The notes under the pieces are model-generated. The model was not told the DNA's origin, ran no database searches, and saw only the letters and a list, made by a program, of their open reading frames with translations. A stretch of 64,000 bases of DNA from Salinivibrio kushneri (lineage in GTDB: Bacteria; Pseudomonadota; Gammaproteobacteria; Enterobacterales; Vibrionaceae), in the NCBI RefSeq assembly GCF_027286325.1, contig NZ_CP114588.1, forward strand, positions 682,001-746,000. The letters are read 5' to 3'. Position numbers and translations under genes: made by a program. This document shows positions 1-64,000 of this stretch, one piece after another (within the stretch, counting starts at the first letter, position 1; each line of letters starts with the position of its first letter).

Positions 1-1582
1 TGGCACGAATCTCATCCAACACGAATGGATGACAACGAATCGCACCTTGACCGAAGATGATCATTGAGCGCGTCAGGATGTTGGCGCCTTCTACCGTGAT
101 CGCAATGGGTGAGCCTTGATAGTTACGCCCCAGGAAGTTTTTCGGTCCCAGACAGATACCTTTGCCGCCGACGACGTCCATCGCATCGATCACACCCTGT
201 TGACTGCGGTGGGTACAGTGATACTTAACGATGGCAGAAATCACCGAGGGCTTCTCGCCGATATCGATACCGGTCACCGTCAGCGCGCTGGCGGCATCCA
301 TCACGTAAGCATTGCCAGCAATGCGCGCGAGAGGCTCTTCAATCCCTTCCATTTTACCAATGGGGAGTTTGAACTGACGGCGAATGCGTGCGTAAGCCCC
401 TGTTGCTAGGGCGGCTGACTTTAGTCCCCCCGTGGTATTGGATGGTAGGGTAATACCGCGACCAATTGATAGGCACTCCATCAGCATACGCCAGCCTTGG
501 CCGGCCATTTTTTGGCCACCAATAATAAAGTCCATCGGTACGAAGACGTCGTTACCTTGAGTTGGGCCGTTTTGGAAAGGCACGTTAAGCGGGAAGTGAC
601 GGCGGCCAATTTCAACCCCTTCGAGATCCGTTGGGATCAACGCACAGGTAATGCCGAGCTCGTCTTGATCACCTAACAGGTGCTCAGGGTCGCGCAGTTT
701 GAATGCCAGACCAAGAACGGTCGCAACCGGGGCGAGGGTGATATAGCGTTTGTTCCAGGTGATTTTCATCCCCAGCACTTCTTCACCTTGCCACATGCCT
801 TTGGTGACCACACCATAGTCAGGAATCGAGCCTGCATCAGACCCCGCTTCTGGGCTAGTCAATGCAAAACAAGGGATCTCTTTACCTTGCGCTAAACGAG
901 GAAGGTAATGGTCTTTTTGCTCGGTAGTGCCATAATGCTGGAGCAATTCACCTGGGCCTAATGAGTTAGGCACACCCACGGTAGATGACAGCACGCCAGA
1001 CACACCTGATAGTTTTTGCAGCACCAAGGATTGCGCGTAGGCAGAGAATTCTAGGCCACCATATTGCTTTTTGATGATCATGGCGAAGAATTTGTTGTCT
1101 TTCAGGTATTGCCAAACATCTTCAGGCAGGTCGGCCAGCTCATGTGTGACTTGGTAGTCATCGACCATGCGACAGACTTCGTTGACCGGTCCATCTAAAA
1201 ATGCTTGTTCTTCCGCACTCAGCGTGGGGGCGGGAATGTCATGCAGTTTGTTCCAATCCGGCGCACCACGGAACAGGTCCGCTTCCCACCAGACTGTGCC
1301 CGCATCAATTGCTTCTTTTTCCGTCGCTGACATTTCCGGCATCACGGATTTAAATGCTTTGAAAGCGGGCTTGCTGAGCCAGTTGCGACGAAATGTCACG
1401 ATATTGAGCGGCAACGCGATCACGGCAAAGATCAACCAAGTGATCTCCCCGACACTGCCCATGATTGTCCCTACAACTAGCCCGACTGCAAGCACGGCAG
1501 TCGATACCAGCAGCTTAGCACGATGGTATGCGAGTACACCGGCCAGTATTAGCATGGCGGCGATATATAACCCTGTTGCCAT
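1..1582 (-). CDS. fadE: Acyl-CoA dehydrogenase FadE (3' end outside window)
   Basis: First step of fatty acid beta-oxidation, oxidising acyl-CoA to enoyl-CoA with FAD. About 527 codons are visible; the family is about 815 residues, so the C-terminal third lies left of the window. The start is ATG at 1580-1582 with AAGGAG just upstream; an ATG eight bases further upstream runs straight into a stop. The N-terminus carries two hydrophobic segments (about residues 1-50), as in membrane-associated FadE. The acyl-CoA dehydrogenase signature [14 protein letters not shown] and the downstream [20 protein letters not shown] region are readable. It is transcribed away from gmhA. Regulation by FadR is expected for the family; a possible operator is listed separately. 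Confidence 0.96.
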
Positions 1583-1893
1583 CACGTCATCTCCTTAAGG
1601 TTTGGTTGGCTCTTACGGTTTGTGGTAAGAGGTCGTACCACTCAATGTAAGCAAATAATTAACGAATTGTAAAATGGTACGGTGTGACTTGGCTTGCAAG
1701 GTGAGAAAATCACCACCTTGGTACGGGTGTAACTGGCAAGATAGGTTGCCATTCAAGCAAACGTGACCTGGCTCGCTTGTCGGGAGGGCGCGGCAGTCGA
1801 CAGCCGCAAAACGATGCGGGTACACTGACAGTCATGTGACGCGATGCCTGTTAGGCGAGATCGTCAGATATTTGTTAACAGTGGGAAGGTGCC
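1583..1893. other. fadE-gmhA divergent intergenic region
   Basis: These 311 bases separate the divergent fadE and gmhA genes and carry both promoters. They contain three copies of a TGGTACG-core element: one on the minus strand at 1631-1640 and two on the plus strand at 1675 and 1719. There is also a short hairpin (GGTGA, loop, TCACC) at 1700-1714. No credible protein-coding ORF was seen. Confidence 0.6.
1627..1643 (-). promoter_or_regulatory. Possible FadR operator for fadE
   Basis: Read on the minus strand, the core TGGTACGACC resembles the left and centre of the FadR consensus (AACTGGTCNGACCAGTT). The right half is degenerate. It lies about 45-60 bases upstream of the fadE start, a sensible place for a repressor site. 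The match is partial, so this is a suggestion only. Confidence 0.3.
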
Positions 1894-2472
1894 ATGTACC
1901 AAGATATTATTCGCGGTGAGCTGACAGAAGCTGCCGATGTGTTAACAGCGTTTTTAAGCGATGACAATAACATTGAGCAAATCGAGAAAGCCGCTAAACT
2001 GCTGGCCGATAGCTTTAAGGCTAGTGGCAAGGTGCTCTCTTGTGGCAACGGTGGCTCGCATTGTGATGCCATGCACTTTGCTGAAGAATTGACTGGGCGC
2101 TACCGAGAAAACCGTCCTGGTTATCCAGCCATCGCGATTTCAGACCCAAGCCATATTTCGTGCGTGTCGAATGACTTTGGCTACGAGTATGTTTTCTCGC
2201 GTTATCTCGAAGCGGTGGGTATGAAAGGCGACGTGTTGTTTGGGCTATCTACATCGGGCAATTCGGGGAATATCCTCAATGCCATTGATGTCGCCAAACA
2301 AAAAGGCATGAAGACCATTATGCTCACGGGAAAAGACGGTGGCAAAATGGCAGGTCTCGCCGATATCGAAATCCGTGTGCCTCACTTTGGTTATGCGGAT
2401 CGTATTCAGGAAGTCCATATCAAAATTATCCATATTCTTATCCAGCTAGTGGAAAAGGAAATGGCAGCGTAA
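1894..2472 (+). CDS. gmhA: Sedoheptulose 7-phosphate isomerase GmhA
   Basis: Cytosolic enzyme that converts sedoheptulose 7-phosphate to D-glycero-D-manno-heptose 7-phosphate, the first step of the ADP-heptose pathway for LPS core. The 192-residue length is normal. The SIS-domain phosphosugar site shows as [16 protein letters not shown] near residues 50-65 and LSTSGNSGN near residue 120. The C-terminal helix with QEVHIKIIH supplies the usual metal/catalytic histidine. AAGG precedes the ATG by about five bases. yafJ follows after 22 bases, the same pair as lpcA-yafJ in E. coli. Confidence 0.97.
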
Positions 2473-2494
2473 CCCCGCGGAGGTAGATGAAAGA

Positions 2495-3283
2495 ATGTGC
2501 GAGCTGCTTGGCATGAGTGCCAACGTCCCAACCGATATTTGTTTTAGCTTTACTGGCTTGATTCAGCGCGGCGGTAAAACGGGTCCGCATCGCGATGGCT
2601 GGGGGATCACCTTTTATGAAGGCAAAGGGTTTCGCACCTTTAAAGATCCGGCACCCAGTAGCCAATCCAAGGTCGCAGAGCTGGTTACCAGTTATCCAAT
2701 AAAAAGTTGTGCGGTGGTTAGCCATATTCGCCAAGCAAATCGAGGTGGGATTAGCTTAGAAAACACACATCCTTTCACTCGCGAAATTTGGGGGCGTTAT
2801 TGGACGTTTGCCCACAATGGCCAGTTATCTGGGTTTGAGAGCCTGGATACTGGGCACTTTAAGCCTGTCGGGGAAACGGACAGCGAAAAAGCCTTTTGTT
2901 GGCTGTTGAACGAGCTTTTCAAGCATTACCCTCAGCAGCCAGACAACATGTGCGAGGTGTTTGATTTTATTGCGTCGCGTTGTGACCGTTTACGTGCATT
3001 GGGCGTGTATAACATGCTATTTAGCGATGGCGACTATGTCATGGCTTATTGCACCAATAATCTTCACTGGATCACACGTCGCGCCCCGTTTGGCAAAGCT
3101 AGCCTGATCGACCAAGAGATGACGGTCGATTTTCATGAGCAAACCACGCCGAATGATGTGGTGACGGTGATTGCCACGCAGCCCCTAACCAATAACGAAC
3201 GCTGGCATAAGATGGCGGAGGGGGAATATTGTGTGTTTCACTTTGGTGAGGTGTATTGCGCTAACCAAACCTCGGCAACCTAG
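2495..3283 (+). CDS. yafJ: Class II glutamine amidotransferase family protein YafJ
   Basis: A stand-alone class II (Ntn-hydrolase) glutamine amidotransferase domain of 262 residues. Cys2 directly follows the initiator Met (MCELLGMS), as required for the N-terminal nucleophile. RDGWGI and SHIRQANRGG match the glutamine-binding elements, and AHNGQLSGF is the conserved oxyanion-region motif. No acceptor or synthase domain is attached, and the physiological substrate of YafJ is not established. It is probably cotranscribed with gmhA and ends at an intrinsic terminator. Confidence 0.9.
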   Translation: MCELLGMSANVPTDICFSFTGLIQRGGKTGPHRDGWGITFYEGKGFRTFKDPAPSSQSKVAELVTSYPIKSCAVVSHIRQANRGGISLENTHPFTREIWGRYWTFAHNGQLSGFESLDTGHFKPVGETDSEKAFCWLLNELFKHYPQQPDNMCEVFDFIASRCDRLRALGVYNMLFSDGDYVMAYCTNNLHWITRRAPFGKASLIDQEMTVDFHEQTTPNDVVTVIATQPLTNNERWHKMAEGEYCVFHFGEVYCANQTSAT

Positions 3284-3288
3284 TCATT

Positions 3289-3317
3289 AAAAAAGGCGCA
3301 AATGCGCCTTTTTTTAA
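3289..3317. terminator. Bidirectional intrinsic terminator, yafJ / purN
   Basis: AAAGGCGCA/TGCGCCTTT hairpin flanked by A and T runs on both sides, in the 44-base gap between the convergent yafJ and purN genes. It can serve both strands. Confidence 0.9.
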
Positions 3318-3327
3318 AGGAGAGGGG

Positions 3328-3963
3328 CTATGCGTCTGCGGCGTAACCTGCTGGTCCAAGAGCTTGGCCGTCAAGCCAGGCGCGGTCTTCTGTCATTTTA
3401 AGGCGTCCGTCGACAAACCATTTGACCACCAGTGGATAGATCCTGTGCTCTTGTTGTTGGACGCGCGCGGCGACAGACTCAGCGTCGTCGTCTTCAAAAA
3501 TAGGCACACGAGCTTGAAGTACCACTGGACCGCCGTCGAGCTCTTCAGTGACAAAATGCACCGATGTCCCATGCTCACTATCGCCAGCATCAATGGCGCG
3601 CTGGTGGGTATGCAGCCCTGTATATTTAGGAAGCAATGACGGATGGATGTTGAGCATCCGGCCCGCATAGTGGGCAACGAAACCTGGGGTTAAAATACGC
3701 ATAAAACCCGCCAGTACCACGAGATCGGGTTGATAAGCATCCAGCGCTCTAATAAGCGCCGCATCATACTCTTCCCGGCTAGCATAATCGGCATTGGCGA
3801 CGACTTGAGCCGTTATGCCTGCGTGCTCAGCTCGTGTCAGACCATACGCATCGGCTTTGTTAGCGATCACCGCAGTAATGTGCGCGTGTTGCTGGTGGAC
3901 GCTATCAATCAATGCTTGCAAATTAGAACCGCTGCCGGAAATTAATACGACAATGCGTTTCAT
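3328..3963 (-). CDS. purN: Phosphoribosylglycinamide formyltransferase PurN
   Basis: Transfers a formyl group from 10-formyl-THF to GAR, the third step of purine synthesis. 211 residues, family length. [13 protein letters not shown] at the N-terminus is the phosphate-binding loop. [23 protein letters not shown] and [16 protein letters not shown] carry the conserved catalytic Asn, His and Asp. The start overlaps the purM stop in ATGA, so the two are translationally coupled. Confidence 0.97.
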
Positions 3964-5003
3964 GCTTTCAGCTCCACCTGTGCGTCGTCGCTCGTCGCGT
4001 GAGCAATATGACCCAACTGCCAGGCGGTTTCGCCGGCTTGATTTAACAGGGCAATCGCGTTTTCAGCTTCAGCCTGAGGCAGTGCAATCACAAGTCCCAC
4101 ACCACAGTTAAATGTTCTCAGCATTTCGTAGTCACTGACGTTACCTTTTTCTTGCAGCCAGTTAAACACAGCCGGCCATTGCCAACTGGTGTTGTCGATC
4201 ACTGCCTTGGTTCCAGCGGGCAATACGCGGGGGATGTTCTCCCAAAAGCCGCCACCGGTGATATGAGAAATAGCGTGTACCGGGGTCTGTTCAAGGAGCG
4301 TTAATACCGATTTGACGTAAATGCGGGTCGGGGCTAACAAGTGATTGATGAGTGGTTGGCCTTCTAGATCGTCACTCAGATTTGCTTGACTGACCTCGAG
4401 GATCTTTCGGATCAGTGAGTAGCCGTTTGAATGCGGGCCACTCGACGCTAGGCCAATCAAGGCGTCGCCATCGCTGACTTGGCGCCCATCAATGATTGCA
4501 GACTTCTCAGCAACACCGACACAAAAACCAGCCACATCGTAATCATCGCCGCTGTACATGCCCGGCATTTCTGCCGTCTCACCACCGATAAGGGCGCAGC
4601 CTGCTTGCTGGCAGCCTTGTGCAATGCCGGTCACAACGTCGGCGGCAACGTCAACATCCAATTTACCTGTGGCGTAGTAGTCGAGGAAAAAGAGAGGCTC
4701 AGCCCCTTGAACGATCAGATCGTTAACGCACATTGCAACCAGATCGATGCCGATAGTGTCGTGTTTATTGGCATCCAGTGCCAAGCGTAGTTTGGTACCC
4801 ACACCGTCTGTACCAGAGACCAATACCGGTTCTTTGTATTTAGTTGGCAATGAACAAAGCGCGCCAAAGCCACCTAGGCCTCCCATGACTTCGGGACGGT
4901 GCGTTTGTTTTACTACCCCTTTAATGCGGTCGACTAGTGCGTTACCCGCGTCAATATCGACGCCAGCGTCCTTATAGCTAAGAGATGATTGTTTACCGCT
5001 CAC
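3960..5003 (-). CDS. purM: Phosphoribosylformylglycinamidine cyclo-ligase PurM
   Basis: ATP-dependent AIR synthetase, the fifth step of purine synthesis. 347 residues. [13 protein letters not shown] at the N-terminus, the ATP-binding loop [14 protein letters not shown] and the motif [12 protein letters not shown] are all present. The start is GTG at 5001-5003 with AGGA seven bases upstream. First gene of purMN; a PUR box lies about 65 bases upstream, so PurR repression is likely. Confidence 0.97.
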
Positions 5004-5066
5004 TGCAATTCCTCGCCGGAGTTGGAAGTCAAAAGTCGGCGCTATTCTATCAGTGCATTCAGAGAA

Positions 5067-5082
5067 AGGAAAACGTTTGCGT
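5067..5082. promoter_or_regulatory. PurR operator (PUR box) for purMN
   Basis: AGGAAAACGTTTGCGT matches 14 of 16 positions of the PurR consensus ACGCAAACGTTTGCGT. It lies in the purM-upp divergent region, 64 bases upstream of the purM start and about 105 upstream of upp. Primary target is presumably purMN; an effect on upp is possible. Confidence 0.85.
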
Positions 5083-5149
5083 CAGCTGTTTGGTGAGAAT
5101 CTGGGCGATATGTCAAGCCCTGAGCCTACGCTAGCAAAAACCTTTCATG

Positions 5150-5155
5150 TATACT
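5150..5155 (+). promoter_or_regulatory. Probable upp -10 element
   Basis: TATACT lies about 33 bases upstream of the upp start. No good -35 hexamer is seen at 16-18 bases spacing, so the promoter may need other contacts. Weak evidence. Confidence 0.35.
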
Positions 5156-5187
5156 ACCGAGAATTTGTTTTTTGTAAGGAGTCTAAG

Positions 5188-5814
5188 ATGAAGGTCGTGG
5201 AAGTAAGGCACCCGTTAGTCAAACATAAAATCGGCTTGATGCGCGAGCGAGATATTAGCACCAAACGGTTTCGCGAGCTTGCCACCGAAGTCGGCAGTCT
5301 GCTGACTTATGAAGCGACGTCTGACTTCGATACAGAAACCGTGACGATTGATGGCTGGGACGGCCCGGTTAATGTCGATCAGATCAAAGGCAAAAAAGTC
5401 ACCGTGGTGCCTATTTTGCGCGCTGGATTGGGCATGATGGATGGGGTGCTTGAGCACGTGCCAGGGGCTCGCATCAGTGTGGTCGGTGTGTATCGCGATG
5501 AAGAAACGCTCGAACCTGTGCCGTATTTTCATAAGTTGGCAAGCAATATCGATGAGCGCATGGCGTTGGTTGTCGACCCTATGCTGGCCACGGGGGGCTC
5601 GATGATTGCGACCATCGACTTACTCAAAGAGCAAGGTTGTCAGCAAATTAAAGTCTTGGTGTTGGTGTCTGCTCCAGAAGGAATTGAGGCATTGAAAAAG
5701 GCACACCCTGATGTTGAGCTTTACACGGCAGCGATTGACGAAAAGCTGGATGACAAAGGCTATATTGTCCCCGGTCTTGGCGATGCGGGTGATAAGATCT
5801 TTGGCACTAAATAA
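5188..5814 (+). CDS. upp: Uracil phosphoribosyltransferase Upp
   Basis: Pyrimidine salvage: uracil plus PRPP to UMP. 208 residues when started at the ATG preceded by TAAGGA; a longer in-frame reading from a GTG at 5053 would run through the PUR box and promoter and is rejected. [16 protein letters not shown] is the typical N-terminus. The PRPP-binding loop reads [12 protein letters not shown] and the uracil-binding C-terminus reads [17 protein letters not shown]. Confidence 0.98.
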
Positions 5815-5865
5815 AGCTATCGCCATCGCGCTGGCGTTGACCTCAATCGTGCGATAAAGCATGAA

Positions 5866-5892
5866 AAAACCCGCTTATATAGGCGGGTTTTT
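5866..5892. terminator. Bidirectional terminator, upp / dxs
   Basis: AAAACCCGC / GCGGGTTTT hairpin with A and T runs on the two sides, between convergent upp and dxs. Confidence 0.88.
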
Positions 5893-5926
5893 GGTGTTTA
5901 CGGTGTTACGCCTGACTCGTGAGACG

Positions 5927-7801
5927 CTATTGCGCCAGCTTAGTGAGATAACGCTGAATTTGTCCTTTAATACCGGGACCATCTAACTCAAGCTCGGCGT
6001 GCATTTCTTGCTGGGTGCCTTGAGAGATAAAACGGTCGGGTAGGCCGATTTGTAGTACTGGCTTGATAACACCATGACGCATCATGGCTTCAATCACGCC
6101 AGAGCCCGCCCCGCCGGCGATTGCGTTTTCCTCTACCGTAACGAGGTAGTCGTGCGTGTTGGCCATTTCGATGAGCAATGCTTCATCCAGTGGTTTGGCA
6201 AAGCGCATATCAACCAAGGTGGCATCCAGCGCTTCAGCCGCTTCTAATGCGTGAGGCAACAAGGTGCCAAAGTTAAGCATCGCTAACCGCGTTCCCTGAC
6301 GTTTAATCACCCCTTTGCCAATCGGCATCGCTTGCATCGCCTGTTCAATCTCTGCACCGATACCACTGCCGCGAGGGTATCGCACCGCTGCCGGCCCGTT
6401 ATGAATGTGGCCGGTGTACAGCATTTGCCGACACTCGTTTTCGTCACTTGGCGTCATCACCACCAAGTTGGGAACACAGCGTAAATAGCTTAAATCAAAA
6501 GCCCCTTGGTGAGTTTGGCCATCTGCGCCAACAATCCCGCCACGATCAATGGCAAACAGCACCGGCAAGTTCATAATCGCCACGTCGTGGATGACTTGAT
6601 CATAGGCGCGTTGTAAGAAGGTTGAATAGATGGCAACGACTGGGTGATAAGTACCGATTGCCATGCCTGCGGCCAGTGTGACCGAGTGCTGCTCGGCGAT
6701 GGCAACATCAAAGTATTTATCTGGGTGCGCTTTAGAAAAGCGCACCATGCCCGAGCCCTCTCGCATCGCCGGGGTAATGGCGAGAAGTTTGTCGTCTTGT
6801 TCCGCCATATCGCATAGCCAATCACCGAACACATTAGAAAACGTTGGGCTGGTCGGCTTGGATTTAGGCAGTGTGTGTACGCTGGGATCAAACTTGGGCA
6901 CTGCATGGTAACCAATCGGATCTTTTTCCGCTGGCTCGTAGCCTTTGCCCTTTTTGGTCATCACGTGTAAAAACTGCGGCCCTTTTAAATGGCGCATGTT
7001 TTTGAGGGTTTTGACCAACTCTTCGACATCGTGGCCATCAATCGGGCCGATATAGTTAAAGCCCAGCTCTTCAAACATGGTGCCAGGGACAACCATGCCT
7101 TTCAGGTGTTCTTCCGCGCGGCGTACCAGCTCCTTGATTGGCGGTGCGCCTGATAGCACTTTCTTGCCACCTTCACGAATGCTGGTGTAGACGTTGCCAG
7201 AGAGGAGTTGGGCGAAATGATTGTTCAGCGCGCCGACATTTTCAGAAATCGACATCTCGTTATCGTTAAGCACCACGAGCATATCGGGTTTGATATCGCC
7301 AGCATGGTTCATGGCTTCAAATGCCATGCCAGCCGTGATTGCGCCATCACCAATCACGCTAACCACACGCCGGTTCTGGCCTTCTTTTTGTGCGCTGATG
7401 GCCATGCCCAAGGCGGCACTGATAGATGTCGATGAGTGGCCCACAGACAGCACATCATAGGGGCTTTCTTCTCGCCACGGAAAGGGATGCAAACCGTCTT
7501 TTTTCCGGATCGTTTGCATGCGCTCACGTCGGCCGGTCAGGATCTTGTGTGGATAGGCCTGATGACCTACATCCCACACCAAATGATCGAACGGAGTATT
7601 ATAGACATAGTGTAGCGCCACCGTCAGTTCCACCGTGCCAAGCCCAGACGCGAAATGGCCACTTGAATGACTGACTGTGTTAAGTAAGTAGGTCCGTAAC
7701 TCTTCACAAAGCTGCGGCAGGTGATCGCGTGGTAAGGTACGCAATTCTTCCGGCGTATCAGCAAGAGCGAGAGTGGGGTATTTTGATATATCCAGTGTCA
7801 T
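5927..7801 (-). CDS. dxs: 1-deoxy-D-xylulose-5-phosphate synthase Dxs
   Basis: Thiamine-diphosphate enzyme joining pyruvate and glyceraldehyde 3-phosphate, the entry to the MEP isoprenoid pathway. 624 residues, normal. [20 protein letters not shown] holds the substrate/ThDP His. The ThDP-Mg motif starts at [15 protein letters not shown]. The transketolase pyrimidine domain has [13 protein letters not shown] with the catalytic Glu. Last gene of xseB-ispA-dxs, 27 bases after ispA, the order known from enterobacteria and vibrios. Confidence 0.98.
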
Positions 7802-7828
7802 AATGGTTCGGCGCTTTTATTAATCATG

Positions 7829-8728
7829 CTAGTTGTTGCGCTCGATGATATATCGGGCAAAAACTTCCAGTTGTTCGGTATTGTAGGGGATTGCCTCCAA
7901 GGCGTGTAGTGCTTCTTGGTAAAGTAGTTCGGCTTTTTCTTGCGCACCAGCCAGCCCCAGCAGTGCCGGATAAGTGCTTTTATCCGCGTTCACATCTGAT
8001 CCTTGCGGTTTCCCTAGCGTTTGCGTGTCACTGGTGATGTCCAAAATATCGTCCTGCACTTGAAATGCGAGCCCAATCGCATCGGCAAAACGCTCAAGCT
8101 CATGCAAGTGGCTAACGCCAGTCTCGCCGGCCGCATAGGCCCCGAGTTTTACCGCGCCTTTTATCAGCGCACCGGTTTTATTGCGGTGAATGCGCTTAAG
8201 CGCTTCAAGGTCAACGGCGCGCCCTTCAGCTGCTAAATCAAGTGCTTGCCCCAAGCACATGCCTGAGGCGCCACTGGCGGCCGCCAAGGTCTTCACCATC
8301 TCTATACGATAAGGGTGGGCGGCTGGATTGAGCCGACCTTCAGACAGCACGGTAAAGGCGAGTGTTTGCAAGGCATCGCCAGCCAAGATCGCGGTCGCCT
8401 CATCAAAGGCAACATGGCAGGTTGGCTGGCCGCGGCGCAAACTGTCGTTGTCCATGGCGGGTAAATCGTCATGAATTAACGAATACGCGTGAATACACTC
8501 CACCGCGACAGCAGGCGTGTCGAGCTGCTCGTAGTCAATGCCAAACAGCTGCCCAGTGGCATAGGTTAAAAAGGGACGAATCCGCTTGCCACCTAAGAGT
8601 AAACCATGTCGCATTGCTTGGATAAGCGCTTGATCTTGCGAGGGGAAGGTGTCGAGCCACGCTTCAAGCTGTTGATTGCTTCGCGTTTGCGTTTCGCGCA
8701 GCGCATCGTGTACAACAGTGTTAATCAT
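7829..8728 (-). CDS. ispA: (2E,6E)-farnesyl diphosphate synthase IspA
   Basis: Builds farnesyl diphosphate from IPP and DMAPP for undecaprenyl and quinone chains. 299 residues. First aspartate-rich motif is HDDLPAMDND and the second is QVQDDILD; GGKRIRP near residue 47 is the IPP site. The ATG overlaps the end of xseB by eight bases. Feeds the same isoprenoid pathway as dxs. Confidence 0.97.
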   Translation of the reverse strand: MINTVVHDALRETQTRSNQQLEAWLDTFPSQDQALIQAMRHGLLLGGKRIRPFLTYATGQLFGIDYEQLDTPAVAVECIHAYSLIHDDLPAMDNDSLRRGQPTCHVAFDEATAILAGDALQTLAFTVLSEGRLNPAAHPYRIEMVKTLAAASGASGMCLGQALDLAAEGRAVDLEALKRIHRNKTGALIKGAVKLGAYAAGETGVSHLHELERFADAIGLAFQVQDDILDITSDTQTLGKPQGSDVNADKSTYPALLGLAGAQEKAELLYQEALHALEAIPYNTEQLEVFARYIIERNN

Positions 8729-8966
8729 CGTCTTGAGGAGAAAACTCGGTTAGTGGCCCATCATCTTCTTGCGAGAGCAAGATCTCGACGCGCTGCTCGG
8801 CGTCTGCAAGGGTTTTTTGTCCTTGGCGAGTGAGTGCAATACCACGCTCAAAGCGTTTCATCGCGGTATCGAGGGGAAGCTCACCGGATTCGAGCGCGCC
8901 AACAATCGTGTCCAACTCTTTGAGCGTGTCCTCAAAGGTCATATTTTCTGGTTTCTTCACAGCCAT
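8721..8966 (-). CDS. xseB: Exodeoxyribonuclease VII small subunit XseB
   Basis: Small helical subunit of the ssDNA exonuclease VII. 81 residues. Family motif starts NMTFEDTLKELDTIVGALE, followed by LESGELPLDTAMKRFERG. The acidic tail is usual. First gene of xseB-ispA-dxs, divergent from pomA across 224 bases. Confidence 0.95.
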   Translation of the reverse strand: MAVKKPENMTFEDTLKELDTIVGALESGELPLDTAMKRFERGIALTRQGQKTLADAEQRVEILLSQEDDGPLTEFSPQDDD

Positions 8967-9190
8967 GATGCCATAAAATTAGAAAAGAGAGGCTAGACGG
9001 TAACTCAGTGGCCACAGGCGGTCAAACCACTCGATGTGTTTTTGTGTGCTTTACGCCACCGCAGTAAAAGGCATGTTATCCTTGTTGGTATCTGTGTATT
9101 TACGCTAAACCTATAGGGTTGGTTGCCGATATAACCAATACCCCAAAAAAATGAAAAACAAAGACTTGATGTAACTGAAGGGAGACTGAC

Positions 9191-9952
9191 GTGGATATAG
9201 CGACGCTCATCGGCATTATCGGCTCGTTTGCATTCGTAATAATGGCGATGCTGTTGGGCGGCACCATGAACATGTACTTTGACGTGCCATCGGTGCTTAT
9301 CGTCATCGGGGGGAGCTTATTTGTGGTTCTCACCAAGTACACCATGGGGCAGTTTTTTGCCTGTTTCAAAATTGCAGGTAAGGCATTCATGTTCAAATCC
9401 GATGACCCAGAGGATTTGATTGCCAAAATTATTGAGATGGCCGACGCGGCGCGTAAAGGTGGCTTCCTCGCCTTAGAAGAGATGGAAGTGAGCAACTCGT
9501 TTATGCAAAAGGGCGTGGACTTGCTCGTTGATGGTCATGATGCCGATGTGGTCCGTGCCACATTGCATAAAGACATTAACCTTACCGAAGAGCGGCACGA
9601 CCATGGTATTGGCTTTTACAGTGCTCTGGCGGACGTAGCACCCGCGATGGGAATGATCGGGACTTTGATTGGGCTGGTAGCCATGCTGTCGAATATGGAT
9701 GATCCGAAGGCGATTGGGCCGGCGATGGCGGTCGCTTTGTTGACCACCATGTACGGTGCAATGCTCGCCAATATGGTGGCGACGCCCATTGCCAATAAAC
9801 TGGCGCTGCGTAAGGAGCAAGAAAAATTGAATCGGCGTTTGATCATGGACGGCTTGCTTGCGATTCAAGATGGACAAAACCCGCGCGTCATTGATGGCTT
9901 TTTGAAAAACTATCTCAATGAGGGCAAGCGTGAGGTTGATGTCGATAATTAA
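9191..9952 (+). CDS. pomA: Sodium-driven flagellar stator protein PomA
   Basis: Inner-membrane stator subunit that, with PomB, turns Na+ influx into torque on the polar flagellum. 253 residues; GTG start with GGAG upstream. Four membrane segments: about 5-25, 30-50, 150-170 and 180-200. The FliG-interacting charged cytoplasmic loop lies between TM2 and TM3. APAMGMIGTLIGLVAML is the conserved TM3 that lines the ion path. pomB follows 46 bases later. Confidence 0.96.
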   Translation: MDIATLIGIIGSFAFVIMAMLLGGTMNMYFDVPSVLIVIGGSLFVVLTKYTMGQFFACFKIAGKAFMFKSDDPEDLIAKIIEMADAARKGGFLALEEMEVSNSFMQKGVDLLVDGHDADVVRATLHKDINLTEERHDHGIGFYSALADVAPAMGMIGTLIGLVAMLSNMDDPKAIGPAMAVALLTTMYGAMLANMVATPIANKLALRKEQEKLNRRLIMDGLLAIQDGQNPRVIDGFLKNYLNEGKREVDVDN

Positions 9953-9998
9953 TCGGTCTGAGGCGCTGGCCTTAGCGAGCGCGAAGTAAGGAGTCTTC

Positions 9999-10937
9999 AT
10001 GGCACAACAGCAAGAAGAAGAGGAATGCAAATGCCCGCCTCCCGGCTTACCGCCGTGGATGGGGACGTTTGCGGACTTGATGTCGCTTCTTATGTGCTTT
10101 TTCGTCCTTCTTTTGTCATTTTCAGAGATGGATGTGCTTAAGTTTAAGCAAATTGCTGGGTCGATGAAGTTCGCTTTCGGGGTACAAAATGTGCTCGAGG
10201 TGAAAGACATTCCTAAAGGAACCAGTGTAATCGCCCAAGAGTTCCGTCCGGGTCGCCCAGAGCCGACCCCGATTGAAGTCATCATGCAGCAAACCATTGA
10301 TATGACGCAGCGCACCTTAGACTTTCAAGAGGGCGAAGATGATCGGTCTGGCGGCTCCCAACGCAATACGTCAGATAAGGAAGGCGGGACCAGCGCCCAA
10401 GTGGCGTCACAATTGGAGCAGCAGCGAATGCAGCAGCAACTTGAGCAGCTGCAAAAAGCGTTGATGCAGGCGTTGCAACGCGAAATCGATGAGGGAGCGG
10501 TTGAAGTAGAAAACTTAGGGCAACAGTTGGTGATAAGGATCCGCGAAAAAGGGGCCTTCCCACAAAACTCTGCGTTTCTTCAACCTAAGTTCCGTCCTAT
10601 GGTGCGCCAAATTGCGCAATTGGTAAAAGATGTGCCAGGGGAAATCAAAGTCTCAGGGCATACCGACAGCACACCGTTGGAGTCGGAGCTTTACCGTTCT
10701 AACTGGGACCTTTCCGCACAGCGTGCGGTGTCAGTGGCGCAGGAGATGGAAAAAGTGCCTGGCTTTAACCATTTACGTATGAAAGTGGAAGGCCTGGCAG
10801 ATACCAAGCCGCGTGCGCCCAACAATTCTCCGGAAAACCGTGCGTCGAACCGGCGTGTGGAGATCGCTGTGATACAAGGAAAACCCACCTTCTCGGATGA
10901 AATCTCTACTGAGAATGCGCCACAAAATGCACCTTAG
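9999..10937 (+). CDS. pomB: Sodium-driven flagellar stator protein PomB
   Basis: Second stator subunit, 312 residues. A short cytoplasmic N-terminus leads to a single TM (about 20-42) with the ion-binding Asp26 in MGTFADLMSLLMCFF; this equals Asp24 of V. alginolyticus PomB. The plug region follows, then a Gln-rich linker (about 125-165), then an OmpA-like peptidoglycan-binding domain with VSGHTDSTPL and NRASNRRVEI. A CXC pair (Cys10, Cys12) precedes the TM, as in other PomB. The pair PomAB implies sodium-powered motility matching the Nqr pump. Confidence 0.96.
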   Translation: MAQQQEEEECKCPPPGLPPWMGTFADLMSLLMCFFVLLLSFSEMDVLKFKQIAGSMKFAFGVQNVLEVKDIPKGTSVIAQEFRPGRPEPTPIEVIMQQTIDMTQRTLDFQEGEDDRSGGSQRNTSDKEGGTSAQVASQLEQQRMQQQLEQLQKALMQALQREIDEGAVEVENLGQQLVIRIREKGAFPQNSAFLQPKFRPMVRQIAQLVKDVPGEIKVSGHTDSTPLESELYRSNWDLSAQRAVSVAQEMEKVPGFNHLRMKVEGLADTKPRAPNNSPENRASNRRVEIAVIQGKPTFSDEISTENAPQNAP

Positions 10938-10944
10938 TCATGCC

Positions 10945-10989
10945 GCTCGGCGATAACTGATTGTTGGTAAAGACAAGTTATCGCCGAGC
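10945..10989. terminator. Long hairpin after pomB, probable terminator
   Basis: A perfect 14-bp stem (GCTCGGCGATAACT and its complement) around a 17-base loop, eight bases after the pomB stop. The following bases include CTCTTTCTT but not a clean T run, so termination is likely but not certain. It also separates pomB from thiI. Confidence 0.6.
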
Positions 10990-11085
10990 ACGTCCTCTTT
11001 CTTCAGACGTCAAAATAGCCGGTTTCAGCGGCAGCCTGGTTATTGTATAATCCGCGGCTTTGTTCCCAGCTGTATCGAACCGGTT

Positions 11086-12534
11086 ATGAAGTTTATCGTT
11101 AAAATTCACCCTGAGGTGATCGTCAAAAGTGAGTCAGTCAGAAAGCGTTTTACTAAAATCCTCGAGTGCAATATTCGTAATATTTTAAAGCGTCGGACTG
11201 ATAATACGGCGGTATATAACCGTCGAGATCACATTGAGGTGACGCTAAAACAACCTAACGAGCGCCAATTGGTTCTGGATGTGCTGACCAACACACCAGG
11301 GGTGCAAACCGTGCTTGAGGTTGAGCAAACCCTGTTTAACGATTTACACCATATCTATGAGCTCACGTTGGCCGGTGTGCGTCACCAAATCGAAGGGAAG
11401 ACCTTTTGTGTGCGCGCTAAACGTCGTGGGCAGCATGACTTTACTTCTATCGATCTTGAGCGCTATGTCGGTGGTGGTTTAAACCAAGCCGTCCCGTCGG
11501 CCAGCGTGCAACTGAAAAAACCGGATGTCACCGTGATGATGGAAGTGGACCACGACAAGCTCAACGTGGTGAAGCATCGTCATGCAGGCTTGGGGGGCTT
11601 TCCACTCGGTACACAAGAAGATGTATTGAGCTTGATCTCTGGCGGGTTCGATTCAGGCGTTTCCAGTTATTTGCACATTAAGCGCGGCAGTAAAGTGCAC
11701 TACTGTTTCTTTAACCTGGGCGGCAAATCGCATGAAACGGGTGTGCAGCAGGTGTCTCATTACCTTTGGAATAAATTTGGCTCGTCGGCCAAAGTGAAGT
11801 TTATTTCGATTGATTTTGAGCCAGTCGTCAACAGCATCCTGGAAAACATTGATAACGCGCAAATGGGCGTGGTGCTTAAGCGTATGTTTATGCGTGCGGC
11901 GGCCATGGTGGCAAAACGGTTTGGTATTCAGGCGCTAGTCACTGGCGAGGCGTTAGGGCAGGTGTCGAGTCAAACACTGACCAACCTGCGCATGATTGAT
12001 AACGTCACCGATAGCTTGATTTTGCGCCCACTGATTAACTGGGACAAAGAAGACATTATTCAAACAGCACGTAAAATTGGCACAGAAGACTTCGCCAAAA
12101 CCATGCCTGAGTATTGTGGCGTGATTTCGAAAAAGCCAACGGTGAAAGCGGAAAAAGCCAAGCTTGAACACGAAGAAACCAAGTTTGATTTTAGCCTGCT
12201 TGAGCAAGTGGTTGACAACGCCACCGTGATGGATATCCGAGACATCGAGACCTTGAGCCAAGAGAAAGCACCGGAAGCGGAGCTGGTTAATGAGGTTGAG
12301 AAAGGCGCAGTGGTGCTGGATATCCGCAGTCGAGAAGAGCAAGAAGATAAACCTCTTGAGATTGAAGGCGTCGATATCGTGCACATTCCTTTCTTTAAAT
12401 TGGCGACTCAGTTTGGCGACCTTGACCAAACGAAAACCTATTTGCTCTATTGCGAGCGAGGGGTGATGAGTCGCTTGCAAGCGCTGTATCTTAAAGATAT
12501 GGGCTTTGAGAATGTCAAAGTGTATCGGGTGTAG
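11086..12534 (+). CDS. thiI: tRNA 4-thiouridine synthase ThiI
   Basis: Makes s4U8 in tRNA and supplies sulfur to the thiazole of thiamine. 482 residues, same as E. coli. Order: N-terminal ferredoxin-like and THUMP region (1-165), PP-loop with [14 protein letters not shown] (about 180), and C-terminal rhodanese domain (about 405-482). Cys456 in YCERGVMS is the persulfide cysteine, and the partner cysteine sits in [11 protein letters not shown]. Downstream of pomAB, as in other vibrios. Confidence 0.97.
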
Positions 12535-12560
12535 GCGTAGGTTCTTACCATAGTAAAAAG

Positions 12561-12585
12561 ACAGGCAGCCATTTGGCTGCCTGTT
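12561..12585. terminator. Terminator between thiI and yajL
   Basis: ACAGGCAGCC / GGCTGCCTGT stem with loop ATTT, preceded by an A run and followed by TT. Lies between convergent thiI and yajL. Confidence 0.8.
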
Positions 12586-12603
12586 TGCGATCATGTCCGG
12601 TGT

Positions 12604-13209
12604 TTAGTTTTCAGTAAACTTCTTCTCATAGTGCAGTTGAGGCAGGGGCATCATCGGCTCAGCCACTTGCCAAGCCAAAGCTTTGCCGCCGAGGACGTGA
12701 ACGATTTCAATCGCGAACTCCATCGCCGAGCCTGGGCCCTGACTGGTAATCAAACGATGATCATAATCGGTCATTACGCGGCGACGGCTTAACCACTGCT
12801 CCGGGATCTGATCGCTGACGCTGGGGTGACAGCTCATGTGTGACTGCGGGAATAGCTGATGGCGTTGTAGCACCAACGCCGGTGCGGCACAAATGGCTGC
12901 CACCCACGCATTGTCGCTCTGCTGTTGCTTGATTATCTCGGTGATCAGGTTGCTTTCTCCTAAGCACTGGGCGCCCTCGATTCCACCGGGTAAGATCACA
13001 CAGTCAAAAGGCTGGTCGGCGACCGTTGCCAATGCGGCGTCACAAACTAGCTTGACGCCACGTGAGCAAGTTAGCGTGAGCGCGCCTTCCGGATCGGCGC
13101 TAGCCACGGTGACGTTAAATCCGGCACGCTTCATCACATCGATGGCGGTCACGGCTTCCATTTCTTCTGTGCCATTGGCCATACAAATCAGGACTCGTTT
13201 ATCACTCAT
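12604..13209 (-). CDS. yajL: DJ-1/PfpI family protein YajL
   Basis: DJ-1 superfamily protein of 201 residues, reported as an oxidative-stress chaperone and protein/nucleic-acid deglycase (the deglycase claim is debated). The nucleophile elbow AAICAAPA has Cys107, and the pairing Glu is in NGTEEMEAV near residue 15. Overlaps panE in ATGA; in E. coli panE-yajL are also neighbours. Confidence 0.94.
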   Translation of the reverse strand: MSDKRVLICMANGTEEMEAVTAIDVMKRAGFNVTVASADPEGALTLTCSRGVKLVCDAALATVADQPFDCVILPGGIEGAQCLGESNLITEIIKQQQSDNAWVAAICAAPALVLQRHQLFPQSHMSCHPSVSDQIPEQWLSRRRVMTDYDHRLITSQGPGSAMEFAIEIVHVLGGKALAWQVAEPMMPLPQLHYEKKFTEN

Positions 13210-14096
13210 GATGATTCCTTATTGCTCTCTACTTGTTGAACGGCTTGGTAGAGCTGCTGGTGGTGTGGGGTTGAGATCTGGTGTGCCTGTGCGCGTTGCA
13301 GCACATAGCCCGTAATGTATTCCAGCTCTGTTGGGCGACGGTAAAACACATCGCGATTCATTGAAGAGTAGTTGTCAGCGGTTGCCTTGGCGACCGTTTC
13401 CACACGTTGACGCACCTCGGTGGCAGAGGCGAGGATCCGCTCCGCCCGCATCACAGTGGCTAATTCTTGACACAGCGCATCAATAATAGGGTCATAATCA
13501 AGCTTGAGCAGCTCACCGTTTTTGATCCCGTGTAAAGCGGTGAGCGGGTTGATGACGCTATTGACTGCCAGTTTATACCATAGCGATTCAATGATATTGG
13601 TCTGCCAGGTTGCTGTCGGCAAGGCATGATCCAACACATCCGCAAGAAACTGACAGGCTTCACCGGCTTTGTTACCTGCCCCGAGCGCCGTGGGGCCATG
13701 GCCCGTATGTTGATATTCGCCTGTTTCAGTACGAAATACCCCTTGTGAGGTGGTTGCGAGTAGCAGCGGCTGGCTGGCAGGTAGGGAATCAATGAGCCAT
13801 TGGTGCGGTCCCATCCCATTATGCATCAGCATTACCATGGTTTCCGGCTCGAGATGAGTAAAGCACGGGGTTAAGGCTGCTTGCACGTCATAGGCTTTGG
13901 TGCAAACCAGCCAAAGATCACTGCAACGAAGTAAGTCTGGTTGGTTGGCGGGCAAGATAAGGGAGTGACCGTCAAGATTCAGCGTTCGCTCATCAGCGCC
14001 ATCGCGGGTGATAAGATGAACGTGATGGCCAGCTTGGCTTAATTTTACTGCCCATAAGGTGCCGATCGCACCCGCGCCTATCAAGGTGATCCGCAT
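13206..14096 (-). CDS. panE: 2-dehydropantoate 2-reductase PanE
   Basis: NADPH-dependent ketopantoate reductase of pantothenate synthesis. 296 residues. The dinucleotide-binding N-terminus reads ITLIGAGAIGTLWAVKL. The catalytic lysine region is WYKLAVNSVINPLTAL, and the C-terminal Ser/Glu pair lies in SSMNRDV and PTELEYITGYV. First gene of panE-yajL. Confidence 0.95.
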   Translation of the reverse strand: MRITLIGAGAIGTLWAVKLSQAGHHVHLITRDGADERTLNLDGHSLILPANQPDLLRCSDLWLVCTKAYDVQAALTPCFTHLEPETMVMLMHNGMGPHQWLIDSLPASQPLLLATTSQGVFRTETGEYQHTGHGPTALGAGNKAGEACQFLADVLDHALPTATWQTNIIESLWYKLAVNSVINPLTALHGIKNGELLKLDYDPIIDALCQELATVMRAERILASATEVRQRVETVAKATADNYSSMNRDVFYRRPTELEYITGYVLQRAQAHQISTPHHQQLYQAVQQVESNKESS

Positions 14097-14155
14097 GACA
14101 CTCGCCTACTGGTTAAAAGGCCAGTGTATCATAGACAATATAAGGCGGGGAGCAC

Positions 14156-14177
14156 AGCGCCGGCAGGGACCGGCGCT
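14156..14177 (-). terminator. Hairpin after ompK
   Basis: AGCGCCGG / CCGGCGCT, 8 bp around a six-base loop, just after the ompK stop. GC-rich and perfect but without a T run on the minus strand; may terminate or stabilise the ompK mRNA. Confidence 0.45.
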
Positions 14178-14184
14178 GATAAGA

Positions 14185-15021
14185 TTAGAATTTATACGTC
14201 GCGCTAAGGTAGTGAGAAATCCCTGAGCTGTCAGCGACTGCACCTACAACATTGTTGGCATTACCATCTTCAAAAAGATAAACATCATTATAGGCTTTTA
14301 GACCATAACCGAGGGCGTAGTTGTCTGAGTGCCAGTACAGGCCGTTAAACATCGCACCGCCATGGGTCGCTTGATTGTTGCCTTTAAAGGTGTCATCGGC
14401 ACCGAATTGGTAATCGATATAACCTTGGTATGACAGGAAGCTACCGTTGTCGAAAAAGTGGAAAGGTTTAAACCAGTTAGTCGAGAACTGATAGCCGTTC
14501 CAATCTTTGTTATTGATGTCATACAAGCCATAAAGGTTCATGCCTACTTTACCAAACCACGGCAGCTCGACATCGGCACCGATACCCCAGAACGAGTTGT
14601 TGACATCACCATCGCCACCGCCCCAGTTAAACAGGGTTGAAAAGTAGACTTCTTGTACCGGGCCAAACGACAAATCTTGTCCGGTGATGCCATCAATTGA
14701 GAAGCGCGGCGCCAACTTCATGAACGCTTTCGATGCACCTTTTTTATTGTTGTTATCACTGTCGTCTTCAGCCAAGTCAAAAATATCCACATAACCATAG
14801 AGATCGACCACGCCTTTGCGGCCGCCAAACTCCATTTCTAGATAGTTATGATCTTTATCGGTGTCATCACCAAACTGTACTTTTTCATCAATCGAGTACA
14901 TGGCATTAAACTGAAGCCATTTATGATCATTTTTGTAGATGTCATCCGAGTAATCGGCGGCGTTAGCAACGGATACGCCGCTGGCGGCGATAACGGCGAG
15001 TGCGAGTAGGGATTTTTTCAT
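14185..15021 (-). CDS. ompK: OmpK/Tsx-family nucleoside-specific outer membrane channel
   Basis: Outer-membrane beta-barrel of the Tsx/OmpK family, 278 residues. OmpK of V. harveyi/parahaemolyticus is the receptor of phage KVP40; Tsx channels admit nucleosides. The start ATG gives the signal peptide MKKSLLALAVIAASGVSVAN-A, cleaved before ADYSDD. Alternating aromatic strands (LEMEFGGRKGVVDLYGYVD, YLSATYKF at the C-terminus) and the final Phe are typical of an outer-membrane barrel. An upstream in-frame start would bury the signal peptide and is rejected. Confidence 0.9.
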   Translation of the reverse strand: MKKSLLALAVIAASGVSVANAADYSDDIYKNDHKWLQFNAMYSIDEKVQFGDDTDKDHNYLEMEFGGRKGVVDLYGYVDIFDLAEDDSDNNNKKGASKAFMKLAPRFSIDGITGQDLSFGPVQEVYFSTLFNWGGGDGDVNNSFWGIGADVELPWFGKVGMNLYGLYDINNKDWNGYQFSTNWFKPFHFFDNGSFLSYQGYIDYQFGADDTFKGNNQATHGGAMFNGLYWHSDNYALGYGLKAYNDVYLFEDGNANNVVGAVADSSGISHYLSATYKF

Positions 15022-15173
15022 AGTGACTGCCTCTGCTGGGTCTTGTTGTTGCGCAGTGCGCATTGGATAGACGCAGTATATTGATTAAGTTCACTATAAA
15101 GAATGTAATAAACATAGACACAAAAAAAGGCTGTGATCAGCGGCGGATTGTAAACCGTTGCATGACAGTTTTA

Positions 15174-15189
15174 TGTGATCATTGTTACT
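15174..15189. promoter_or_regulatory. Possible CRP site upstream of ompK
   Basis: TGTGATCATTGTTACT keeps 8 of the 10 informative bases of the CRP consensus (TGTGA-N6-TCACA). It is about 153 bases upstream of the ompK start. CRP/CytR control is known for tsx in E. coli; here it is inference. Confidence 0.35.
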
Positions 15190-15195
15190 GAATCA

Positions 15196-15233
15196 ATCAC
15201 AGTGGCGCGCAAAATTTTGCACTCCACTGTGAT
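15196..15233. repeat. Nested palindrome between ompK and ampG
   Basis: An outer perfect 10-bp inverted repeat ATCACAGTGG / CCACTGTGAT encloses an inner 12-base palindrome GCAAAATTTTGC. It lies nine bases after the ampG stop, and on the minus strand no T run follows. It could be an ampG terminator of unusual type or an operator for ompK. Confidence 0.7.
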
Positions 15234-15242
15234 ATCTCTGGG

Positions 15243-16637
15243 TTAGTCACGACGGGAATTTAGGCAGTGTCCAGCACGCTTTTCATTTTGTGACGGTGAT
15301 TGGCGAAAGTGCCTACCGATGTAGATCAGCATGACCAGTCCTGGGATCACCATTAGCGCGGTTATTACGAAAAATGTTGACCAGCTATCGAGCCAGTCGA
15401 CCATCATGCCACTGAACGACGCGACCGTAGTGCGACCTAGGTTCCCCAAGGACGCGAGCAGTGCATACTGGGTGGCCGAAAACGCACGGCCGGTCAAGAA
15501 GGTCAAGAAAGAGACGAATGCAATAGTGGCAAAGGCCGAGGTAAAGTTATCCACCAAGATGGCACCCAGGAGCAGGTGCTCGTTGGGGCCGACCATTGCA
15601 ATCCAGGCGAACATGAGGTTGCTGGATGCCATGGCAACACCGCCAATAAACAGCCCTTTAATCACGCCAAAGCGTAGATTAATGTAGCTGCCAATCAAGG
15701 TGTAAACCACGGTAAGCCCCCAGCCGACCAGCTTGGAGTAATAACCAATTTGCTCATTGGTAAAGCCGACATCTTTGTAAAACACGATCGACATGCGACC
15801 GAGAAAGGCTTCGCCCAGTTTGAACAAAAAGACAAACAACAGCAGCGTGAGGGCTACATTAATGCCGTTGCGACGGAAGAACTCGGCAAAAGGTTCCACC
15901 ACCGTCACAGCAAACCAGGCTTGGAAGCCACTATAGCCCTGGCTGAGATAATGTTTGGTGGCATTGTCTTGGCGCTGTTCACGATCACTGACAGGCTCTT
16001 TGACATACAGGGTCGCGAGAATCATTAAGCCGACAAAGCCGGCCATTATCACATAAACTTGGTTCCACCCTATGGCATCGGCATTAATAAAGCCGATATA
16101 GCCAGGCACGGAATAACCTGTCCACCAACCAATGACTGACATCGCCGAGGCGAGCGGAAACTTCTCGGTTTCGTGCTCGGCGAAGTTATCGATGCGGAAG
16201 GCATCAATGGCAATGTCTTGTGTGGCCGACGCGAGGGCGATAGAAAAAATCAGCGATGAAAGCACAAGGGTGGTGACCCATGGGTCAATCGCTTGCAGGC
16301 CTTGCATGTTAACCCGAGACAAGGCCAAGGTGGCCAAAAGCATCAGTGATTGTGTCACCACAATCCAGCTGCGGCGATGGCCGAGCTTCTCATTCAGTAC
16401 CGGGATTTTAAGCCTATCAAGCAGGGGCGCCCACAAAAAGTTGACGGCGTATAGCACGAACACTGAGCCAAAAAGGCCAATAGCAGTGCGCGATAACCCC
16501 TCATCGGCCAGCCAACCATTTAAGTTGGAGCCAATTAATACCCAAGGGAAACCACTACAGCACCCCATTAAAAAAACAAAGAGCAGGCGACGGTCGGCGT
16601 AGGCCGCCAAGGTCGTTTTTAGCTTGGATGACTGCAT
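15243..16637 (-). CDS. ampG: Muropeptide permease AmpG
   Basis: Inner-membrane MFS transporter importing GlcNAc-anhydroMurNAc peptides for cell-wall recycling and, where present, AmpC induction. 464 residues with about 12-14 hydrophobic segments. Diagnostic stretches are LMGCCSGFPWVLIGSNLNGW near the N-terminus and SATQDIAIDAFRID. ppiA lies 22 bases upstream in the same direction, so ppiA-ampG may be cotranscribed. Confidence 0.94.
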   Translation of the reverse strand: MQSSKLKTTLAAYADRRLLFVFLMGCCSGFPWVLIGSNLNGWLADEGLSRTAIGLFGSVFVLYAVNFLWAPLLDRLKIPVLNEKLGHRRSWIVVTQSLMLLATLALSRVNMQGLQAIDPWVTTLVLSSLIFSIALASATQDIAIDAFRIDNFAEHETEKFPLASAMSVIGWWTGYSVPGYIGFINADAIGWNQVYVIMAGFVGLMILATLYVKEPVSDREQRQDNATKHYLSQGYSGFQAWFAVTVVEPFAEFFRRNGINVALTLLLFVFLFKLGEAFLGRMSIVFYKDVGFTNEQIGYYSKLVGWGLTVVYTLIGSYINLRFGVIKGLFIGGVAMASSNLMFAWIAMVGPNEHLLLGAILVDNFTSAFATIAFVSFLTFLTGRAFSATQYALLASLGNLGRTTVASFSGMMVDWLDSWSTFFVITALMVIPGLVMLIYIGRHFRQSPSQNEKRAGHCLNSRRD

Positions 16638-16659
16638 AATAAGCTGGCCTACTTAAAGA

Positions 16660-17220
16660 CTAGGGGGTTGAGACACGATTGATAGCGGTAATAATAATCG
16701 GTTGCTGCGGCACATCCTGCATCCGTTTGCTAGGGATAGTGACGGTTGGCTGCTCGGTCATGGCCTGGATAGTGTTAAACCCTTCCACGACGCGGCCAAA
16801 CACCGTATACCCCAGCTTAGTTGGGGTTGCATCTAAAAAGCCATTATCACTGACATTGATATAAAATTGGCGAGTGGCAGAGTCGGGATCTTGGGTTCTG
16901 GCCATCGCGATAGTGGCGCGGCTGTTACGCAGACCATTGCGCGACTCATTATCGACTGGCTCATAGGATGGGCGGCGATTGAGGTCTTTATCAAATCCGC
17001 CTCCTTGCACCACAAAACGTGGGATCACCCGATGAAATTGGGTGCCGACGTAACTGCCATCCTCGACGTAGCGTAAAAAGTTGCTGACCGTCTTGGGGGC
17101 TTTGTCCTCATTTAGTTGCAAGACAAAGTCTCCCTGGGTCGTTTCAACGGCTACCATCACATTAGCTTGCACTGGCGCCACGACCAGTGCAAGTGCCCAT
17201 AAAAGTGCGCGTAACTTCAT
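16660..17220 (-). CDS. ppiA: Periplasmic peptidyl-prolyl cis-trans isomerase (cyclophilin)
   Basis: Cyclophilin fold of 186 residues with an N-terminal signal peptide (MKLRALLWALALVVAPVQA-N), so it acts in the periplasm on proline bonds. Core motifs QFHRVIPRFVVQGGGF and TKLGYTVFGRVVEG are present. The signal separates it from cytosolic PpiB. Lies two bases after yajG in a yajG-ppiA-ampG run. Confidence 0.9.
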   Translation of the reverse strand: MKLRALLWALALVVAPVQANVMVAVETTQGDFVLQLNEDKAPKTVSNFLRYVEDGSYVGTQFHRVIPRFVVQGGGFDKDLNRRPSYEPVDNESRNGLRNSRATIAMARTQDPDSATRQFYINVSDNGFLDATPTKLGYTVFGRVVEGFNTIQAMTEQPTVTIPSKRMQDVPQQPIIITAINRVSTP

Positions 17221-17222
17221 GA

Positions 17223-17792
17223 TTAAAAGTGCGCTTTCATGTGATCAAGCAGCTGCTCATCATTGGCGATGTCTTGTAAGACAGCTTCCAGCAGGTTGTT
17301 TAATGCCATTTCGATATCATCAGGCGAGGCGCTGCTAACGCCACTCTGGGTTGATTTGCCGGTATAACGTTTAACAAAGCGGCCATCAGGCGATTCAGCG
17401 ACCAGCTGCAGTTGCACGGACGCTTCCATGTCGTGTTTAAACACCGTGTGCTTAACACGGACTAAGGCGTCAAGAATATCGAGGCGGAGCATGCCAGGAC
17501 CATTTGCGACAACGCGGAACCCTTGTGCCGAAAGCTGGCGTGAAAGTGTGTCTTCAAGAACCACGCGCAAGTTTTGGCTGGCATGTAAAGGTTTGACATT
17601 AGAGCGACCGCTATCAATCACCGCGACGAACTGAGCCGTCCGTAAATCCTTACTCTTTACCACCACAGGAAGGTTGTTGACCTGTTGCTGATTGGATGAC
17701 GCTGGGGACGGTGCAATGGTTAGTTGTGGCTCGCGAGGTGTCGAGCAGCCTGCAAGGACCAACACGGCGGCGGCAATAATCAGTTTCTTCAT
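17223..17792 (-). CDS. yajG: YajG-family lipoprotein
   Basis: Predicted lipoprotein of 189 residues. Start chosen at the ATG giving MKKLIIAAAVLVLAGCSTPR, with lipobox LAGC and AGGA upstream; the two further in-frame starts add a non-signal extension. Function unknown. In E. coli yajG also sits beside ampG, which supports the assignment and suggests an envelope role. Confidence 0.9.
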   Translation of the reverse strand: MKKLIIAAAVLVLAGCSTPREPQLTIAPSPASSNQQQVNNLPVVVKSKDLRTAQFVAVIDSGRSNVKPLHASQNLRVVLEDTLSRQLSAQGFRVVANGPGMLRLDILDALVRVKHTVFKHDMEASVQLQLVAESPDGRFVKRYTGKSTQSGVSSASPDDIEMALNNLLEAVLQDIANDEQLLDHMKAHF

Positions 17793-17811
17793 GGGGTTCA
17801 GCATCCTTTTG

Positions 17812-18954
17812 TTAAATTTGGGCGTTGACTGCCTTGAGAATAACGAATTTTTTATTTGACGCAACGACAGTCACGTTACCAAAAAGACGTTTTAGCTTAG
17901 TATGATAGCCGAGATGGCGGTTGCCAATGACTAAAAGCGCTCCATTCGTGGTCAGAACACGTTTTGCGTCACAAAACATTTGCCACGCAATATGATCAGT
18001 GATGGTCTGTTGTTGATGAAACGGTGGGTTGCACAGCACAAGATCGATATCTGTGTGGTCAAAATCGGTCAAGCAATCCCGTGCTGAACATTCAAAGCGA
18101 CTTGGGTCAATACCATGGCTTTCAAGGTTGTGTTGCGCACTGGCGACGGCCATATGGCTTTCATCGACGGCATAAATGTATGCCTGAGGATTGGTGCGGG
18201 CCGCCTGCAGGGCAAGCACACCATTGCCACAACCAAGATCCAGAATTTTTCTTTCTTCGTTCGAGCTTGGGATTTGCGGAAGCATTAAGTAAGCCGCGAT
18301 ATCTAGTTTTTTGGCTGAAAAAACGTTTGGCCAATTAGCCAGACGCATCGAAAATTCAGGCACATTGACATAGCTGCACGGATCGTTCGGTTTTTGTGCA
18401 GGAGCGTCCGCAGTGGGGAAGATCAAACGTGCTTTTTTCTTCGCCAATGAGGTGGTGGTGGTGCCAAGCCAGTGCTCAAACTGATTCAGTGTGGAGGTAT
18501 GGATCTCTTTTGCCTTGGCACCGGCGAGGATGCGTGTGGCCGGCGTTGTTACAGAAGCCAGTTGCTGGAGTTGCCACGCTAACATTTTACTGCTTTTAGG
18601 CACCCGCATCATCACCGCATCGAGGGCGGTAGGTAGCGCCTCCATGCTCGAAAGTTGATGGATAGGCGGCAGCTGGTTTTGCTTAAGGTTTGCGGTGGTT
18701 GCTTGCTGTGAAACGACAGAATCGCTGATTTGAATCACTTCATAACCTTGCGAGCATGCCCAACAACTTAAGGCGCCAAATTGATCGTTGAGAACTAAAA
18801 CCCGCGCCCCGTCTTTTAATGGCCAGTTGCTAGCGTGTTCCACCATATATTCATCTGCTGCATCAAACGCTTGCAGCGTTTCATTTTTTCGGCGTGGGTA
18901 GCGGTGCAATGTCAGGGTCGATTCGCTACCTGGAATCGCAAGTTGTGTTTTCAT
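17812..18954 (-). CDS. rlmG: 23S rRNA (guanine-N2) methyltransferase RlmG
   Basis: SAM-dependent methyltransferase for G1835 of 23S rRNA (E. coli numbering). 380 residues: a degenerate N-terminal methyltransferase-like domain, then the active domain with SAM loop LDLGCGNGVLALQAA (about residue 240) and catalytic NPPFHQQQ (about 310). The start gives MKTQLAIPGSESTLTLHR, matching the family N-terminus; upstream GTG codons are possible but have no better ribosome site. Divergent from bolA. Confidence 0.88.
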   Translation of the reverse strand: MKTQLAIPGSESTLTLHRYPRRKNETLQAFDAADEYMVEHASNWPLKDGARVLVLNDQFGALSCWACSQGYEVIQISDSVVSQQATTANLKQNQLPPIHQLSSMEALPTALDAVMMRVPKSSKMLAWQLQQLASVTTPATRILAGAKAKEIHTSTLNQFEHWLGTTTTSLAKKKARLIFPTADAPAQKPNDPCSYVNVPEFSMRLANWPNVFSAKKLDIAAYLMLPQIPSSNEERKILDLGCGNGVLALQAARTNPQAYIYAVDESHMAVASAQHNLESHGIDPSRFECSARDCLTDFDHTDIDLVLCNPPFHQQQTITDHIAWQMFCDAKRVLTTNGALLVIGNRHLGYHTKLKRLFGNVTVVASNKKFVILKAVNAQI

Positions 18955-19129
18955 GAGAGCGTTTGCGTCGGAGGTCACAGACTGCGTATATTGTCGCACT
19001 CACACCACAACTGCAATTCAAACTCGGTGCGTATGCCATTAATGATGACGTGATCAGGCTATTGAATTCGCAATTTTATCGATAACGACTAAGATCTGGG
19101 CAACTTGCCCTTAATAGGTTGGGGAAGCC

Positions 19130-19441
19130 ATGAAAATTCAAACGCAAATTACAGAGAAACTGGCACACGCTTTTGCGCCTGTTCATCTTGATGTCCGCAA
19201 TGAAAGCTATATGCACAATGTGCCCGAAGGCGCAGAGAGTCATTTCAAGGTTGTCGTAGTGTCAGATGAGTTTGAAGGTAAGCGTTTAATACAGCGTCAT
19301 CGTGCTATCAATACCACCTTGGCGGACGAGCTTGCCAATGATATTCATGCATTGGCTATTCATACTTACACCCCAGAAGAGTGGCAAGAGCAGGCGCAAG
19401 CACCAGATTCGCCAGCATGCCGCGGTGGCGGTTTGAAATAA
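19130..19441 (+). CDS. bolA: BolA family protein
   Basis: 103 residues with the BolA fold: [20 protein letters not shown] then [20 protein letters not shown]. The conserved His and FKV element bind Fe-S clusters with monothiol glutaredoxins in characterised relatives; E. coli BolA also affects cell shape in stationary phase. GGGGAAGCC precedes the ATG. No hairpin with a T run was found after it. Confidence 0.95.
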
Positions 19442-19860
19442 TGGTTAGCCAACATGCTTAGGCGTGTTGATTCTTCACGTTATGGCAACAAATTCTTACA
19501 TAAAGTCATCGGTGGCGATCGTGTCAACGCGCCCCTTGGCACACAACGCTAAGGGCGTGTAGTCGGGGAACGTAACCTTAAGGCGAGCAAAAAAACAACA
19601 GTAAAACTGTGAGCTTACAACGAGCATTGTTTGAACAGGTATGCATAATTGCCACGCCCTAGTGACAATACCCATAGAATCAATACTGGGGTTAGTGATA
19701 GAATGCCGTGCTTAAAGACTAACCTAGGCTACCTTTGTGTAACGTTATGGTTAGCAGGATGTTGCGACGGTGCGCCCTCAGGCCACCATACAGTCGAAAG
19801 TCGTGTCTTTAACTGCGCAATAACAGAATTCTTTTTCCCGTTAATGTAGTGCAAGTGCGT
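19442..19860 (+). other. Long leader region between bolA and nqrA
   Basis: These 419 bases hold the nqr promoter and leader. Near 19530-19556 an imperfect stem (CGCCCCTT and AAGGGCG) could end the bolA transcript, but no T run follows. A 48-codon ORF at 19703-19849 encodes a lipobox-like N-terminus (LWLAGC) and stops 11 bases before nqrA; it has only a weak ribosome site. No clear sigma-70 promoter could be placed by eye. Confidence 0.4.
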
Positions 19861-21201
19861 ATGATTACAATAAAAAAGGGTTTGGATATCCCCATTGCTG
19901 GGACTCCTGCTCAGGTGATAAATGATGGCCCAGCTGTCAAGAAAGTCGCCTTGCTTGGCGAAGAGTACGTTGGAATGCGCCCCACGATGCATGTGCGAGT
20001 GGGTGATGTGGTGAAAAAAGGCCAGGGTCTTTTCGAAGATAAGAAAAACCCAGGTGTGGTATTTACTGCTCCAGCAGCTGGTAAAGTGGTTGAAGTCAAC
20101 CGCGGTGCCAAACGTGTTCTTCAATCTGTCGTCATTGAAGTCGATGGTAACGAGCAAGTCACATTCAGCAAGTATGAAGCTTCGCAACTGGCGTCTCTTG
20201 AGCGTCAAGCGGTAGTTGATCAATTGGTTGAATCGGGGATGTGGACTGCGCTCCGCACGCGCCCGTTTAGCCGTTCGCCCGCTATTGATGCGTTGCCGGA
20301 AGCTATTTTTGTAAATGCAATGGACACCAATCCGCTCGCCGCGGATCCGAAGGTGATCATTGATGAGCAAAAAGAGGCATTCGTTGCAGGTCTTGATGTA
20401 CTCTCCCGCTTAACTGACAAAAAAGTGTTTGTCTGTAAGGCGGATGTTGAGTTACCCACCAGTCAGCAACCTAACGTTGAACAACATGTCTTCGCTGGTC
20501 CTCACCCAGCAGGCTTAGTTGGCACCCATATCCACCACTTGCGCTCAGCAAGCATGGAGAAAAAGGTGTGGCATCTGAACTACCAAGATGTGATTGCGTT
20601 TGGCCACTTGTTCCTTACCGGTGAAATCAACACTGACCGTGTGGTGTCATTGGCAGGCCCGATGGTTAACAAGCCACGCTTGGTGCGCACGCAGTTAGGC
20701 GCGAATCTTGATGAGTTGACTGATGGCGAGCTAATGGCGGGTGAAAGCCGTGTTATTTCTGGCTCTGTGCTCTCGGGAACCAAAGCCTCTGGCCCGCATG
20801 CTTATTTGGGTCGCTTCCACCTGCAAGTGTCTGTATTGCGTGAAGGCAACGAAAAAGAGCTGTTTGGTTGGTTGTCGCCAGGTAAAAACCGCTTCTCGGT
20901 GACGCGTGCCTACCTTGGCCACCTATTCAAAGGCCAACTTTTCAATTTGACCACCTCGACCAACGGCAGTGATCGTTCCATGGTACCAATCGGTAATTAT
21001 GAGCGAGTAATGCCACTAGATATCGAGCCAACAATGCTGCTGCGTGATATCTGTGCTGGCGATACAGATAGCATGCAACAGCTGGGCGCGCTGGAGTTAG
21101 ATCCTGAGGATTTGGCCCTTTGTACCTTTGTCTGCCCAGGCAAGTACGAGTACGGACCAATGCTCCGCGAGAGCCTAGAAAAGATTGAGAAGGAAGGGTA
21201 A
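19861..21201 (+). CDS. nqrA: Na+-translocating NADH:quinone reductase subunit A
   Basis: Peripheral cytoplasmic subunit of the Na+-NQR. 446 residues from the ATG that gives [19 protein letters not shown], the established family N-terminus; an ATG/GTG 12 bases further upstream exists but gives no match. [17 protein letters not shown] and the C-terminal [15 protein letters not shown] are conserved. There is no strong Shine-Dalgarno before this ATG. First gene of nqrABCDEF. Confidence 0.96.
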
Positions 21202-21204
21202 CAG

Positions 21205-22446
21205 ATGAGCCTTAAAAATTTTCTAGAGCAAATCGAGCCACACTTTGAGCCAGGCGGCAAACATGAAAAATGGTTTGCCCTGTACGAAGCGGTCGCCACC
21301 ATTTTGTACACCCCGGGTATGGTGACCAAAGCCGGCGCGCATGTACGTGACAGCATCGATTTGAAACGCATCATGATCATGGTGTGGTTTGCCGTGTTCC
21401 CTGCGATGTTCTGGGGCATGTATAACACCGGTAACCAAGCCATCATGGGCCTGAACCATTTATATGAAGGCGCACAGCTTGCGCAAATCATTGAAGGGAA
21501 CTGGCACTATTGGCTGACGGAGTCAATTGCGGGGCCGCTAACCGCCGCGGGGTGGGGAACCAAAACCATTCTAGGCGCGACCTACTTCCTACCGATTTAC
21601 GCCACTGTGTTCATTGTGGGTGGTTTCTGGGAAGTATTGTTCTGCATCGTACGTAAGCACGAAGTCAACGAAGGCTTCTTCGTCACCTCGATTCTTTTTG
21701 CACTTATCGTGCCGCCAACCTTGCCATTGTGGCAGGCTGCACTGGGCATCACCTTTGGTGTGGTGGTTGCGAAAGAAATCTTCGGTGGCACAGGGCGTAA
21801 CTTCTTAAATCCTGCGCTTGCCGGACGTGCGTTCTTGTTCTTTGCGTATCCCGCGCAGATCTCAGGCGATCTGGTGTGGACAGCTGCAGACGGTTACTCA
21901 GGCGCAACGGCACTGAGCCAATGGTACTCAGGCGGTGAACAAGCACTGCAACACAATGTCACTGGACAAACGATGTCTTGGATGGATGCCTTTCTCGGTA
22001 ATATTCCAGGCTCTATCGGTGAAGTATCAACCCTTGCCATCTTGATTGGTGGTGCGGCCTTGGTGTACATGCGCATAGCCTCATGGCGTATCATTTTGGG
22101 CACGTTCGCCGGCATGGTCGTGGCATCAACCTTGTTTCAGTTGATTGGTTCTGACACTAATCCGATGTTTAGCATGCCTTTTTACTGGCACTTGGTGCTG
22201 GGTGGTTTTGCATTCGGCATGATGTTTATGGCAACGGATCCCGTTTCAGCCGCGTTTACTAACAAAGCGAAGTGGTGGTACGGCGCATTGATCGGTGCCA
22301 TGGCTGTGATCATTCGCGTGGTCAACCCAGCATATCCTGAAGGTATGATGCTGGCGATCCTGTTCGCTAACCTGTTTGCACCTCTGTTCGATAACTTGGT
22401 GATTCAGGGCAACATCAAACGGAGACTGGCTCGTAATGGCAAGTAG
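21205..22446 (+). CDS. nqrB: Na+-NQR subunit B
   Basis: Membrane subunit of 413 residues, with about ten TM helices. It carries riboflavin and an FMN covalently bound through phosphoester to Thr235 in the motif SGAT (ApbE target). It is central to Na+ translocation and the quinone site. Starts three bases after nqrA, and its end overlaps nqrC by 11 bases. Confidence 0.97.
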
Positions 22447-23239
22447 TAACGATAGTATTAAGAAGACGCTGATCGTTGTTATCGCGTTGAGCTTGGTATG
22501 CTCAATCGTGGTGTCCGGTGCAGCGGTAGCGTTACGTCCTTTGCAGCAGATGAACGCAAAGCTAGACGTACAAAAGAACATCCTCTCGGTTGCCGGCATT
22601 GAGGTGTCGGGCGGTAAGAGTGCGATCAATGATGCTTATAACAAGTACATTGAACCGCGCCTGGTTAGCTTGGAGAAAGGCGACTTTGTTAGCCCTGACG
22701 CGGCCAACGTCGAAGAAGTTGCTGACTACGACCAACGTGAAGCGGCCAAAGACCCTGGGATGTCGAAAAAACTCAGTAGTGAAGAAAATATTGCTGGTTT
22801 TGGCCGTCGTGCCGATATCGCAAAAATCTACTTGGTGAAAAACGACTCAGGTGATTTACAACGCCTCATCCTGCCCGTTAAAGGCTCTGGCCTATGGAGC
22901 ATGATGTATGCGTTTGTCGCGGTCGAACCGGATGGCAATACGGTGGCCGACATCGTCTATTACGAGCAAGGGGAAACTCCTGGCTTGGGCGGCGAAGTTG
23001 AAAACCCGAAATGGCGCGCGAAGTGGGATGGCAAAAAGCTATTCAACGATCAAGGCGAGCCAGCTATTAAGGTTGTTAAAGGTGGAGCACCGAGTGATAG
23101 CGAGCACGGTATTGACGCGCTATCGGGTGCAACCCTGACCAGTAACGGTGTAGAGAAACAATTTGATTTCTGGCTAGGTGATTTGGGCTTTGGTCCATTC
23201 TTAGCAAAAGTTCGTGAGGGAGGCCTGACCAATGGCTGA
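22436..23239 (+). CDS. nqrC: Na+-NQR subunit C
   Basis: Subunit with one N-terminal TM (about 10-32) and a periplasmic domain holding a covalent FMN on Thr233 in SGATLTS. 267 residues. Overlaps nqrB by 11 bases and nqrD by eight, a tightly coupled operon. Confidence 0.97.
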
Positions 23240-23864
23240 AACGAAAGAACTGAAGAAAAATCTGCTGTCGCCGGTGCTAGACAATAACCCGATTGCCCTT
23301 CAGGTTCTCGGTGTATGTTCGGCGCTTGCGGTGACCACGCAGATGCAAACAGCCTTTGTTATGACCTTGGCGGTTATGTTTGTTACCGCGATGTCTAACT
23401 TGTTCGTATCGCTGATTCGTAATCATATCCCTAACAGTGTACGTATTATCGTGCAAATGGCGATCATCGCGTCATTGGTTATCGTGGTTGACCAGACACT
23501 GAAAGCCTTTGTTTACGATATATCCAAGCAGCTGTCGGTATTCGTTGGTCTTATCATTACCAACTGTATCGTGATGGGGCGCGCGGAAGCGTATGCGATG
23601 AAATCGTCGCCGCTGCCGTCATTTATCGATGGTTTAGGTAACGCATTGGGTTATGGTTTCGTTCTGATGACGGTTGCCTTCTTCCGTGAGCTGCTCGGCT
23701 CAGGCTCTGTCTTTGGCGTGTCTATCCTGCCTGTGGTCAGTGAAGGGGGTTGGTATCAACCAAACGGTATGATGCTGCTGGCCCCATCTGCATTCTTCCT
23801 AATCGGCTTTTTGATTTGGATTGTGCGTACCTTCAAACCAGAACAAGTTGAAGCGAAGGAGTAA
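23232..23864 (+). CDS. nqrD: Na+-NQR subunit D
   Basis: Integral membrane subunit, 210 residues, six TM segments. With NqrE it forms the symmetric pair carrying an Fe centre in the membrane; the conserved cysteine is in [17 protein letters not shown]. Related to RnfE. Confidence 0.96.
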
Positions 23865-23870
23865 CAGCAC

Positions 23871-24467
23871 ATGGAACATTATTTGAGCCTGCTGGTGCGC
23901 TCAATCTTTATTGAGAACATGGCGCTGGCATTCTTCCTCGGCATGTGTACGTTCTTGGCGGTGTCTAAGAAAGTAAAAACAGCGTTCGGCCTCGGTGTCG
24001 CCGTTGTTGTGGTATTGACTATCGCAGTACCGGTTAACAATTTGGTCTATAACCTGATCCTACGCGAAGATGCACTGGTGAAAGGGATCGATCTTAGCTT
24101 TCTCAACTTTGTGACCTTTATCGGTGTTATCGCCGCATTGGTTCAGATCTTGGAGATGGTATTAGATCGCTTCTTCCCGCCACTTTATAACGCGTTAGGT
24201 ATCTTCCTGCCGCTTATTACGGTGAACTGTGCCATCTTTGGTGGCGTATCATTCATGGTACAGCGTGATTATAACTTCGCAGAGTCAGTCGTATATGGCT
24301 TCGGCTCTGGGGTAGGCTGGATGTTAGCCATCGTCGCCCTTGCGGGTATCCGTGAGAAAATGAAGTATTCAGACGTGCCGCCAGCACTGCGGGGATTGGG
24401 GATCACCTTTATCTCTGTTGGCCTGATGGCATTGGGCTTTATGTCTTTCTCTGGTGTGCAACTGTAA
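23871..24467 (+). CDS. nqrE: Na+-NQR subunit E
   Basis: Membrane subunit of 198 residues, inverted-topology partner of NqrD and related to RnfA. Cysteines in [17 protein letters not shown] and [11 protein letters not shown] supply the intramembrane Fe ligands. Follows nqrD after six bases with AAGGA upstream. Confidence 0.96.
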
Positions 24468-24498
24468 GCCGGGTAAACTGCGAGAAAAGGAATAGTCA

Positions 24499-25722
24499 AT
24501 GGACATTATTCTTGGTGTAGTGATGTTTACTCTGATTGTGCTGGCATTGGTATTGGTGATCTTGTTCGCCAAATCCAAGCTGGTACCAACCGGAGACGTC
24601 ACAATTGATATCAATGACGATCCTGAAAAAGCGATCGTGACTCAGCCAGGCGGTAAGCTGCTTGGCGCACTGGCCGGTGCTGGTGTGTTTGTATCGTCTG
24701 CCTGTGGTGGCGGTGGTTCATGTGGTCAGTGCCGCGTGAAGATCAAAGAAGGTGGTGGTGATATTCTGCCAACCGAGCTTGACCACATCACCAAAGGTGA
24801 AGCACGTGAAGGTGAGCGTCTTTCATGTCAGGTTGCTGTAAAGCAAGACATGAAAATTGAGCTTCCCGAAGAAATCTTTGGGGTGAAGAAGTGGGAATGT
24901 GAAGTTATTTCCAACGATAACAAAGCCACCTTTATCAAAGAGTTGAAACTGCGTATCCCTGATGGCGAGTCGGTACCATTCCGAGCTGGTGGCTATATTC
25001 AAATTGAAGCGCCACCGCATCACATCAAATACTCAGACTTTGATATTCCTGAGGAATATCGTGAAGACTGGGAGAAGTTTAATCTCTTCCGCTATGAGTC
25101 GAAGGTGGATGAAGAGATCATCCGTGCGTACTCGATGGCAAACTACCCAGAAGAGGAAGGCATTATCATGCTGAACGTGCGTGTGGCAACGCCACCACCA
25201 CGTAATCCTGATGTGCCACCAGGTCAGATGTCGTCCTATATTTGGTCACTCAAGCCAGGCGACAAGTGTACAATCTCTGGGCCATTCGGTGAGTTCTTTG
25301 CTAAAGACACCGATGCGGAGATGGTATTTGTGGGTGGTGGTGCCGGTATGGCGCCAATGCGCTCACACATCTTTGACCAGCTTAAGCGTCTGAACACCGA
25401 TCGTAAGATCACCTTCTGGTATGGTGCGCGCTCTAAGCGAGAAATGTTCTATGTCGAAGACTTCGATATGCTCCAAGAGCAAAACGATAACTTCGAGTGG
25501 TATTGTGCGCTATCGGATCCGCTTCCAGAGGATAACTGGGAAGGGGACACGGGCTTTATTCACAATGTCCTTTATGAAAACTACTTGAAAGATCATGAAG
25601 CGCCAGAAGATTGTGAGTACTACATGTGTGGGCCGCCGATGATGAACGCCGCCGTGATTGGTTTGCTTAAAGACTTGGGTGTCGAAGACGAAAACATCCT
25701 GTTGGATGACTTCGGCGGATAA
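24499..25722 (+). CDS. nqrF: Na+-NQR subunit F (NADH dehydrogenase, FAD and 2Fe-2S)
   Basis: Electron entry subunit, 407 residues. One N-terminal TM (about 3-24), then a 2Fe-2S ferredoxin domain with Cys69, Cys75, Cys78 and Cys110, then a ferredoxin-reductase module with FAD site RAYSMANYP and NADH site [13 protein letters not shown]. The C-terminal [13 protein letters not shown] and DDFGG are typical. Last subunit gene; a weak terminator precedes apbE. Confidence 0.97.
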
Positions 25723-25747
25723 ACACCGACAGTCTGTCTTACCGCTT

Positions 25748-25775
25748 AATGGCTGGCCTATGGGTCAGCCATTTT
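25748..25775 (+). terminator. Weak terminator or attenuator between nqrF and apbE
   Basis: AATGGCTG / CAGCCATT stem followed by only a short T run. It probably lowers, rather than stops, transcription into apbE. Confidence 0.55.
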
Positions 25776-25806
25776 ACGTATGAAACTGATGTCGAAGGAC
25801 ACCACT

Positions 25807-26823
25807 ATGAAGACGTTATGGTTACGCTGCGCATGGCTATTGGCCGTCGTTATGGGCTTGGCTGGTTGCGATCGCGCGCCAGAGCTGGTGCATTTGACTG
25901 GTGAGACCATGGGCACATACTACTCCGTGAAGTATATCGCCACAGAGAACACCCCGTCGCAAGATAAGGTTCAAGCTGAGATTGATGCACGTTTGGAAAC
26001 GGTTAACGATCAGATGTCGACGTATCGTACCGATTCTGAACTTAGCCAGTTCAATCAGCAGAAGGCTGACACACCAATGGACGTATCGCCAGCAACGGCG
26101 ACCGTGGTGAAAGAAGCGATTCGGCTGAATGAATTCACTCAAGGGGCACTGGATGTCACTGTAGGCCCGTTGGTGAACTTATGGAGCTTTGGCCCAGAGA
26201 AACGTCCAGAGAATATTCCGAGCGACAAAGACATCGCCTCACGCATGGAAAGGGTTGGGTTGGAGCACTTACAGGTCGAAGGTAACACCCTCACCAAAAC
26301 CCATCCTGATCTGTATGTCGATTTGTCGACGATAGCCAAAGGGTATGGGGTGGATGTGGTCGCCAATTATCTCGCCACGCTTGGTCTCGATAATTATTTG
26401 GTTGAGATTGGCGGTGAGTTACAATTAAAGGGTGTCAACCAAGATCAAAACCCGTGGCGGATTGCCATCGAAAAACCCAGTGCTGGCGCGCAATCTGTGC
26501 AAGAGATCATTCAGCCCGGTGATATGGCCGTCGCCACGTCTGGCGATTACCGTAACTATTTTGAGCAAGATGGTGTACGTTATTCGCACATTATCGACCC
26601 TGAAACCGGGCGGCCCATCAATCATCACCTCGTGTCCGTCACTGTGCTTGATCCGTCTTGCATGACTGCCGATGGTTTAGCGACGGGCTTTATGGTGTTG
26701 GGGCCGGAAAAGGCAATGGCGCTGGCCAACCAAGCGGATATTCCCGCGTTTATGGTGGTCAAAACCGATGATGGGTTTACAGAAATGGCTTCAGAGGCCT
26801 TTAAACCGTATCTAAACCGTTAG
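25807..26823 (+). CDS. apbE: FAD:protein FMN transferase ApbE
   Basis: Attaches FMN from FAD to Thr in the SGAT motifs of NqrB and NqrC; acts in the periplasm. 338 residues from the ATG preceded by AAGGA; the signal has lipobox LAGC (MKTLWLRCAWLLAVVMGLAG-C). GETMGTYYSVKY, STIAKGYGVD and SHIIDPETGRPI are the family FAD/Mg elements. Its place directly after nqrF fits its role. Confidence 0.96.
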   Translation: MKTLWLRCAWLLAVVMGLAGCDRAPELVHLTGETMGTYYSVKYIATENTPSQDKVQAEIDARLETVNDQMSTYRTDSELSQFNQQKADTPMDVSPATATVVKEAIRLNEFTQGALDVTVGPLVNLWSFGPEKRPENIPSDKDIASRMERVGLEHLQVEGNTLTKTHPDLYVDLSTIAKGYGVDVVANYLATLGLDNYLVEIGGELQLKGVNQDQNPWRIAIEKPSAGAQSVQEIIQPGDMAVATSGDYRNYFEQDGVRYSHIIDPETGRPINHHLVSVTVLDPSCMTADGLATGFMVLGPEKAMALANQADIPAFMVVKTDDGFTEMASEAFKPYLNR

Positions 26824-26895
26824 TGCAGGACTGCACTGGCGCCTATTACACGCATTAGGCGTGGAACTAGCGCCCAGTTTTAGCAAAACTGGGCG
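26822..26895 (+). repeat. Three tandem hairpins between apbE and nqrM
   Basis: Three consecutive inverted repeats: AGTGCAG / CTGCACT (26822-26837), CGCCTA / TAGGCG (about 26840-26861) and a perfect 11-bp CGCCCAGTTTT / AAAACTGGGCG (26871-26895). None is followed by a T run. They may be Rho-independent pause sites, RNA-stability elements or operators. Confidence 0.6.
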
Positions 26896-26921
26896 TGACG
26901 ACTAGAAGTAGGTGAGCAATT

Positions 26922-27143
26922 ATGTCAGTTTTTCTTATCACCTTTGCTGTCTTTGTACTCGTCATTGCCGGTATGGCGATTGGTTACATCGTGCAGCAGA
27001 AAACGATCAGTGGTAGCTGTGGTGGCTTGGGGGCCGTCGGTATCGAGAAAGAGTGTGACTGCCCAGAGCCATGCGATGCGCGGAAAAAGCGAGAAGACCG
27101 CGCGGAAAAAACGCGTGAATGGAAGAAAAACCAAATCATCTAA
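26922..27143 (+). CDS. nqrM: Na+-NQR maturation protein NqrM
   Basis: Small membrane protein (former DUF539), 73 residues, needed to assemble active Na+-NQR, probably by delivering Fe to the NqrD/E centre. One TM at about 3-24, then Cys33 (GSCGG) and Cys45, Cys47, Cys51 (ECDCPEPCD), then a charged tail. The cysteines fit a metal-binding role. Lies after apbE, as usual. Confidence 0.95.
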   Translation: MSVFLITFAVFVLVIAGMAIGYIVQQKTISGSCGGLGAVGIEKECDCPEPCDARKKREDRAEKTREWKKNQII

Positions 27144-27150
27144 AGAGAGT

Positions 27151-27179
27151 GCCCACCGTGGTGACCGCCACGGTTGGGC
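27151..27179 (+). repeat. Hairpin between nqrM and dinB
   Basis: GCCCACCGTGG pairs with CCACGGTTGGGC (11 bp with one bulged T) around a six-base loop. No T run. Follows the nqrM stop by eight bases and precedes dinB by 18. Confidence 0.55.
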
Positions 27180-27197
27180 TGTTAGCGACACAGCATA

Positions 27198-28274
27198 ATG
27201 ACGAGCTCAAAAAACCGCCGAGCGAGCAAGAAAATTATCCATATCGACATGGACTGTTTTTATGCGGCCGTCGAAATGCGTGATAATCCTGCGTTACAAA
27301 CCATTCCCTTAGCGATTGGTGGGTCTGCGGATGGGCGAGGTGTGATAGCGACTTGTAATTATCCGGCGCGCCGATTTGGGATCCGTTCGGCAATGGCGAC
27401 CGCTCAAGCCCTTAAACTATGTCCTGGGCTAACCGTCATGCGCGGTGATATGCGCAAATACCGTCAAGTATCTCAGCAGCTTCATGCTATCTTTCATCGC
27501 TACACCGATCTCATTGAGCCGTTATCTTTGGATGAAGCTTACCTCGATGTCACCGACACTGTGTGTCTACAAAACTCTGCGACGCGGATAGCTCAAGCGA
27601 TTCGGCGCGATATTTATCAAGAGCTTGGTCTCACCGCATCAGCCGGTGTGGCACCGGTCAAGTTTGTCGCCAAAGTTGCCTCAGACAAAAACAAACCCGA
27701 TGGCATTTGTGTCGTGGCACCTGAGCAGGTCGATGACTTTGTCCGTGACCTCCCTTTACAGTCGATTCCTGGCGTTGGCCGGGTGACATTGACGAAATTG
27801 CACGAGTGGAACCTCTTCACCTGTGCTGACATTCAAGCTTGTGACCAGGCAATGCTGATACAGCGAATGGGCAAGTTTGGTGCCGTGTTGTGGCAGCGCG
27901 CTCATGGGATTGATCGGCGAGAGGTCGAAGTTGAACGAATTCGCAAATCCGTGGGCGTAGAGCGGACTCTATCCGAAGATATTGATCAGCTTGAGGCTTG
28001 CTTACCCTGGATAGAGCACCTGTACCAAGCATTGTTAGTACGCTTGGAAAAAGCCGATGCCAATGGCCGCATTTGTCGGCAGGGGATAAAAATCAAGTTT
28101 AATGATTTTCAAACGACCACGGTTGCCCACCGCTGTGAGTCACTCGACCGCGCGCTGTTTGATACTTTGTTGAATGAGGCGTTCTATCGTGGTGAGGGAA
28201 GGCGTATACGCCTAATTGGACTATCGGTAGGGTTGGGGGACGATAATGCCCCCCAACTGAGCTTACTGGGTTAA
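27198..28274 (+). CDS. dinB: DNA polymerase IV DinB
   Basis: Y-family translesion polymerase, 358 residues. Catalytic acids are Asp17 (HIDMDCFYAAVE), Asp112 and Glu113 (SLDEAYLDV). SAGVAPVKFVAKVAS and the HhH motif SIPGVGRVT follow, then the little-finger domain. It ends PQLSLLG, close to a beta-clamp-binding QLxLF-like tail. No clear LexA box was seen upstream. Its last four bases overlap pepD tail to tail. Confidence 0.96.
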   Translation: MTSSKNRRASKKIIHIDMDCFYAAVEMRDNPALQTIPLAIGGSADGRGVIATCNYPARRFGIRSAMATAQALKLCPGLTVMRGDMRKYRQVSQQLHAIFHRYTDLIEPLSLDEAYLDVTDTVCLQNSATRIAQAIRRDIYQELGLTASAGVAPVKFVAKVASDKNKPDGICVVAPEQVDDFVRDLPLQSIPGVGRVTLTKLHEWNLFTCADIQACDQAMLIQRMGKFGAVLWQRAHGIDRREVEVERIRKSVGVERTLSEDIDQLEACLPWIEHLYQALLVRLEKADANGRICRQGIKIKFNDFQTTTVAHRCESLDRALFDTLLNEAFYRGEGRRIRLIGLSVGLGDDNAPQLSLLG

Positions 28275-29734
28275 GCCGATTTAGCGGGGATCGCTTTTAA
28301 AATCGCCTGCATTTGCTGCCAGTAATGAGCCACACTGTCGATATTCACTTTTTCATCGGGTGAGTGCGGGAACTTGATGGTCGGGCCGAATGAAATCATA
28401 TCCATGGTTGGATAGGGTTTTTTAAACAAGCCGCATTCAAGGCCAGCGTGAATGACCATAATGTCGGGTTTGCGCTGATAAATACCTTCATAGGTGTCAC
28501 GGAAGATATGCATGATTTGCGAGTCTGGATCGGGCTTCCAACCAGGGTATGCGCCTGAAAACTCGACCGTGACATTGGCAAGGCTGGCCAACGATTGCAG
28601 CGTTCCTTGCATCATTTCTCTGCCCGAATCGATTAAGGAGCGGATCAGAAATAGCACAGTAATGCGCTCGTCTTCGGTGTTGATAACCCCCAAATTCAGT
28701 GATGTTTCGACTACGCCTGGAACATCATCACTCATTCTTACAACACCGTTTGGTGCCGCATTTAACGCCGCTAATAAGCGAGACTGTACGGCGCGTGTCA
28801 ATGGCGCAACGGGGTTATCACATGGCTCAAGAATGACAGTGACTTGTTCCTCCAGCTGGCCGAGCTCGTCTTTCATCAGCATGGCAAAGTCATCGATGGC
28901 TGCAGCCAGTGCTTGCTGTTGATCGGCAGGCACGGCAATATCGGCAAAGGCTTCTCGTGGGATGGCATTGCGCAATGTCCCGCCGCGTAATGCAAGTAGG
29001 CGAGTATCTGTTTCGCCAAGATGATGGCTGAGCAAGCGGGCCAGTAACTTATTGGCATTGGCGCGACCCGTGTGAATATCGACGCCCGAATGGCCGCCTT
29101 TTAGGCCTTTAATACCCACCGTAAAACGCGCAAGTACCTCATCGTCTGCCTGACGCTCTATCGGAAAGTGCATGCTGGCGTCGACGCCACCGGCACATCC
29201 CATATAGATTTCCCCCTCTTGCTCTGAATCCGTGTTAAGCAAGATGTCCCCGTCTAGCCATCCTGCTTCCAAGCCAAATGCACCGTCCATACCGGCTTCT
29301 TCATTGGTGGTGAGTAGCACTTCGAGCGGGCCATGCTCGATATCATCGGCGTCCAGTACGGCAAGGCATGAAGCCATGCCAATACCGTTGTCCGCACCTA
29401 ATGTGGTGCCTTCTGCCGTTACCCAATCACCGTCAATGTAGGGACGAATAGGATCGCGAGTAAAATCATGATCCGTATTTTCATTTTTCTGCGGCACCAT
29501 ATCTAGGTGAGCTTGGAGCACCACCCCTTTACGGTTTTCCATTCCGGGCGTGGCCGGTTTACGAATAAATAAGTTCCCCGTTTGATCCTGACGGACGGCT
29601 AGGCCACGCCCTTTGGCCCAGTCGATAATAAATTGAGCAAGTTGCGACTCATGATAAGAAGGATGAGGAATAGCACAGATCTGGTCGAAGAATGCCCAAA
29701 TGGGGCGGGGTGATAATTGGCTGATTTCAGACAC
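28271..29734 (-). CDS. pepD: Aminoacyl-histidine dipeptidase PepD
   Basis: M20-family dinuclear zinc peptidase (Xaa-His/carnosine dipeptidase), 487 residues. Metal sites: VVLQAHLDMVPQ, LGADNGIGMAS, TTNEEAGMDGA and the C-terminal IHAGLECGLF. The start is GTG with GGAG six bases upstream, giving MSEISQLSP, which matches the E. coli protein (also GTG-started); the ATG 12 bases upstream overlaps that ribosome site and is rejected. Confidence 0.95.
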   Translation of the reverse strand: MSEISQLSPRPIWAFFDQICAIPHPSYHESQLAQFIIDWAKGRGLAVRQDQTGNLFIRKPATPGMENRKGVVLQAHLDMVPQKNENTDHDFTRDPIRPYIDGDWVTAEGTTLGADNGIGMASCLAVLDADDIEHGPLEVLLTTNEEAGMDGAFGLEAGWLDGDILLNTDSEQEGEIYMGCAGGVDASMHFPIERQADDEVLARFTVGIKGLKGGHSGVDIHTGRANANKLLARLLSHHLGETDTRLLALRGGTLRNAIPREAFADIAVPADQQQALAAAIDDFAMLMKDELGQLEEQVTVILEPCDNPVAPLTRAVQSRLLAALNAAPNGVVRMSDDVPGVVETSLNLGVINTEDERITVLFLIRSLIDSGREMMQGTLQSLASLANVTVEFSGAYPGWKPDPDSQIMHIFRDTYEGIYQRKPDIMVIHAGLECGLFKKPYPTMDMISFGPTIKFPHSPDEKVNIDSVAHYWQQMQAILKAIPAKSA

Positions 29735-29931
29735 GGTAGACTCCATTTTATTTTATCTATGGCCTTTTTCGTAGCAGGCCTATCTGGAATGGAAAAACAA
29801 TCCCAAGGATATCACTGTCTCTATGCCGACAACAGTCACTCAGAGAAACCGCTTATGCCAGCTTTATTAGGCGTTTTTAACGTAATTAAATTACACATAT
29901 GAACTTTTTGTGACTCAACTCACCATAATGC

Positions 29932-29960
29932 TTGTAAATAAATTACCATTGGGTTATTAT
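29932..29960 (+). promoter_or_regulatory. Sigma-70 promoter of a small transcription unit
   Basis: TTGTAA, then a 17-base spacer, then TATTAT at 29955-29960: 4/6 and 5/6 matches with ideal spacing. Start of transcription is expected near 29967. It reads toward the 30-codon ORF. Confidence 0.65.
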
Positions 29961-30074
29961 CTAGACATTGGCAACCAAGCTTGCCAGTTGTTCATGGAGT
30001 GAACCCGAGTATTCGCCTCCAAGGAACCGAGATAAATGTGAACAACATTGGTTTAAACTTGAGAGAGGTAAAAA

Positions 30075-30167
30075 ATGGAAGGCATGGTATCAAGCTATTA
30101 CTGGAACCAGCAGTCAGTCTATACACAAGGTTTTACGTATCCGGCACCGTTCGGGTACAGCAAGTAA
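30075..30167 (+). CDS. Predicted 30-residue aromatic-rich small protein
   Basis: ATG with the purine-rich ribosome site GAGAGAGG seven bases upstream. The 30-residue product begins MEGMVSSYYWNQQSVYTQGF and ends TYPAPFGYSK. It has five Tyr, one Trp and two Phe, no hydrophobic TM and no signal peptide. I do not recognise it. Support is the ribosome site, its own promoter and the terminator 64 bases after the stop. It could be a small protein, or a leader peptide, but the next gene has its own operator and is not an amino acid gene. Confidence 0.5.
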   Translation: MEGMVSSYYWNQQSVYTQGFTYPAPFGYSK

Positions 30168-30230
30168 GTTTTACGATTCCCCCGCTCTTACAGAGACATT
30201 TCTGATCCAGAAGCAAACGCTTTAATTCTG

Positions 30231-30258
30231 GCGCCACACAATGTGTGGCGTTTTTTTT
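30231..30258 (+). terminator. Strong intrinsic terminator of the small transcript
   Basis: CGCCACACA / TGTGTGGCG stem followed by eight T residues, 64 bases after the 30-codon ORF. It is well upstream of the permease gene, so it isolates the small unit. Confidence 0.9.
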
Positions 30259-30394
30259 ATTGTGCTCTGCTCGCTACTTAATAATGATGGTTTTGACAGT
30301 TATCTGTTCGAATCCGCGATATTTACCCTTGTTCCGATCTTTTTACGCTGGAAATTTCCGCCATCGATCGGTAAGATTTGCGCCAAATTTTAGC

Positions 30395-30410
30395 ACGCAA
30401 ACGTTTTCCT
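30395..30410. promoter_or_regulatory. PurR operator upstream of the purine permease
   Basis: ACGCAAACGTTTTCCT matches 14 of 16 PurR consensus positions, 44 bases upstream of the permease start. It indicates purine repression of the permease and possibly gpt. Confidence 0.8.
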
Positions 30411-30454
30411 TTTGGTATCTAGCGATACACCACTTTTAGTTTGGGACATAACCG

Positions 30455-31747
30455 ATGTTAGAGCGTTTATTTAAACTCAAAGCCCATGGCACAGATCTTC
30501 GCACGGAAGTGATTGCTGGGTTTACCACCTTCTTAACCATGGCGTACATCATATTCGTCAACCCATCGATTTTAGCCGAAACAGGCATGGACAAAGGTGC
30601 GGTCTTTGTCGCCACTTGTCTTGCTGCAGCGATCGGTTGTTTGGTGATGGGGATTGTTGCCAACTATCCGGTGGCGCAGGCGCCAGGTATGGGCTTGAAT
30701 GCTTTTTTCACCTATACGGTGGTTCTGCAGATGGGGCACTCATGGCAAGTTGCGCTGGCGGCGGTGTTTATTTCTGGGCTTTGCTTTATCGCACTGAGTG
30801 TATTGCGCGTGCGAGAGTGGATTATTAACTCCATTCCCATGTCACTAAGAACCGGGATTTCTGCCGGTATTGGCCTTTTCTTGGCGCTGATTGCCTTACA
30901 AAATGCTGGGATTGTGGTCGACCATCCCGCCACCCTAGTGGCGCTCGGTGATGTCACTGCGTTCGCGCCCGCGATGGCTGCATTGGGATTTTTCCTGACC
31001 ATTGGGCTTGTGCATCGTGGTTTGAAAGGGGCGGTGATGATTGCCATTTTAGCGGTCACCGTGATTGGTGTGGTTGCTGGTGATGTATCTTATGGCGGTG
31101 TGATGTCAGCCCCGCCGAGCTTAGCACCGACGTTTATGCAGCTAGACTTCTCTGGCGCATTGGAAGTGGGGCTGGTCTCGATTGTGTTCGCATTTTTGTT
31201 TGTTGACCTTTTTGATACCGCAGGAACCTTAGTGGGTGTGGCACAGCGCGCGGAACTTCTCGACAAAGATGGTAAACTACCGCGCTTAAATCGTGCTTTA
31301 CTGGCAGACAGTACCGCGACCTCCGTCGGGGCGCTTTTAGGCACGTCAAACACGACCTCTTATATCGAGAGTGTCTCCGGGGTCGCCGCGGGTGGGCGCA
31401 CTGGCCTAACGGCGGTCGTTGTTGGCATCTTGTTTTTGCTCGCGCTCTTTTTTGCGCCGCTTGCAGGGATGGTGCCGGCTTATGCGACCGCCGGCGCATT
31501 GTTTTATGTGGCGATCTTGATGATGTCTGGCTTAGTCGGTATCAATTGGCGAGATCTCACAGAAGCGGCCCCCGTGGTGGTTGTCTGTTTGCTGATGCCG
31601 CTGACCTATTCGATTGCAAGCGGTATCGGACTTGGCTTTATTGCGTTTTGTGCCGTAAAAACCTTTGCGGGCAAAGGGCGAGAAGTCCCTGTCAGTATTT
31701 GGATTTTGGCGGGGTTGTTCTTACTCAAGTTCGTTTTCTTGGTGTAA
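30455..31747 (+). CDS. NCS2-family purine permease
   Basis: Inner-membrane proton-coupled nucleobase importer of the NCS2 AzgA-like branch (AdeP/GhxP relatives), 430 residues, about 12-14 TM. TEVIAGFTTFLTMAYIIFVN near the N-terminus, NYPVAQAPGMGLNAFF and LFDTAGTLVGVAQR are family signatures. The substrate (adenine, or guanine/hypoxanthine) cannot be decided by eye, but gpt follows 56 bases later, hinting at guanine/hypoxanthine/xanthine salvage. PUR box upstream. Confidence 0.92.
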   Translation: MLERLFKLKAHGTDLRTEVIAGFTTFLTMAYIIFVNPSILAETGMDKGAVFVATCLAAAIGCLVMGIVANYPVAQAPGMGLNAFFTYTVVLQMGHSWQVALAAVFISGLCFIALSVLRVREWIINSIPMSLRTGISAGIGLFLALIALQNAGIVVDHPATLVALGDVTAFAPAMAALGFFLTIGLVHRGLKGAVMIAILAVTVIGVVAGDVSYGGVMSAPPSLAPTFMQLDFSGALEVGLVSIVFAFLFVDLFDTAGTLVGVAQRAELLDKDGKLPRLNRALLADSTATSVGALLGTSNTTSYIESVSGVAAGGRTGLTAVVVGILFLLALFFAPLAGMVPAYATAGALFYVAILMMSGLVGINWRDLTEAAPVVVVCLLMPLTYSIASGIGLGFIAFCAVKTFAGKGREVPVSIWILAGLFLLKFVFLV

Positions 31748-31803
31748 AACAGCTGCCCACATTGATGTTATAACAAGGCGAGAGTCGCCATGAGGTTTTC
31801 ACC

Positions 31804-32259
31804 ATGAGCAATAAGTTTATTATCACTTGGGACAATATGCAGATGTATACCCGTCAATTGGCGGAGAAATTGCTGCCCGCAGAGCAATGGAAGGGGATTA
31901 TTGCCGTGAGCCGCGGAGGCCTCGTACCCGCTGCCATATTGGCGCGCGAGCTGGGTATCCGTCACGTCGATACTGTGTGTATTTCAAGTTATGACCATGA
32001 CCATCAACGCGATATGCGTGTGGTGAAGCAAGCGCCCGGTGATGGTGAAGGTTTTATCGTGGTGGATGACTTGGTGGATACCGGTGGTACCGCAGAAATG
32101 GTCCGCCAGCTATACCCGAAAGCGCGGTTTGTCACCGTCAGTGCCAAGCCAGCAGGGAAACCTTTGGTTGATGACTATGTGGTCGATATTGCCCAAGACA
32201 CCTGGATTGAACAGCCTTGGGATATGGCCGTTAGTTATGTTGAGCCGATAGCCAAATAA
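31804..32259 (+). CDS. gpt: Xanthine-guanine phosphoribosyltransferase Gpt
   Basis: Purine salvage: xanthine/guanine plus PRPP to XMP/GMP. 151 residues; [20 protein letters not shown] aligns with E. coli Gpt. PRPP loop is [15 protein letters not shown] and the C-terminal base site is [11 protein letters not shown]. Probably cotranscribed with the permease. Confidence 0.97.
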
Positions 32260-32278
32260 CCGTGCTGCCATGCATTCA

Positions 32279-32308
32279 AAAAACGCCGCGTTGTCACGCG
32301 GCGTTTTT
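32279..32308 (+). terminator. Terminator after gpt
   Basis: AAACGCCGCG / CGCGGCGTTT hairpin with loop TTGTCA followed by a T run. Confidence 0.9.
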
Positions 32309-32410
32309 GGTTTCTGTGGCCGGCATGACTGATTAGTGCGGAAAATCATGGCCTTGATATGTGTATGGTTTAAACTAACAGCACGTTACATAAAAATCCT
32401 AGGAGTGGGT

Positions 32411-33664
32411 GTGTCGGACAACGAATCACAAAACTTATCGGTGAAGCTGTTTGCTAAACACAAGCATGCCACTGAGACATCGACCCTGTTCGGTGCCGTT
32501 CAGCAAACCCAACAGTCAGATTACTCGGCATTTGATGGTGACAGTGAGTCGAGTTGGTATCGAATGCGCCGTCGTGGTCAGTGGACGTGGCAAGGGGTTG
32601 AGCCACTCGAAATGGAAGCCATCTTTGCCCGTATCGCTCACTCAGACAACTCGCGTTCGGTAGAAACATTGCTCGATACCGTTGAAGGCTACCGCTCGGG
32701 AAACTGGAATTATGAATGGACAGCGGTTGGCATGCAGCATCAAAAAGCCGCCCAAGCCTTGATGGATGAAGGAAAGGCGAAGCAAGCCGGGGAGCAGTGG
32801 CTGCAAGCTTGTACATATTTTGGCATTGCTGCATACCCACACCTAAAAGGCGATAGCCTTGCGCTGCAGTCGGAAACCTTGGCATTCAAGGCGTTCGAGA
32901 GCGCGATTGCACAACTGCCGTTCACAGTGAAAACGGTGGAGACTCGGCTAGATGGAAAATCACTGAAAGGCTATCTCTATTTACCCCGCACCGACGCCAC
33001 GCTGCCAGTGGTTATCTTAAGCGGCAGCTTAGATAGTTTACAAACTGACTTGTGGCGCTTGTTCGTTGACTACTTCGCGCCCGCCGATATTGCTGTGCTA
33101 ACCCTGGATATGCCCTCTGTAGGACATAGCTGTCATTGGCATCTCAATGAAGATACCAGCCGTTTGCACACCGCGATGTTGGATAAACTAGTCGATGTGC
33201 CTTGGGTGGATCATCACCGTGTGGGGACCATGGGCATTCGCTTTGGTGCGAATCCTGCGGTGAGAATGGCGTTTTTAGAGCCGCATCGCGTGAAAGCCAG
33301 TGCCTCACTTGGTGGCATTGTGCATGCGTTACTGACAGACGCTTCTTTAATGAAAAAAATGCCACCTATGTACCTAGATACCCTCGGATCACGCTTGGGG
33401 CGCCGCATTCCAATCGACACATTAAAAACGCGCTTACAGGCCTGGTCGCTAAAAAACCAAGGGTTGCTTACTGGCCGACGCACTGAGGTGCCGATCTTAG
33501 CGCTTAGCCTAAAAGATGATCCCGTTTGTCCGGAGTCAGATAATCAAATGATCGCCAGATACAGTCGTGGTGGCAAAGCCATGACCTTACCGAATACCCC
33601 ACTGCACGATGGTTATCACCGTGCCTTGACCGAAACCGTTAAGTGGTTCGAGGATGTGCTCTAA
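32411..33664 (+). CDS. frsA: Esterase FrsA
   Basis: Alpha/beta-hydrolase family protein FrsA (YafA), 417 residues, tied in enterobacteria to the glucose EIIA-regulated fermentation/respiration switch; enzymatic claims (pyruvate decarboxylase) have been disputed. The start is GTG with AGGAG upstream, giving MSDNESQNLSVKLFAKHKHA, which matches the family. The nucleophile-elbow region reads GIRFGANPAV, without the classic Ser, as in other FrsA. Interestingly its partner EIIA (crr) lies at the end of this window. Followed by crl. Confidence 0.93.
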   Translation: MSDNESQNLSVKLFAKHKHATETSTLFGAVQQTQQSDYSAFDGDSESSWYRMRRRGQWTWQGVEPLEMEAIFARIAHSDNSRSVETLLDTVEGYRSGNWNYEWTAVGMQHQKAAQALMDEGKAKQAGEQWLQACTYFGIAAYPHLKGDSLALQSETLAFKAFESAIAQLPFTVKTVETRLDGKSLKGYLYLPRTDATLPVVILSGSLDSLQTDLWRLFVDYFAPADIAVLTLDMPSVGHSCHWHLNEDTSRLHTAMLDKLVDVPWVDHHRVGTMGIRFGANPAVRMAFLEPHRVKASASLGGIVHALLTDASLMKKMPPMYLDTLGSRLGRRIPIDTLKTRLQAWSLKNQGLLTGRRTEVPILALSLKDDPVCPESDNQMIARYSRGGKAMTLPNTPLHDGYHRALTETVKWFEDVL

Positions 33665-33678
33665 TCGGGTGACTGCGG

Positions 33679-33704
33679 CACGAATAGCACAGGTGCTATC
33701 CGTG
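33679..33704 (+). terminator. Hairpin between frsA and crl
   Basis: CACGAATAGCAC / GTGCTATCCGTG, 12 bp with one mismatch, 15 bases after the frsA stop. It lacks a T run, so the terminator role is uncertain. Confidence 0.4.
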
Positions 33705-33823
33705 AGAGGGGGAGAAAAATGAAGATGTGATCCACCGCTGAAAGCGGGATATTGTCGTTCACCTGATGGCTAAGCCCATGATATACCATGAACAAGGACG
33801 TCACAGTGCCATTGGAGGACACG

Positions 33824-34225
33824 ATGAGCGATAAATTACCGCTTTCACACGGACGATTAAAAACACGTTTTACTGCATTGGGCCCGTACTTTCGCGAAGG
33901 AAAGTCGGACACCGAACGCTACTTTTTCGATAGCCTCTCTGTGTGTGTGGATGCTAATAAAGATCCCGAAGCACGTGAATTTTGGGGCTGGTGGTTTGAG
34001 CTGACTCCGCACTCTGACCGCTTGGAGTATCGTTACGGCTTTGGTTTGTATGATAAAAAAGGAGATTGGGTCAACAAACCTGTTCCGCGAGCTGCGCAAG
34101 AGGCCGTGGATAAAACCCTGACTAATTTTTATGCCAAATTGTGCGCCTTGGTAGAAGATGAATTAAACCTTACTCTTTTGCCCAGCCATGCGTTAACCGA
34201 GCCAGAGCTGGCTTGTTCTGAATAA
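33824..34225 (+). CDS. crl: Sigma-S binding protein Crl
   Basis: Promotes assembly of sigma-S RNA polymerase. 133 residues, exactly the E. coli length, from the ATG with GGAGG five bases upstream; an earlier ATG (33788) has no ribosome site. The conserved core FTALGPYFREG and AREFWGWWFELTP, which contact sigma-S, are present. It lies before proBA, as in enterobacteria. Confidence 0.95.
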   Translation: MSDKLPLSHGRLKTRFTALGPYFREGKSDTERYFFDSLSVCVDANKDPEAREFWGWWFELTPHSDRLEYRYGFGLYDKKGDWVNKPVPRAAQEAVDKTLTNFYAKLCALVEDELNLTLLPSHALTEPELACSE

Positions 34226-34309
34226 CTATCGATTTGCCTGATCCCGCCCTTGTTAAATGTACAAGGGATTGATAAAAGAGAGGCATACGCTTTTGTGGAT
34301 CAGGCAACC

Positions 34310-35464
34310 ATGACAATTCAAGATGCATTTCAAGACGGTGACCTTGCGGCCAACGTCTCTTCCCAAACTCTCGTGGTAAAACTTGGCACCAGTGTGTTAA
34401 CGGGCGGCTCTGCGCGCTTAGACCAAGCACACATGGTCGAACTGGTGCGTCAATGTGCGCGTTTACGCCAGCAAGGTCACCAGGTGATCATTGTGTCATC
34501 CGCGGCGATTGCCGCAGGCAGAGAGCATCTCGGCTACCCAGTGCTTGCTGACACCGTGGCCAACAAGCAAATGTTGGCGGCGGTAGGGCAATGCCGTCTT
34601 ATACAAACCTGGGAGCACCTGTTTGGCTTATATGGCTTTCAAGTCGGTCAAATGCTGCTTACTCGGGCCGACCTAGAACACCGCGAACGCTTTCTCAACG
34701 CCCGCGATATGCTTCAGGCCTTACTGGATAATGGCATCATTCCGATTGTGAATGAGAACGATGCGGTTGCGACATCCGAAATCAAGGTGGGCGATAATGA
34801 TAACTTATCTGCCTTGGTGGCGATTCTCGCGGATGCAGACAAACTCCTACTGTTAACTGACCAACCTGGCCTATTCACGGCCGATCCGCGTTCAAACCCC
34901 GATGCCGAGCTGATTCGTGAAGTCCATACCATTGATGAAACACTCCGCAAATTAGCGGGGGGCAGTGTCGGGGGGCTTGGTACCGGCGGGATGGCAACCA
35001 AGCTTCAAGCGGCTGATATTGGCCGTCGAGCCGGTGTCGAAGTGACCATTGCCGCGGGAAGTAAGCCTGAGGTGATTCAAAAGGTTACCGCTGGCGATAA
35101 CGCGGGCACACGTTTTTTGCCATTAGAAAGCCCGTTAGAAAGCCGTAAACGCTGGATCCTTGCCGGACCTCCGCCAGCGGGTGATATCGTTGTCGATGCG
35201 GGGGCGATTACTGCGGTGACGCAAAAAGGCAGCAGTTTGTTGAGCAAAGGCATCGTTGCGGTGAAAGGGACGTTTGCACGCGGCGAGGTGGTACGTATTC
35301 TGTCGGTGGAGGGGAAATGCGTCGCGCGAGGAATTTGTCGCTATACCGCCAGTGACTTGCGCCGTATTGCCGGTGCGCATAGCCAACAAATCGCAGATAT
35401 CCTAGGTTATGAGTATGGACCAGTTGCGATGCACCGTGATGATCTTGTGGTGGTAGACAATTAA
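34310..35464 (+). CDS. proB: Glutamate 5-kinase ProB
   Basis: ATP-dependent first step of proline synthesis. 384 residues: amino acid kinase domain (about 18-275) starting [16 protein letters not shown], then a C-terminal PUA domain (about 290-384). Roughly 15 extra N-terminal residues relative to E. coli. The loop usually SSGAIAAG reads SSAAIAAG (Ala65 for Gly). NENDAV and [15 protein letters not shown] are conserved. proA starts 21 bases later. Confidence 0.96.
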
Positions 35465-35485
35465 AAAAGCAAAGACGGGGACACA

Positions 35486-36739
35486 ATGAATTTACAAAAT
35501 ATGGGGAAAGCGGCTAAAGAGGCTGCACATCAATTGGCTGTGACATCCACGGCCACCAAAAACCAAGCGCTAGCGATGATTGCGGATGAGCTTGACGCAC
35601 AGCAAACAGCGATTTTAGCCGCCAATGAAAGTGATCTTGCCGCCGCGCGGGAGGCAGACATGGATCCAGCGATGTTGGACCGCTTAACCCTGACCCCAGA
35701 CCGTTTAACCAATATGGCCAGCGATGTGAGGCAAGTCATAGCCTTAGCCGATCCTGTGGGCCAGATGATCGATCATAAGCTGCTTGAAAACGGTATGTCG
35801 TTGTCAAAGCGTCGAGAGCCGCTGGGGGTGATTGGGGTGATTTATGAGGCGCGCCCTAACGTTACCATTGATATCGCGGCATTGTGCTTAAAAACGGGCA
35901 ATGCAGCGATTCTGCGGGGAGGGAAAGAAACCTTCTCGACTAACCAGGTATTAGTGAAGGTGATACAGACTGGGTTGGAGAAAGCGGGGCTGCCGCATGC
36001 CTCGGTGCAATATATTGAAAAACCTGATCGTGCGCTGGTCTCTGAGTTACTGACCCTTGATGACTACGTTGATATGATCATTCCACGCGGTGGTGCCGGA
36101 CTGCACAAAATGTGTAAACAAAACAGTACTATTCCCGTAATTATCGGGGGGTTTGGCATTAGCCACTTGTATGTCGATCACAGTGCTGATCTCGATAAAG
36201 CGCCTGATGTGATCCTCAATGCCAAGACAGACCGCCCATCCGCCTGCAACGCGCTAGACACCTTGCTGGTTCACAAAGACGTGGCAGCACAATTATTTGC
36301 TCGCTTGCTGACGGCGTTTAATCAGCATGGGCTGCACATTGTCGCTGGATCAAGTGCGTTACCGTATCTGGATGGCGTGGCGCAACTGCGTGAGGCGCAG
36401 GCAGGGGACTTTGATACCGAGTGGCTAGGGCCAACCCTTGGAGTGGTGGTGGTTGATAGTGTGGATGAGGCACTCGCGCACATGCGCGCGCACAATGCCA
36501 GCCATTCCGATGCCATTTTGACCAACGACTTGCAGGCGGCAGAAACCTTTATTAATGGTGCCGGCTCGGCGGCAGTATATGTCAACGCCTCAACGCGCTT
36601 CACCGATGGTGCGCAGTTTGGGCTTGGTGCAGAGGTGGCAGTTTCGACGCAAAAGCTGCATGCACGTGGCCCGATGGGGCTTGAGGAGCTGACTACCTAT
36701 AAGTGGGTGGGGCGAGCGGACTATTTATCACGTCACTGA
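35486..36739 (+). CDS. proA: Gamma-glutamyl phosphate reductase ProA
   Basis: NADPH-dependent second step of proline synthesis, 417 residues, aldehyde-dehydrogenase fold. The catalytic Cys is in [17 protein letters not shown]; the NADP region includes [18 protein letters not shown] and the signature [10 protein letters not shown]. Works with ProB, which makes the labile substrate. Confidence 0.97.
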
Positions 36740-36762
36740 GCATCCAAGATAACTGACAATAA

Positions 36763-36792
36763 AAAACCGCTAGCCAGACTAGCGGTTTTTTG
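36763..36792. terminator. Bidirectional terminator, proA / lipA
   Basis: AAACCGCTAG / CTAGCGGTTT hairpin with A and T runs on both sides, between convergent proA and lipA. Confidence 0.9.
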
Positions 36793-36810
36793 TCTCGACA
36801 GTCTGGACGT

Positions 36811-37776
36811 CTATTTAATTTCTACACCTTTCGCTTGTAGATCGGCATGATAAGAAGAGCGAACAAACGGGCCGCATGCGGCATGGGTGAAGCCCAAGTC
36901 AAGGGCAATCTCTTTCAGCTCGTCAAACTCTTCAGGTGGCACGTAACGCTCTACCGGCAAGTGGTGACGGCTTGGTGCCAAGTACTGGCCAAGAGTGAGC
37001 ATAGTGACACCGTGCGCACGTAAGTCTTTGAGGACCTCGATGATCTCTTCTTTGGTTTCCCCTAATCCCATCATCAAACCTGACTTGGTAGGGACGTTGG
37101 GGTGTATCTCTTTAAACTTTTTCAACAGATCCAGTGACCACTGGTAATTGGCACCAGGGCGCGCTTTGCGGTACAAGCGTGGCGCTGTCTCTAAATTATG
37201 GTTGAAGACGTCGGGTGGATTGTTTTGCAAGATATCCAGTGCACGATCCATACGGCCGCGGAAGTCAGGAACCAATGTCTCTATTTGGATCTCTGGATTG
37301 AGCGCGCGGATCTCACGGGTACAATCGACAAAATGCTGGGCACCACCGTCACGCAAATCATCACGGTCAACCGAGGTGATCACCACATAGCGCAGTTTCA
37401 TGTCTTTGATAGTTTGCGCTAAGTGTTTTGGCTCTTCGCTATCAGGGGCGACAGGACGACCATGGGCGACATCACAGAAAGGGCAACGACGGGTACAGAT
37501 GGCCCCGAGAATCATAAACGTTGCCGTACCGTGGCTGAAGCACTCTGCAAGGTTGGGACACGAGGCTTCTTCACACACAGAGTGAAGGTTGTTTTTGCGC
37601 ATCGCGTCTTTGATTTCTTTAATACGTGCGGTTTCAGCCGGGAGCTTGATCTTCATCCAATCAGGCTTACGCAGCACTTCTTTTTGCTCGGCCGGCATAT
37701 TTTTGACCGGGATAAGCGCCATTTTGTCGGCGTCGCGGTACTTAACACCGCGTTCCATCTGAATCGGTTTGCTCAT
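36811..37776 (-). CDS. lipA: Lipoyl synthase LipA
   Basis: Radical-SAM enzyme inserting two sulfurs into protein-bound octanoyl groups. 321 residues. Auxiliary 4Fe-4S cluster cysteines in [12 protein letters not shown] and radical-SAM cluster in CTRRCPFCD. The C-terminal RSSYHAD contains the family Ser ligand. Start overlaps the lipB stop by four bases. Confidence 0.98.
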
Positions 37777-38429
37777 AAATCGCTGCTTTCCGTTGTAAAC
37801 TCAACCTCAGAATACATCAGCTGTTGAGTTAAAGTGTCTACCAGCACAGGTTGAACGTCCTCGAGCGTGACTTTGCCAACCTGATCGCTCAGTTGCGTCA
37901 TGGCCATACCAGCGTAACCACATGGATTAATACGCTGAAACGGTGATAAGTCCATATTGATGTTGAGTGCCAGTCCATGGAATGAGCACCCGCGACGAAT
38001 ACGGAGCCCAAGAGAACATATTTTTGCATCGCTAACGTAAACACCAGGCGCATCTGGGCGGGCGTAAGCGTCAACGTGGAAGTGTGCTAATGTGCTCACC
38101 ACAAGATCTTCAATATGGCTAACGAGCGCCCGCACACCGACTTTTTTACGTTTGAGATTTATCAGGAAATAGGCGACGAGCTGGCCTGGCCCATGATAGG
38201 TCACTTGCCCACCTCGGTCTGATTGTACGACTGGGATGTCTCCTGGGACCAACACATGTTCCGTTTTTCCCGCTTGTCCTTGGGTAAAAACCGGATCATG
38301 CTCAACCAGCCAGACTTCATCACGCGTGTTTTCGTCGCGACGATCGGTAAAGTCTCGCATCTGTTCCCAGACGCGTAGGTATGGTTGACGGCCAAGGTGC
38401 CTTACAACGAGTTGGTGCAGCAAACCCAT
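37773..38429 (-). CDS. lipB: Octanoyltransferase LipB
   Basis: Transfers octanoate from ACP to lipoyl domains. 218 residues. [20 protein letters not shown] is the signature segment, and the catalytic Cys/Lys arrangement lies in [16 protein letters not shown] and [12 protein letters not shown]. Translationally coupled to lipA; ybeD lies just upstream. Confidence 0.97.
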
Positions 38430-38507
38430 TTCCCGTGTTGTTGTCAGTGGCGATATTATAGAGGCTGGCAGCGTGATTTAAAGCCGCCAGTCGTGTGGGT
38501 ATTCGTA

Positions 38508-38777
38508 TTAGAGAACCATGCGGACAATTTCAATCTCACCCAGCTCTTTATATAAGGTTTCCACTTGTTCAATGGATGTCGCCTTAATAGTGATAGAGAC
38601 AGAGTGGTAAGTGCCTTTAGCACTCGGTTTAACAGCAGGGCTGTAGTCGCCTGGCGCATGACGCTGGATCACGGTCAACACATGATCGGGTAGCTCAGGT
38701 TTTGCCTGGCCCACCACCTTGTAGGTGAATTGGCAAGGAAACTCCAACAGATCTTTTAATTTCGGTTGCTCTTGCAT
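38508..38777 (-). CDS. ybeD: UPF0250 family protein YbeD
   Basis: Small cytosolic DUF493 protein of 89 residues with an ACT-like fold in E. coli; function unknown. The chosen ATG has GGGAG upstream and gives [20 protein letters not shown]. Conserved neighbour between dacA and lipB. Regulation unknown. Confidence 0.93.
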
Positions 38778-38861
38778 GTTAACTCCCAACTGCAGGCTGA
38801 TAGAGGCACGCGTTTGTGCGATTGATCACGATTAACGCGAAATACTAATCTGCCAAGCGCG

Positions 38862-38895
38862 AGAAAACAAGCCGCCCACCAAGTTGGTGGGCGGC
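38862..38895 (-). terminator. Terminator after dacA
   Basis: GCCGCCCACCAA pairs with TTGGTGGGCGGC (12 bp, one unpaired base in the middle); on the minus strand it is followed by TTGTTTT. It separates dacA from ybeD. Confidence 0.85.
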
Positions 38896-38906
38896 ACGGA
38901 GAGCGA

Positions 38907-40082
38907 TTAACCGACGAGGTTTTTGAACATCATTACGATGTAGTCTATTAAGCGACTAAAAAGGCCGCCTTTTTCAACATCGTTTAACGCGACGAGTGGA
39001 TACTCAGCCACGTCTTCATCATCCACTTGATAGAAGAGCTTGCCTACGACATCCCCTTTACTGATAGGCGCTTCCAAAGTGTTGTCGAGCACAAAACTGG
39101 CTTTAAGATCTTGTGCCTTGCCACGAGGCAGGGTGACAAAGGTATCTTCAGTGACGCCTAGCGCGACTTCGTCTGTATCACCCATCCAGACCTTTTCTGT
39201 GACAAAGGTTTCGTTGGCTTTGTGTGGCGCGACGGTTTCAAAGAAGCGGAAACCATAGTTGAGTAGCTTCTTGCTCTCTGCTTTACGGGCATTGGCACTT
39301 TTCGTGCCCATCACCACCGAGATAAGACGCATGTCTCCTTCAGTCGCTGAAGTGACCAAGTTGTAGCCTGCGCCCTCGGTGTGGCCTGTTTTGATACCGT
39401 CGACGTTAAGGCTCTTATCCCACAGCAAGCCATTACGGTTGTATTGCGTGATGCCGTTATAGGTGAAGGCCTTCTCTTTATAAATTCGGTATTCCGCAGG
39501 CACATCGCGAATCAGGGCTTGGCCGAGCAGCGCCATGTCATACGGTGTGGTGTAAAGGTTTTTGGAGTCTAAACCGTGGACATTGGAAAAATGGGTGCTG
39601 TCCATGCCCAAGGTTTCGCCCCAGCGGTTCATTAAATCGACAAAGGCGTCCTCTGAGCCAGCCACATGCTCAGCCATCGCGACACAGGCATCGTTGCCCG
39701 ACTGGATGATAATGCCACGATTCAGATCGGCTGCTTTGACCGTGGTGCCGACTTCGATAAACATCTTCGAAGAGCCGGGGAAGTTTTTGGCCCAGGCATT
39801 CTCACTAATGACGACGTCATCATCCATTGAGATATTGCCACGCTCAACCTCCTGACCAATCACGTAGCTGGTCATCATTTTCGTCAGACTGGCAGGATTA
39901 AGGCGTTGATAGGCGTTGTTTTCAGCCAGTACCTCGCCGGAATGATAATCCATCAATACGTAGCCTTTGGCGGCAATTTGCGGCGCATCAGGGACAACAG
40001 CAGGCGCGGCTTGAGCGGTAGCAGAGGCGAACAAGGCTGCAGAAAGCAGTGTACGCATGCGGAAAACGGTTTTATTCATCAT
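38907..40082 (-). CDS. dacA: D-alanyl-D-alanine carboxypeptidase DacA (PBP5)
   Basis: Low-molecular-weight PBP that trims pentapeptide stems in the periplasm. 391 residues: signal peptide to about 26 (cut after ATAQA), S11 catalytic domain with SLTK (Ser65, Lys68), SGN (128-130) and KTG (231-233), then the C-terminal beta domain and an amphipathic membrane anchor (about 374-391). Either of two adjacent ATG codons can start it. Downstream of rlpA. Confidence 0.96.
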   Translation of the reverse strand: MMNKTVFRMRTLLSAALFASATAQAAPAVVPDAPQIAAKGYVLMDYHSGEVLAENNAYQRLNPASLTKMMTSYVIGQEVERGNISMDDDVVISENAWAKNFPGSSKMFIEVGTTVKAADLNRGIIIQSGNDACVAMAEHVAGSEDAFVDLMNRWGETLGMDSTHFSNVHGLDSKNLYTTPYDMALLGQALIRDVPAEYRIYKEKAFTYNGITQYNRNGLLWDKSLNVDGIKTGHTEGAGYNLVTSATEGDMRLISVVMGTKSANARKAESKKLLNYGFRFFETVAPHKANETFVTEKVWMGDTDEVALGVTEDTFVTLPRGKAQDLKASFVLDNTLEAPISKGDVVGKLFYQVDDEDVAEYPLVALNDVEKGGLFSRLIDYIVMMFKNLVG

Positions 40083-40170
40083 TGTTAGTACTTATGTCGG
40101 TTATCGATGTCGATACTGTGCCTTCACTATACCAAATTGCGAATAGAGGGACAGGGTCGATTTCTTTAAC

Positions 40171-40992
40171 TTATTGATTATTTGTTTTAGCGCTTGTGGC
40201 AGGTGTGTCGCCATTAACAAGTGCTTCGGTGACGATAAATGCCCCCGGCAACTGATGCTGCTTTGCCGCGCGCATCGCTTGTTGCGCTTTTTCTCGATCA
40301 TAAAAAGGACCAAAGCGAACACGATAAACGGTATCACGGCGGGCAATATGTGTAGGTAGACCATGGGTTTTCGCCAATTGTTCCGCTGTTTGATTGGCTT
40401 TTAGGCCATTCGATAGCGCGGCGAGTTGTACATAATAGGCATGATGGCGAGCGGAGTGCCATTCGTCATCCGCTGGTTTGCTCGGCGTTAGGAGGCGCAA
40501 GGACACGGGGGCGGTGCCCGTTTTTAGGACATCCAGCTTTTTGGCGGCAGCATAACTCAGGTCTATCAAGCGTTTATTGTGAAAGGGCCCACGATCGTTG
40601 ACGCGTACAATCGCTGTTTTACCGTTATTCTGGTTAGTGACTTCCACGTAACTGGGCAGCGGAAGGGTTTTGTGCGCCGCAGACATGGAGTACATATCAT
40701 ACACTTCACCATTGGAGGTGCGATGGCCATGAAATTTCTCACCGTACCAAGAAGCAATCCCCGCCTCTCGGTAGCCTTTTGGATCACGTAAGATTTGGTA
40801 GCGCTGACCATTTAACGTGTAATCCTTGTTACCTGCGAGGCTGTAGGGCTCATATCTGGGTTGTGCGTTTTCTGCGTGAATAACTTGTGGCACCGTCTCA
40901 GGTGCTTTATCACTGTGCATGTCGTAGCGACCTTGTTGACTGCTGCATGCACTTAATAAGACGATAGCGCTAGAAATGATAATAGCTCGCAT
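40171..40992 (-). CDS. rlpA: Septal-ring lipoprotein RlpA
   Basis: Outer-membrane lipoprotein; in Pseudomonas RlpA is a lytic transglycosylase for stem-less glycans. 273 residues. Lipobox LSAC at residue about 16 (MRAIIISSAIVLLSA-C). DPBB domain with ASWYGEKFHGHRTSNGE and RVNDRGPF; C-terminal SPOR domain with YYVQLAAL and YRVRFGPF. Two bases after rodA, part of the mrd locus. Confidence 0.94.
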   Translation of the reverse strand: MRAIIISSAIVLLSACSSQQGRYDMHSDKAPETVPQVIHAENAQPRYEPYSLAGNKDYTLNGQRYQILRDPKGYREAGIASWYGEKFHGHRTSNGEVYDMYSMSAAHKTLPLPSYVEVTNQNNGKTAIVRVNDRGPFHNKRLIDLSYAAAKKLDVLKTGTAPVSLRLLTPSKPADDEWHSARHHAYYVQLAALSNGLKANQTAEQLAKTHGLPTHIARRDTVYRVRFGPFYDREKAQQAMRAAKQHQLPGAFIVTEALVNGDTPATSAKTNNQ

Positions 40993-40994
40993 GT

Positions 40995-42113
40995 TTATGC
41001 CCTGGATAACATTTTACGATGAGTGTGAATAGACATCAGAATGCCAAAACCGGCCATCAAGGTGACCATGGAGGTGCCACCATAACTGATAAGCGGTAAG
41101 GGTACCCCAACCACAGGAAGAATGCCGCTGACCATGCCAATATTGACAAAAACATAAACAAAAAAGCTTAAAACGATACTGCCTGCCATCATTCGGCCAA
41201 ATGCCGTTTGGGCGCGGCTGGCGAGCATCAGCCCTCGGCCAATCAAAAAGAGATACAAAGCCAGCAACACGCAGACACCAATCAACCCCCACTCTTCAGC
41301 GATGACGGCAAAAATAAAGTCGGTGTGCCGCTCAGGGAGAAACTCCAATTGGGACTGTGTCCCTTGCAACCAGCCTTTGCCGCTTAAGCCACCAGAACCA
41401 ATAGCAATCTTAGACTGAATGATATGATAGCCCGCCCCCAAGGGATCGGACTCTGGGTTAAACAGGGTGAGTACGCGGGTGCGCTGATAGTCGTGCATCA
41501 GGAAAAACCAAAGCACAGGGACAAAACTGGCAAGCGCAATCACTGCTGCTGTAATAATTTTCCAGCTAATCCCGGCCAGAAACAAAACAAACACCCCTGA
41601 GGCGGCAATCAGTATTGATGTTCCCAAGTCGGGTTGCTTGGCAATCATAATAGTGGGAACAAACAGTAACACCAGCGCAATCAGCAAGTGGGTAAACTTG
41701 GGGGGGAGCGGGTCTTTGCCAATAAAGCGCGCCAGCATGAGCGGTACCGCAAGTTTAATGATCTCTGATGGCTGGAAAGTGACAAAACCGAGATCGAGCC
41801 AACGTTGTGCCCCTTTTGCGGTCTCGCCCACCAACAAAACGGCGGCCAGCAACACCACACCGATCGCATACAAATACGGCGCCCAAAATTCATAGTGACG
41901 AGGCGGTACTTGGGCAAGGGCGAACATGACAGCCAAAGCCAATAACATACGAATGGCCTGGCGTTCCATCATCACCATGCTTTGCCCACTGGCGCTATAC
42001 ATCACCACAAGCCCGAAGCCCATGAGTAATAGAATACCGACGAGCATCGGCAAGTCGAGGTGCAAGCGATCGAACAAAGAGCGTTTCGCGCTGACTTGGG
42101 CAAGTGAACTCAT
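40995..42113 (-). CDS. rodA: Peptidoglycan glycosyltransferase RodA (MrdB)
   Basis: SEDS-family polymerase of the elongasome, paired with PBP2. 372 residues, ten TM. Key SEDS stretches are [40 protein letters not shown] and [13 protein letters not shown]. The catalytic Asp region is KQPDLGTS. Start overlaps mrdA by four bases. Confidence 0.97.
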
Positions 42114-43990
42114 TGTTTAGCCTCTTTTGTCTCTTTGTCTTCTAACAAAATATGGTCGAAGATGCGGCGGGCAATAGGGCCACCGTTGCTCGAACCACCG
42201 CCAGCGTTTTCGAGTACCATAGAGACAGCGACTTCTGGGCTTTCAAAGGGCGCAAAACCGATGAAAAGTGCATGATCTCGCAGGTGTTCAGCAATTTCGT
42301 CCGCGTTATATTCTTCGTCTTCACCCAGCCCGAATACCTGCGCGGTACCTGATTTCCCGCCAGATAAATATTCCGCTGAACGGAATGAACGACGCGCGGT
42401 TCCTTTGCGGCCGTGGTTAACCAGTTGCATGCCTTTGAGGCCAACATCCCAATATTTATCGTCGACGCCTTTAATCGGAGGAAAGGGCTCGGCGTCGGGC
42501 TTGTGGGTGCCGTGTTCATCGCGTGTTTTGTTTAATAGTTTGGGCGCTTTGACTTCGCCACGGTTGATCAGCACCGTTAATGCTTTAACGATCTGCATCG
42601 GGGTTGCCGTCCAATAGCCTTGTCCAATCCCGACTGGAATCGTGTCACCTTTGTACCAAGGTTGGCGGTAGCGGCTCATCTTCCATTCGCGGTTAGGCAT
42701 ATTAGCGCTGCTTTCTTCTTGAATGTCGATGCCTGTGTATTGGCCAAAGCCAAACTTTTCCATCCACATAGAGAGTTTATCGATCCCCATGTCATAAGCA
42801 ATTTGATAGAAGAAGGTATCAACTGACTCCTCGATCGATTGCACGATGTTTACGCGTCCGTGGCCCCACGGCAGCCAATCGCGGAAGGGGCGAGTGTCTG
42901 AGTTGGGGATCCGCCAATAACCTGGGTCATTACGCGTGGTTTTGGTGGTGACCACACCTTCTTCTAAAGCGGCGACAGCAATGAAAGGTTTCACCGTCGA
43001 GGCGGGGGGATAAATGCCAAGAGTGGCGCGATTTACCAAGGGACGATCTTTATCGTTCAGCAGCTGCCGGTATTGCTTGCCAGAAATACCGTGCACAAAT
43101 AAGTTAGGATCATAGCTTGGGGTGGAGACCATGGCCAAGACACCCGAGGTGTCAGGGTCGACGACGACCACTGCACCTCTGCGATCCCCAAGGATGCCGC
43201 GCACATAGAGCTGCAGGTCAATGTCGAGGTTAAGAATCAGATCTTTGCCCGGCTGCGGCGGTACATATTTAAGTGTACGTATCACACGGCCACGGCTGTT
43301 CACCTCAACTTCTTGGTAGCCGGCTTTACCATGCAGTGTTGACTCGTAGTATTTTTCAATCCCTAGCTTGCCAATATCTCGGGTTGCTTTGTAGTTATTG
43401 AGCACCCCTTTTTGTCTTAGCTTGGCAATATCGCGATCATTAATCTTGGCGACATATCCGAGCACATGGGTGAGTGCGTCACCATAGGGATAATGGCGCT
43501 TTAAGTAGGCTTTGATTTCCACCCCAGAAAACTGATGCTGGTGCGCGGAAAAAATCGCGACTTCTTTGTCGGTGAGCTGAGTTTTCAATGCCACGGCATT
43601 AAAACGTCGCGAGCGGCGACGCTCTTTCTGGAAGCGCGTAATGTCTTTGTCGGTCAATGAAAGTAAGTCTTTTAGCTGAGCCAGGGTTGCCGGCATATCA
43701 TCGACTTGTTCAGGGGTCACTTCTAAGTGATAAACGGGGCGGTTTTCAGCCAGTAACTTTCCGTTGCGATCGTAAATAAGCCCGCGGTTAGGGGCGACGG
43801 GGACAACTTTGATACGGTTATCGTTCGAGCGTGTTTGGTAGTCTTGGTGCTCGGTCACCTGAATATGATAAAGGTTAGTCAGGAGCACCCCAACCAGCGC
43901 CATAATACCGACAAAACAGACGATAGCGCGTCGTACAAACAAGGCCGCCTCGGCGCTGTGGTCTCGGATTTCAACTCGTTGGCGCTTCAT
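42110..43990 (-). CDS. mrdA: Penicillin-binding protein 2 (MrdA)
   Basis: Transpeptidase of lateral wall synthesis. 626 residues: one N-terminal TM (about 22-44), pedestal/dimerisation domain, transpeptidase domain with STVK (Ser331, Lys334), SVD (389-391) and KSG (546-548). [16 protein letters not shown] near residue 68 is typical. Followed by rodA with overlap; rlmH is seven bases upstream. Confidence 0.97.
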
Positions 43991-43996
43991 CTTTGC

Positions 43997-44467
43997 TTAT
44001 TCTCGATGATACGGATGATTGGTGGTCAAGCTCCACGCGCGATACAGGCTCTCGGCCATAATGATGCGCACTAGCGGGTGGGGGAGGGTCAGTGGTGACA
44101 GTGACCAGCTTTGCTCGGCGGCGGCTTTACACTGTGGCGCGAGCCCTTCTGGCCCACCGATCAAAATGGCGACATCGCGGCCATCAAGCTTCCACTTTTC
44201 CAATTGGTTAGCCAATTGCGGTGTATCCCAAGGCTTGCCGGGAATATCGAGTGTTACAATGCGGCTGCCACGACTGACCGCCGCCAGCATGGCTTCCCCT
44301 TCTTTTTGCAAGATGCGGGCAATGTCGGCATTTTTGCCACGCTTGCCGGCTGGCACTTCAATCAGCTCGAGTGGCATGTCTTTCGGAAAGCGGCGTTGGT
44401 ATTCTTCAAAGCCTTGCTCTACCCATTTAGGCATTTTATTGCCGACCGCAATCAATTGGATTTTCAT
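43997..44467 (-). CDS. rlmH: 23S rRNA pseudouridine-1915 N3-methyltransferase RlmH
   Basis: SPOUT methyltransferase for m3-psi1915 in helix 69. 156 residues. SAM knot motifs are FLIGGPEGL-like [11 protein letters not shown] and [22 protein letters not shown]; the C-terminal NHPYHRE is conserved. Three bases after rsfS. Confidence 0.97.
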
Positions 44468-44470
44468 GGT

Positions 44471-44788
44471 TTAGTTCCAGAGCTTTTCCAATTGATAGAG
44501 CTGGCGTTGCTCTTCTTGCATGACGTGCACCATGACGTCACCTAAATCAACCACAACCCATTCGCTGTCATCTTGCCCTTCTGTGCCGAGCGAGTCGATA
44601 TCAACGGCTTGGGCCTGCTCACACACATGTTCGGCGATGGAGGCAACGTGACGGCGGGAGTTGCCGGTACACAGCACTAAAAAGTCGGTAATGCATGATT
44701 TATCACGTACATCCAGGGTCACAATATCGCTGGCTTTTAACTCATCGACCTTATCGGTCACAAACTGTTTTAACTCGTTAGCTTGCAA
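44471..44788 (-). CDS. rsfS: Ribosomal silencing factor RsfS
   Basis: Binds uL14 on the large subunit and blocks subunit joining in starvation. 105 residues. SCITDFLVLCTGNSRRHV and VVDLGDVMVHVMQEEQR are the family core. The start is TTG (44786-44788) with GAGG six bases upstream; it gives MQANELKQ, fitting homologs, and no ATG is available nearby. Confidence 0.94.
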   Translation of the reverse strand: MQANELKQFVTDKVDELKASDIVTLDVRDKSCITDFLVLCTGNSRRHVASIAEHVCEQAQAVDIDSLGTEGQDDSEWVVVDLGDVMVHVMQEEQRQLYQLEKLWN

Positions 44789-44856
44789 AGAAAACCTCTA
44801 TGTGTTGCTGATGGTCTTATTAGGCCAGTATACCATTTGCTAACCCTTTGGACACG

Positions 44857-45882
44857 CTAGGGAGCCAGTGGTTCGGACGCTTGGCACATGAGTGCACAAA
44901 AATACTGCAAATCCGGCCAAGGGTCGCTACCAAAATCCGTTTTTAGTCTGACTTCTACCTGCGCTAAGCGGCGCAGCAGTGCGGTCAATCGGGCTTTGTT
45001 AAGCCGATTGAGAGCGGCAGTGAGCATGGGACGACGTGTTTGCCACACACGGAATTGGTCAAAGATGGCATTCAGCGGTCTGCCTTTTTGTCCTTGCTCG
45101 TGAATGGTGTACAACTGCTTTAGCTCCCTTTGGATCAGTCTTAAAAGGAGGGTGGGCTCTTCACCTTCAGCATGAAGCTGATCAAGTATCCGCTGTGCGC
45201 GTTGTGCTTTTCCTGCTAGCAGCGCATCGGTGAGCTGAAAGGGGGTAAAGTGATGATGGCGCGATAGCGAACTCTCGATACGAGGCAAGGTGAGTGCCCC
45301 ATCAGGATAAAGTAGCTGCAAGATATGCAGACTTTGCACTAAGGCGAGGAGGTTTCCTTCATGCCATTGTGCTAACAACTGTAGCGCAGGTTGGTCTGGC
45401 TTTAGCCCTAACTGGCGACACCGTTGCTCAATAAAACGCGGGAGTTGACGGGCATCCGGGGTATTACACACCACGTATAAGCCGTGTTGGGCGAGCGCTG
45501 AAAACCATTTGGCGCTTTCTTGTTTTTTATTGAGTCTTTCCCCTTGAACCAACAAGAGCACATCAGGGTGTAGGTAAGTCGCCAGTTCGGTCAGCTGTTT
45601 AGTCTGTGCGCTGGTTAAACCGTTTTCCGGACAAGTCAGCTCAATGATCTGTCGAGACGCAAATAAGCTAAGCGCTTGACAGCAGTCAATTATCTCTTGC
45701 CAGTCGAGCTGTCCATCAATAACAAATTTATGATGCTCTTCAAAGCCTTGGGCGCGAGCCGCCTGTGAGATAGCGTCTCGTGCTTCTAGCTTGAGTAGTG
45801 GGTCGGAGCCAAAGACCAAATAGCATTGGCGCAGTGGCTGGCTGAGCTGCTGCGCCAATTGGTCGGGGTAGGTTCTCATCAT
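44857..45882 (-). CDS. holA: DNA polymerase III delta subunit HolA
   Basis: Clamp-loader wrench subunit that opens the beta clamp. 341 residues. The N-terminal clamp-binding region and Walker-like LVFGSDPLL are visible, followed by the AAA+-related domain and C-terminal collar. Starts within the lptE stop (ATGA). Order leuS-lptE-holA as in E. coli. Confidence 0.95.
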   Translation of the reverse strand: MMRTYPDQLAQQLSQPLRQCYLVFGSDPLLKLEARDAISQAARAQGFEEHHKFVIDGQLDWQEIIDCCQALSLFASRQIIELTCPENGLTSAQTKQLTELATYLHPDVLLLVQGERLNKKQESAKWFSALAQHGLYVVCNTPDARQLPRFIEQRCRQLGLKPDQPALQLLAQWHEGNLLALVQSLHILQLLYPDGALTLPRIESSLSRHHHFTPFQLTDALLAGKAQRAQRILDQLHAEGEEPTLLLRLIQRELKQLYTIHEQGQKGRPLNAIFDQFRVWQTRRPMLTAALNRLNKARLTALLRRLAQVEVRLKTDFGSDPWPDLQYFCALMCQASEPLAP

Positions 45883-46502
45883 TGCGCGGGGTTCGTTTCG
45901 GTTTGTCGCGTTTCAATGATAACGTCTGGCTTAGTCGGCGTGTCACCTTGCTCGAGATCTTTCATCGCCGCTTGTTCGGCCTGCTGGCGCTCAAACTCAG
46001 CAATATCGCCTTTTAGCTGGGAAAGTTGACGCATGATTTGACGAGTGGCCTCTGTACGCATCTCAGCGACCAATTTATCTTCCTCAACGGACTTTGCCAA
46101 CGCTGTCAGTGGGTTATCAAGAAAGTTACGGCTTAAAGTGGTGTTATAGCTATAACTCCCTTTACCGGGGATCGTGACGCGATAACGGGCAACATAGCGA
46201 AACTCTTTCTCCGCCACGCGGCTGTTTTGGTAAAGCGATAGCGTTTTTTCGCTATTGCTTTCACCGAGCAAGTGGATATTGGCCACCTCCTTGGAAGGAG
46301 AGACAAGATCGACCTTGTGTTGACGCAAGGCATTTCGCATTTGCCGGGTGAGCTCGCCGTAAGGGTCAAAGCTGGTTAATGAGACCTTATCAACCTCATC
46401 GGGCAGATTGTAGCTGCCGCGTAAGGCAAACCCGCAAGACGCGATGGTCAAACAGACCATCGCGACAAGCAGGGAGCGAAGCATTGTCTTAAACAGATTC
46501 AC
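45879..46502 (-). CDS. lptE: LPS-assembly lipoprotein LptE
   Basis: Plug partner of LptD in the outer-membrane LPS translocon. 207 residues. GTG start with AAGGAG seven bases upstream. Signal ends at lipobox IASC (Cys23), then GFALRGSYNLPDEV, typical of LptE. The acidic/Gln-rich C-terminus (ETRQTETNPAQ) is variable. Between leuS and holA. Confidence 0.94.
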   Translation of the reverse strand: MNLFKTMLRSLLVAMVCLTIASCGFALRGSYNLPDEVDKVSLTSFDPYGELTRQMRNALRQHKVDLVSPSKEVANIHLLGESNSEKTLSLYQNSRVAEKEFRYVARYRVTIPGKGSYSYNTTLSRNFLDNPLTALAKSVEEDKLVAEMRTEATRQIMRQLSQLKGDIAEFERQQAEQAAMKDLEQGDTPTKPDVIIETRQTETNPAQ

Positions 46503-46516
46503 TCCATCGCTCCTTG

Positions 46517-49093
46517 TTAGTTGGCAACAATGTTAACCAGCTTGCCAGGCACGTAAATCACCTTGCGCACGGTTTTGTCTTCGGTAAATTTCACCACGTT
46601 TTCATCCGCCATCGCTTGGGCTTCTACGGCCTCTTTCTCCGCATCAGCGGCGACGGTGATCTTGGCGCGCAGTTTACCGTTAACTTGGACGATGATCAGT
46701 TTCTCATCTTCAACCATGGCTGCTTCGTCGGCTTGTGGCCACGCCGCATCGTCGATGTGAGTCTCGCCCAGTGCATTCCACAGGCTAAAACAGATATGTG
46801 GGGTGATGGGATAAAGCATCAATACCACGGCTTTAAGGGCTTCGTCGAGCACCGCGCGGTCTTGTTCACTTTGCTGTGGCGCTTTTACCAATCGGTTCAT
46901 CAGCTCCATAATCGCTGCGATAGCGGTGTTAAAGGTTTGACGGCGACCCATGTCATCACTGACTTTGGCAATGGCTTTGTGCACCTCGCGGCGCAGCGTT
47001 TTTTGCTCATTGTTGAGTGCGCTAGCATCCAGTGCCACGACAGGCCCTTGCTGACTGTGCTCGTAAACCAGTTTCCATACGCGACGCAAGAAGCGATGTG
47101 AGCCCTCGACCCCTGATTCTTGCCACTCTAGGGTCATATCCGCGGGCGCGGCGAACATCATGAACAGGCGTACCGTATCGGCGCCGTATTTTTCTACCAT
47201 TAATTGCGGGTCAATGCCGTTGTTTTTCGACTTCGACATCTTGGTCATGCCCGCATGAGTAACCGCATTGCCTTGGCTATCTACCGCATTAACAATTTGG
47301 CCTTTGCTGTCACGTTCGACGGTGACTTCGGTTGGTGACACCCATACGCGCACACCTTTATCATCGGTGTAATAGAAAGCATCAGCCAGCACCATGCCCT
47401 GACAGAGCAGTTGCTTAAACGGCTCGTCGCTATCGACCATGTTTTCATCACGCAGCAACTTGTGGAAGAAGCGAGAGTAAAGAAGGTGCATACAGGCGTG
47501 CTCAATGCCGCCGATATATTGATCCACAGGTAGCCAGTAGTTGGCAGCACTTGGATCGAGCATCTGATCGGCTTGTGGCGAGCAATAGCGCGCATAGTAC
47601 CAAGACGATTCCATAAAGGTATCGAAGGTGTCGGTTTCACGCAGTGCAGGCTTGCCTTGGTATTGGGTTTGCGCCCACTGTTTGTCCGCTTTAATCGGGC
47701 TTTGTACCCCATCCATCACCACATCTTCTGGCAGGATCACGGGCAGTTCATCCGTCGGGACTGGCACCACGTCACCGTCTTCGGTGTTCAGCATAGGGAT
47801 AGGTGCGCCCCAATAACGCTGACGAGAAACGCCCCAATCACGAAGACGGAAGTTAACGGTTTTCTTGCCTTTGCCCAAAGACTCAAGCTTGGCGGCAATC
47901 GCATCAAACGCGGCATCAAAGTCTAAGCCATCGAATTCACCGGAGTTAAATAGCTTGCCTTTTTCGGTATGTGCTTGCTCAGACAAGTCAGGCGCGTTGC
48001 CATTTTCGTCCAGGATCACCGGCTCAATATCCAAGCTGTACTTGCTGGCGAACTCAAAGTCGCGCTGGTCGTGGGCAGGCACGGCCATGACCGCACCAGT
48101 ACCGTAGTCCATCAGGACAAAATTGGCGACAAAGATAGGCACGCGACGGCCATTAAGGGGGTGGGTCGCGTACAGGCCGGTTGCCATGCCTTTTTTCTCC
48201 ATGGTGGCAAGCTCAGCTTCCGCCACTTTGGTGTTACGGCACTCTTGTACAAATTCAGCCAAGGCTGGGTTGTTCTTGGCCGCGGCATCGGCCAGTGGGT
48301 GACCGGCGGCAATGCCGACATAGGTCACGCCCATTAAGGTATCAGGACGGGTGGTGTACACATCCAGTGCAGGGTGCTCACCTTCCACGTCAAAGGTCAG
48401 CTCAACGCCTTCTGAGCGGCCAATCCAGTTGCGCTGCATGGTTTTTACCATCTCTGGCCAGCCATCCAGTTTGTCGATGTCTTGCAGCAGCTCTTCTGCA
48501 TAATCGGTGATCTTGATAAACCACTGTGGAATTTCTTTTTGCTCCACAGGGGTGTCACAACGCCAGCAGCAGCCTTCATGCACCTGCTCGTTCGCCAACA
48601 CGGTTTGATCGTGTGGACACCAATTCACTGACGAGGTTTTTTTGTAGACCAAGCCTTTGTTATAAAGCGTGGTAAAGAATTCTTGCTCCCAGCGGTAGTA
48701 ATCAGGGCTACAGGTCGCGACTTCGCGATCCCAGTCGTAACCAAAGCCCAGCATTTTCAGCTGGCCTTTCATGTAATCAATGTTTTCGTAAGTCCAAGGC
48801 GCAGGGGCGGTTTTGTTTTTGATGGCGGCCCCTTCTGCAGGCAAACCAAATGCGTCCCAACCAATAGGCTGCATCACATTCTTGCCTTGCAGGCGCTGAT
48901 AACGCGAGATGACATCACCGATGGTATAATTACGGACATGCCCCATGTGAAGTCGGCCACTGGGGTAAGGGAACATAGAAAGACAGTAGAATTTTTCTTT
49001 GTTAGGGTCTTCATGAGCCACAAAGGTTTTATTGTCGTCCCAATGGGCTTGAACTTTTTGTTCAATATCTTGCGGGCTATATTGTTTTTGCAT
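46517..49093 (-). CDS. leuS: Leucyl-tRNA synthetase LeuS
   Basis: Class I synthetase, 858 residues. HIGH element is [21 protein letters not shown] is present as [14 protein letters not shown]. The editing CP1 domain (about 225-420) has [13 protein letters not shown]-like threonine-rich site [10 protein letters not shown]. The C-terminal domain ends [15 protein letters not shown]. First gene of leuS-lptE-holA. Confidence 0.98.
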
Positions 49094-49199
49094 CGATGGC
49101 TTCCGAGATTCTGTGAGAAAGGTAAAACCTGAAAGAGAAATATCGTCATAGAATAACGAAAGGCAGAGACCGCAACAACACTTGAATCAGGACGGAACC

Positions 49200-49685
49200 A
49201 TGAATAAAGAGAAAGAACCCCAACAAAGTATCATTGAGCGGGTAAAAGAGGCGCTGGAAAACAGTCCAGAGGCTTTGTCTCGCTGGGTCGAGTTATCTGA
49301 TCAATACCTCAAAGCGGCCGCGGATCTGACCAAAGATGAGTGGGCGTTAATTGAAGCTTACTTTAAGCGCGACGTGAAAGCCTTTGGCGAGCAGTATAAC
49401 AAGTCCCAAGACGAGGACATTGATAGCCAGGTGTTTAACGATCTGATTGCTAACTCGATTTGGGAGCAACTGGCAGAAATCACCGACCGCACTCAGCTAG
49501 AGTGGCGGGAAGTATTCGACGACCTTCAGCATCATGGTGTGTATGAAGCCGGCGAAATTGTGGGGTTGGGCGTCTTGCAATGCGAACAGTGCCAACACCA
49601 AACACGCCATAGCCGCGTAGATGTGATTGCCCCATGTAGCAAGTGTGGTCACCGGTATTTCTCTCGCCGCCCGTACCCAGTATAA
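49200..49685 (+). CDS. ybeL: Zinc-ribbon-containing protein (YbeL-like, DUF1451)
   Basis: 161 residues with a helical N-terminal part and a C-terminal zinc ribbon (CEQC and CSKC). Function unknown. The ATG preceded by GGACGGA is preferred over a TTG 18 bases upstream. It sits beside leuS, as ybeL does in E. coli. Divergent from leuS. Confidence 0.88.
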   Translation: MNKEKEPQQSIIERVKEALENSPEALSRWVELSDQYLKAAADLTKDEWALIEAYFKRDVKAFGEQYNKSQDEDIDSQVFNDLIANSIWEQLAEITDRTQLEWREVFDDLQHHGVYEAGEIVGLGVLQCEQCQHQTRHSRVDVIAPCSKCGHRYFSRRPYPV

Positions 49686-49706
49686 GCCAAGCACGGTGCT
49701 TGGCTT
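49684..49706. terminator. Hairpin between ybeL and the DUF2069 gene
   Basis: Perfect AAGCCAAGCAC / GTGCTTGGCTT inverted repeat starting at the end of the zinc-ribbon gene. No T run in either direction; possible terminator. Confidence 0.4.
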
Positions 49707-49751
49707 CGCCGAGGCGGTTAACATGGCAAGGGCGAGGATAAAGGTCAGTGA

Positions 49752-50189
49752 TCAGTCAGACGAGACGTTATCCTTGCCTTCAAAACGCTGACGTTCTTCA
49801 CGTTCTACTTGGGAAAGACGTGGCAGCTTCAGGCCTTGTGATTTTCCCATCCAACGCGCAAAGACAATGTTGCTGGCGAACGCACAAGTCACTAAGACGA
49901 GCTCAGTCGCGGCTAGCCAACGCTCCCCTTCATCAACATAAATAAGGGTTAAGGCGTGTAAAAAGTAAAACATCAAAATAAAGTTCGCCCACGCATGGGT
50001 AAAGGCTTTTCCTTTCACGATCCCCGGGAGCGGGAGTAGAAGAGGAATGGTCCAGCCGATGGTCACCGCCAAAGCATTAAGGTGAGGGTGGGGCGATAAC
50101 GATGCGTGCCAGATTATCACCCAGGCAATCAGGCCGAGGTTACTCAACAACGAGAGCTTACGCATTAATGCAAGCCGAGAGTCAGTCAC
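49752..50189 (-). CDS. DUF2069 membrane protein
   Basis: 145 residues with four hydrophobic segments (about 15-30, 42-58, 66-84 and 95-112) and a charged C-terminus. GTG start with AAGGA eight bases upstream. Matches the DUF2069 family of gammaproteobacterial inner-membrane proteins; function unknown. Just downstream of the WrbA-like gene. Confidence 0.8.
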   Translation of the reverse strand: MTDSRLALMRKLSLLSNLGLIAWVIIWHASLSPHPHLNALAVTIGWTIPLLLPLPGIVKGKAFTHAWANFILMFYFLHALTLIYVDEGERWLAATELVLVTCAFASNIVFARWMGKSQGLKLPRLSQVEREERQRFEGKDNVSSD

Positions 50190-50201
50190 AATTTTATCCT
50201 T

Positions 50202-50792
50202 TTATCCCAAGTGATGGTGAACGGTTTGCGCGAAACGCGCGAGACGTTGGCCTAAGGCTTTGGCGATTTGTTTTTCGTCTGCCATTAAAGGCTGGTTTGC
50301 ATCAGCCACACTTGACGCACCATAAGGTGAACCACCGCCTTCTGTGGTGTGTAACGCGCGCTCGCTATGTGGGACACCGAGCAGCATCATGCCATGATGA
50401 AGTAGTGGCACTGTCATGGTGAGTAGGGTGGTTTCTTGCCCGCCATGCAGCATAGAGCCCGCGCCAAACACGGCCGCGGGTTTATCAATCAGTGCACCTG
50501 ATAACCACTCGCCACTGGTGCTGTCGATAAACTGCTTTAAGGGCGCGGCCATGTTACCAAAGCGCACAGGGCTGCCAAGGGCCAAGCCATGGCAATCCAA
50601 CAAATCTTGCCGAGTGACAAAAGGGTCTTTCGCCGTCGAGGCTGGGGTTTGGCCATCAGGGTAAGCGGGCAGTTCAGGGACAGTACGCAGCACCGCTTCC
50701 ACGCCTTGAGCCTCGATGCCCCGAGCCACTTGTTGGGCAAGCTTACGTGTATTTCCTGACCGGCTGTAGTAAAGCACCAATACCTTTGTCAT
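50202..50792 (-). CDS. wrbA: WrbA-family NAD(P)H:quinone oxidoreductase
   Basis: Flavodoxin-fold FMN enzyme making two-electron quinone reductions. 196 residues. The FMN phosphate loop reads YYSRSGNTRKLAQ and the second loop is SPVRFGNMAAPLKQFID; the third has GAGSMLHGGQETTLL. In vibrios this branch is often just called NQO family; WrbA type is an inference. Overlaps the ArsC-like gene by four bases. Confidence 0.85.
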   Translation of the reverse strand: MTKVLVLYYSRSGNTRKLAQQVARGIEAQGVEAVLRTVPELPAYPDGQTPASTAKDPFVTRQDLLDCHGLALGSPVRFGNMAAPLKQFIDSTSGEWLSGALIDKPAAVFGAGSMLHGGQETTLLTMTVPLLHHGMMLLGVPHSERALHTTEGGGSPYGASSVADANQPLMADEKQIAKALGQRLARFAQTVHHHLG

Positions 50793-51145
50793 TTTATCAG
50801 CGCTAGTACGTTCTCTGGCGGACGACCAATCACCGCCTTTTCGCCTTTTACCGCAATCGGGCGCTCGACCAGCTTAGGGTTATTAACCATGGCATTGAGC
50901 AGTTGTGTTTCATCCACTGAGGCATCGCCCAAATTCGCCGCTTTATAGTCCGCTTCTTTGGTTCGCATCATCTCCCGAAATGAGTTGAGTCCGAGTTGCT
51001 GTTTTAACATTGACAAGGCTTCAGCAGAAAGTGGGTTCTCAAGGTACTTGATAATGGTAGGCGTCACACCGTGAGACTCGAGCAATTTAAGTGTTTCACG
51101 GCTTTTGGAGCAACGCGGGTTGTGGTAGAGGGTAATGGTGGTCAC
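50789..51145 (-). CDS. arsC: ArsC-family glutaredoxin-dependent reductase (YfgD-like)
   Basis: 118 residues. Catalytic Cys12 in YHNPRCSKSRETL and the trio of arginines including LVERPIAVKG are as in ArsC. In E. coli the relative yfgD is next to bepA, as here, so an arsenate-specific role is not certain. GTG start with AGGA nine bases upstream. Confidence 0.88.
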   Translation of the reverse strand: MTTITLYHNPRCSKSRETLKLLESHGVTPTIIKYLENPLSAEALSMLKQQLGLNSFREMMRTKEADYKAANLGDASVDETQLLNAMVNNPKLVERPIAVKGEKAVIGRPPENVLALIK

Positions 51146-51168
51146 AACAATGATCCTTTTTGATTGAA

Positions 51169-52668
51169 TTACCGATCGCTAAGCGCTTTAAAGCGAGCTT
51201 GCTGGCGACGCAGTTGGTCGAGACGTGCATCATACCGTGCTTGCGCTAAGCTGCCTAACTCTGCGAGCTGAGCGGCTTGGGTATAGTTACGAATGGCTTT
51301 GTCCCACTGTCCGCGCAATGCATAGCGCTCACCTTGTGCAGCCAGCTCGCCGTCTCGATGCGTCCCCGTATTTTCGTAGGCTTGTTGTAACAAAAACCAG
51401 CCGTTGCTGTCATCAGGGTGCTGGTGCGTATACCGCTCCAGCATCGAGATTGCCTCGCCTCCTCGTTTAGCCTTGACGAGGGTGTAGGCACGATTGAGCA
51501 ACAATACGCGGTTGTTAGGTTGATGGTTCAACGCCTGCTCAAGGCGTGATAGTGCCTTGTCGTACTGTTTCTCACCGATGTTTAAATCGGTCATCGCATC
51601 GATGAAAAATCGATTATTAGGTTGTGCCTTGATCAGTGGGGTTAACTTTTCACGCGCGTCGTCAAACCGACGTGCATCAATATCAAGCAGCGCCATCCCG
51701 TAATCGAGACTTTGTTTTTCGGCCGGCGAGGCCTCTTTATGACGCCGTTCAAACCAATCCATGGCAGAGCGACTGGCGATACCGCTATATCGCGCGACGA
51801 TGCGCGCGCGCGCCAGCTGATAATCCGGCGAGACAGGCACCCGCTTTTGCGGGTATTGGCGGGCACGAGCACGCGAGTCGGTGATCCGTGAAGCGGGTAA
51901 GGGGTGCGTGCTGAAGTATTCAGGCATTTGACTGGCATAGCGATATTCATCGGCCAATCGCGAGAAAAATCGCGGCATCGCTTGTACATTAAAATCCGCG
52001 CGCGCGAGGGTTTCAATGCCGATCCGGTCGGCTTCTTCTTCATTGCGACGGGTGAAGTTTATTTGGTTTTGCATACTGCCAGCCGTGGCGGCATGTGCCG
52101 CTGCAATCCCAGCTTCAGGTGCTGCGATGGCAAGCATCAACGACCCCACTAAGGCGGCCACCGTGAGCGGTGAGGTTTGTGCTTGCTCTTCCATGCTTCT
52201 TGCCAAATGACGTTGGGTCACGTGGGCGATTTCGTGGGCCATCACCGATGCCAGCTCGCTTTCCGTTTTTGCGTGAAGGAACAGCCCAGAGTGCATGGCC
52301 ACGTAGCCACCGAAAAACGCAAAGGCGTTGATGGCCTTGTTATCAATGAGAATAAATCGAAAGGGCGTACGAACGTCGTTAGCATTCGCCACCAGTCGAT
52401 GGCCTAAGCCATTAATGTACTCGTTGAGCAAAGGATCGCTGATGATGGGCTTACTGGCTCTTAGCATCCGCATGTAGGCATCACCAAATTCTTTCTCTTT
52501 GGCAACCGATAAGGTACTGACGGCGGCAGTACCAATATCAGGCAAATCGCTTTGGTATGACTCAACGCGTGCAGACACAGGTGCGCTCGCTAACACGCCC
52601 GCCAGTGCATAAGCGAGTAGGCGACGAGCCTTTGTTCCTTTGTTCGAGCAAGGTGCGCGAGATGACAT
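51169..52668 (-). CDS. bepA: Periplasmic metalloprotease/chaperone BepA
   Basis: M48 peptidase that helps LptD and BAM assembly or degrades stalled outer-membrane proteins. 499 residues. Signal peptide to about 34 (cut after VSA). Zinc motif HEIAH at 145-149; third ligand in NEEEADRIG; FSTHPLPASRI provides the regulatory His. C-terminal TPR repeats (about 310-485). Divergent from the TusA-family gene. Confidence 0.95.
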   Translation of the reverse strand: MSSRAPCSNKGTKARRLLAYALAGVLASAPVSARVESYQSDLPDIGTAAVSTLSVAKEKEFGDAYMRMLRASKPIISDPLLNEYINGLGHRLVANANDVRTPFRFILIDNKAINAFAFFGGYVAMHSGLFLHAKTESELASVMAHEIAHVTQRHLARSMEEQAQTSPLTVAALVGSLMLAIAAPEAGIAAAHAATAGSMQNQINFTRRNEEEADRIGIETLARADFNVQAMPRFFSRLADEYRYASQMPEYFSTHPLPASRITDSRARARQYPQKRVPVSPDYQLARARIVARYSGIASRSAMDWFERRHKEASPAEKQSLDYGMALLDIDARRFDDAREKLTPLIKAQPNNRFFIDAMTDLNIGEKQYDKALSRLEQALNHQPNNRVLLLNRAYTLVKAKRGGEAISMLERYTHQHPDDSNGWFLLQQAYENTGTHRDGELAAQGERYALRGQWDKAIRNYTQAAQLAELGSLAQARYDARLDQLRRQQARFKALSDR

Positions 52669-52793
52669 AAGCGTGATGACCTTTAAATGCAGGATGTACT
52701 TAGGTACAGACCGACAAAAGCCGCAAGGGTTTCGTTGGCGTTCTATCTAATGTCCATTACAATACTGACGATAATACCGACCGGTGAGCCAGA

Positions 52794-53012
52794 ATGGAAT
52801 CTCAAACACTTGATTTGCGAGAACATGTTTGTCCAATGGCGCTATTGCTAGCAAAGCGCGCTGCCGCGTTATTGCCGTCAGGTGAGCAATTGGTGATTTT
52901 ACTCGGTGATCAAGGGGCGAAAGACGATATCCCCAAGTACTTTAAACGCGAAGGCTTCAGCATGAGGTGGTTAGACACGCCAGCTTCGCGGCTACTCATC
53001 ACAAAGAAATAG
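52794..53012 (+). CDS. TusA/SirA-family sulfur carrier protein
   Basis: 72-residue protein of the TusA/SirA/YedF fold. The active Cys13 is in REHVCPMALLLAKR, where the family motif CPxP has Ala instead of the second Pro. No TusB/C/D nearby. A sulfur-transfer role is likely but the partner is unknown. Followed by perM 10 bases later. Confidence 0.85.
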   Translation: MESQTLDLREHVCPMALLLAKRAAALLPSGEQLVILLGDQGAKDDIPKYFKREGFSMRWLDTPASRLLITKK

Positions 53013-53022
53013 CGGGCTTTTT

Positions 53023-54102
53023 ATGTTTGATATGTTACATCGCTGGTATCGGCGACGTTTTTCTGACCCACATGCCGTGAGCCTGGTGGCGATCCTCCTT
53101 TTTGGTTTTATTACCATTTACTTTTTTGGCAATTTGCTTGCTCCATTGCTGGTGGCGATCGTGATGGCTTATCTACTCGATTGGCCGGTAAATCGCCTCT
53201 GCCGGCTGGGTTTGCCCCGCATTTTGTCAGTGCTGGTGGTACTGACTGTGTTTGTCAGCTTAACCTTGATGGCGTTATTTGGGTTGGTGCCGACCATATG
53301 GAACCAGGGGGTCAGCTTGGTGGCCGATGTGCCAAATATGTTTAATAACATGCAAGCACTGATGCTGAGTTTGCCAGAACGCTACCCAGAGCTGATTAAC
53401 CCACACATGGTGAACACCTTCGTCGATACCTTGCAAAATAAAGTGCTTAACCTGGGTGAAACACTGGTAAAAGGTTCATTGGCGTCTTTGGTGAACTTAG
53501 TCGCGGTGGCGGTATACCTGATTTTAGTCCCCCTGCTGGTGTTCTTTTTGCTCAAAGATAAAGTGCAAATGTTGGCGATGTTCAAAGGCTTGTTGCCGCG
53601 CAATCGTCGTCTTGCCTCCCGGGTCGGCCATGAGATGAATCAGCAGATCTCCAACTACATCCGCGGCAAAGTGACAGAGATCATTATTGTCGGGGTGACC
53701 AGTTATTTGACCTTTAGCCTGTTAGATCTTCGCTATGCGGTACTACTGAGTGTGGCGACGGGCTTTTCTGTCTTGGTGCCTTATATTGGCGCGGCGATTG
53801 TCACCGTCCCGATAGCGATTGTTGCCTTGTTCCAGTGGGGGCTCGAGCCAGGCTTTTGGTATGTGATGATAGCCTACGGGATCATTCAGGCGCTGGATGG
53901 CAATGTGCTCGTCCCCGTGCTTTTCTCTGAAGCGGTAAACTTACACCCAGTCGCTATCATAATAGCCGTACTGGTTTTCGGTGGACTCTGGGGTTTTTGG
54001 GGAGTATTTTTTGCCATTCCATTAGCGACCTTAGTGAAAGCGGTATGGCAAGCGTTGCCAGTGATTGAGTTAGATGACGATCCCAAGACAGATGTTGAGT
54101 GA
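53023..54102 (+). CDS. perM: AI-2E family transporter PerM
   Basis: Inner-membrane permease family (former UPF0118), 359 residues, about eight TM. Conserved PYIGAAIVTVPIA and YGIIQALDGNVLVPVLFSE features. E. coli perM (yfgO) also lies near bepA. Substrate not established; family members transport autoinducer-2 or ions. Confidence 0.9.
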   Translation: MFDMLHRWYRRRFSDPHAVSLVAILLFGFITIYFFGNLLAPLLVAIVMAYLLDWPVNRLCRLGLPRILSVLVVLTVFVSLTLMALFGLVPTIWNQGVSLVADVPNMFNNMQALMLSLPERYPELINPHMVNTFVDTLQNKVLNLGETLVKGSLASLVNLVAVAVYLILVPLLVFFLLKDKVQMLAMFKGLLPRNRRLASRVGHEMNQQISNYIRGKVTEIIIVGVTSYLTFSLLDLRYAVLLSVATGFSVLVPYIGAAIVTVPIAIVALFQWGLEPGFWYVMIAYGIIQALDGNVLVPVLFSEAVNLHPVAIIIAVLVFGGLWGFWGVFFAIPLATLVKAVWQALPVIELDDDPKTDVE

Positions 54103-54118
54103 TCCATCTTGTCTCTAT

Positions 54119-54136
54119 GCCCCTAATTAAAGGGGC
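54119..54136 (+). terminator. Hairpin after perM
   Basis: GCCCCT / AGGGGC stem with an A/T-rich loop, 17 bases after perM. No T run; weak terminator at best. Confidence 0.35.
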
Positions 54137-54208
54137 TGAACGGCAGGTAACCATTGACATGCCGTGATCAGTTTGGCCCACAGAAGTAGTAATGAAAACA
54201 GGGTTGGC

Positions 54209-55645
54209 ATGGCACAACACAGTCAAGAACAAACGCAAGTAGAAAAGTTTCGCGTCGCTGTGATAGGTGGCGGTGTTGCGGGGACCACAGCAGCAATGCG
54301 CTTGGCTGAGCGCGGCGTGGATACCCAGGTGTTTGAAGCGGGCACCGGCTTGGTGAGTGGCCCACCGATTTGTCATTTGCACGCGGGCGGCAACTTGTAC
54401 CGCGACATATCACTCGATCAATGCCTGACCTTACTTGAACAGTCAGTGGCCACGGTGCGTATGTACCCCCATTCGGTCAATCGCCGGCCCACCGTGTTGG
54501 CGGTTCCTCAGCAAGATCCCGGTTCACTTGACAGCGTGATTGCTCGCCTAGAAACCCTACGTGAGCGCTATGCGCAATTGGTTAAGCTCGATAGTGACAA
54601 TAAAGTCATGGGTGAGCCGAGCGATTATTTCCGTTTGTATCAGCAAGACGAACTGGAAGCATTACGCAACCAGGATTATCACAGCGTGACGGATGCCGCG
54701 GACCAGTGGATGTGGCCGGTGGCGCAATCGCTCGATTTAAGTGCAATGAAATACCCGTTAGTGCTGGTGCAAGAGTACGGACTCAGTGTGTTTCGCCTAG
54801 CAGCGGAAGCGCAGTTGACTCTTGCCGACGCACCTCATTGCCAGCTTAATTTCAATCACAAAGTGATGGATACCCAGCCTTTGGCGTCTGGGTGGCAGGT
54901 GACCTACAAAGACCATACTGGCCAGATACAGAGCACTGAGGTTGACTATCTGATCAATGCTGCCGGATTCCGTACGGGCACGATCGATGATATGGCCGGG
55001 TTTGGTCGCGAGCGTTTGGTCGAGTACAAAGCCGCGTATATCGCGCACTGGACAAGTACCGAATATCACTGGCCAGAGATCATTGTCCATGGCCAGCGGG
55101 GCACCCCACAAGGTATGGCTCAATTGACGCCCTACCCAGATGGCTTCTTCCAACTTCATGGTATGACTCAAGACGTGACCTTGTTTGAGCATGGTTTGGT
55201 GAAAAGCTCTGCGGAGTCGGCACAACCGACTGTCGATGCGCGTTATGTGAAAAACATCGATAAAGGATGGGACTGGCAAGAAGTGTGCGAACGTACTGAT
55301 CGCGCCATTGACCATTTTGCTCGGTGGTTACCGGCGTTTAAACAGGCCGAAGTAGGCGGCAAACCCTTGTGTGGGGCACAGCAAATTCCGGGCGATGATC
55401 CTTCGCTACGTGCCTCGGATGTGTCGTTTGATGGTGAGCGTTATGCGCGCTTGGAAATTGTCAAAGCATCGTCGGCGCTGACCGCGATTAATAAAGTGCT
55501 GACACAGTTTGAAGATGCAGGTTGGATCTCTCCTACCTCTTATCACCCGCTGTCGCGCCCCAACACTGCGAAGATAATCGATACCGCTTGCGAGCTTGCA
55601 ACACGCCGCGGATACCCGGAGGCGTTGGCAAAGCCTGTAGGCTAA
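54209..55645 (+). CDS. FAD-dependent oxidoreductase, function unknown
   Basis: 478 residues. The Rossmann loop VIGGGVAGTTAAMRLAERG (Gly20, 22, 25) is followed by a basic/acidic strand end FEAG, as in the DAO superfamily. YLINAAGFRTG is the second nucleotide-binding strand. The conserved central part contains PICHLHAGGNLYRDIS. No signal peptide or TM. The ATG is preceded by AGGG; a GTG 45 bases upstream is an alternative. Substrate unknown. It stands alone between perM and bcp, positions where many relatives have no gene. Confidence 0.7.
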   Translation: MAQHSQEQTQVEKFRVAVIGGGVAGTTAAMRLAERGVDTQVFEAGTGLVSGPPICHLHAGGNLYRDISLDQCLTLLEQSVATVRMYPHSVNRRPTVLAVPQQDPGSLDSVIARLETLRERYAQLVKLDSDNKVMGEPSDYFRLYQQDELEALRNQDYHSVTDAADQWMWPVAQSLDLSAMKYPLVLVQEYGLSVFRLAAEAQLTLADAPHCQLNFNHKVMDTQPLASGWQVTYKDHTGQIQSTEVDYLINAAGFRTGTIDDMAGFGRERLVEYKAAYIAHWTSTEYHWPEIIVHGQRGTPQGMAQLTPYPDGFFQLHGMTQDVTLFEHGLVKSSAESAQPTVDARYVKNIDKGWDWQEVCERTDRAIDHFARWLPAFKQAEVGGKPLCGAQQIPGDDPSLRASDVSFDGERYARLEIVKASSALTAINKVLTQFEDAGWISPTSYHPLSRPNTAKIIDTACELATRRGYPEALAKPVG

Positions 55646-55650
55646 TCACA

Positions 55651-55678
55651 AAAAAGCGCACGGTGTGCGTGCGCTTTT
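55651..55678. terminator. Bidirectional terminator before bcp
   Basis: AAAAGCGCAC / GTGCGCTTTT hairpin with A and T runs, shared by the oxidoreductase and bcp. Confidence 0.88.
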
Positions 55679-55722
55679 GGTGAACGGCGTTTAGGCTGCT
55701 TTGCAGCCAACGTCGACTGACG

Positions 55723-56193
55723 TTACGCTTGGTTTAAGTAATCAAGCACCACTTGGTGGTGATCCTTGGTCTTAAACTTGTTAAACACATGTTCTATCTT
55801 GCCATCTTTGCCGACCAAAAAGCTTAGACGATGAATGCCGTCGTACTCTTTGCCCATGAATTTTTTCGGTCCCCAGACACCGAACGCATCGGCGACGGCA
55901 TGATCTTCATCGCTCAACAGTGTGAAGTTAAGCGCGTCGCGTTCAACAAAACGAGCCAGTTTTTTCACCGGATCTGGGCTAATGCCAAGCACCACGGTAT
56001 CAAGTGCATCCAGCTCGGCTTTTGTGTCGCGTAACGAGCAGGCCTGCGTGGTACAGCCTGGTGTCATTGCTTTGGGGTAGAAATAGACCAGCACGCGCTT
56101 GTCGCCTTGAAACTGGCTCAAAGTGACCGTATCGCCATTTTGATCTTGTAGTGAGAAATCGGGCGCTTGTGCGCCTTCGGTTAATGTTTGCAT
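55723..56193 (-). CDS. bcp: Thioredoxin-dependent peroxiredoxin Bcp
   Basis: Reduces hydroperoxides using thioredoxin. 156 residues. Peroxidatic and resolving cysteines in PGCTTQACSLRD, with LVYFYPKAMT before them. The ATG has AGGA about ten bases upstream; the open frame continues 250 bases further but the extension matches nothing. Divergent from dapA. Confidence 0.95.
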   Translation of the reverse strand: MQTLTEGAQAPDFSLQDQNGDTVTLSQFQGDKRVLVYFYPKAMTPGCTTQACSLRDTKAELDALDTVVLGISPDPVKKLARFVERDALNFTLLSDEDHAVADAFGVWGPKKFMGKEYDGIHRLSFLVGKDGKIEHVFNKFKTKDHHQVVLDYLNQA

Positions 56194-56459
56194 GCGCTGC
56201 GTTTCCTTTTTGTCGGTAAACCGAATGGACGATGATAGAGAGTGCTCGAGATTACGCAAGTTTTTGATAATAGGATCACTGACTTGACAGGATTTTACTG
56301 CCCATTGACGCAAACTTCCCCCTCCTCGATTATAACGATCAGGCACATTGTCTATCGATGAAAAAATGTCGATTAAGACATGCCTAGACGCAGGGTTATT
56401 CTTGTGTTTGCCCAGCGCCAAAAGTAACATTGCAAGCATCACTAATAAGGGAGACGAAC

Positions 56460-57338
56460 ATGGTTTCTGGAAGCATTGTGGCGCTCGTCACACCAATGGA
56501 TGCACACGGCGAAGTTGATTACGTTAGCCTGGAAAAACTGGTCGAGTTTCATATCCAATCGGGCACTGATGCGATTGTCGCAGTGGGGACGACGGGTGAG
56601 TCGTCGACAGTCACCGTGGATGAGCACATTAAAATTGTGTTGAAGACCCTGGAGTTTGCTGACGGACGTATCCCGGTTATCGCGGGAACGGGGGCGAATG
56701 CCACTCATGAAGCGATCACTTTCAGCAAAATGTTTGCCGGCTCAGGGGTTGCTGCTTGCCTGAGTGTCACCCCTTATTACAACAAACCGACCCAGGAAGG
56801 CTTGTTCCAGCATTACAAAGCCATTGCTGAAGCTACCGACTTGCCGCAAATTTTATATAATGTGCCCGGGCGCACTGCGGTGGACCTTCAACCGGAGACT
56901 GTGGCGCGACTGGCGGCATTCGACAACATCATTGGTCTTAAAGATGCTACCGCTGATGTGAGCCGAGTAGCGATTCATCGGGAACTTTGTGGCGATGATT
57001 TCCTCTTATTCAGTGGCGATGATTTAACTGGCCTAGATTTTGTCCTGGCTGGGGGACACGGCGTTATCTCCGTGACCAATAATGTGGCGGCCGCGCAAAT
57101 GGCTAAAATGATCAAACTGGCGCGCGCGGGTGAAGCTGAGCAAGCGCATGCCATTAACGAAACCTTGATCCCCCTACATCGCCACCTGTTTGACGAAGCC
57201 AATCCGATCCCAGTGAAGTGGGCTGTCCGCGAAATGGGCTTGATTGCGGATGGACACCTTCGTCTGCCATTAACTGAATTAAGCGAGCACTTGCGTCCAG
57301 ATGTGCGAGAAGCACTGCGTGTAGCAGGTGCGGTGTAA
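56460..57338 (+). CDS. dapA: 4-hydroxy-tetrahydrodipicolinate synthase DapA
   Basis: Condenses pyruvate and aspartate semialdehyde, first committed step to DAP and lysine. 292 residues from the ATG with AAGGGAG upstream. [11 protein letters not shown] and the catalytic Tyr in [15 protein letters not shown] are present; Schiff-base Lys in [10 protein letters not shown]. Starts dapA-bamC-purC, as in E. coli. Confidence 0.97.
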
Positions 57339-57353
57339 GCCGTTGGAGTGTCA

Positions 57354-58382
57354 ATGAAACCAGTATTTAAGCTCGGCCTATGTGCCATCATGGCCACCAG
57401 TGTGGTGGCCTGCAGTGGTGGCGTCGAGCAGCGTCGTCAAGCCAAAGATGACTTTGGCTATTTGCAAACAACCCCGTTGTCGCCATGGCAAACCTTGCCG
57501 GATCAAGCGCCATATTTCTCCACCAACTATCAAATTCCTTCGCAAGAGTTTAAAGGGGAAGTGGGCAAAGATGTTGATATTCGCCCGCCGCGCCAAGTGC
57601 TGGATCTGATCCCTGGCGCACGAATACAACGTGATAGCCGCGGCGTCACCCTTGCCGTTGCTAACGAAAAACAACTCGATAAAGTGTGGCAAACGGTAGA
57701 GCGTTTGGTCAGCGAGCAGACGATTCCAGTGGCGTCGCAAACCGCAGACCAAGTTGAAACCGGTTGGATCGCTTGGGAGAAAGAGGACAGTGCTCACCAA
57801 GCACGTTTTCGTCTATCGCGTCTTGAGCAAGGTCGCCGCTTTGCGTTAGGGGTGAATATGATTGACTCGCGTGCGAAAGCCAGCGATGAGCCACTCACGC
57901 CTGCATTGCGAGAGCGCTACAACACCTTGATGACCAACCTTATCACGGTGAGTCACGATGCGGCCTTGCGTGCCGAAGCGCGCCGTTTGGCTGAGCAGCG
58001 CCAGTCTGATATTCCGATTAGCTTTGGCACTGACCGCAGCGGTCTGCCGGTGATCATTGCTCGTGCACCCTATGACGTGGTGTGGGAAAAGCTGCCTGCT
58101 ATCATCAAGCCTTTAGGGTTCACGGTAGAAAGTCGTAACCAGTCGCAGGGCACGGTGAAAACCCGTCACGTCGCGCCAAGTGATGAGCGTTGGCAATCCC
58201 TTGGCGTTGATCCGATTTCGTTCCCGGACAACAGCTATACCTTGTTGCTGGGCGATCTCGGCAACCGCACGTCACTTAACGTTACCAACAGCGATGGTAA
58301 ACCTGTCGATGAGGCGACGTTAGAAGCGCTGAGCCCAGCGCTAAAAGCGGTCATTGCACAAGTGAGCCAAGTATCAGAGTAA
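57354..58382 (+). CDS. bamC: Outer membrane assembly lipoprotein BamC
   Basis: BAM complex lipoprotein, 342 residues. Start ATG with TGGAG upstream; lipobox VVAC (Cys16). The N-terminal unstructured part that contacts BamD is followed by two helix-grip domains. Downstream of dapA by 15 bases. Confidence 0.93.
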   Translation: MKPVFKLGLCAIMATSVVACSGGVEQRRQAKDDFGYLQTTPLSPWQTLPDQAPYFSTNYQIPSQEFKGEVGKDVDIRPPRQVLDLIPGARIQRDSRGVTLAVANEKQLDKVWQTVERLVSEQTIPVASQTADQVETGWIAWEKEDSAHQARFRLSRLEQGRRFALGVNMIDSRAKASDEPLTPALRERYNTLMTNLITVSHDAALRAEARRLAEQRQSDIPISFGTDRSGLPVIIARAPYDVVWEKLPAIIKPLGFTVESRNQSQGTVKTRHVAPSDERWQSLGVDPISFPDNSYTLLLGDLGNRTSLNVTNSDGKPVDEATLEALSPALKAVIAQVSQVSE

Positions 58383-58388
58383 TTTTAT

Positions 58389-58409
58389 AGGGACGCCGTG
58401 AGCGTCCCT
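58389..58409 (+). terminator. Hairpin between bamC and purC
   Basis: AGGGACGC / GCGTCCCT stem around CGTGA, then TACTTTT. Probable partial terminator before purC. Confidence 0.6.
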
Positions 58410-58440
58410 TACTTTTAGCGCCTAATGGAGAGTATAGGTA

Positions 58441-59154
58441 ATGGAAAAACGTGCTGAGTTGTATCGCGGTAAGGCAAAATCTGTCTATGCCACAGAGGAT
58501 GAGCACCGCTTTGTTCTGCACTTTCGCAATGATACATCGGCCTTTGATGGCGAGCGTGTTGAACAGCTTGAGCGAAAAGGCGAAGTGAATAACAAATTTA
58601 ATCACTTCATCATGCAAAAGCTTGAGCAAGCAGGTATTCCCACCCAAATGGACCAACTGTTGTCGGATACCGAGTGCGTGGTGAAAAAGCTAGATATGAT
58701 CCCTGTAGAGTGCGTGGTGCGCAACATCGCTGCTGGATCGCTTTGTCGTCGTCTCGGCGTCGAAGAAGGGACGGCACTGACGCCACCGACCTTTGAATTG
58801 TTTTTAAAAAACGACGCGCTGCACGACCCTATGGTCAATGAATCCCTGTGTGAGTCTTTGGGCTACGCCACACAAGCACAACTGGCGACGATGAAATCAC
58901 TGACCTATAAGGTGAATGATGTTCTCAAAGCGTTGTTTGCCGACGGTGATTTATTGTTGGTTGATTACAAACTTGAGTTTGGTGTTGATCATCAGGGCAA
59001 TATTGTTCTGGGGGATGAATTTAGTCCCGACGGTTGCCGGTTATGGGATGCCAATACCCGTGAAAAACTGGATAAAGACCGTTTCCGCCAGGGGCTCGGT
59101 GGTGTCGTGGATGCTTACATCGAGGTGGCAAAGCGTATCGGCCTTACCTTGTAA
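58441..59154 (+). CDS. purC: SAICAR synthase PurC
   Basis: Joins CAIR and aspartate in purine synthesis, 237 residues. [14 protein letters not shown] is the ATP-grasp N-terminus, and [15 protein letters not shown] the CAIR-binding region. No PUR box was seen upstream; a PUR-like palindrome lies after the gene. Confidence 0.97.
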
Positions 59155-59165
59155 TTTTTGGTTTT

Positions 59166-59188
59166 AAAAAGCAAACGTTTGCTTTTTT
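59166..59188 (+). terminator. Palindromic terminator after purC with PUR-box core
   Basis: AAAAAGCAAACGTTTGCTTTTTT is an A/T-flanked palindrome with GCAAACGTTTGC at the centre. As RNA it forms a U-tailed hairpin; as DNA it matches PurR in 14 of 16 positions. It lies 12 bases after purC. Confidence 0.7.
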
Positions 59189-59195
59189 GGTGAGA

Positions 59196-59227
59196 AAAAT
59201 AGCGCCATTAACGTGGCGCTATTTTAG
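59196..59227. terminator. Terminator for the DUF2897 gene
   Basis: AAAATAGCGCCA / TGGCGCTATTTT, 12-bp stem with loop TTAACG, facing the minus-strand operon end; also usable by purC read-through. Confidence 0.85.
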
Positions 59228-59418
59228 TCTTTGTGCTCATCAGACTGCGATGGTTCGCTATCCGCATCATTTTCCTTGGATGACGTGGTTTTATCTGGCT
59301 TGTCTTTATACTTAAGGCCAAATTTTGCGTTGGCGGTATATTTGAGCGCCATGATATTGCTGACCACTACAGCCACTACGATGGCAATAATGACGTAAGG
59401 GTTGGTTAGCCATTCCAT
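59224..59418 (-). CDS. Small membrane protein (DUF2897)
   Basis: 64 residues: one TM (about 8-26) and a charged, Lys/Asp/Ser-rich cytoplasmic or periplasmic tail. The ATG is preceded by GAGGTGG. It overlaps the M15 peptidase end by 13 bases, so it is coexpressed. DUF2897 assignment by resemblance; function unknown. Confidence 0.75.
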   Translation of the reverse strand: MEWLTNPYVIIAIVVAVVVSNIMALKYTANAKFGLKYKDKPDKTTSSKENDADSEPSQSDEHKD

Positions 59419-60101
59419 TGTTCCACCTCGCACAGATTGGTGACATAGGTTGAATATATCCAATCCAACTGGTCAAGAATAGTCTCTTTACCACAAATAG
59501 GCGCATTGCCGATCGCGCTGGCAAGCATGTCTTGGCTAAATGCTGACAAGAGAGCGGCGCTGGTGGCGATATGGCTGATATGCCAAGGCTCTCTCGCAAC
59601 CCCACCTTTATCTTCTGCATAAGGAAGGAAGAATCCCCATTTGGGGGCATGCACCTTGAGCCACTGAGAAAACTCGGCTTGAGGGCCATCATCATATTCC
59701 GGCGGCGTTAACGCCAACGTTTGATCCGGCCCCAGTGCACGCTTGTCATACACGTCTAAGTCTGTGCCCCAATGGTGGCGGCTTGCCCCTGGCAAGGCTG
59801 ACCAGCGCAGTATCGCTTTGACCCGCGCTTCCTCGGACAGTGGTGACACATCTAACGGACGACTCTCAGCGTCTAACACCGGTTTTTCGCCATTAAATTT
59901 ACCGTTCCAAATGGCTAACTGACGTGCAAACGAGCGATAGCCGCTGGCTATCATGAGCGTGAACCCCGCTTGCGATGCCGCCTGTTGTAGCGCGGCAAAG
60001 TCGGCTAAAACCGCTTGGTGCAGGCAGGGCGCATTAGGCCGACTGTTAATCGGTGTGAGCGCTGAGGCGTCTTGCCCTGTGAGCTGTGCGGGTGTCGGCA
60101 T
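59406..60101 (-). CDS. M15-family D-Ala-D-Ala carboxypeptidase domain protein
   Basis: VanY-like zinc peptidase, 231 residues. SRHHWGTDLDVYD is the metal motif and EPWHIS the third ligand. No signal peptide is visible, so a cytoplasmic site or unusual export is implied. Starts at ATG overlapping the dapE stop (TGATG). Probable role is trimming D-Ala from wall peptides; substrate unproven. Confidence 0.85.
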   Translation of the reverse strand: MPTPAQLTGQDASALTPINSRPNAPCLHQAVLADFAALQQAASQAGFTLMIASGYRSFARQLAIWNGKFNGEKPVLDAESRPLDVSPLSEEARVKAILRWSALPGASRHHWGTDLDVYDKRALGPDQTLALTPPEYDDGPQAEFSQWLKVHAPKWGFFLPYAEDKGGVAREPWHISHIATSAALLSAFSQDMLASAIGNAPICGKETILDQLDWIYSTYVTNLCEVEQWNG

Positions 60102-61234
60102 CAAGGTAGTGCCTTCTCCAAGACCTTTTGATACATGTCAGTCAGCTTTTCTAAATCCGGGATGCTCACGCACTCATTTACCTTGTGGATGGTTGCATTG
60201 ACCGGGCCGAGTTCGATCACTTGCGCCCCCATTTGCGCAATAAAACGACCGTCAGAGGTTCCACCAGTAGTCAGCAGTTCCGGTGTTTGATGGTTCACCT
60301 CTTCCACCGCAGCCACCACAGCGTCCAGTAACGTACCTTTATCGGTCAAGAAAGGGTCGCCACTGTGCGTCCACTCCAGCGTGTAGTCGAGCCCGTGAGC
60401 GTCTAAAATCGAGTAAACCCGTTTTTTGATGGTTTCACTGTCCAGTTCCGTACTAAAACGGAAGTTAAACTGTGCGTGACACTCCCCAGGGATGACATTG
60501 GATGCCCCCGTGCCTGCCTCGATATTGGGGATTTGGAAGCTTGTGGGCGGGAAAAAGGCATTGCCTTTGTCCCAGAGTGTTTGCACGAGCTCGGTGAGCG
60601 CTGGCATCGTCTGATGCACCGGGTTGGTGGCAAGGTGGGGGTAGGCGACATGGCCTTGAGTGCCTTTGACGTAGAGATCCCCAGTGATGGATCCGCGACG
60701 GCCATTTTTAACCACATCACCGACATGATGGGTGCTGGACGGCTCACCCACAATACACATGTCAATCTTTTCACCGCGCGCCATTAGCGTATCAACCACA
60801 CGGGTGGTGCCATTGATAAACGGGCCTTCTTCGTCTGAGGTAATTAAGAACGCGAGCGAGCCTGAATGATCAGGGTGCTCGGCAATAAAACGCTCAACAG
60901 CCACGACCATAGCAGCCAGTGAGCCTTTCATGTCAGCAGCACCACGTCCATGGAGATGGTCATCAATCACCGTCGCTTCAAACGGTGGTGTGTGCCATTG
61001 CTCACGCGGACCAGAGGGAACCACGTCGGTGTGGCCGGCAAAGGCGAACAAAGGGCCGTCAGTGCCCCGTCTGGCCCAAAGGTTGGTGGTATCTTCGAAT
61101 ACCATGGTCTCAATGGTGAAGCCCAAGGCTTCTAATCGCGCAATCATTTGATCTTGACAGCCGGCATCTTCCGGCGTGACCGATTCTCGGTTTATCAGAT
61201 CTTTTGCTAAAGCCAGCGTGGCAGAGTCAGTCAT
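60101..61234 (-). CDS. dapE: Succinyl-diaminopimelate desuccinylase DapE
   Basis: Dinuclear zinc M20 hydrolase making LL-DAP, 377 residues. [31 protein letters not shown] and the last TGGTSDGRF are the metal/catalytic motifs. Downstream of yffB and upstream of the M15 gene, an operon of DAP and wall-peptide functions. Confidence 0.97.
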
Positions 61235-61272
61235 CGGGGGGTCCTTACAACAAAAATGAATCGGCTATCACA

Positions 61273-61617
61273 TTACGCGAAAATATCAGCGTATTGATTC
61301 TCTTTGAAGCCGAGATAATAGCTACCTTTGTGTACGAGCAATGGGCGTTTAATGATCGCAGGGTTATCGAGCATGATCGCAACTGCGCTGGCTTGGTCTA
61401 AATTGGCTTTTTGCTCATCACTCAATTGGCGGTAGGTGGTGCCACGTTTGTTGATTAATGCTTCCCAGCCGAGCTCAGCGACAAAAGTCTGCAGCATTTG
61501 TGCGTCTAAGCCATCTTTTCGGTAGTCGTGATACTGGTAGTCGATGCCTTGGTTATCCAACCACTTTAAAGCTTTTTTTAGGGTGTCACAGTTTTTAATC
61601 CCGAATACAGTTGTCAT
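61273..61617 (-). CDS. yffB: ArsC-fold protein YffB
   Basis: 114-residue ArsC/Spx-like protein with GIKNCDTLKKALKWLD. It keeps the Cys but not the full arsenate-reductase set; function unknown. Neighbour of dapE as in E. coli. Second ArsC-fold protein in this window. Confidence 0.92.
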   Translation of the reverse strand: MTTVFGIKNCDTLKKALKWLDNQGIDYQYHDYRKDGLDAQMLQTFVAELGWEALINKRGTTYRQLSDEQKANLDQASAVAIMLDNPAIIKRPLLVHKGSYYLGFKENQYADIFA

Positions 61618-61840
61618 GGTCTTATCGTGCTTGTTGGCAAAGGTTTAAGAGTGACACTGCTGGCTAATGAACGCAACACTTGGCGCGGTAGGTATGTACG
61701 TCATGCAATGGCTCAAACCGTGTGAAATGTGTGGGTAAATGCGCCTGCAGCACGTCGATTTGATGGCGTTTTGATCAAACGCAAAACCTCTTAGCAGGCG
61801 CCATGAATAATGGGATCATTCGTAATTGTTGGAGGTTCGT
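61618..61840 (+). other. yffB-HTH divergent intergenic region
   Basis: 223 bases. Contains nested inverted repeats at 61741-61801: outer GCGCCTGC / GCAGGCGC with an inner GCGTTT / AAACGC hairpin (61766-61782), 40 bases before the HTH gene. No ORF of note. Confidence 0.5.
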
Positions 61841-62119
61841 ATGGAACTCAACCCGGTATTCGCTCGGCGCTTGTATCTCGCCGCATTAGTAGAAGAAATG
61901 GAACGCCCAAACGTGCCGCGTTTAATTGAAGCGACAGGCTGGCCGCGCCGCACTATCCAGGATGTGCTCAAATCGTTGTCAGGGCTAGGCATTGATATGA
62001 CATTTATCCAAGATGGCAAGCGCCATAACGATGGTTATTACCAGCTAAAAGACTGGGGCCCGTTTCGTCGCGATTGGGTCGAGGATAAAAAGCGAGACAT
62101 TCGTTCGTATATCAATTAG
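61841..62119 (+). CDS. Small winged-helix DNA-binding protein
   Basis: 92 residues. Helices around 8-24 and 27-38 then RRTIQDVLKSLSGLG look like a recognition helix of a winged helix. Strong ribosome site GGAGG five bases upstream. Basic C-terminus. Presumed transcription regulator, target unknown. Convergent with the DUF1499 lipoprotein, overlapping by four bases. Confidence 0.7.
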   Translation: MELNPVFARRLYLAALVEEMERPNVPRLIEATGWPRRTIQDVLKSLSGLGIDMTFIQDGKRHNDGYYQLKDWGPFRRDWVEDKKRDIRSYIN

Positions 62120-62562
62120 TGATCGCCTGAAGGACGGACCAGTTTCGCCTCGACCAGTGTACGTCGAATGGCATCAGCACGCCGACGGTTTGCGCCAAAG
62201 TCGTAATAGCCAATACGAGAAGCAGAGCGAAGCGCGAGCTGGTTATCACTGAGTGAGACTTCAACATCATCGACAAAGCGCAGCACCCGAGTGGTGAAGC
62301 GTAAGTGTGCGTAGTTGTCCTGGGCTGAAACCACTTCTGCACGTGGCATGGCGGCAATCTTTTCGACGATGGTGGTAAAGGCAATATCGGTGCTAGCCAA
62401 TGACAAGGGCGCTAACTGATACTTCGCGCGCCTATCTTCTGTTGAAACACAATTAGGGCTGTCACCACAGGCAGTGACAGGCGGTTGTTTTGCCATGGGG
62501 CCTCCTTTCGAGCAGCCGAACAGTGTAAAAAGTACAATGAGGCCGAGCAGATTTTTTCCCAT
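62116..62562 (-). CDS. DUF1499 lipoprotein
   Basis: 148 residues. Lipobox LFGC near residue 17. CGDSPNCVSTEDRR is the DUF1499 motif near 30-45, and DVEVSL and RSASRIGYYDFGANRRR lie later. Function unknown. Start overlaps the DUF2956 stop by one base. Confidence 0.85.
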   Translation of the reverse strand: MGKNLLGLIVLFTLFGCSKGGPMAKQPPVTACGDSPNCVSTEDRRAKYQLAPLSLASTDIAFTTIVEKIAAMPRAEVVSAQDNYAHLRFTTRVLRFVDDVEVSLSDNQLALRSASRIGYYDFGANRRRADAIRRTLVEAKLVRPSGDH

Positions 62563-62906
62563 TATGCCCCCACGAGCGTGTAACCAATAAACCCTATCCA
62601 GCTTACGACGAGTAAAAGCCAAGGTAAACGGCTGTGCCCTTTATCCTGTGCAGTAGGCTGAGATGAAGGCGCAGGCTCGCTGGGATGTTCGACCGCCGGT
62701 GTTGGCTTTTGCTGCTTTTTACGTGCTTTATCCTGTGCGCGCGCCTTTGCTTTTTGTTCTTTTTTATACTGCGCAATCCCTTTCTCAATCCCTTGCGCGA
62801 TCAGTTTCGTCTGAGCCTTGGTTTGTCCAGGCTTTTGTGTGGCTTTGGCTACACGCATGGCGTCTTGTTGCGTCTCTGGCGAAATCGTTGTTTTTGCTTT
62901 GGCCAT
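62562..62906 (-). CDS. DUF2956 protein with C-terminal membrane segment
   Basis: 114 residues. Helical, Lys/Gln-rich body (about 1-85) with alternating basic residues, then one TM (about 93-112). GGAG five bases upstream supports the ATG. Tail-anchored arrangement. Function unknown. Upstream of the DUF1499 gene. Confidence 0.75.
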   Translation of the reverse strand: MAKAKTTISPETQQDAMRVAKATQKPGQTKAQTKLIAQGIEKGIAQYKKEQKAKARAQDKARKKQQKPTPAVEHPSEPAPSSQPTAQDKGHSRLPWLLLVVSWIGFIGYTLVGA

Positions 62907-63000
62907 GAAGGCTCCATCTAACGCTGAAAAAATGACTCCACCCAAGAATAACAAATTTTGCTTTTGCGCTTGCAGTTTTTATCGCATGTCGCCATGGTAA

Positions 63001-63477
63001 ATGCGTGACTTCTCAATCAAAAATTTTATGGACACGTTTCATCATTTCGACGACAAAGGGTATATCAAGGCACCCCAGATCGCCGTACTGTGCCTGCTAC
63101 TGTTAAGTCGCGCATGGTGGCTACTGGCGATGGCCGGTGTCAGCCGAGAGCAGGGCAGCGAGCTGCTTGCACTGGTCTATCCGGACACCTCTGCGTTTTA
63201 TCTCAGCTTAGGGATTGGCCTGGTGCCGCTTGGGCTATTACTGTTAGTGGGGAACTGCGACAAGGCGCCTGAATGGCTAACACAGCATTGGCACTTAGGT
63301 TATTGGTGGGTGTGGCTGTTGTGGACGTGGGAAGCCTATCAAGTGGCGCATACGCTCATGATGACGGGTGGGCGGTTTGATTGGTTGCTTGCCTTGCACG
63401 GGCTTTGGTTAGTGTGGGCGAGCCTTTATTGGCTGAGAAGCCAGCGCGTAAAGCACTTTTTTTATCAGTTCACATAG
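63001..63477 (+). CDS. yfeZ: DUF2919 (YfeZ-like) membrane protein
   Basis: 158 residues with four TM (about 26-46, 63-83, 96-113 and 124-143). DDKGYIKAPQIAVLCLLLLSR is typical. Aromatic-rich membrane parts. A later ATG (63028) is another possible start. Convergent with crr, in the same area as yfeZ near pts genes in enterobacteria; function unknown. Confidence 0.8.
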   Translation: MRDFSIKNFMDTFHHFDDKGYIKAPQIAVLCLLLLSRAWWLLAMAGVSREQGSELLALVYPDTSAFYLSLGIGLVPLGLLLLVGNCDKAPEWLTQHWHLGYWWVWLLWTWEAYQVAHTLMMTGGRFDWLLALHGLWLVWASLYWLRSQRVKHFFYQFT

Positions 63478-63497
63478 GCCATGCATCTAGCGGGCAT

Positions 63498-63526
63498 AAA
63501 AAAACGCAGCACGAAGCTGCGTTTTT
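63498..63526. terminator. Bidirectional terminator, yfeZ / crr
   Basis: AAAACGCAGC / GCTGCGTTTT hairpin with A and T runs on both sides. Confidence 0.9.
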
Positions 63527-63545
63527 CCTCACTAAGAAAACCGAA

Positions 63546-64000
63546 TTACTTAGTGACGCGCAATACAGATGTTTCACCCACAGTGACAGCACCAGAAAGC
63601 TTAGTCAGCTCTTTGATTTCGTCCATGTTAGAGATAACAACCGGCGTCAGCGTTGATTTGGCTTTCTCTTCGAGCATGCCCAAATCAAACTCGATCACGG
63701 TGTCACCGGCTTTCACCGTTTGACCTTCTTCCGCAATGCGCTTAAAGCCTTCGCCTTTTAGTTCGACGGTGTCGATACCAAAGTGTACGAACAGCTCAAC
63801 GCCGTCATCTGACTCAATTGAAAAAGCGTGGTTGGTTTCGAAAATCTTACCGATAGTGCCGTTAACTGGCGCAACCATCTTGTCGCCTGATGGTTTAATC
63901 GCAACACCATCACCGACGATTTTCTCAGCAAACACAACGTCAGGCACGTCTTCGATGTTGACGATCTCACCCGACAATGGGGCGATAATTTCAATGGCAC
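63546..64000 (-). CDS. crr: Glucose PTS EIIA (Crr), 5' end outside window
   Basis: Phosphoryl carrier IIA-Glc and a regulator of adenylate cyclase and inducer exclusion. About 151 codons visible; the first about 18 residues are right of the window. [13 protein letters not shown] and [15 protein letters not shown] hold the two active His. Ends [13 protein letters not shown]. ptsI and ptsH are expected further right. EIIA is the reported partner of FrsA in enterobacteria. Confidence 0.97.

Follow-up and report, generated by a model that had tools for sequence, protein, structure and literature searches.

A small transcription unit of Salinivibrio kushneri that very probably corresponds to vcdRP and carries a conserved leader element

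The region between pepD and a purine permease gene of Salinivibrio kushneri raised the question of whether a gene lies there and, if so, which one; it was studied within the 64,000 nucleotides of DNA analysed in this work (the window). The first-pass annotation had taken it for a small transcription unit, complete with a promoter and a terminator of its own, and had recognised neither the RNA nor the 30-residue peptide.

Parts and identity of the unit

All of the parts were found base for base where this annotation had placed them. The sigma-70 type promoter, TTGTAA-17-TATTAT (29932-29960, + strand), was followed by a leader of 108 bases, if transcription starts near 29967, which contained the Shine-Dalgarno region GAGAGAGG (30061-30068, +). 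The ORF of 30 codons (30075-30167, +) came next, and an intrinsic terminator closed the unit (30230-30258, +; stem 30230-30252, T-run to 30258). With its start taken from the promoter and its end from the terminator, the transcript would span 29967-30258 (+), about 292 nt. Additionally, the CRP-type site TGTGACTCAACTCAC (29909-29923, +; pattern TGTGA-N6-TCAC) was centred about 50 bases 5' of this putative start. The sequence ACGCAAACGTTTTCCT, which we take to be the PurR-type operator consensus, occurred in two perfect copies in the window, at 5067-5082 (-) and 30395-30410 (+); the second is the PurR-type box before the purine permease downstream of the unit, as had been annotated.

The promoter pattern was found once, with 2.0 and 1.3 expected from two sets of shuffles, and was at chance level taken alone. 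The terminator was modestly above chance (1 versus 0.4 expected for the intergenic region). The CRP-type site was unique in the window, where 0.45 were expected and 30 of 100 shuffles contained one, and taken alone it could be chance. The single-sequence folds of the whole RNA (z -0.95) and of the leader (z -1.38) were not clearly more stable than those of shuffles. The promoter and terminator patterns alone were thus insufficient, and the unit was accepted as real because the ORF was conserved and its frame was under purifying selection.

The peptide matched the NCBIfam equivalog model NF053523 (VcdP) with 54.2 bits at a cut-off of 50, over residues 1-28. This was its sole NCBIfam match up to E = 1, and Pfam gave nothing up to the same E value. 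The peptide search and the synonymous/nonsynonymous comparison that the first-pass annotation had proposed both bore out a real ORF. At E up to 0.1, the peptide was found in 53 of 100 related genomes, namely 51 of 61 from its own family and two from family f11. The pN/pS of the eight Salinivibrio sequences, as a pooled pairwise count in which pairs are not independent, was 0.08 in frame versus 1.35 and 5.12 in the shifted frames. The same pooled measure was 0.39 in Vibrio (the 16 of 17 sequences that shared one length) and 0.24 in Aeromonas (seven of nine, the other two differing in length), with 0.74-5.12 in the shifted frames across the three genera. The vcdP reading frame is therefore under purifying selection. 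Both the frame and the ribosome site, whose loss from relatives the annotation had said would speak against it, were kept.

For further relatives, 295 genomes of the order were searched by an alignment-based method, and 37 of them matched: 19 Vibrionaceae, two of family f11, 15 Aeromonas (weak, E 8e-6 to 1.1e-3) and one of another family; the Aeromonas and f11 figures count matching genomes, whatever the number sampled. The match in the further family was dropped because of an internal stop. Together, 84 units were compared, 76 found via the peptide in both searches (the dropped one excluded) and eight via the leader element described below. The pepD gene lay upstream of 74/84 units and the permease downstream of 64/84, with short or cut loci scored as misses, and both neighbours were present in 20/20 Vibrio and 8/8 Salinivibrio units. 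A CRP-type site with up to two mismatches in ten, within 330 bases upstream, was found for 73/84 units versus 12.7 expected from mononucleotide shuffles. The pattern TTGTAA-N15-18-TANNNT was located upstream of 65/84.

VcdRP of V. cholerae was described in 2021 as a dual-function RNA, according to the accessible part of the report (PMC8672173). The same source gives a 306-nt RNA encoded between vc2278 and vc2279, which are the only names it offers there for the neighbours, with the VcdP ORF at 104-193 and a seed at 223-232 whose last four bases are cytosines. The transcription of vcdRP is repressed by CRP, Hfq is required, the 29-residue VcdP binds and activates citrate synthase, and VcdR lowers four validated targets, ptsG, nagE, treB and ptsHI (PMC8672173). 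In V. vulnificus, a nearly identical locus is expressed, as stated in the part of PMC9737408 that could be consulted. In transcript numbering, the window has its ORF from about 109, CCCCC at about 213-217 and a total of about 292 nt. The unit thus resembles the V. cholerae locus in where it lies, in its CRP-type site and leader, in the VcdP ORF with a C-run seed and a terminator behind it, and in a similar length (about 292 nt deduced, against 306). The homologue in Vibrio mimicus had 29 residues (60.1 bits to the VcdP model), the same layout and TGTTCACCCC at the matching place. The Salinivibrio peptide, in contrast to that of V. cholerae, has 30 residues rather than 29, and its seed, GATTCCCCC, is not identical letter for letter to the Vibrio seed.

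On the strength of the VcdP equivalog model, the gene order, the layout, the CRP-type site, the C-run seed and the terminator, the locus is very probably the vcdRP of Salinivibrio, whose one transcript (about 292 nt) would have two outputs and whose promoter carries a CRP-type site. By its sequence, the unit is an already described RNA and not an unrecognised one, and the Salinivibrio copy is newly placed in VcdRP. The view of the locus as a peptide gene with a leader held for the ORF, but it left out the 3' part, which in V. cholerae also acts as a base-pairing sRNA according to the accessible text of PMC8672173. Transcription, translation, GltA binding, repression by CRP and the need for Hfq would hold in Salinivibrio as they do in V. 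cholerae. At its gathering scores, Rfam 15 had no match in the window, and two weak matches at the 3' end were far under threshold; VcdRP is thus missed by Rfam 15 at its thresholds. A dual-function RNA against sugar uptake with a small ORF 5' of the seed is also known from enteric bacteria as SgrS/SgrT, a comparison drawn by the VcdRP authors themselves; by their description, the protein target and the transcriptional control differ (PMC8672173, accessible part).

The conserved leader and possible control by CsrA

The best conserved nucleotides of vcdRP were those of a leader element rather than of the published seed, and no function is assigned to this element in the accessible text of PMC8672173. 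In the window, the element was GCCTCCAAGGAACCGAG (30015-30031, +), the only exact match in the genome, and it contained the motif CANGGA (site 2). With the N left free, GCCTCCANGGAACC was found exactly in 153/247 Vibrionaceae genomes versus two for a reversed control pattern, a count in which not every match was confirmed as vcdRP. Further exact copies (two in genome G019, one each in G453 and G510) had neither a VcdP ORF nor pepD nearby and were set aside as chance. Upstream of the ORF, CTCCANGGAA, with one missing C allowed, was present in 84/84 units, and in 76/76 when those found via the element were left out. No VcdP unit that was read lacked the element, whether it came from Vibrionaceae, Aeromonas or family f11. 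The N was A in 47, G in 17, C in eight and T in three of the 76 units, one with the missing C being set aside; the pattern itself fixes the remaining letters, and it excluded no unit.

A hairpin, GUUCA-UGGAG-UGAAC (29990-30004, +), with GGA in its loop (site 1), ended 10 bases 5' of the element. The two GGA motifs of the window, at 29996-29998 (site 1) and 30023-30025 (site 2), were both kept in relatives. A search of the first 70 units, with 64 distinct leaders, for a hairpin with a stem of at least four pairs and a loop of 4-8 containing GGA, located between -125 and -15, was positive in 57/64 versus 18.1 expected from shuffles, and with at least five pairs in 46/64 versus 8.4. Among the seven misses, four had a GGA hairpin further upstream, and three (L040-L042) were without a hairpin. 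In alignment A2 (46 rows, 45 distinct), whose segments were chosen with a pattern in which a few positions are free, the site 1 stem was paired in 92.8% of cells, and two of its five pairs showed compensatory exchanges of C-G to U-A. Seventeen cells were changed on both sides versus 5.7 in shuffles, an excess that relatedness alone can produce. Slid versions of the whole leader structure paired in at most 47%, and two of five measures did not exceed shuffles. Site 2 had only a CUC/GAG stem, which was invariant, and RNAalifold predicted no consensus pairs on the leader alignment. An upstream ORF (R-L-Q-G-T-E) as the cause of the conserved element was set aside because, in A2, its would-be synonymous positions were invariant while the N position varied.

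The element could instead act on the ribosome site by itself. In the predicted fold of the window leader, the element lay on the Shine-Dalgarno region, and 7-9 pairs between the two were possible in many vibrios. It is conceivable that the element is an intrinsic lock only, with GCCTCC held on the vcdP ribosome site, and that its conservation reflects this fold and not a CsrA site. The predicted pairing was high in Salinivibrio, many Vibrio and two divergent Vibrionaceae units (genomes G012 and G017), but it was near zero in genus g3, Aeromonas and f11, where the element is nevertheless present. Additionally, leaders did not pair significantly better with their own ribosome sites than with foreign ones (3948 of 20000 permutations at genus level did as well), which gave no significant co-variation, and the lock leaves the fixed GGAAC half of the element unexplained. 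A lock as the universal mechanism was unsupported by these permutations and by the near-zero pairing in the three groups, and a lock as the sole function of the element appears rather doubtful.

The two GGA sites recall what is known of CsrA. Proteins of the CsrA type prefer a GGA that lies in a hairpin loop, and in an ANGGAN loop RsmE touches the A and the GGA while N is variable, as given in the accessible part of PMC7652899. For CsrA of V. cholerae to bind efficiently, an RNA has to carry two linked GGA motifs (PMC11633198, accessible part). Such a linked pair was present in the window leader and conserved in relatives, and csrA was present in the same genome. Because two GGA sites are conserved and CsrA of V. 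cholerae needs two, control of VcdRP by CsrA is proposed. Known precedents are the leader of E. coli ymdA, which CsrA activates by opening a structure that otherwise keeps the ribosome from binding (accessible text of PMC7492729), and the toxR leader of V. cholerae, which is activated by CsrA (PMC11633198). The VcdRP leader resembles both in its at least two GGA sites in an untranslated leader (PMC7492729, PMC11633198 and PMC7652899, as far as accessible), and it resembles that of ymdA in that the ribosome site of the window leader is held in a hairpin in the predicted fold. The leaders differ in that binding of CsrA to vcdRP is a proposal and in that only some genera are predicted to have a fold hiding the ribosome site.

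CsrA may thus bind the VcdRP leader, which we advance as a tentative proposal and with either direction of effect, since the pairing at the ribosome site was not better with its own partner and was not found in all genera. The leader would then possibly be a conserved CsrA-responsive region, in which CsrA spans the distance from the GGA hairpin to the CANGGA element and, by doing so, opens (or closes) the ribosome site of vcdP in many vibrios. The two-GGA leader would add CsrA control of VcdP synthesis or of RNA stability. If this is true, sugar uptake and the citric acid cycle would come under CRP, Hfq and Csr together through a single RNA. CsrA does not occur in the accessible text of the VcdRP paper (PMC8672173), nor VcdRP in that of the V. 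cholerae CsrA-toxR paper (PMC11633198). No literature linking the two was among the matches listed, and PMC9960880, as far as accessible, has both words in unrelated places. The link is directly testable with short RNAs, and the leader element, together with the spread of the unit to Aeromonas, is the part of this work that deserves specialist attention.

The seed, sugar-uptake targets and citrate synthase

Downstream of the ORF, the VcdR-type seed region (30172-30191, +) contained the four-cytosine feature as CCCCC (30179-30183). Duplexes were predicted between this region and the start regions of sugar-uptake genes in the same genome, which were identified with NCBIfam. The energies were -17.5 kcal/mol for nagE and -17.6 kcal/mol for ptsH, and only 1/49 ORF starts in the window scored equally well; this background consisted of mechanically chosen starts of ORFs of at least 200 aa, some of which are no genes. 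The values for ptsG (-8.3 kcal/mol) and treB (-10.2 kcal/mol) were equalled or bettered by 35 and 26 of the 49 background starts, respectively. Two other HPr-like loci (L236 and L237), whose start positions are uncertain, gave -9.4 and -16.7. The seed is thus predicted to pair with the starts of nagE and ptsH, while ptsG and treB do not stand out. This predicted lack of two targets is a further difference from V. cholerae VcdRP, whereas nagE and ptsH as predicted targets are a likeness.

Since the starts of ptsG and treB lack a good match to the seed, Salinivibrio might have kept VcdP while the sRNA function drifted or became weak, which would make the locus mainly a small mRNA. The seed also looks lost elsewhere, namely in a second copy of Photobacterium lipolyticum and in nine Aeromonas units, where CCCC was absent in three and in six followed the stop at a distance of about 62-65 bases, in the region of the terminator. 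However, the nagE and ptsH starts match the seed well, and all eight Salinivibrio units had a CCCC run within 75 bases after the stop. Drift of the sRNA in Salinivibrio is therefore considered unlikely. In the preferred reading of the locus as a dual-function vcdRP, the 3' part, VcdR, would base-pair, through its C-run and with Hfq, at the sites where translation of phosphotransferase genes begins, and would lower sugar uptake.

As judged from V. cholerae, the expected partner of the 30-residue VcdP is GltA, a citrate synthase of the type inhibited by NADH, which VcdP would bind and activate. In this genome, GltA matched citrate synthases whose structures are known (886.8 bits to 4e6y), and a phenylalanine was kept at the position that corresponds to residue 383 of chain 4jad_A, which we take to be E. 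coli GltA. F383 of citrate synthase has been linked to inhibition by NADH (PMC8672173, accessible part).

Spread of the unit among relatives

A non-coding leader or functionless chance ORF between two genes, a reading which the chance level of the promoter pattern alone would allow, is extremely improbable in view of the conserved peptide, frame, gene order and elements and of the published experiments on the V. cholerae unit (accessible part of PMC8672173). The vcdRP unit appears older and wider than Vibrio, being found in Salinivibrio, Aliivibrio, Photobacterium, Aeromonas and family f11. Aeromonas, Salinivibrio and Photobacterium are not mentioned in the accessible text of PMC8672173. Among the matches listed, which included the V. 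vulnificus paper (PMC9737408), no title dealt with VcdRP outside V. cholerae.

The Aeromonas units were convincing by context, since pepD adjoined 15/15, a CRP-type site was present in 15/15 and the leader element in 15/15. The permease was found beside none of the 15, and the promoter pattern TTGTAA-N15-18-TANNNT was found in none of them. Because two of their proteins scored 18.7 and 24.0 bits, below the VcdP cut-off of 50, these units are proposed as distant homologues and not counted as members by the VcdP model. In six of the Aeromonas units (L070-L075), the leader contained the element twice together with two more GGA hairpins, and the sRNA seed was apparently absent. If the CsrA proposal is true, the Aeromonas unit, which seems to have no seed and has as many as four GGA sites, would serve either as a VcdP mRNA under Csr control or as a sponge for CsrA.

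Outside Vibrionaceae, the two units of family f11 (L031 and L032) had a VcdP above the cut-off (67.6 bits for the G094 protein) and carried TTCATCCC in place of the vibrio TTCACCCC. Within the family, one g3 protein and one Photobacterium protein scored just below the cut-off (45.9 and 48.0 bits). Very divergent forms of VcdP were found via the leader element, with pepD adjoining, in two Vibrionaceae (L089 in G012 and L090 in G017); neither genome had a peptide match, and the VcdP model does not recognise their peptides. Two genomes of genus g3 (G009 and G026, 2.1 and 2.6 Mb) gave no match, while the larger g3 genomes mostly have the unit, and a loss of the unit with genome reduction is possible. 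The second vcdRP copy of Photobacterium lipolyticum (L097, about 4041-4190) had the leader element and VcdP without CCCC and lay away from pepD and the permease. By eye, a terminator-like hairpin followed soon after vcdP; upstream of the copy lay a divergent glutathionylspermidine-synthase-like ORF, and downstream of it an ORF for a TetR-type regulator.
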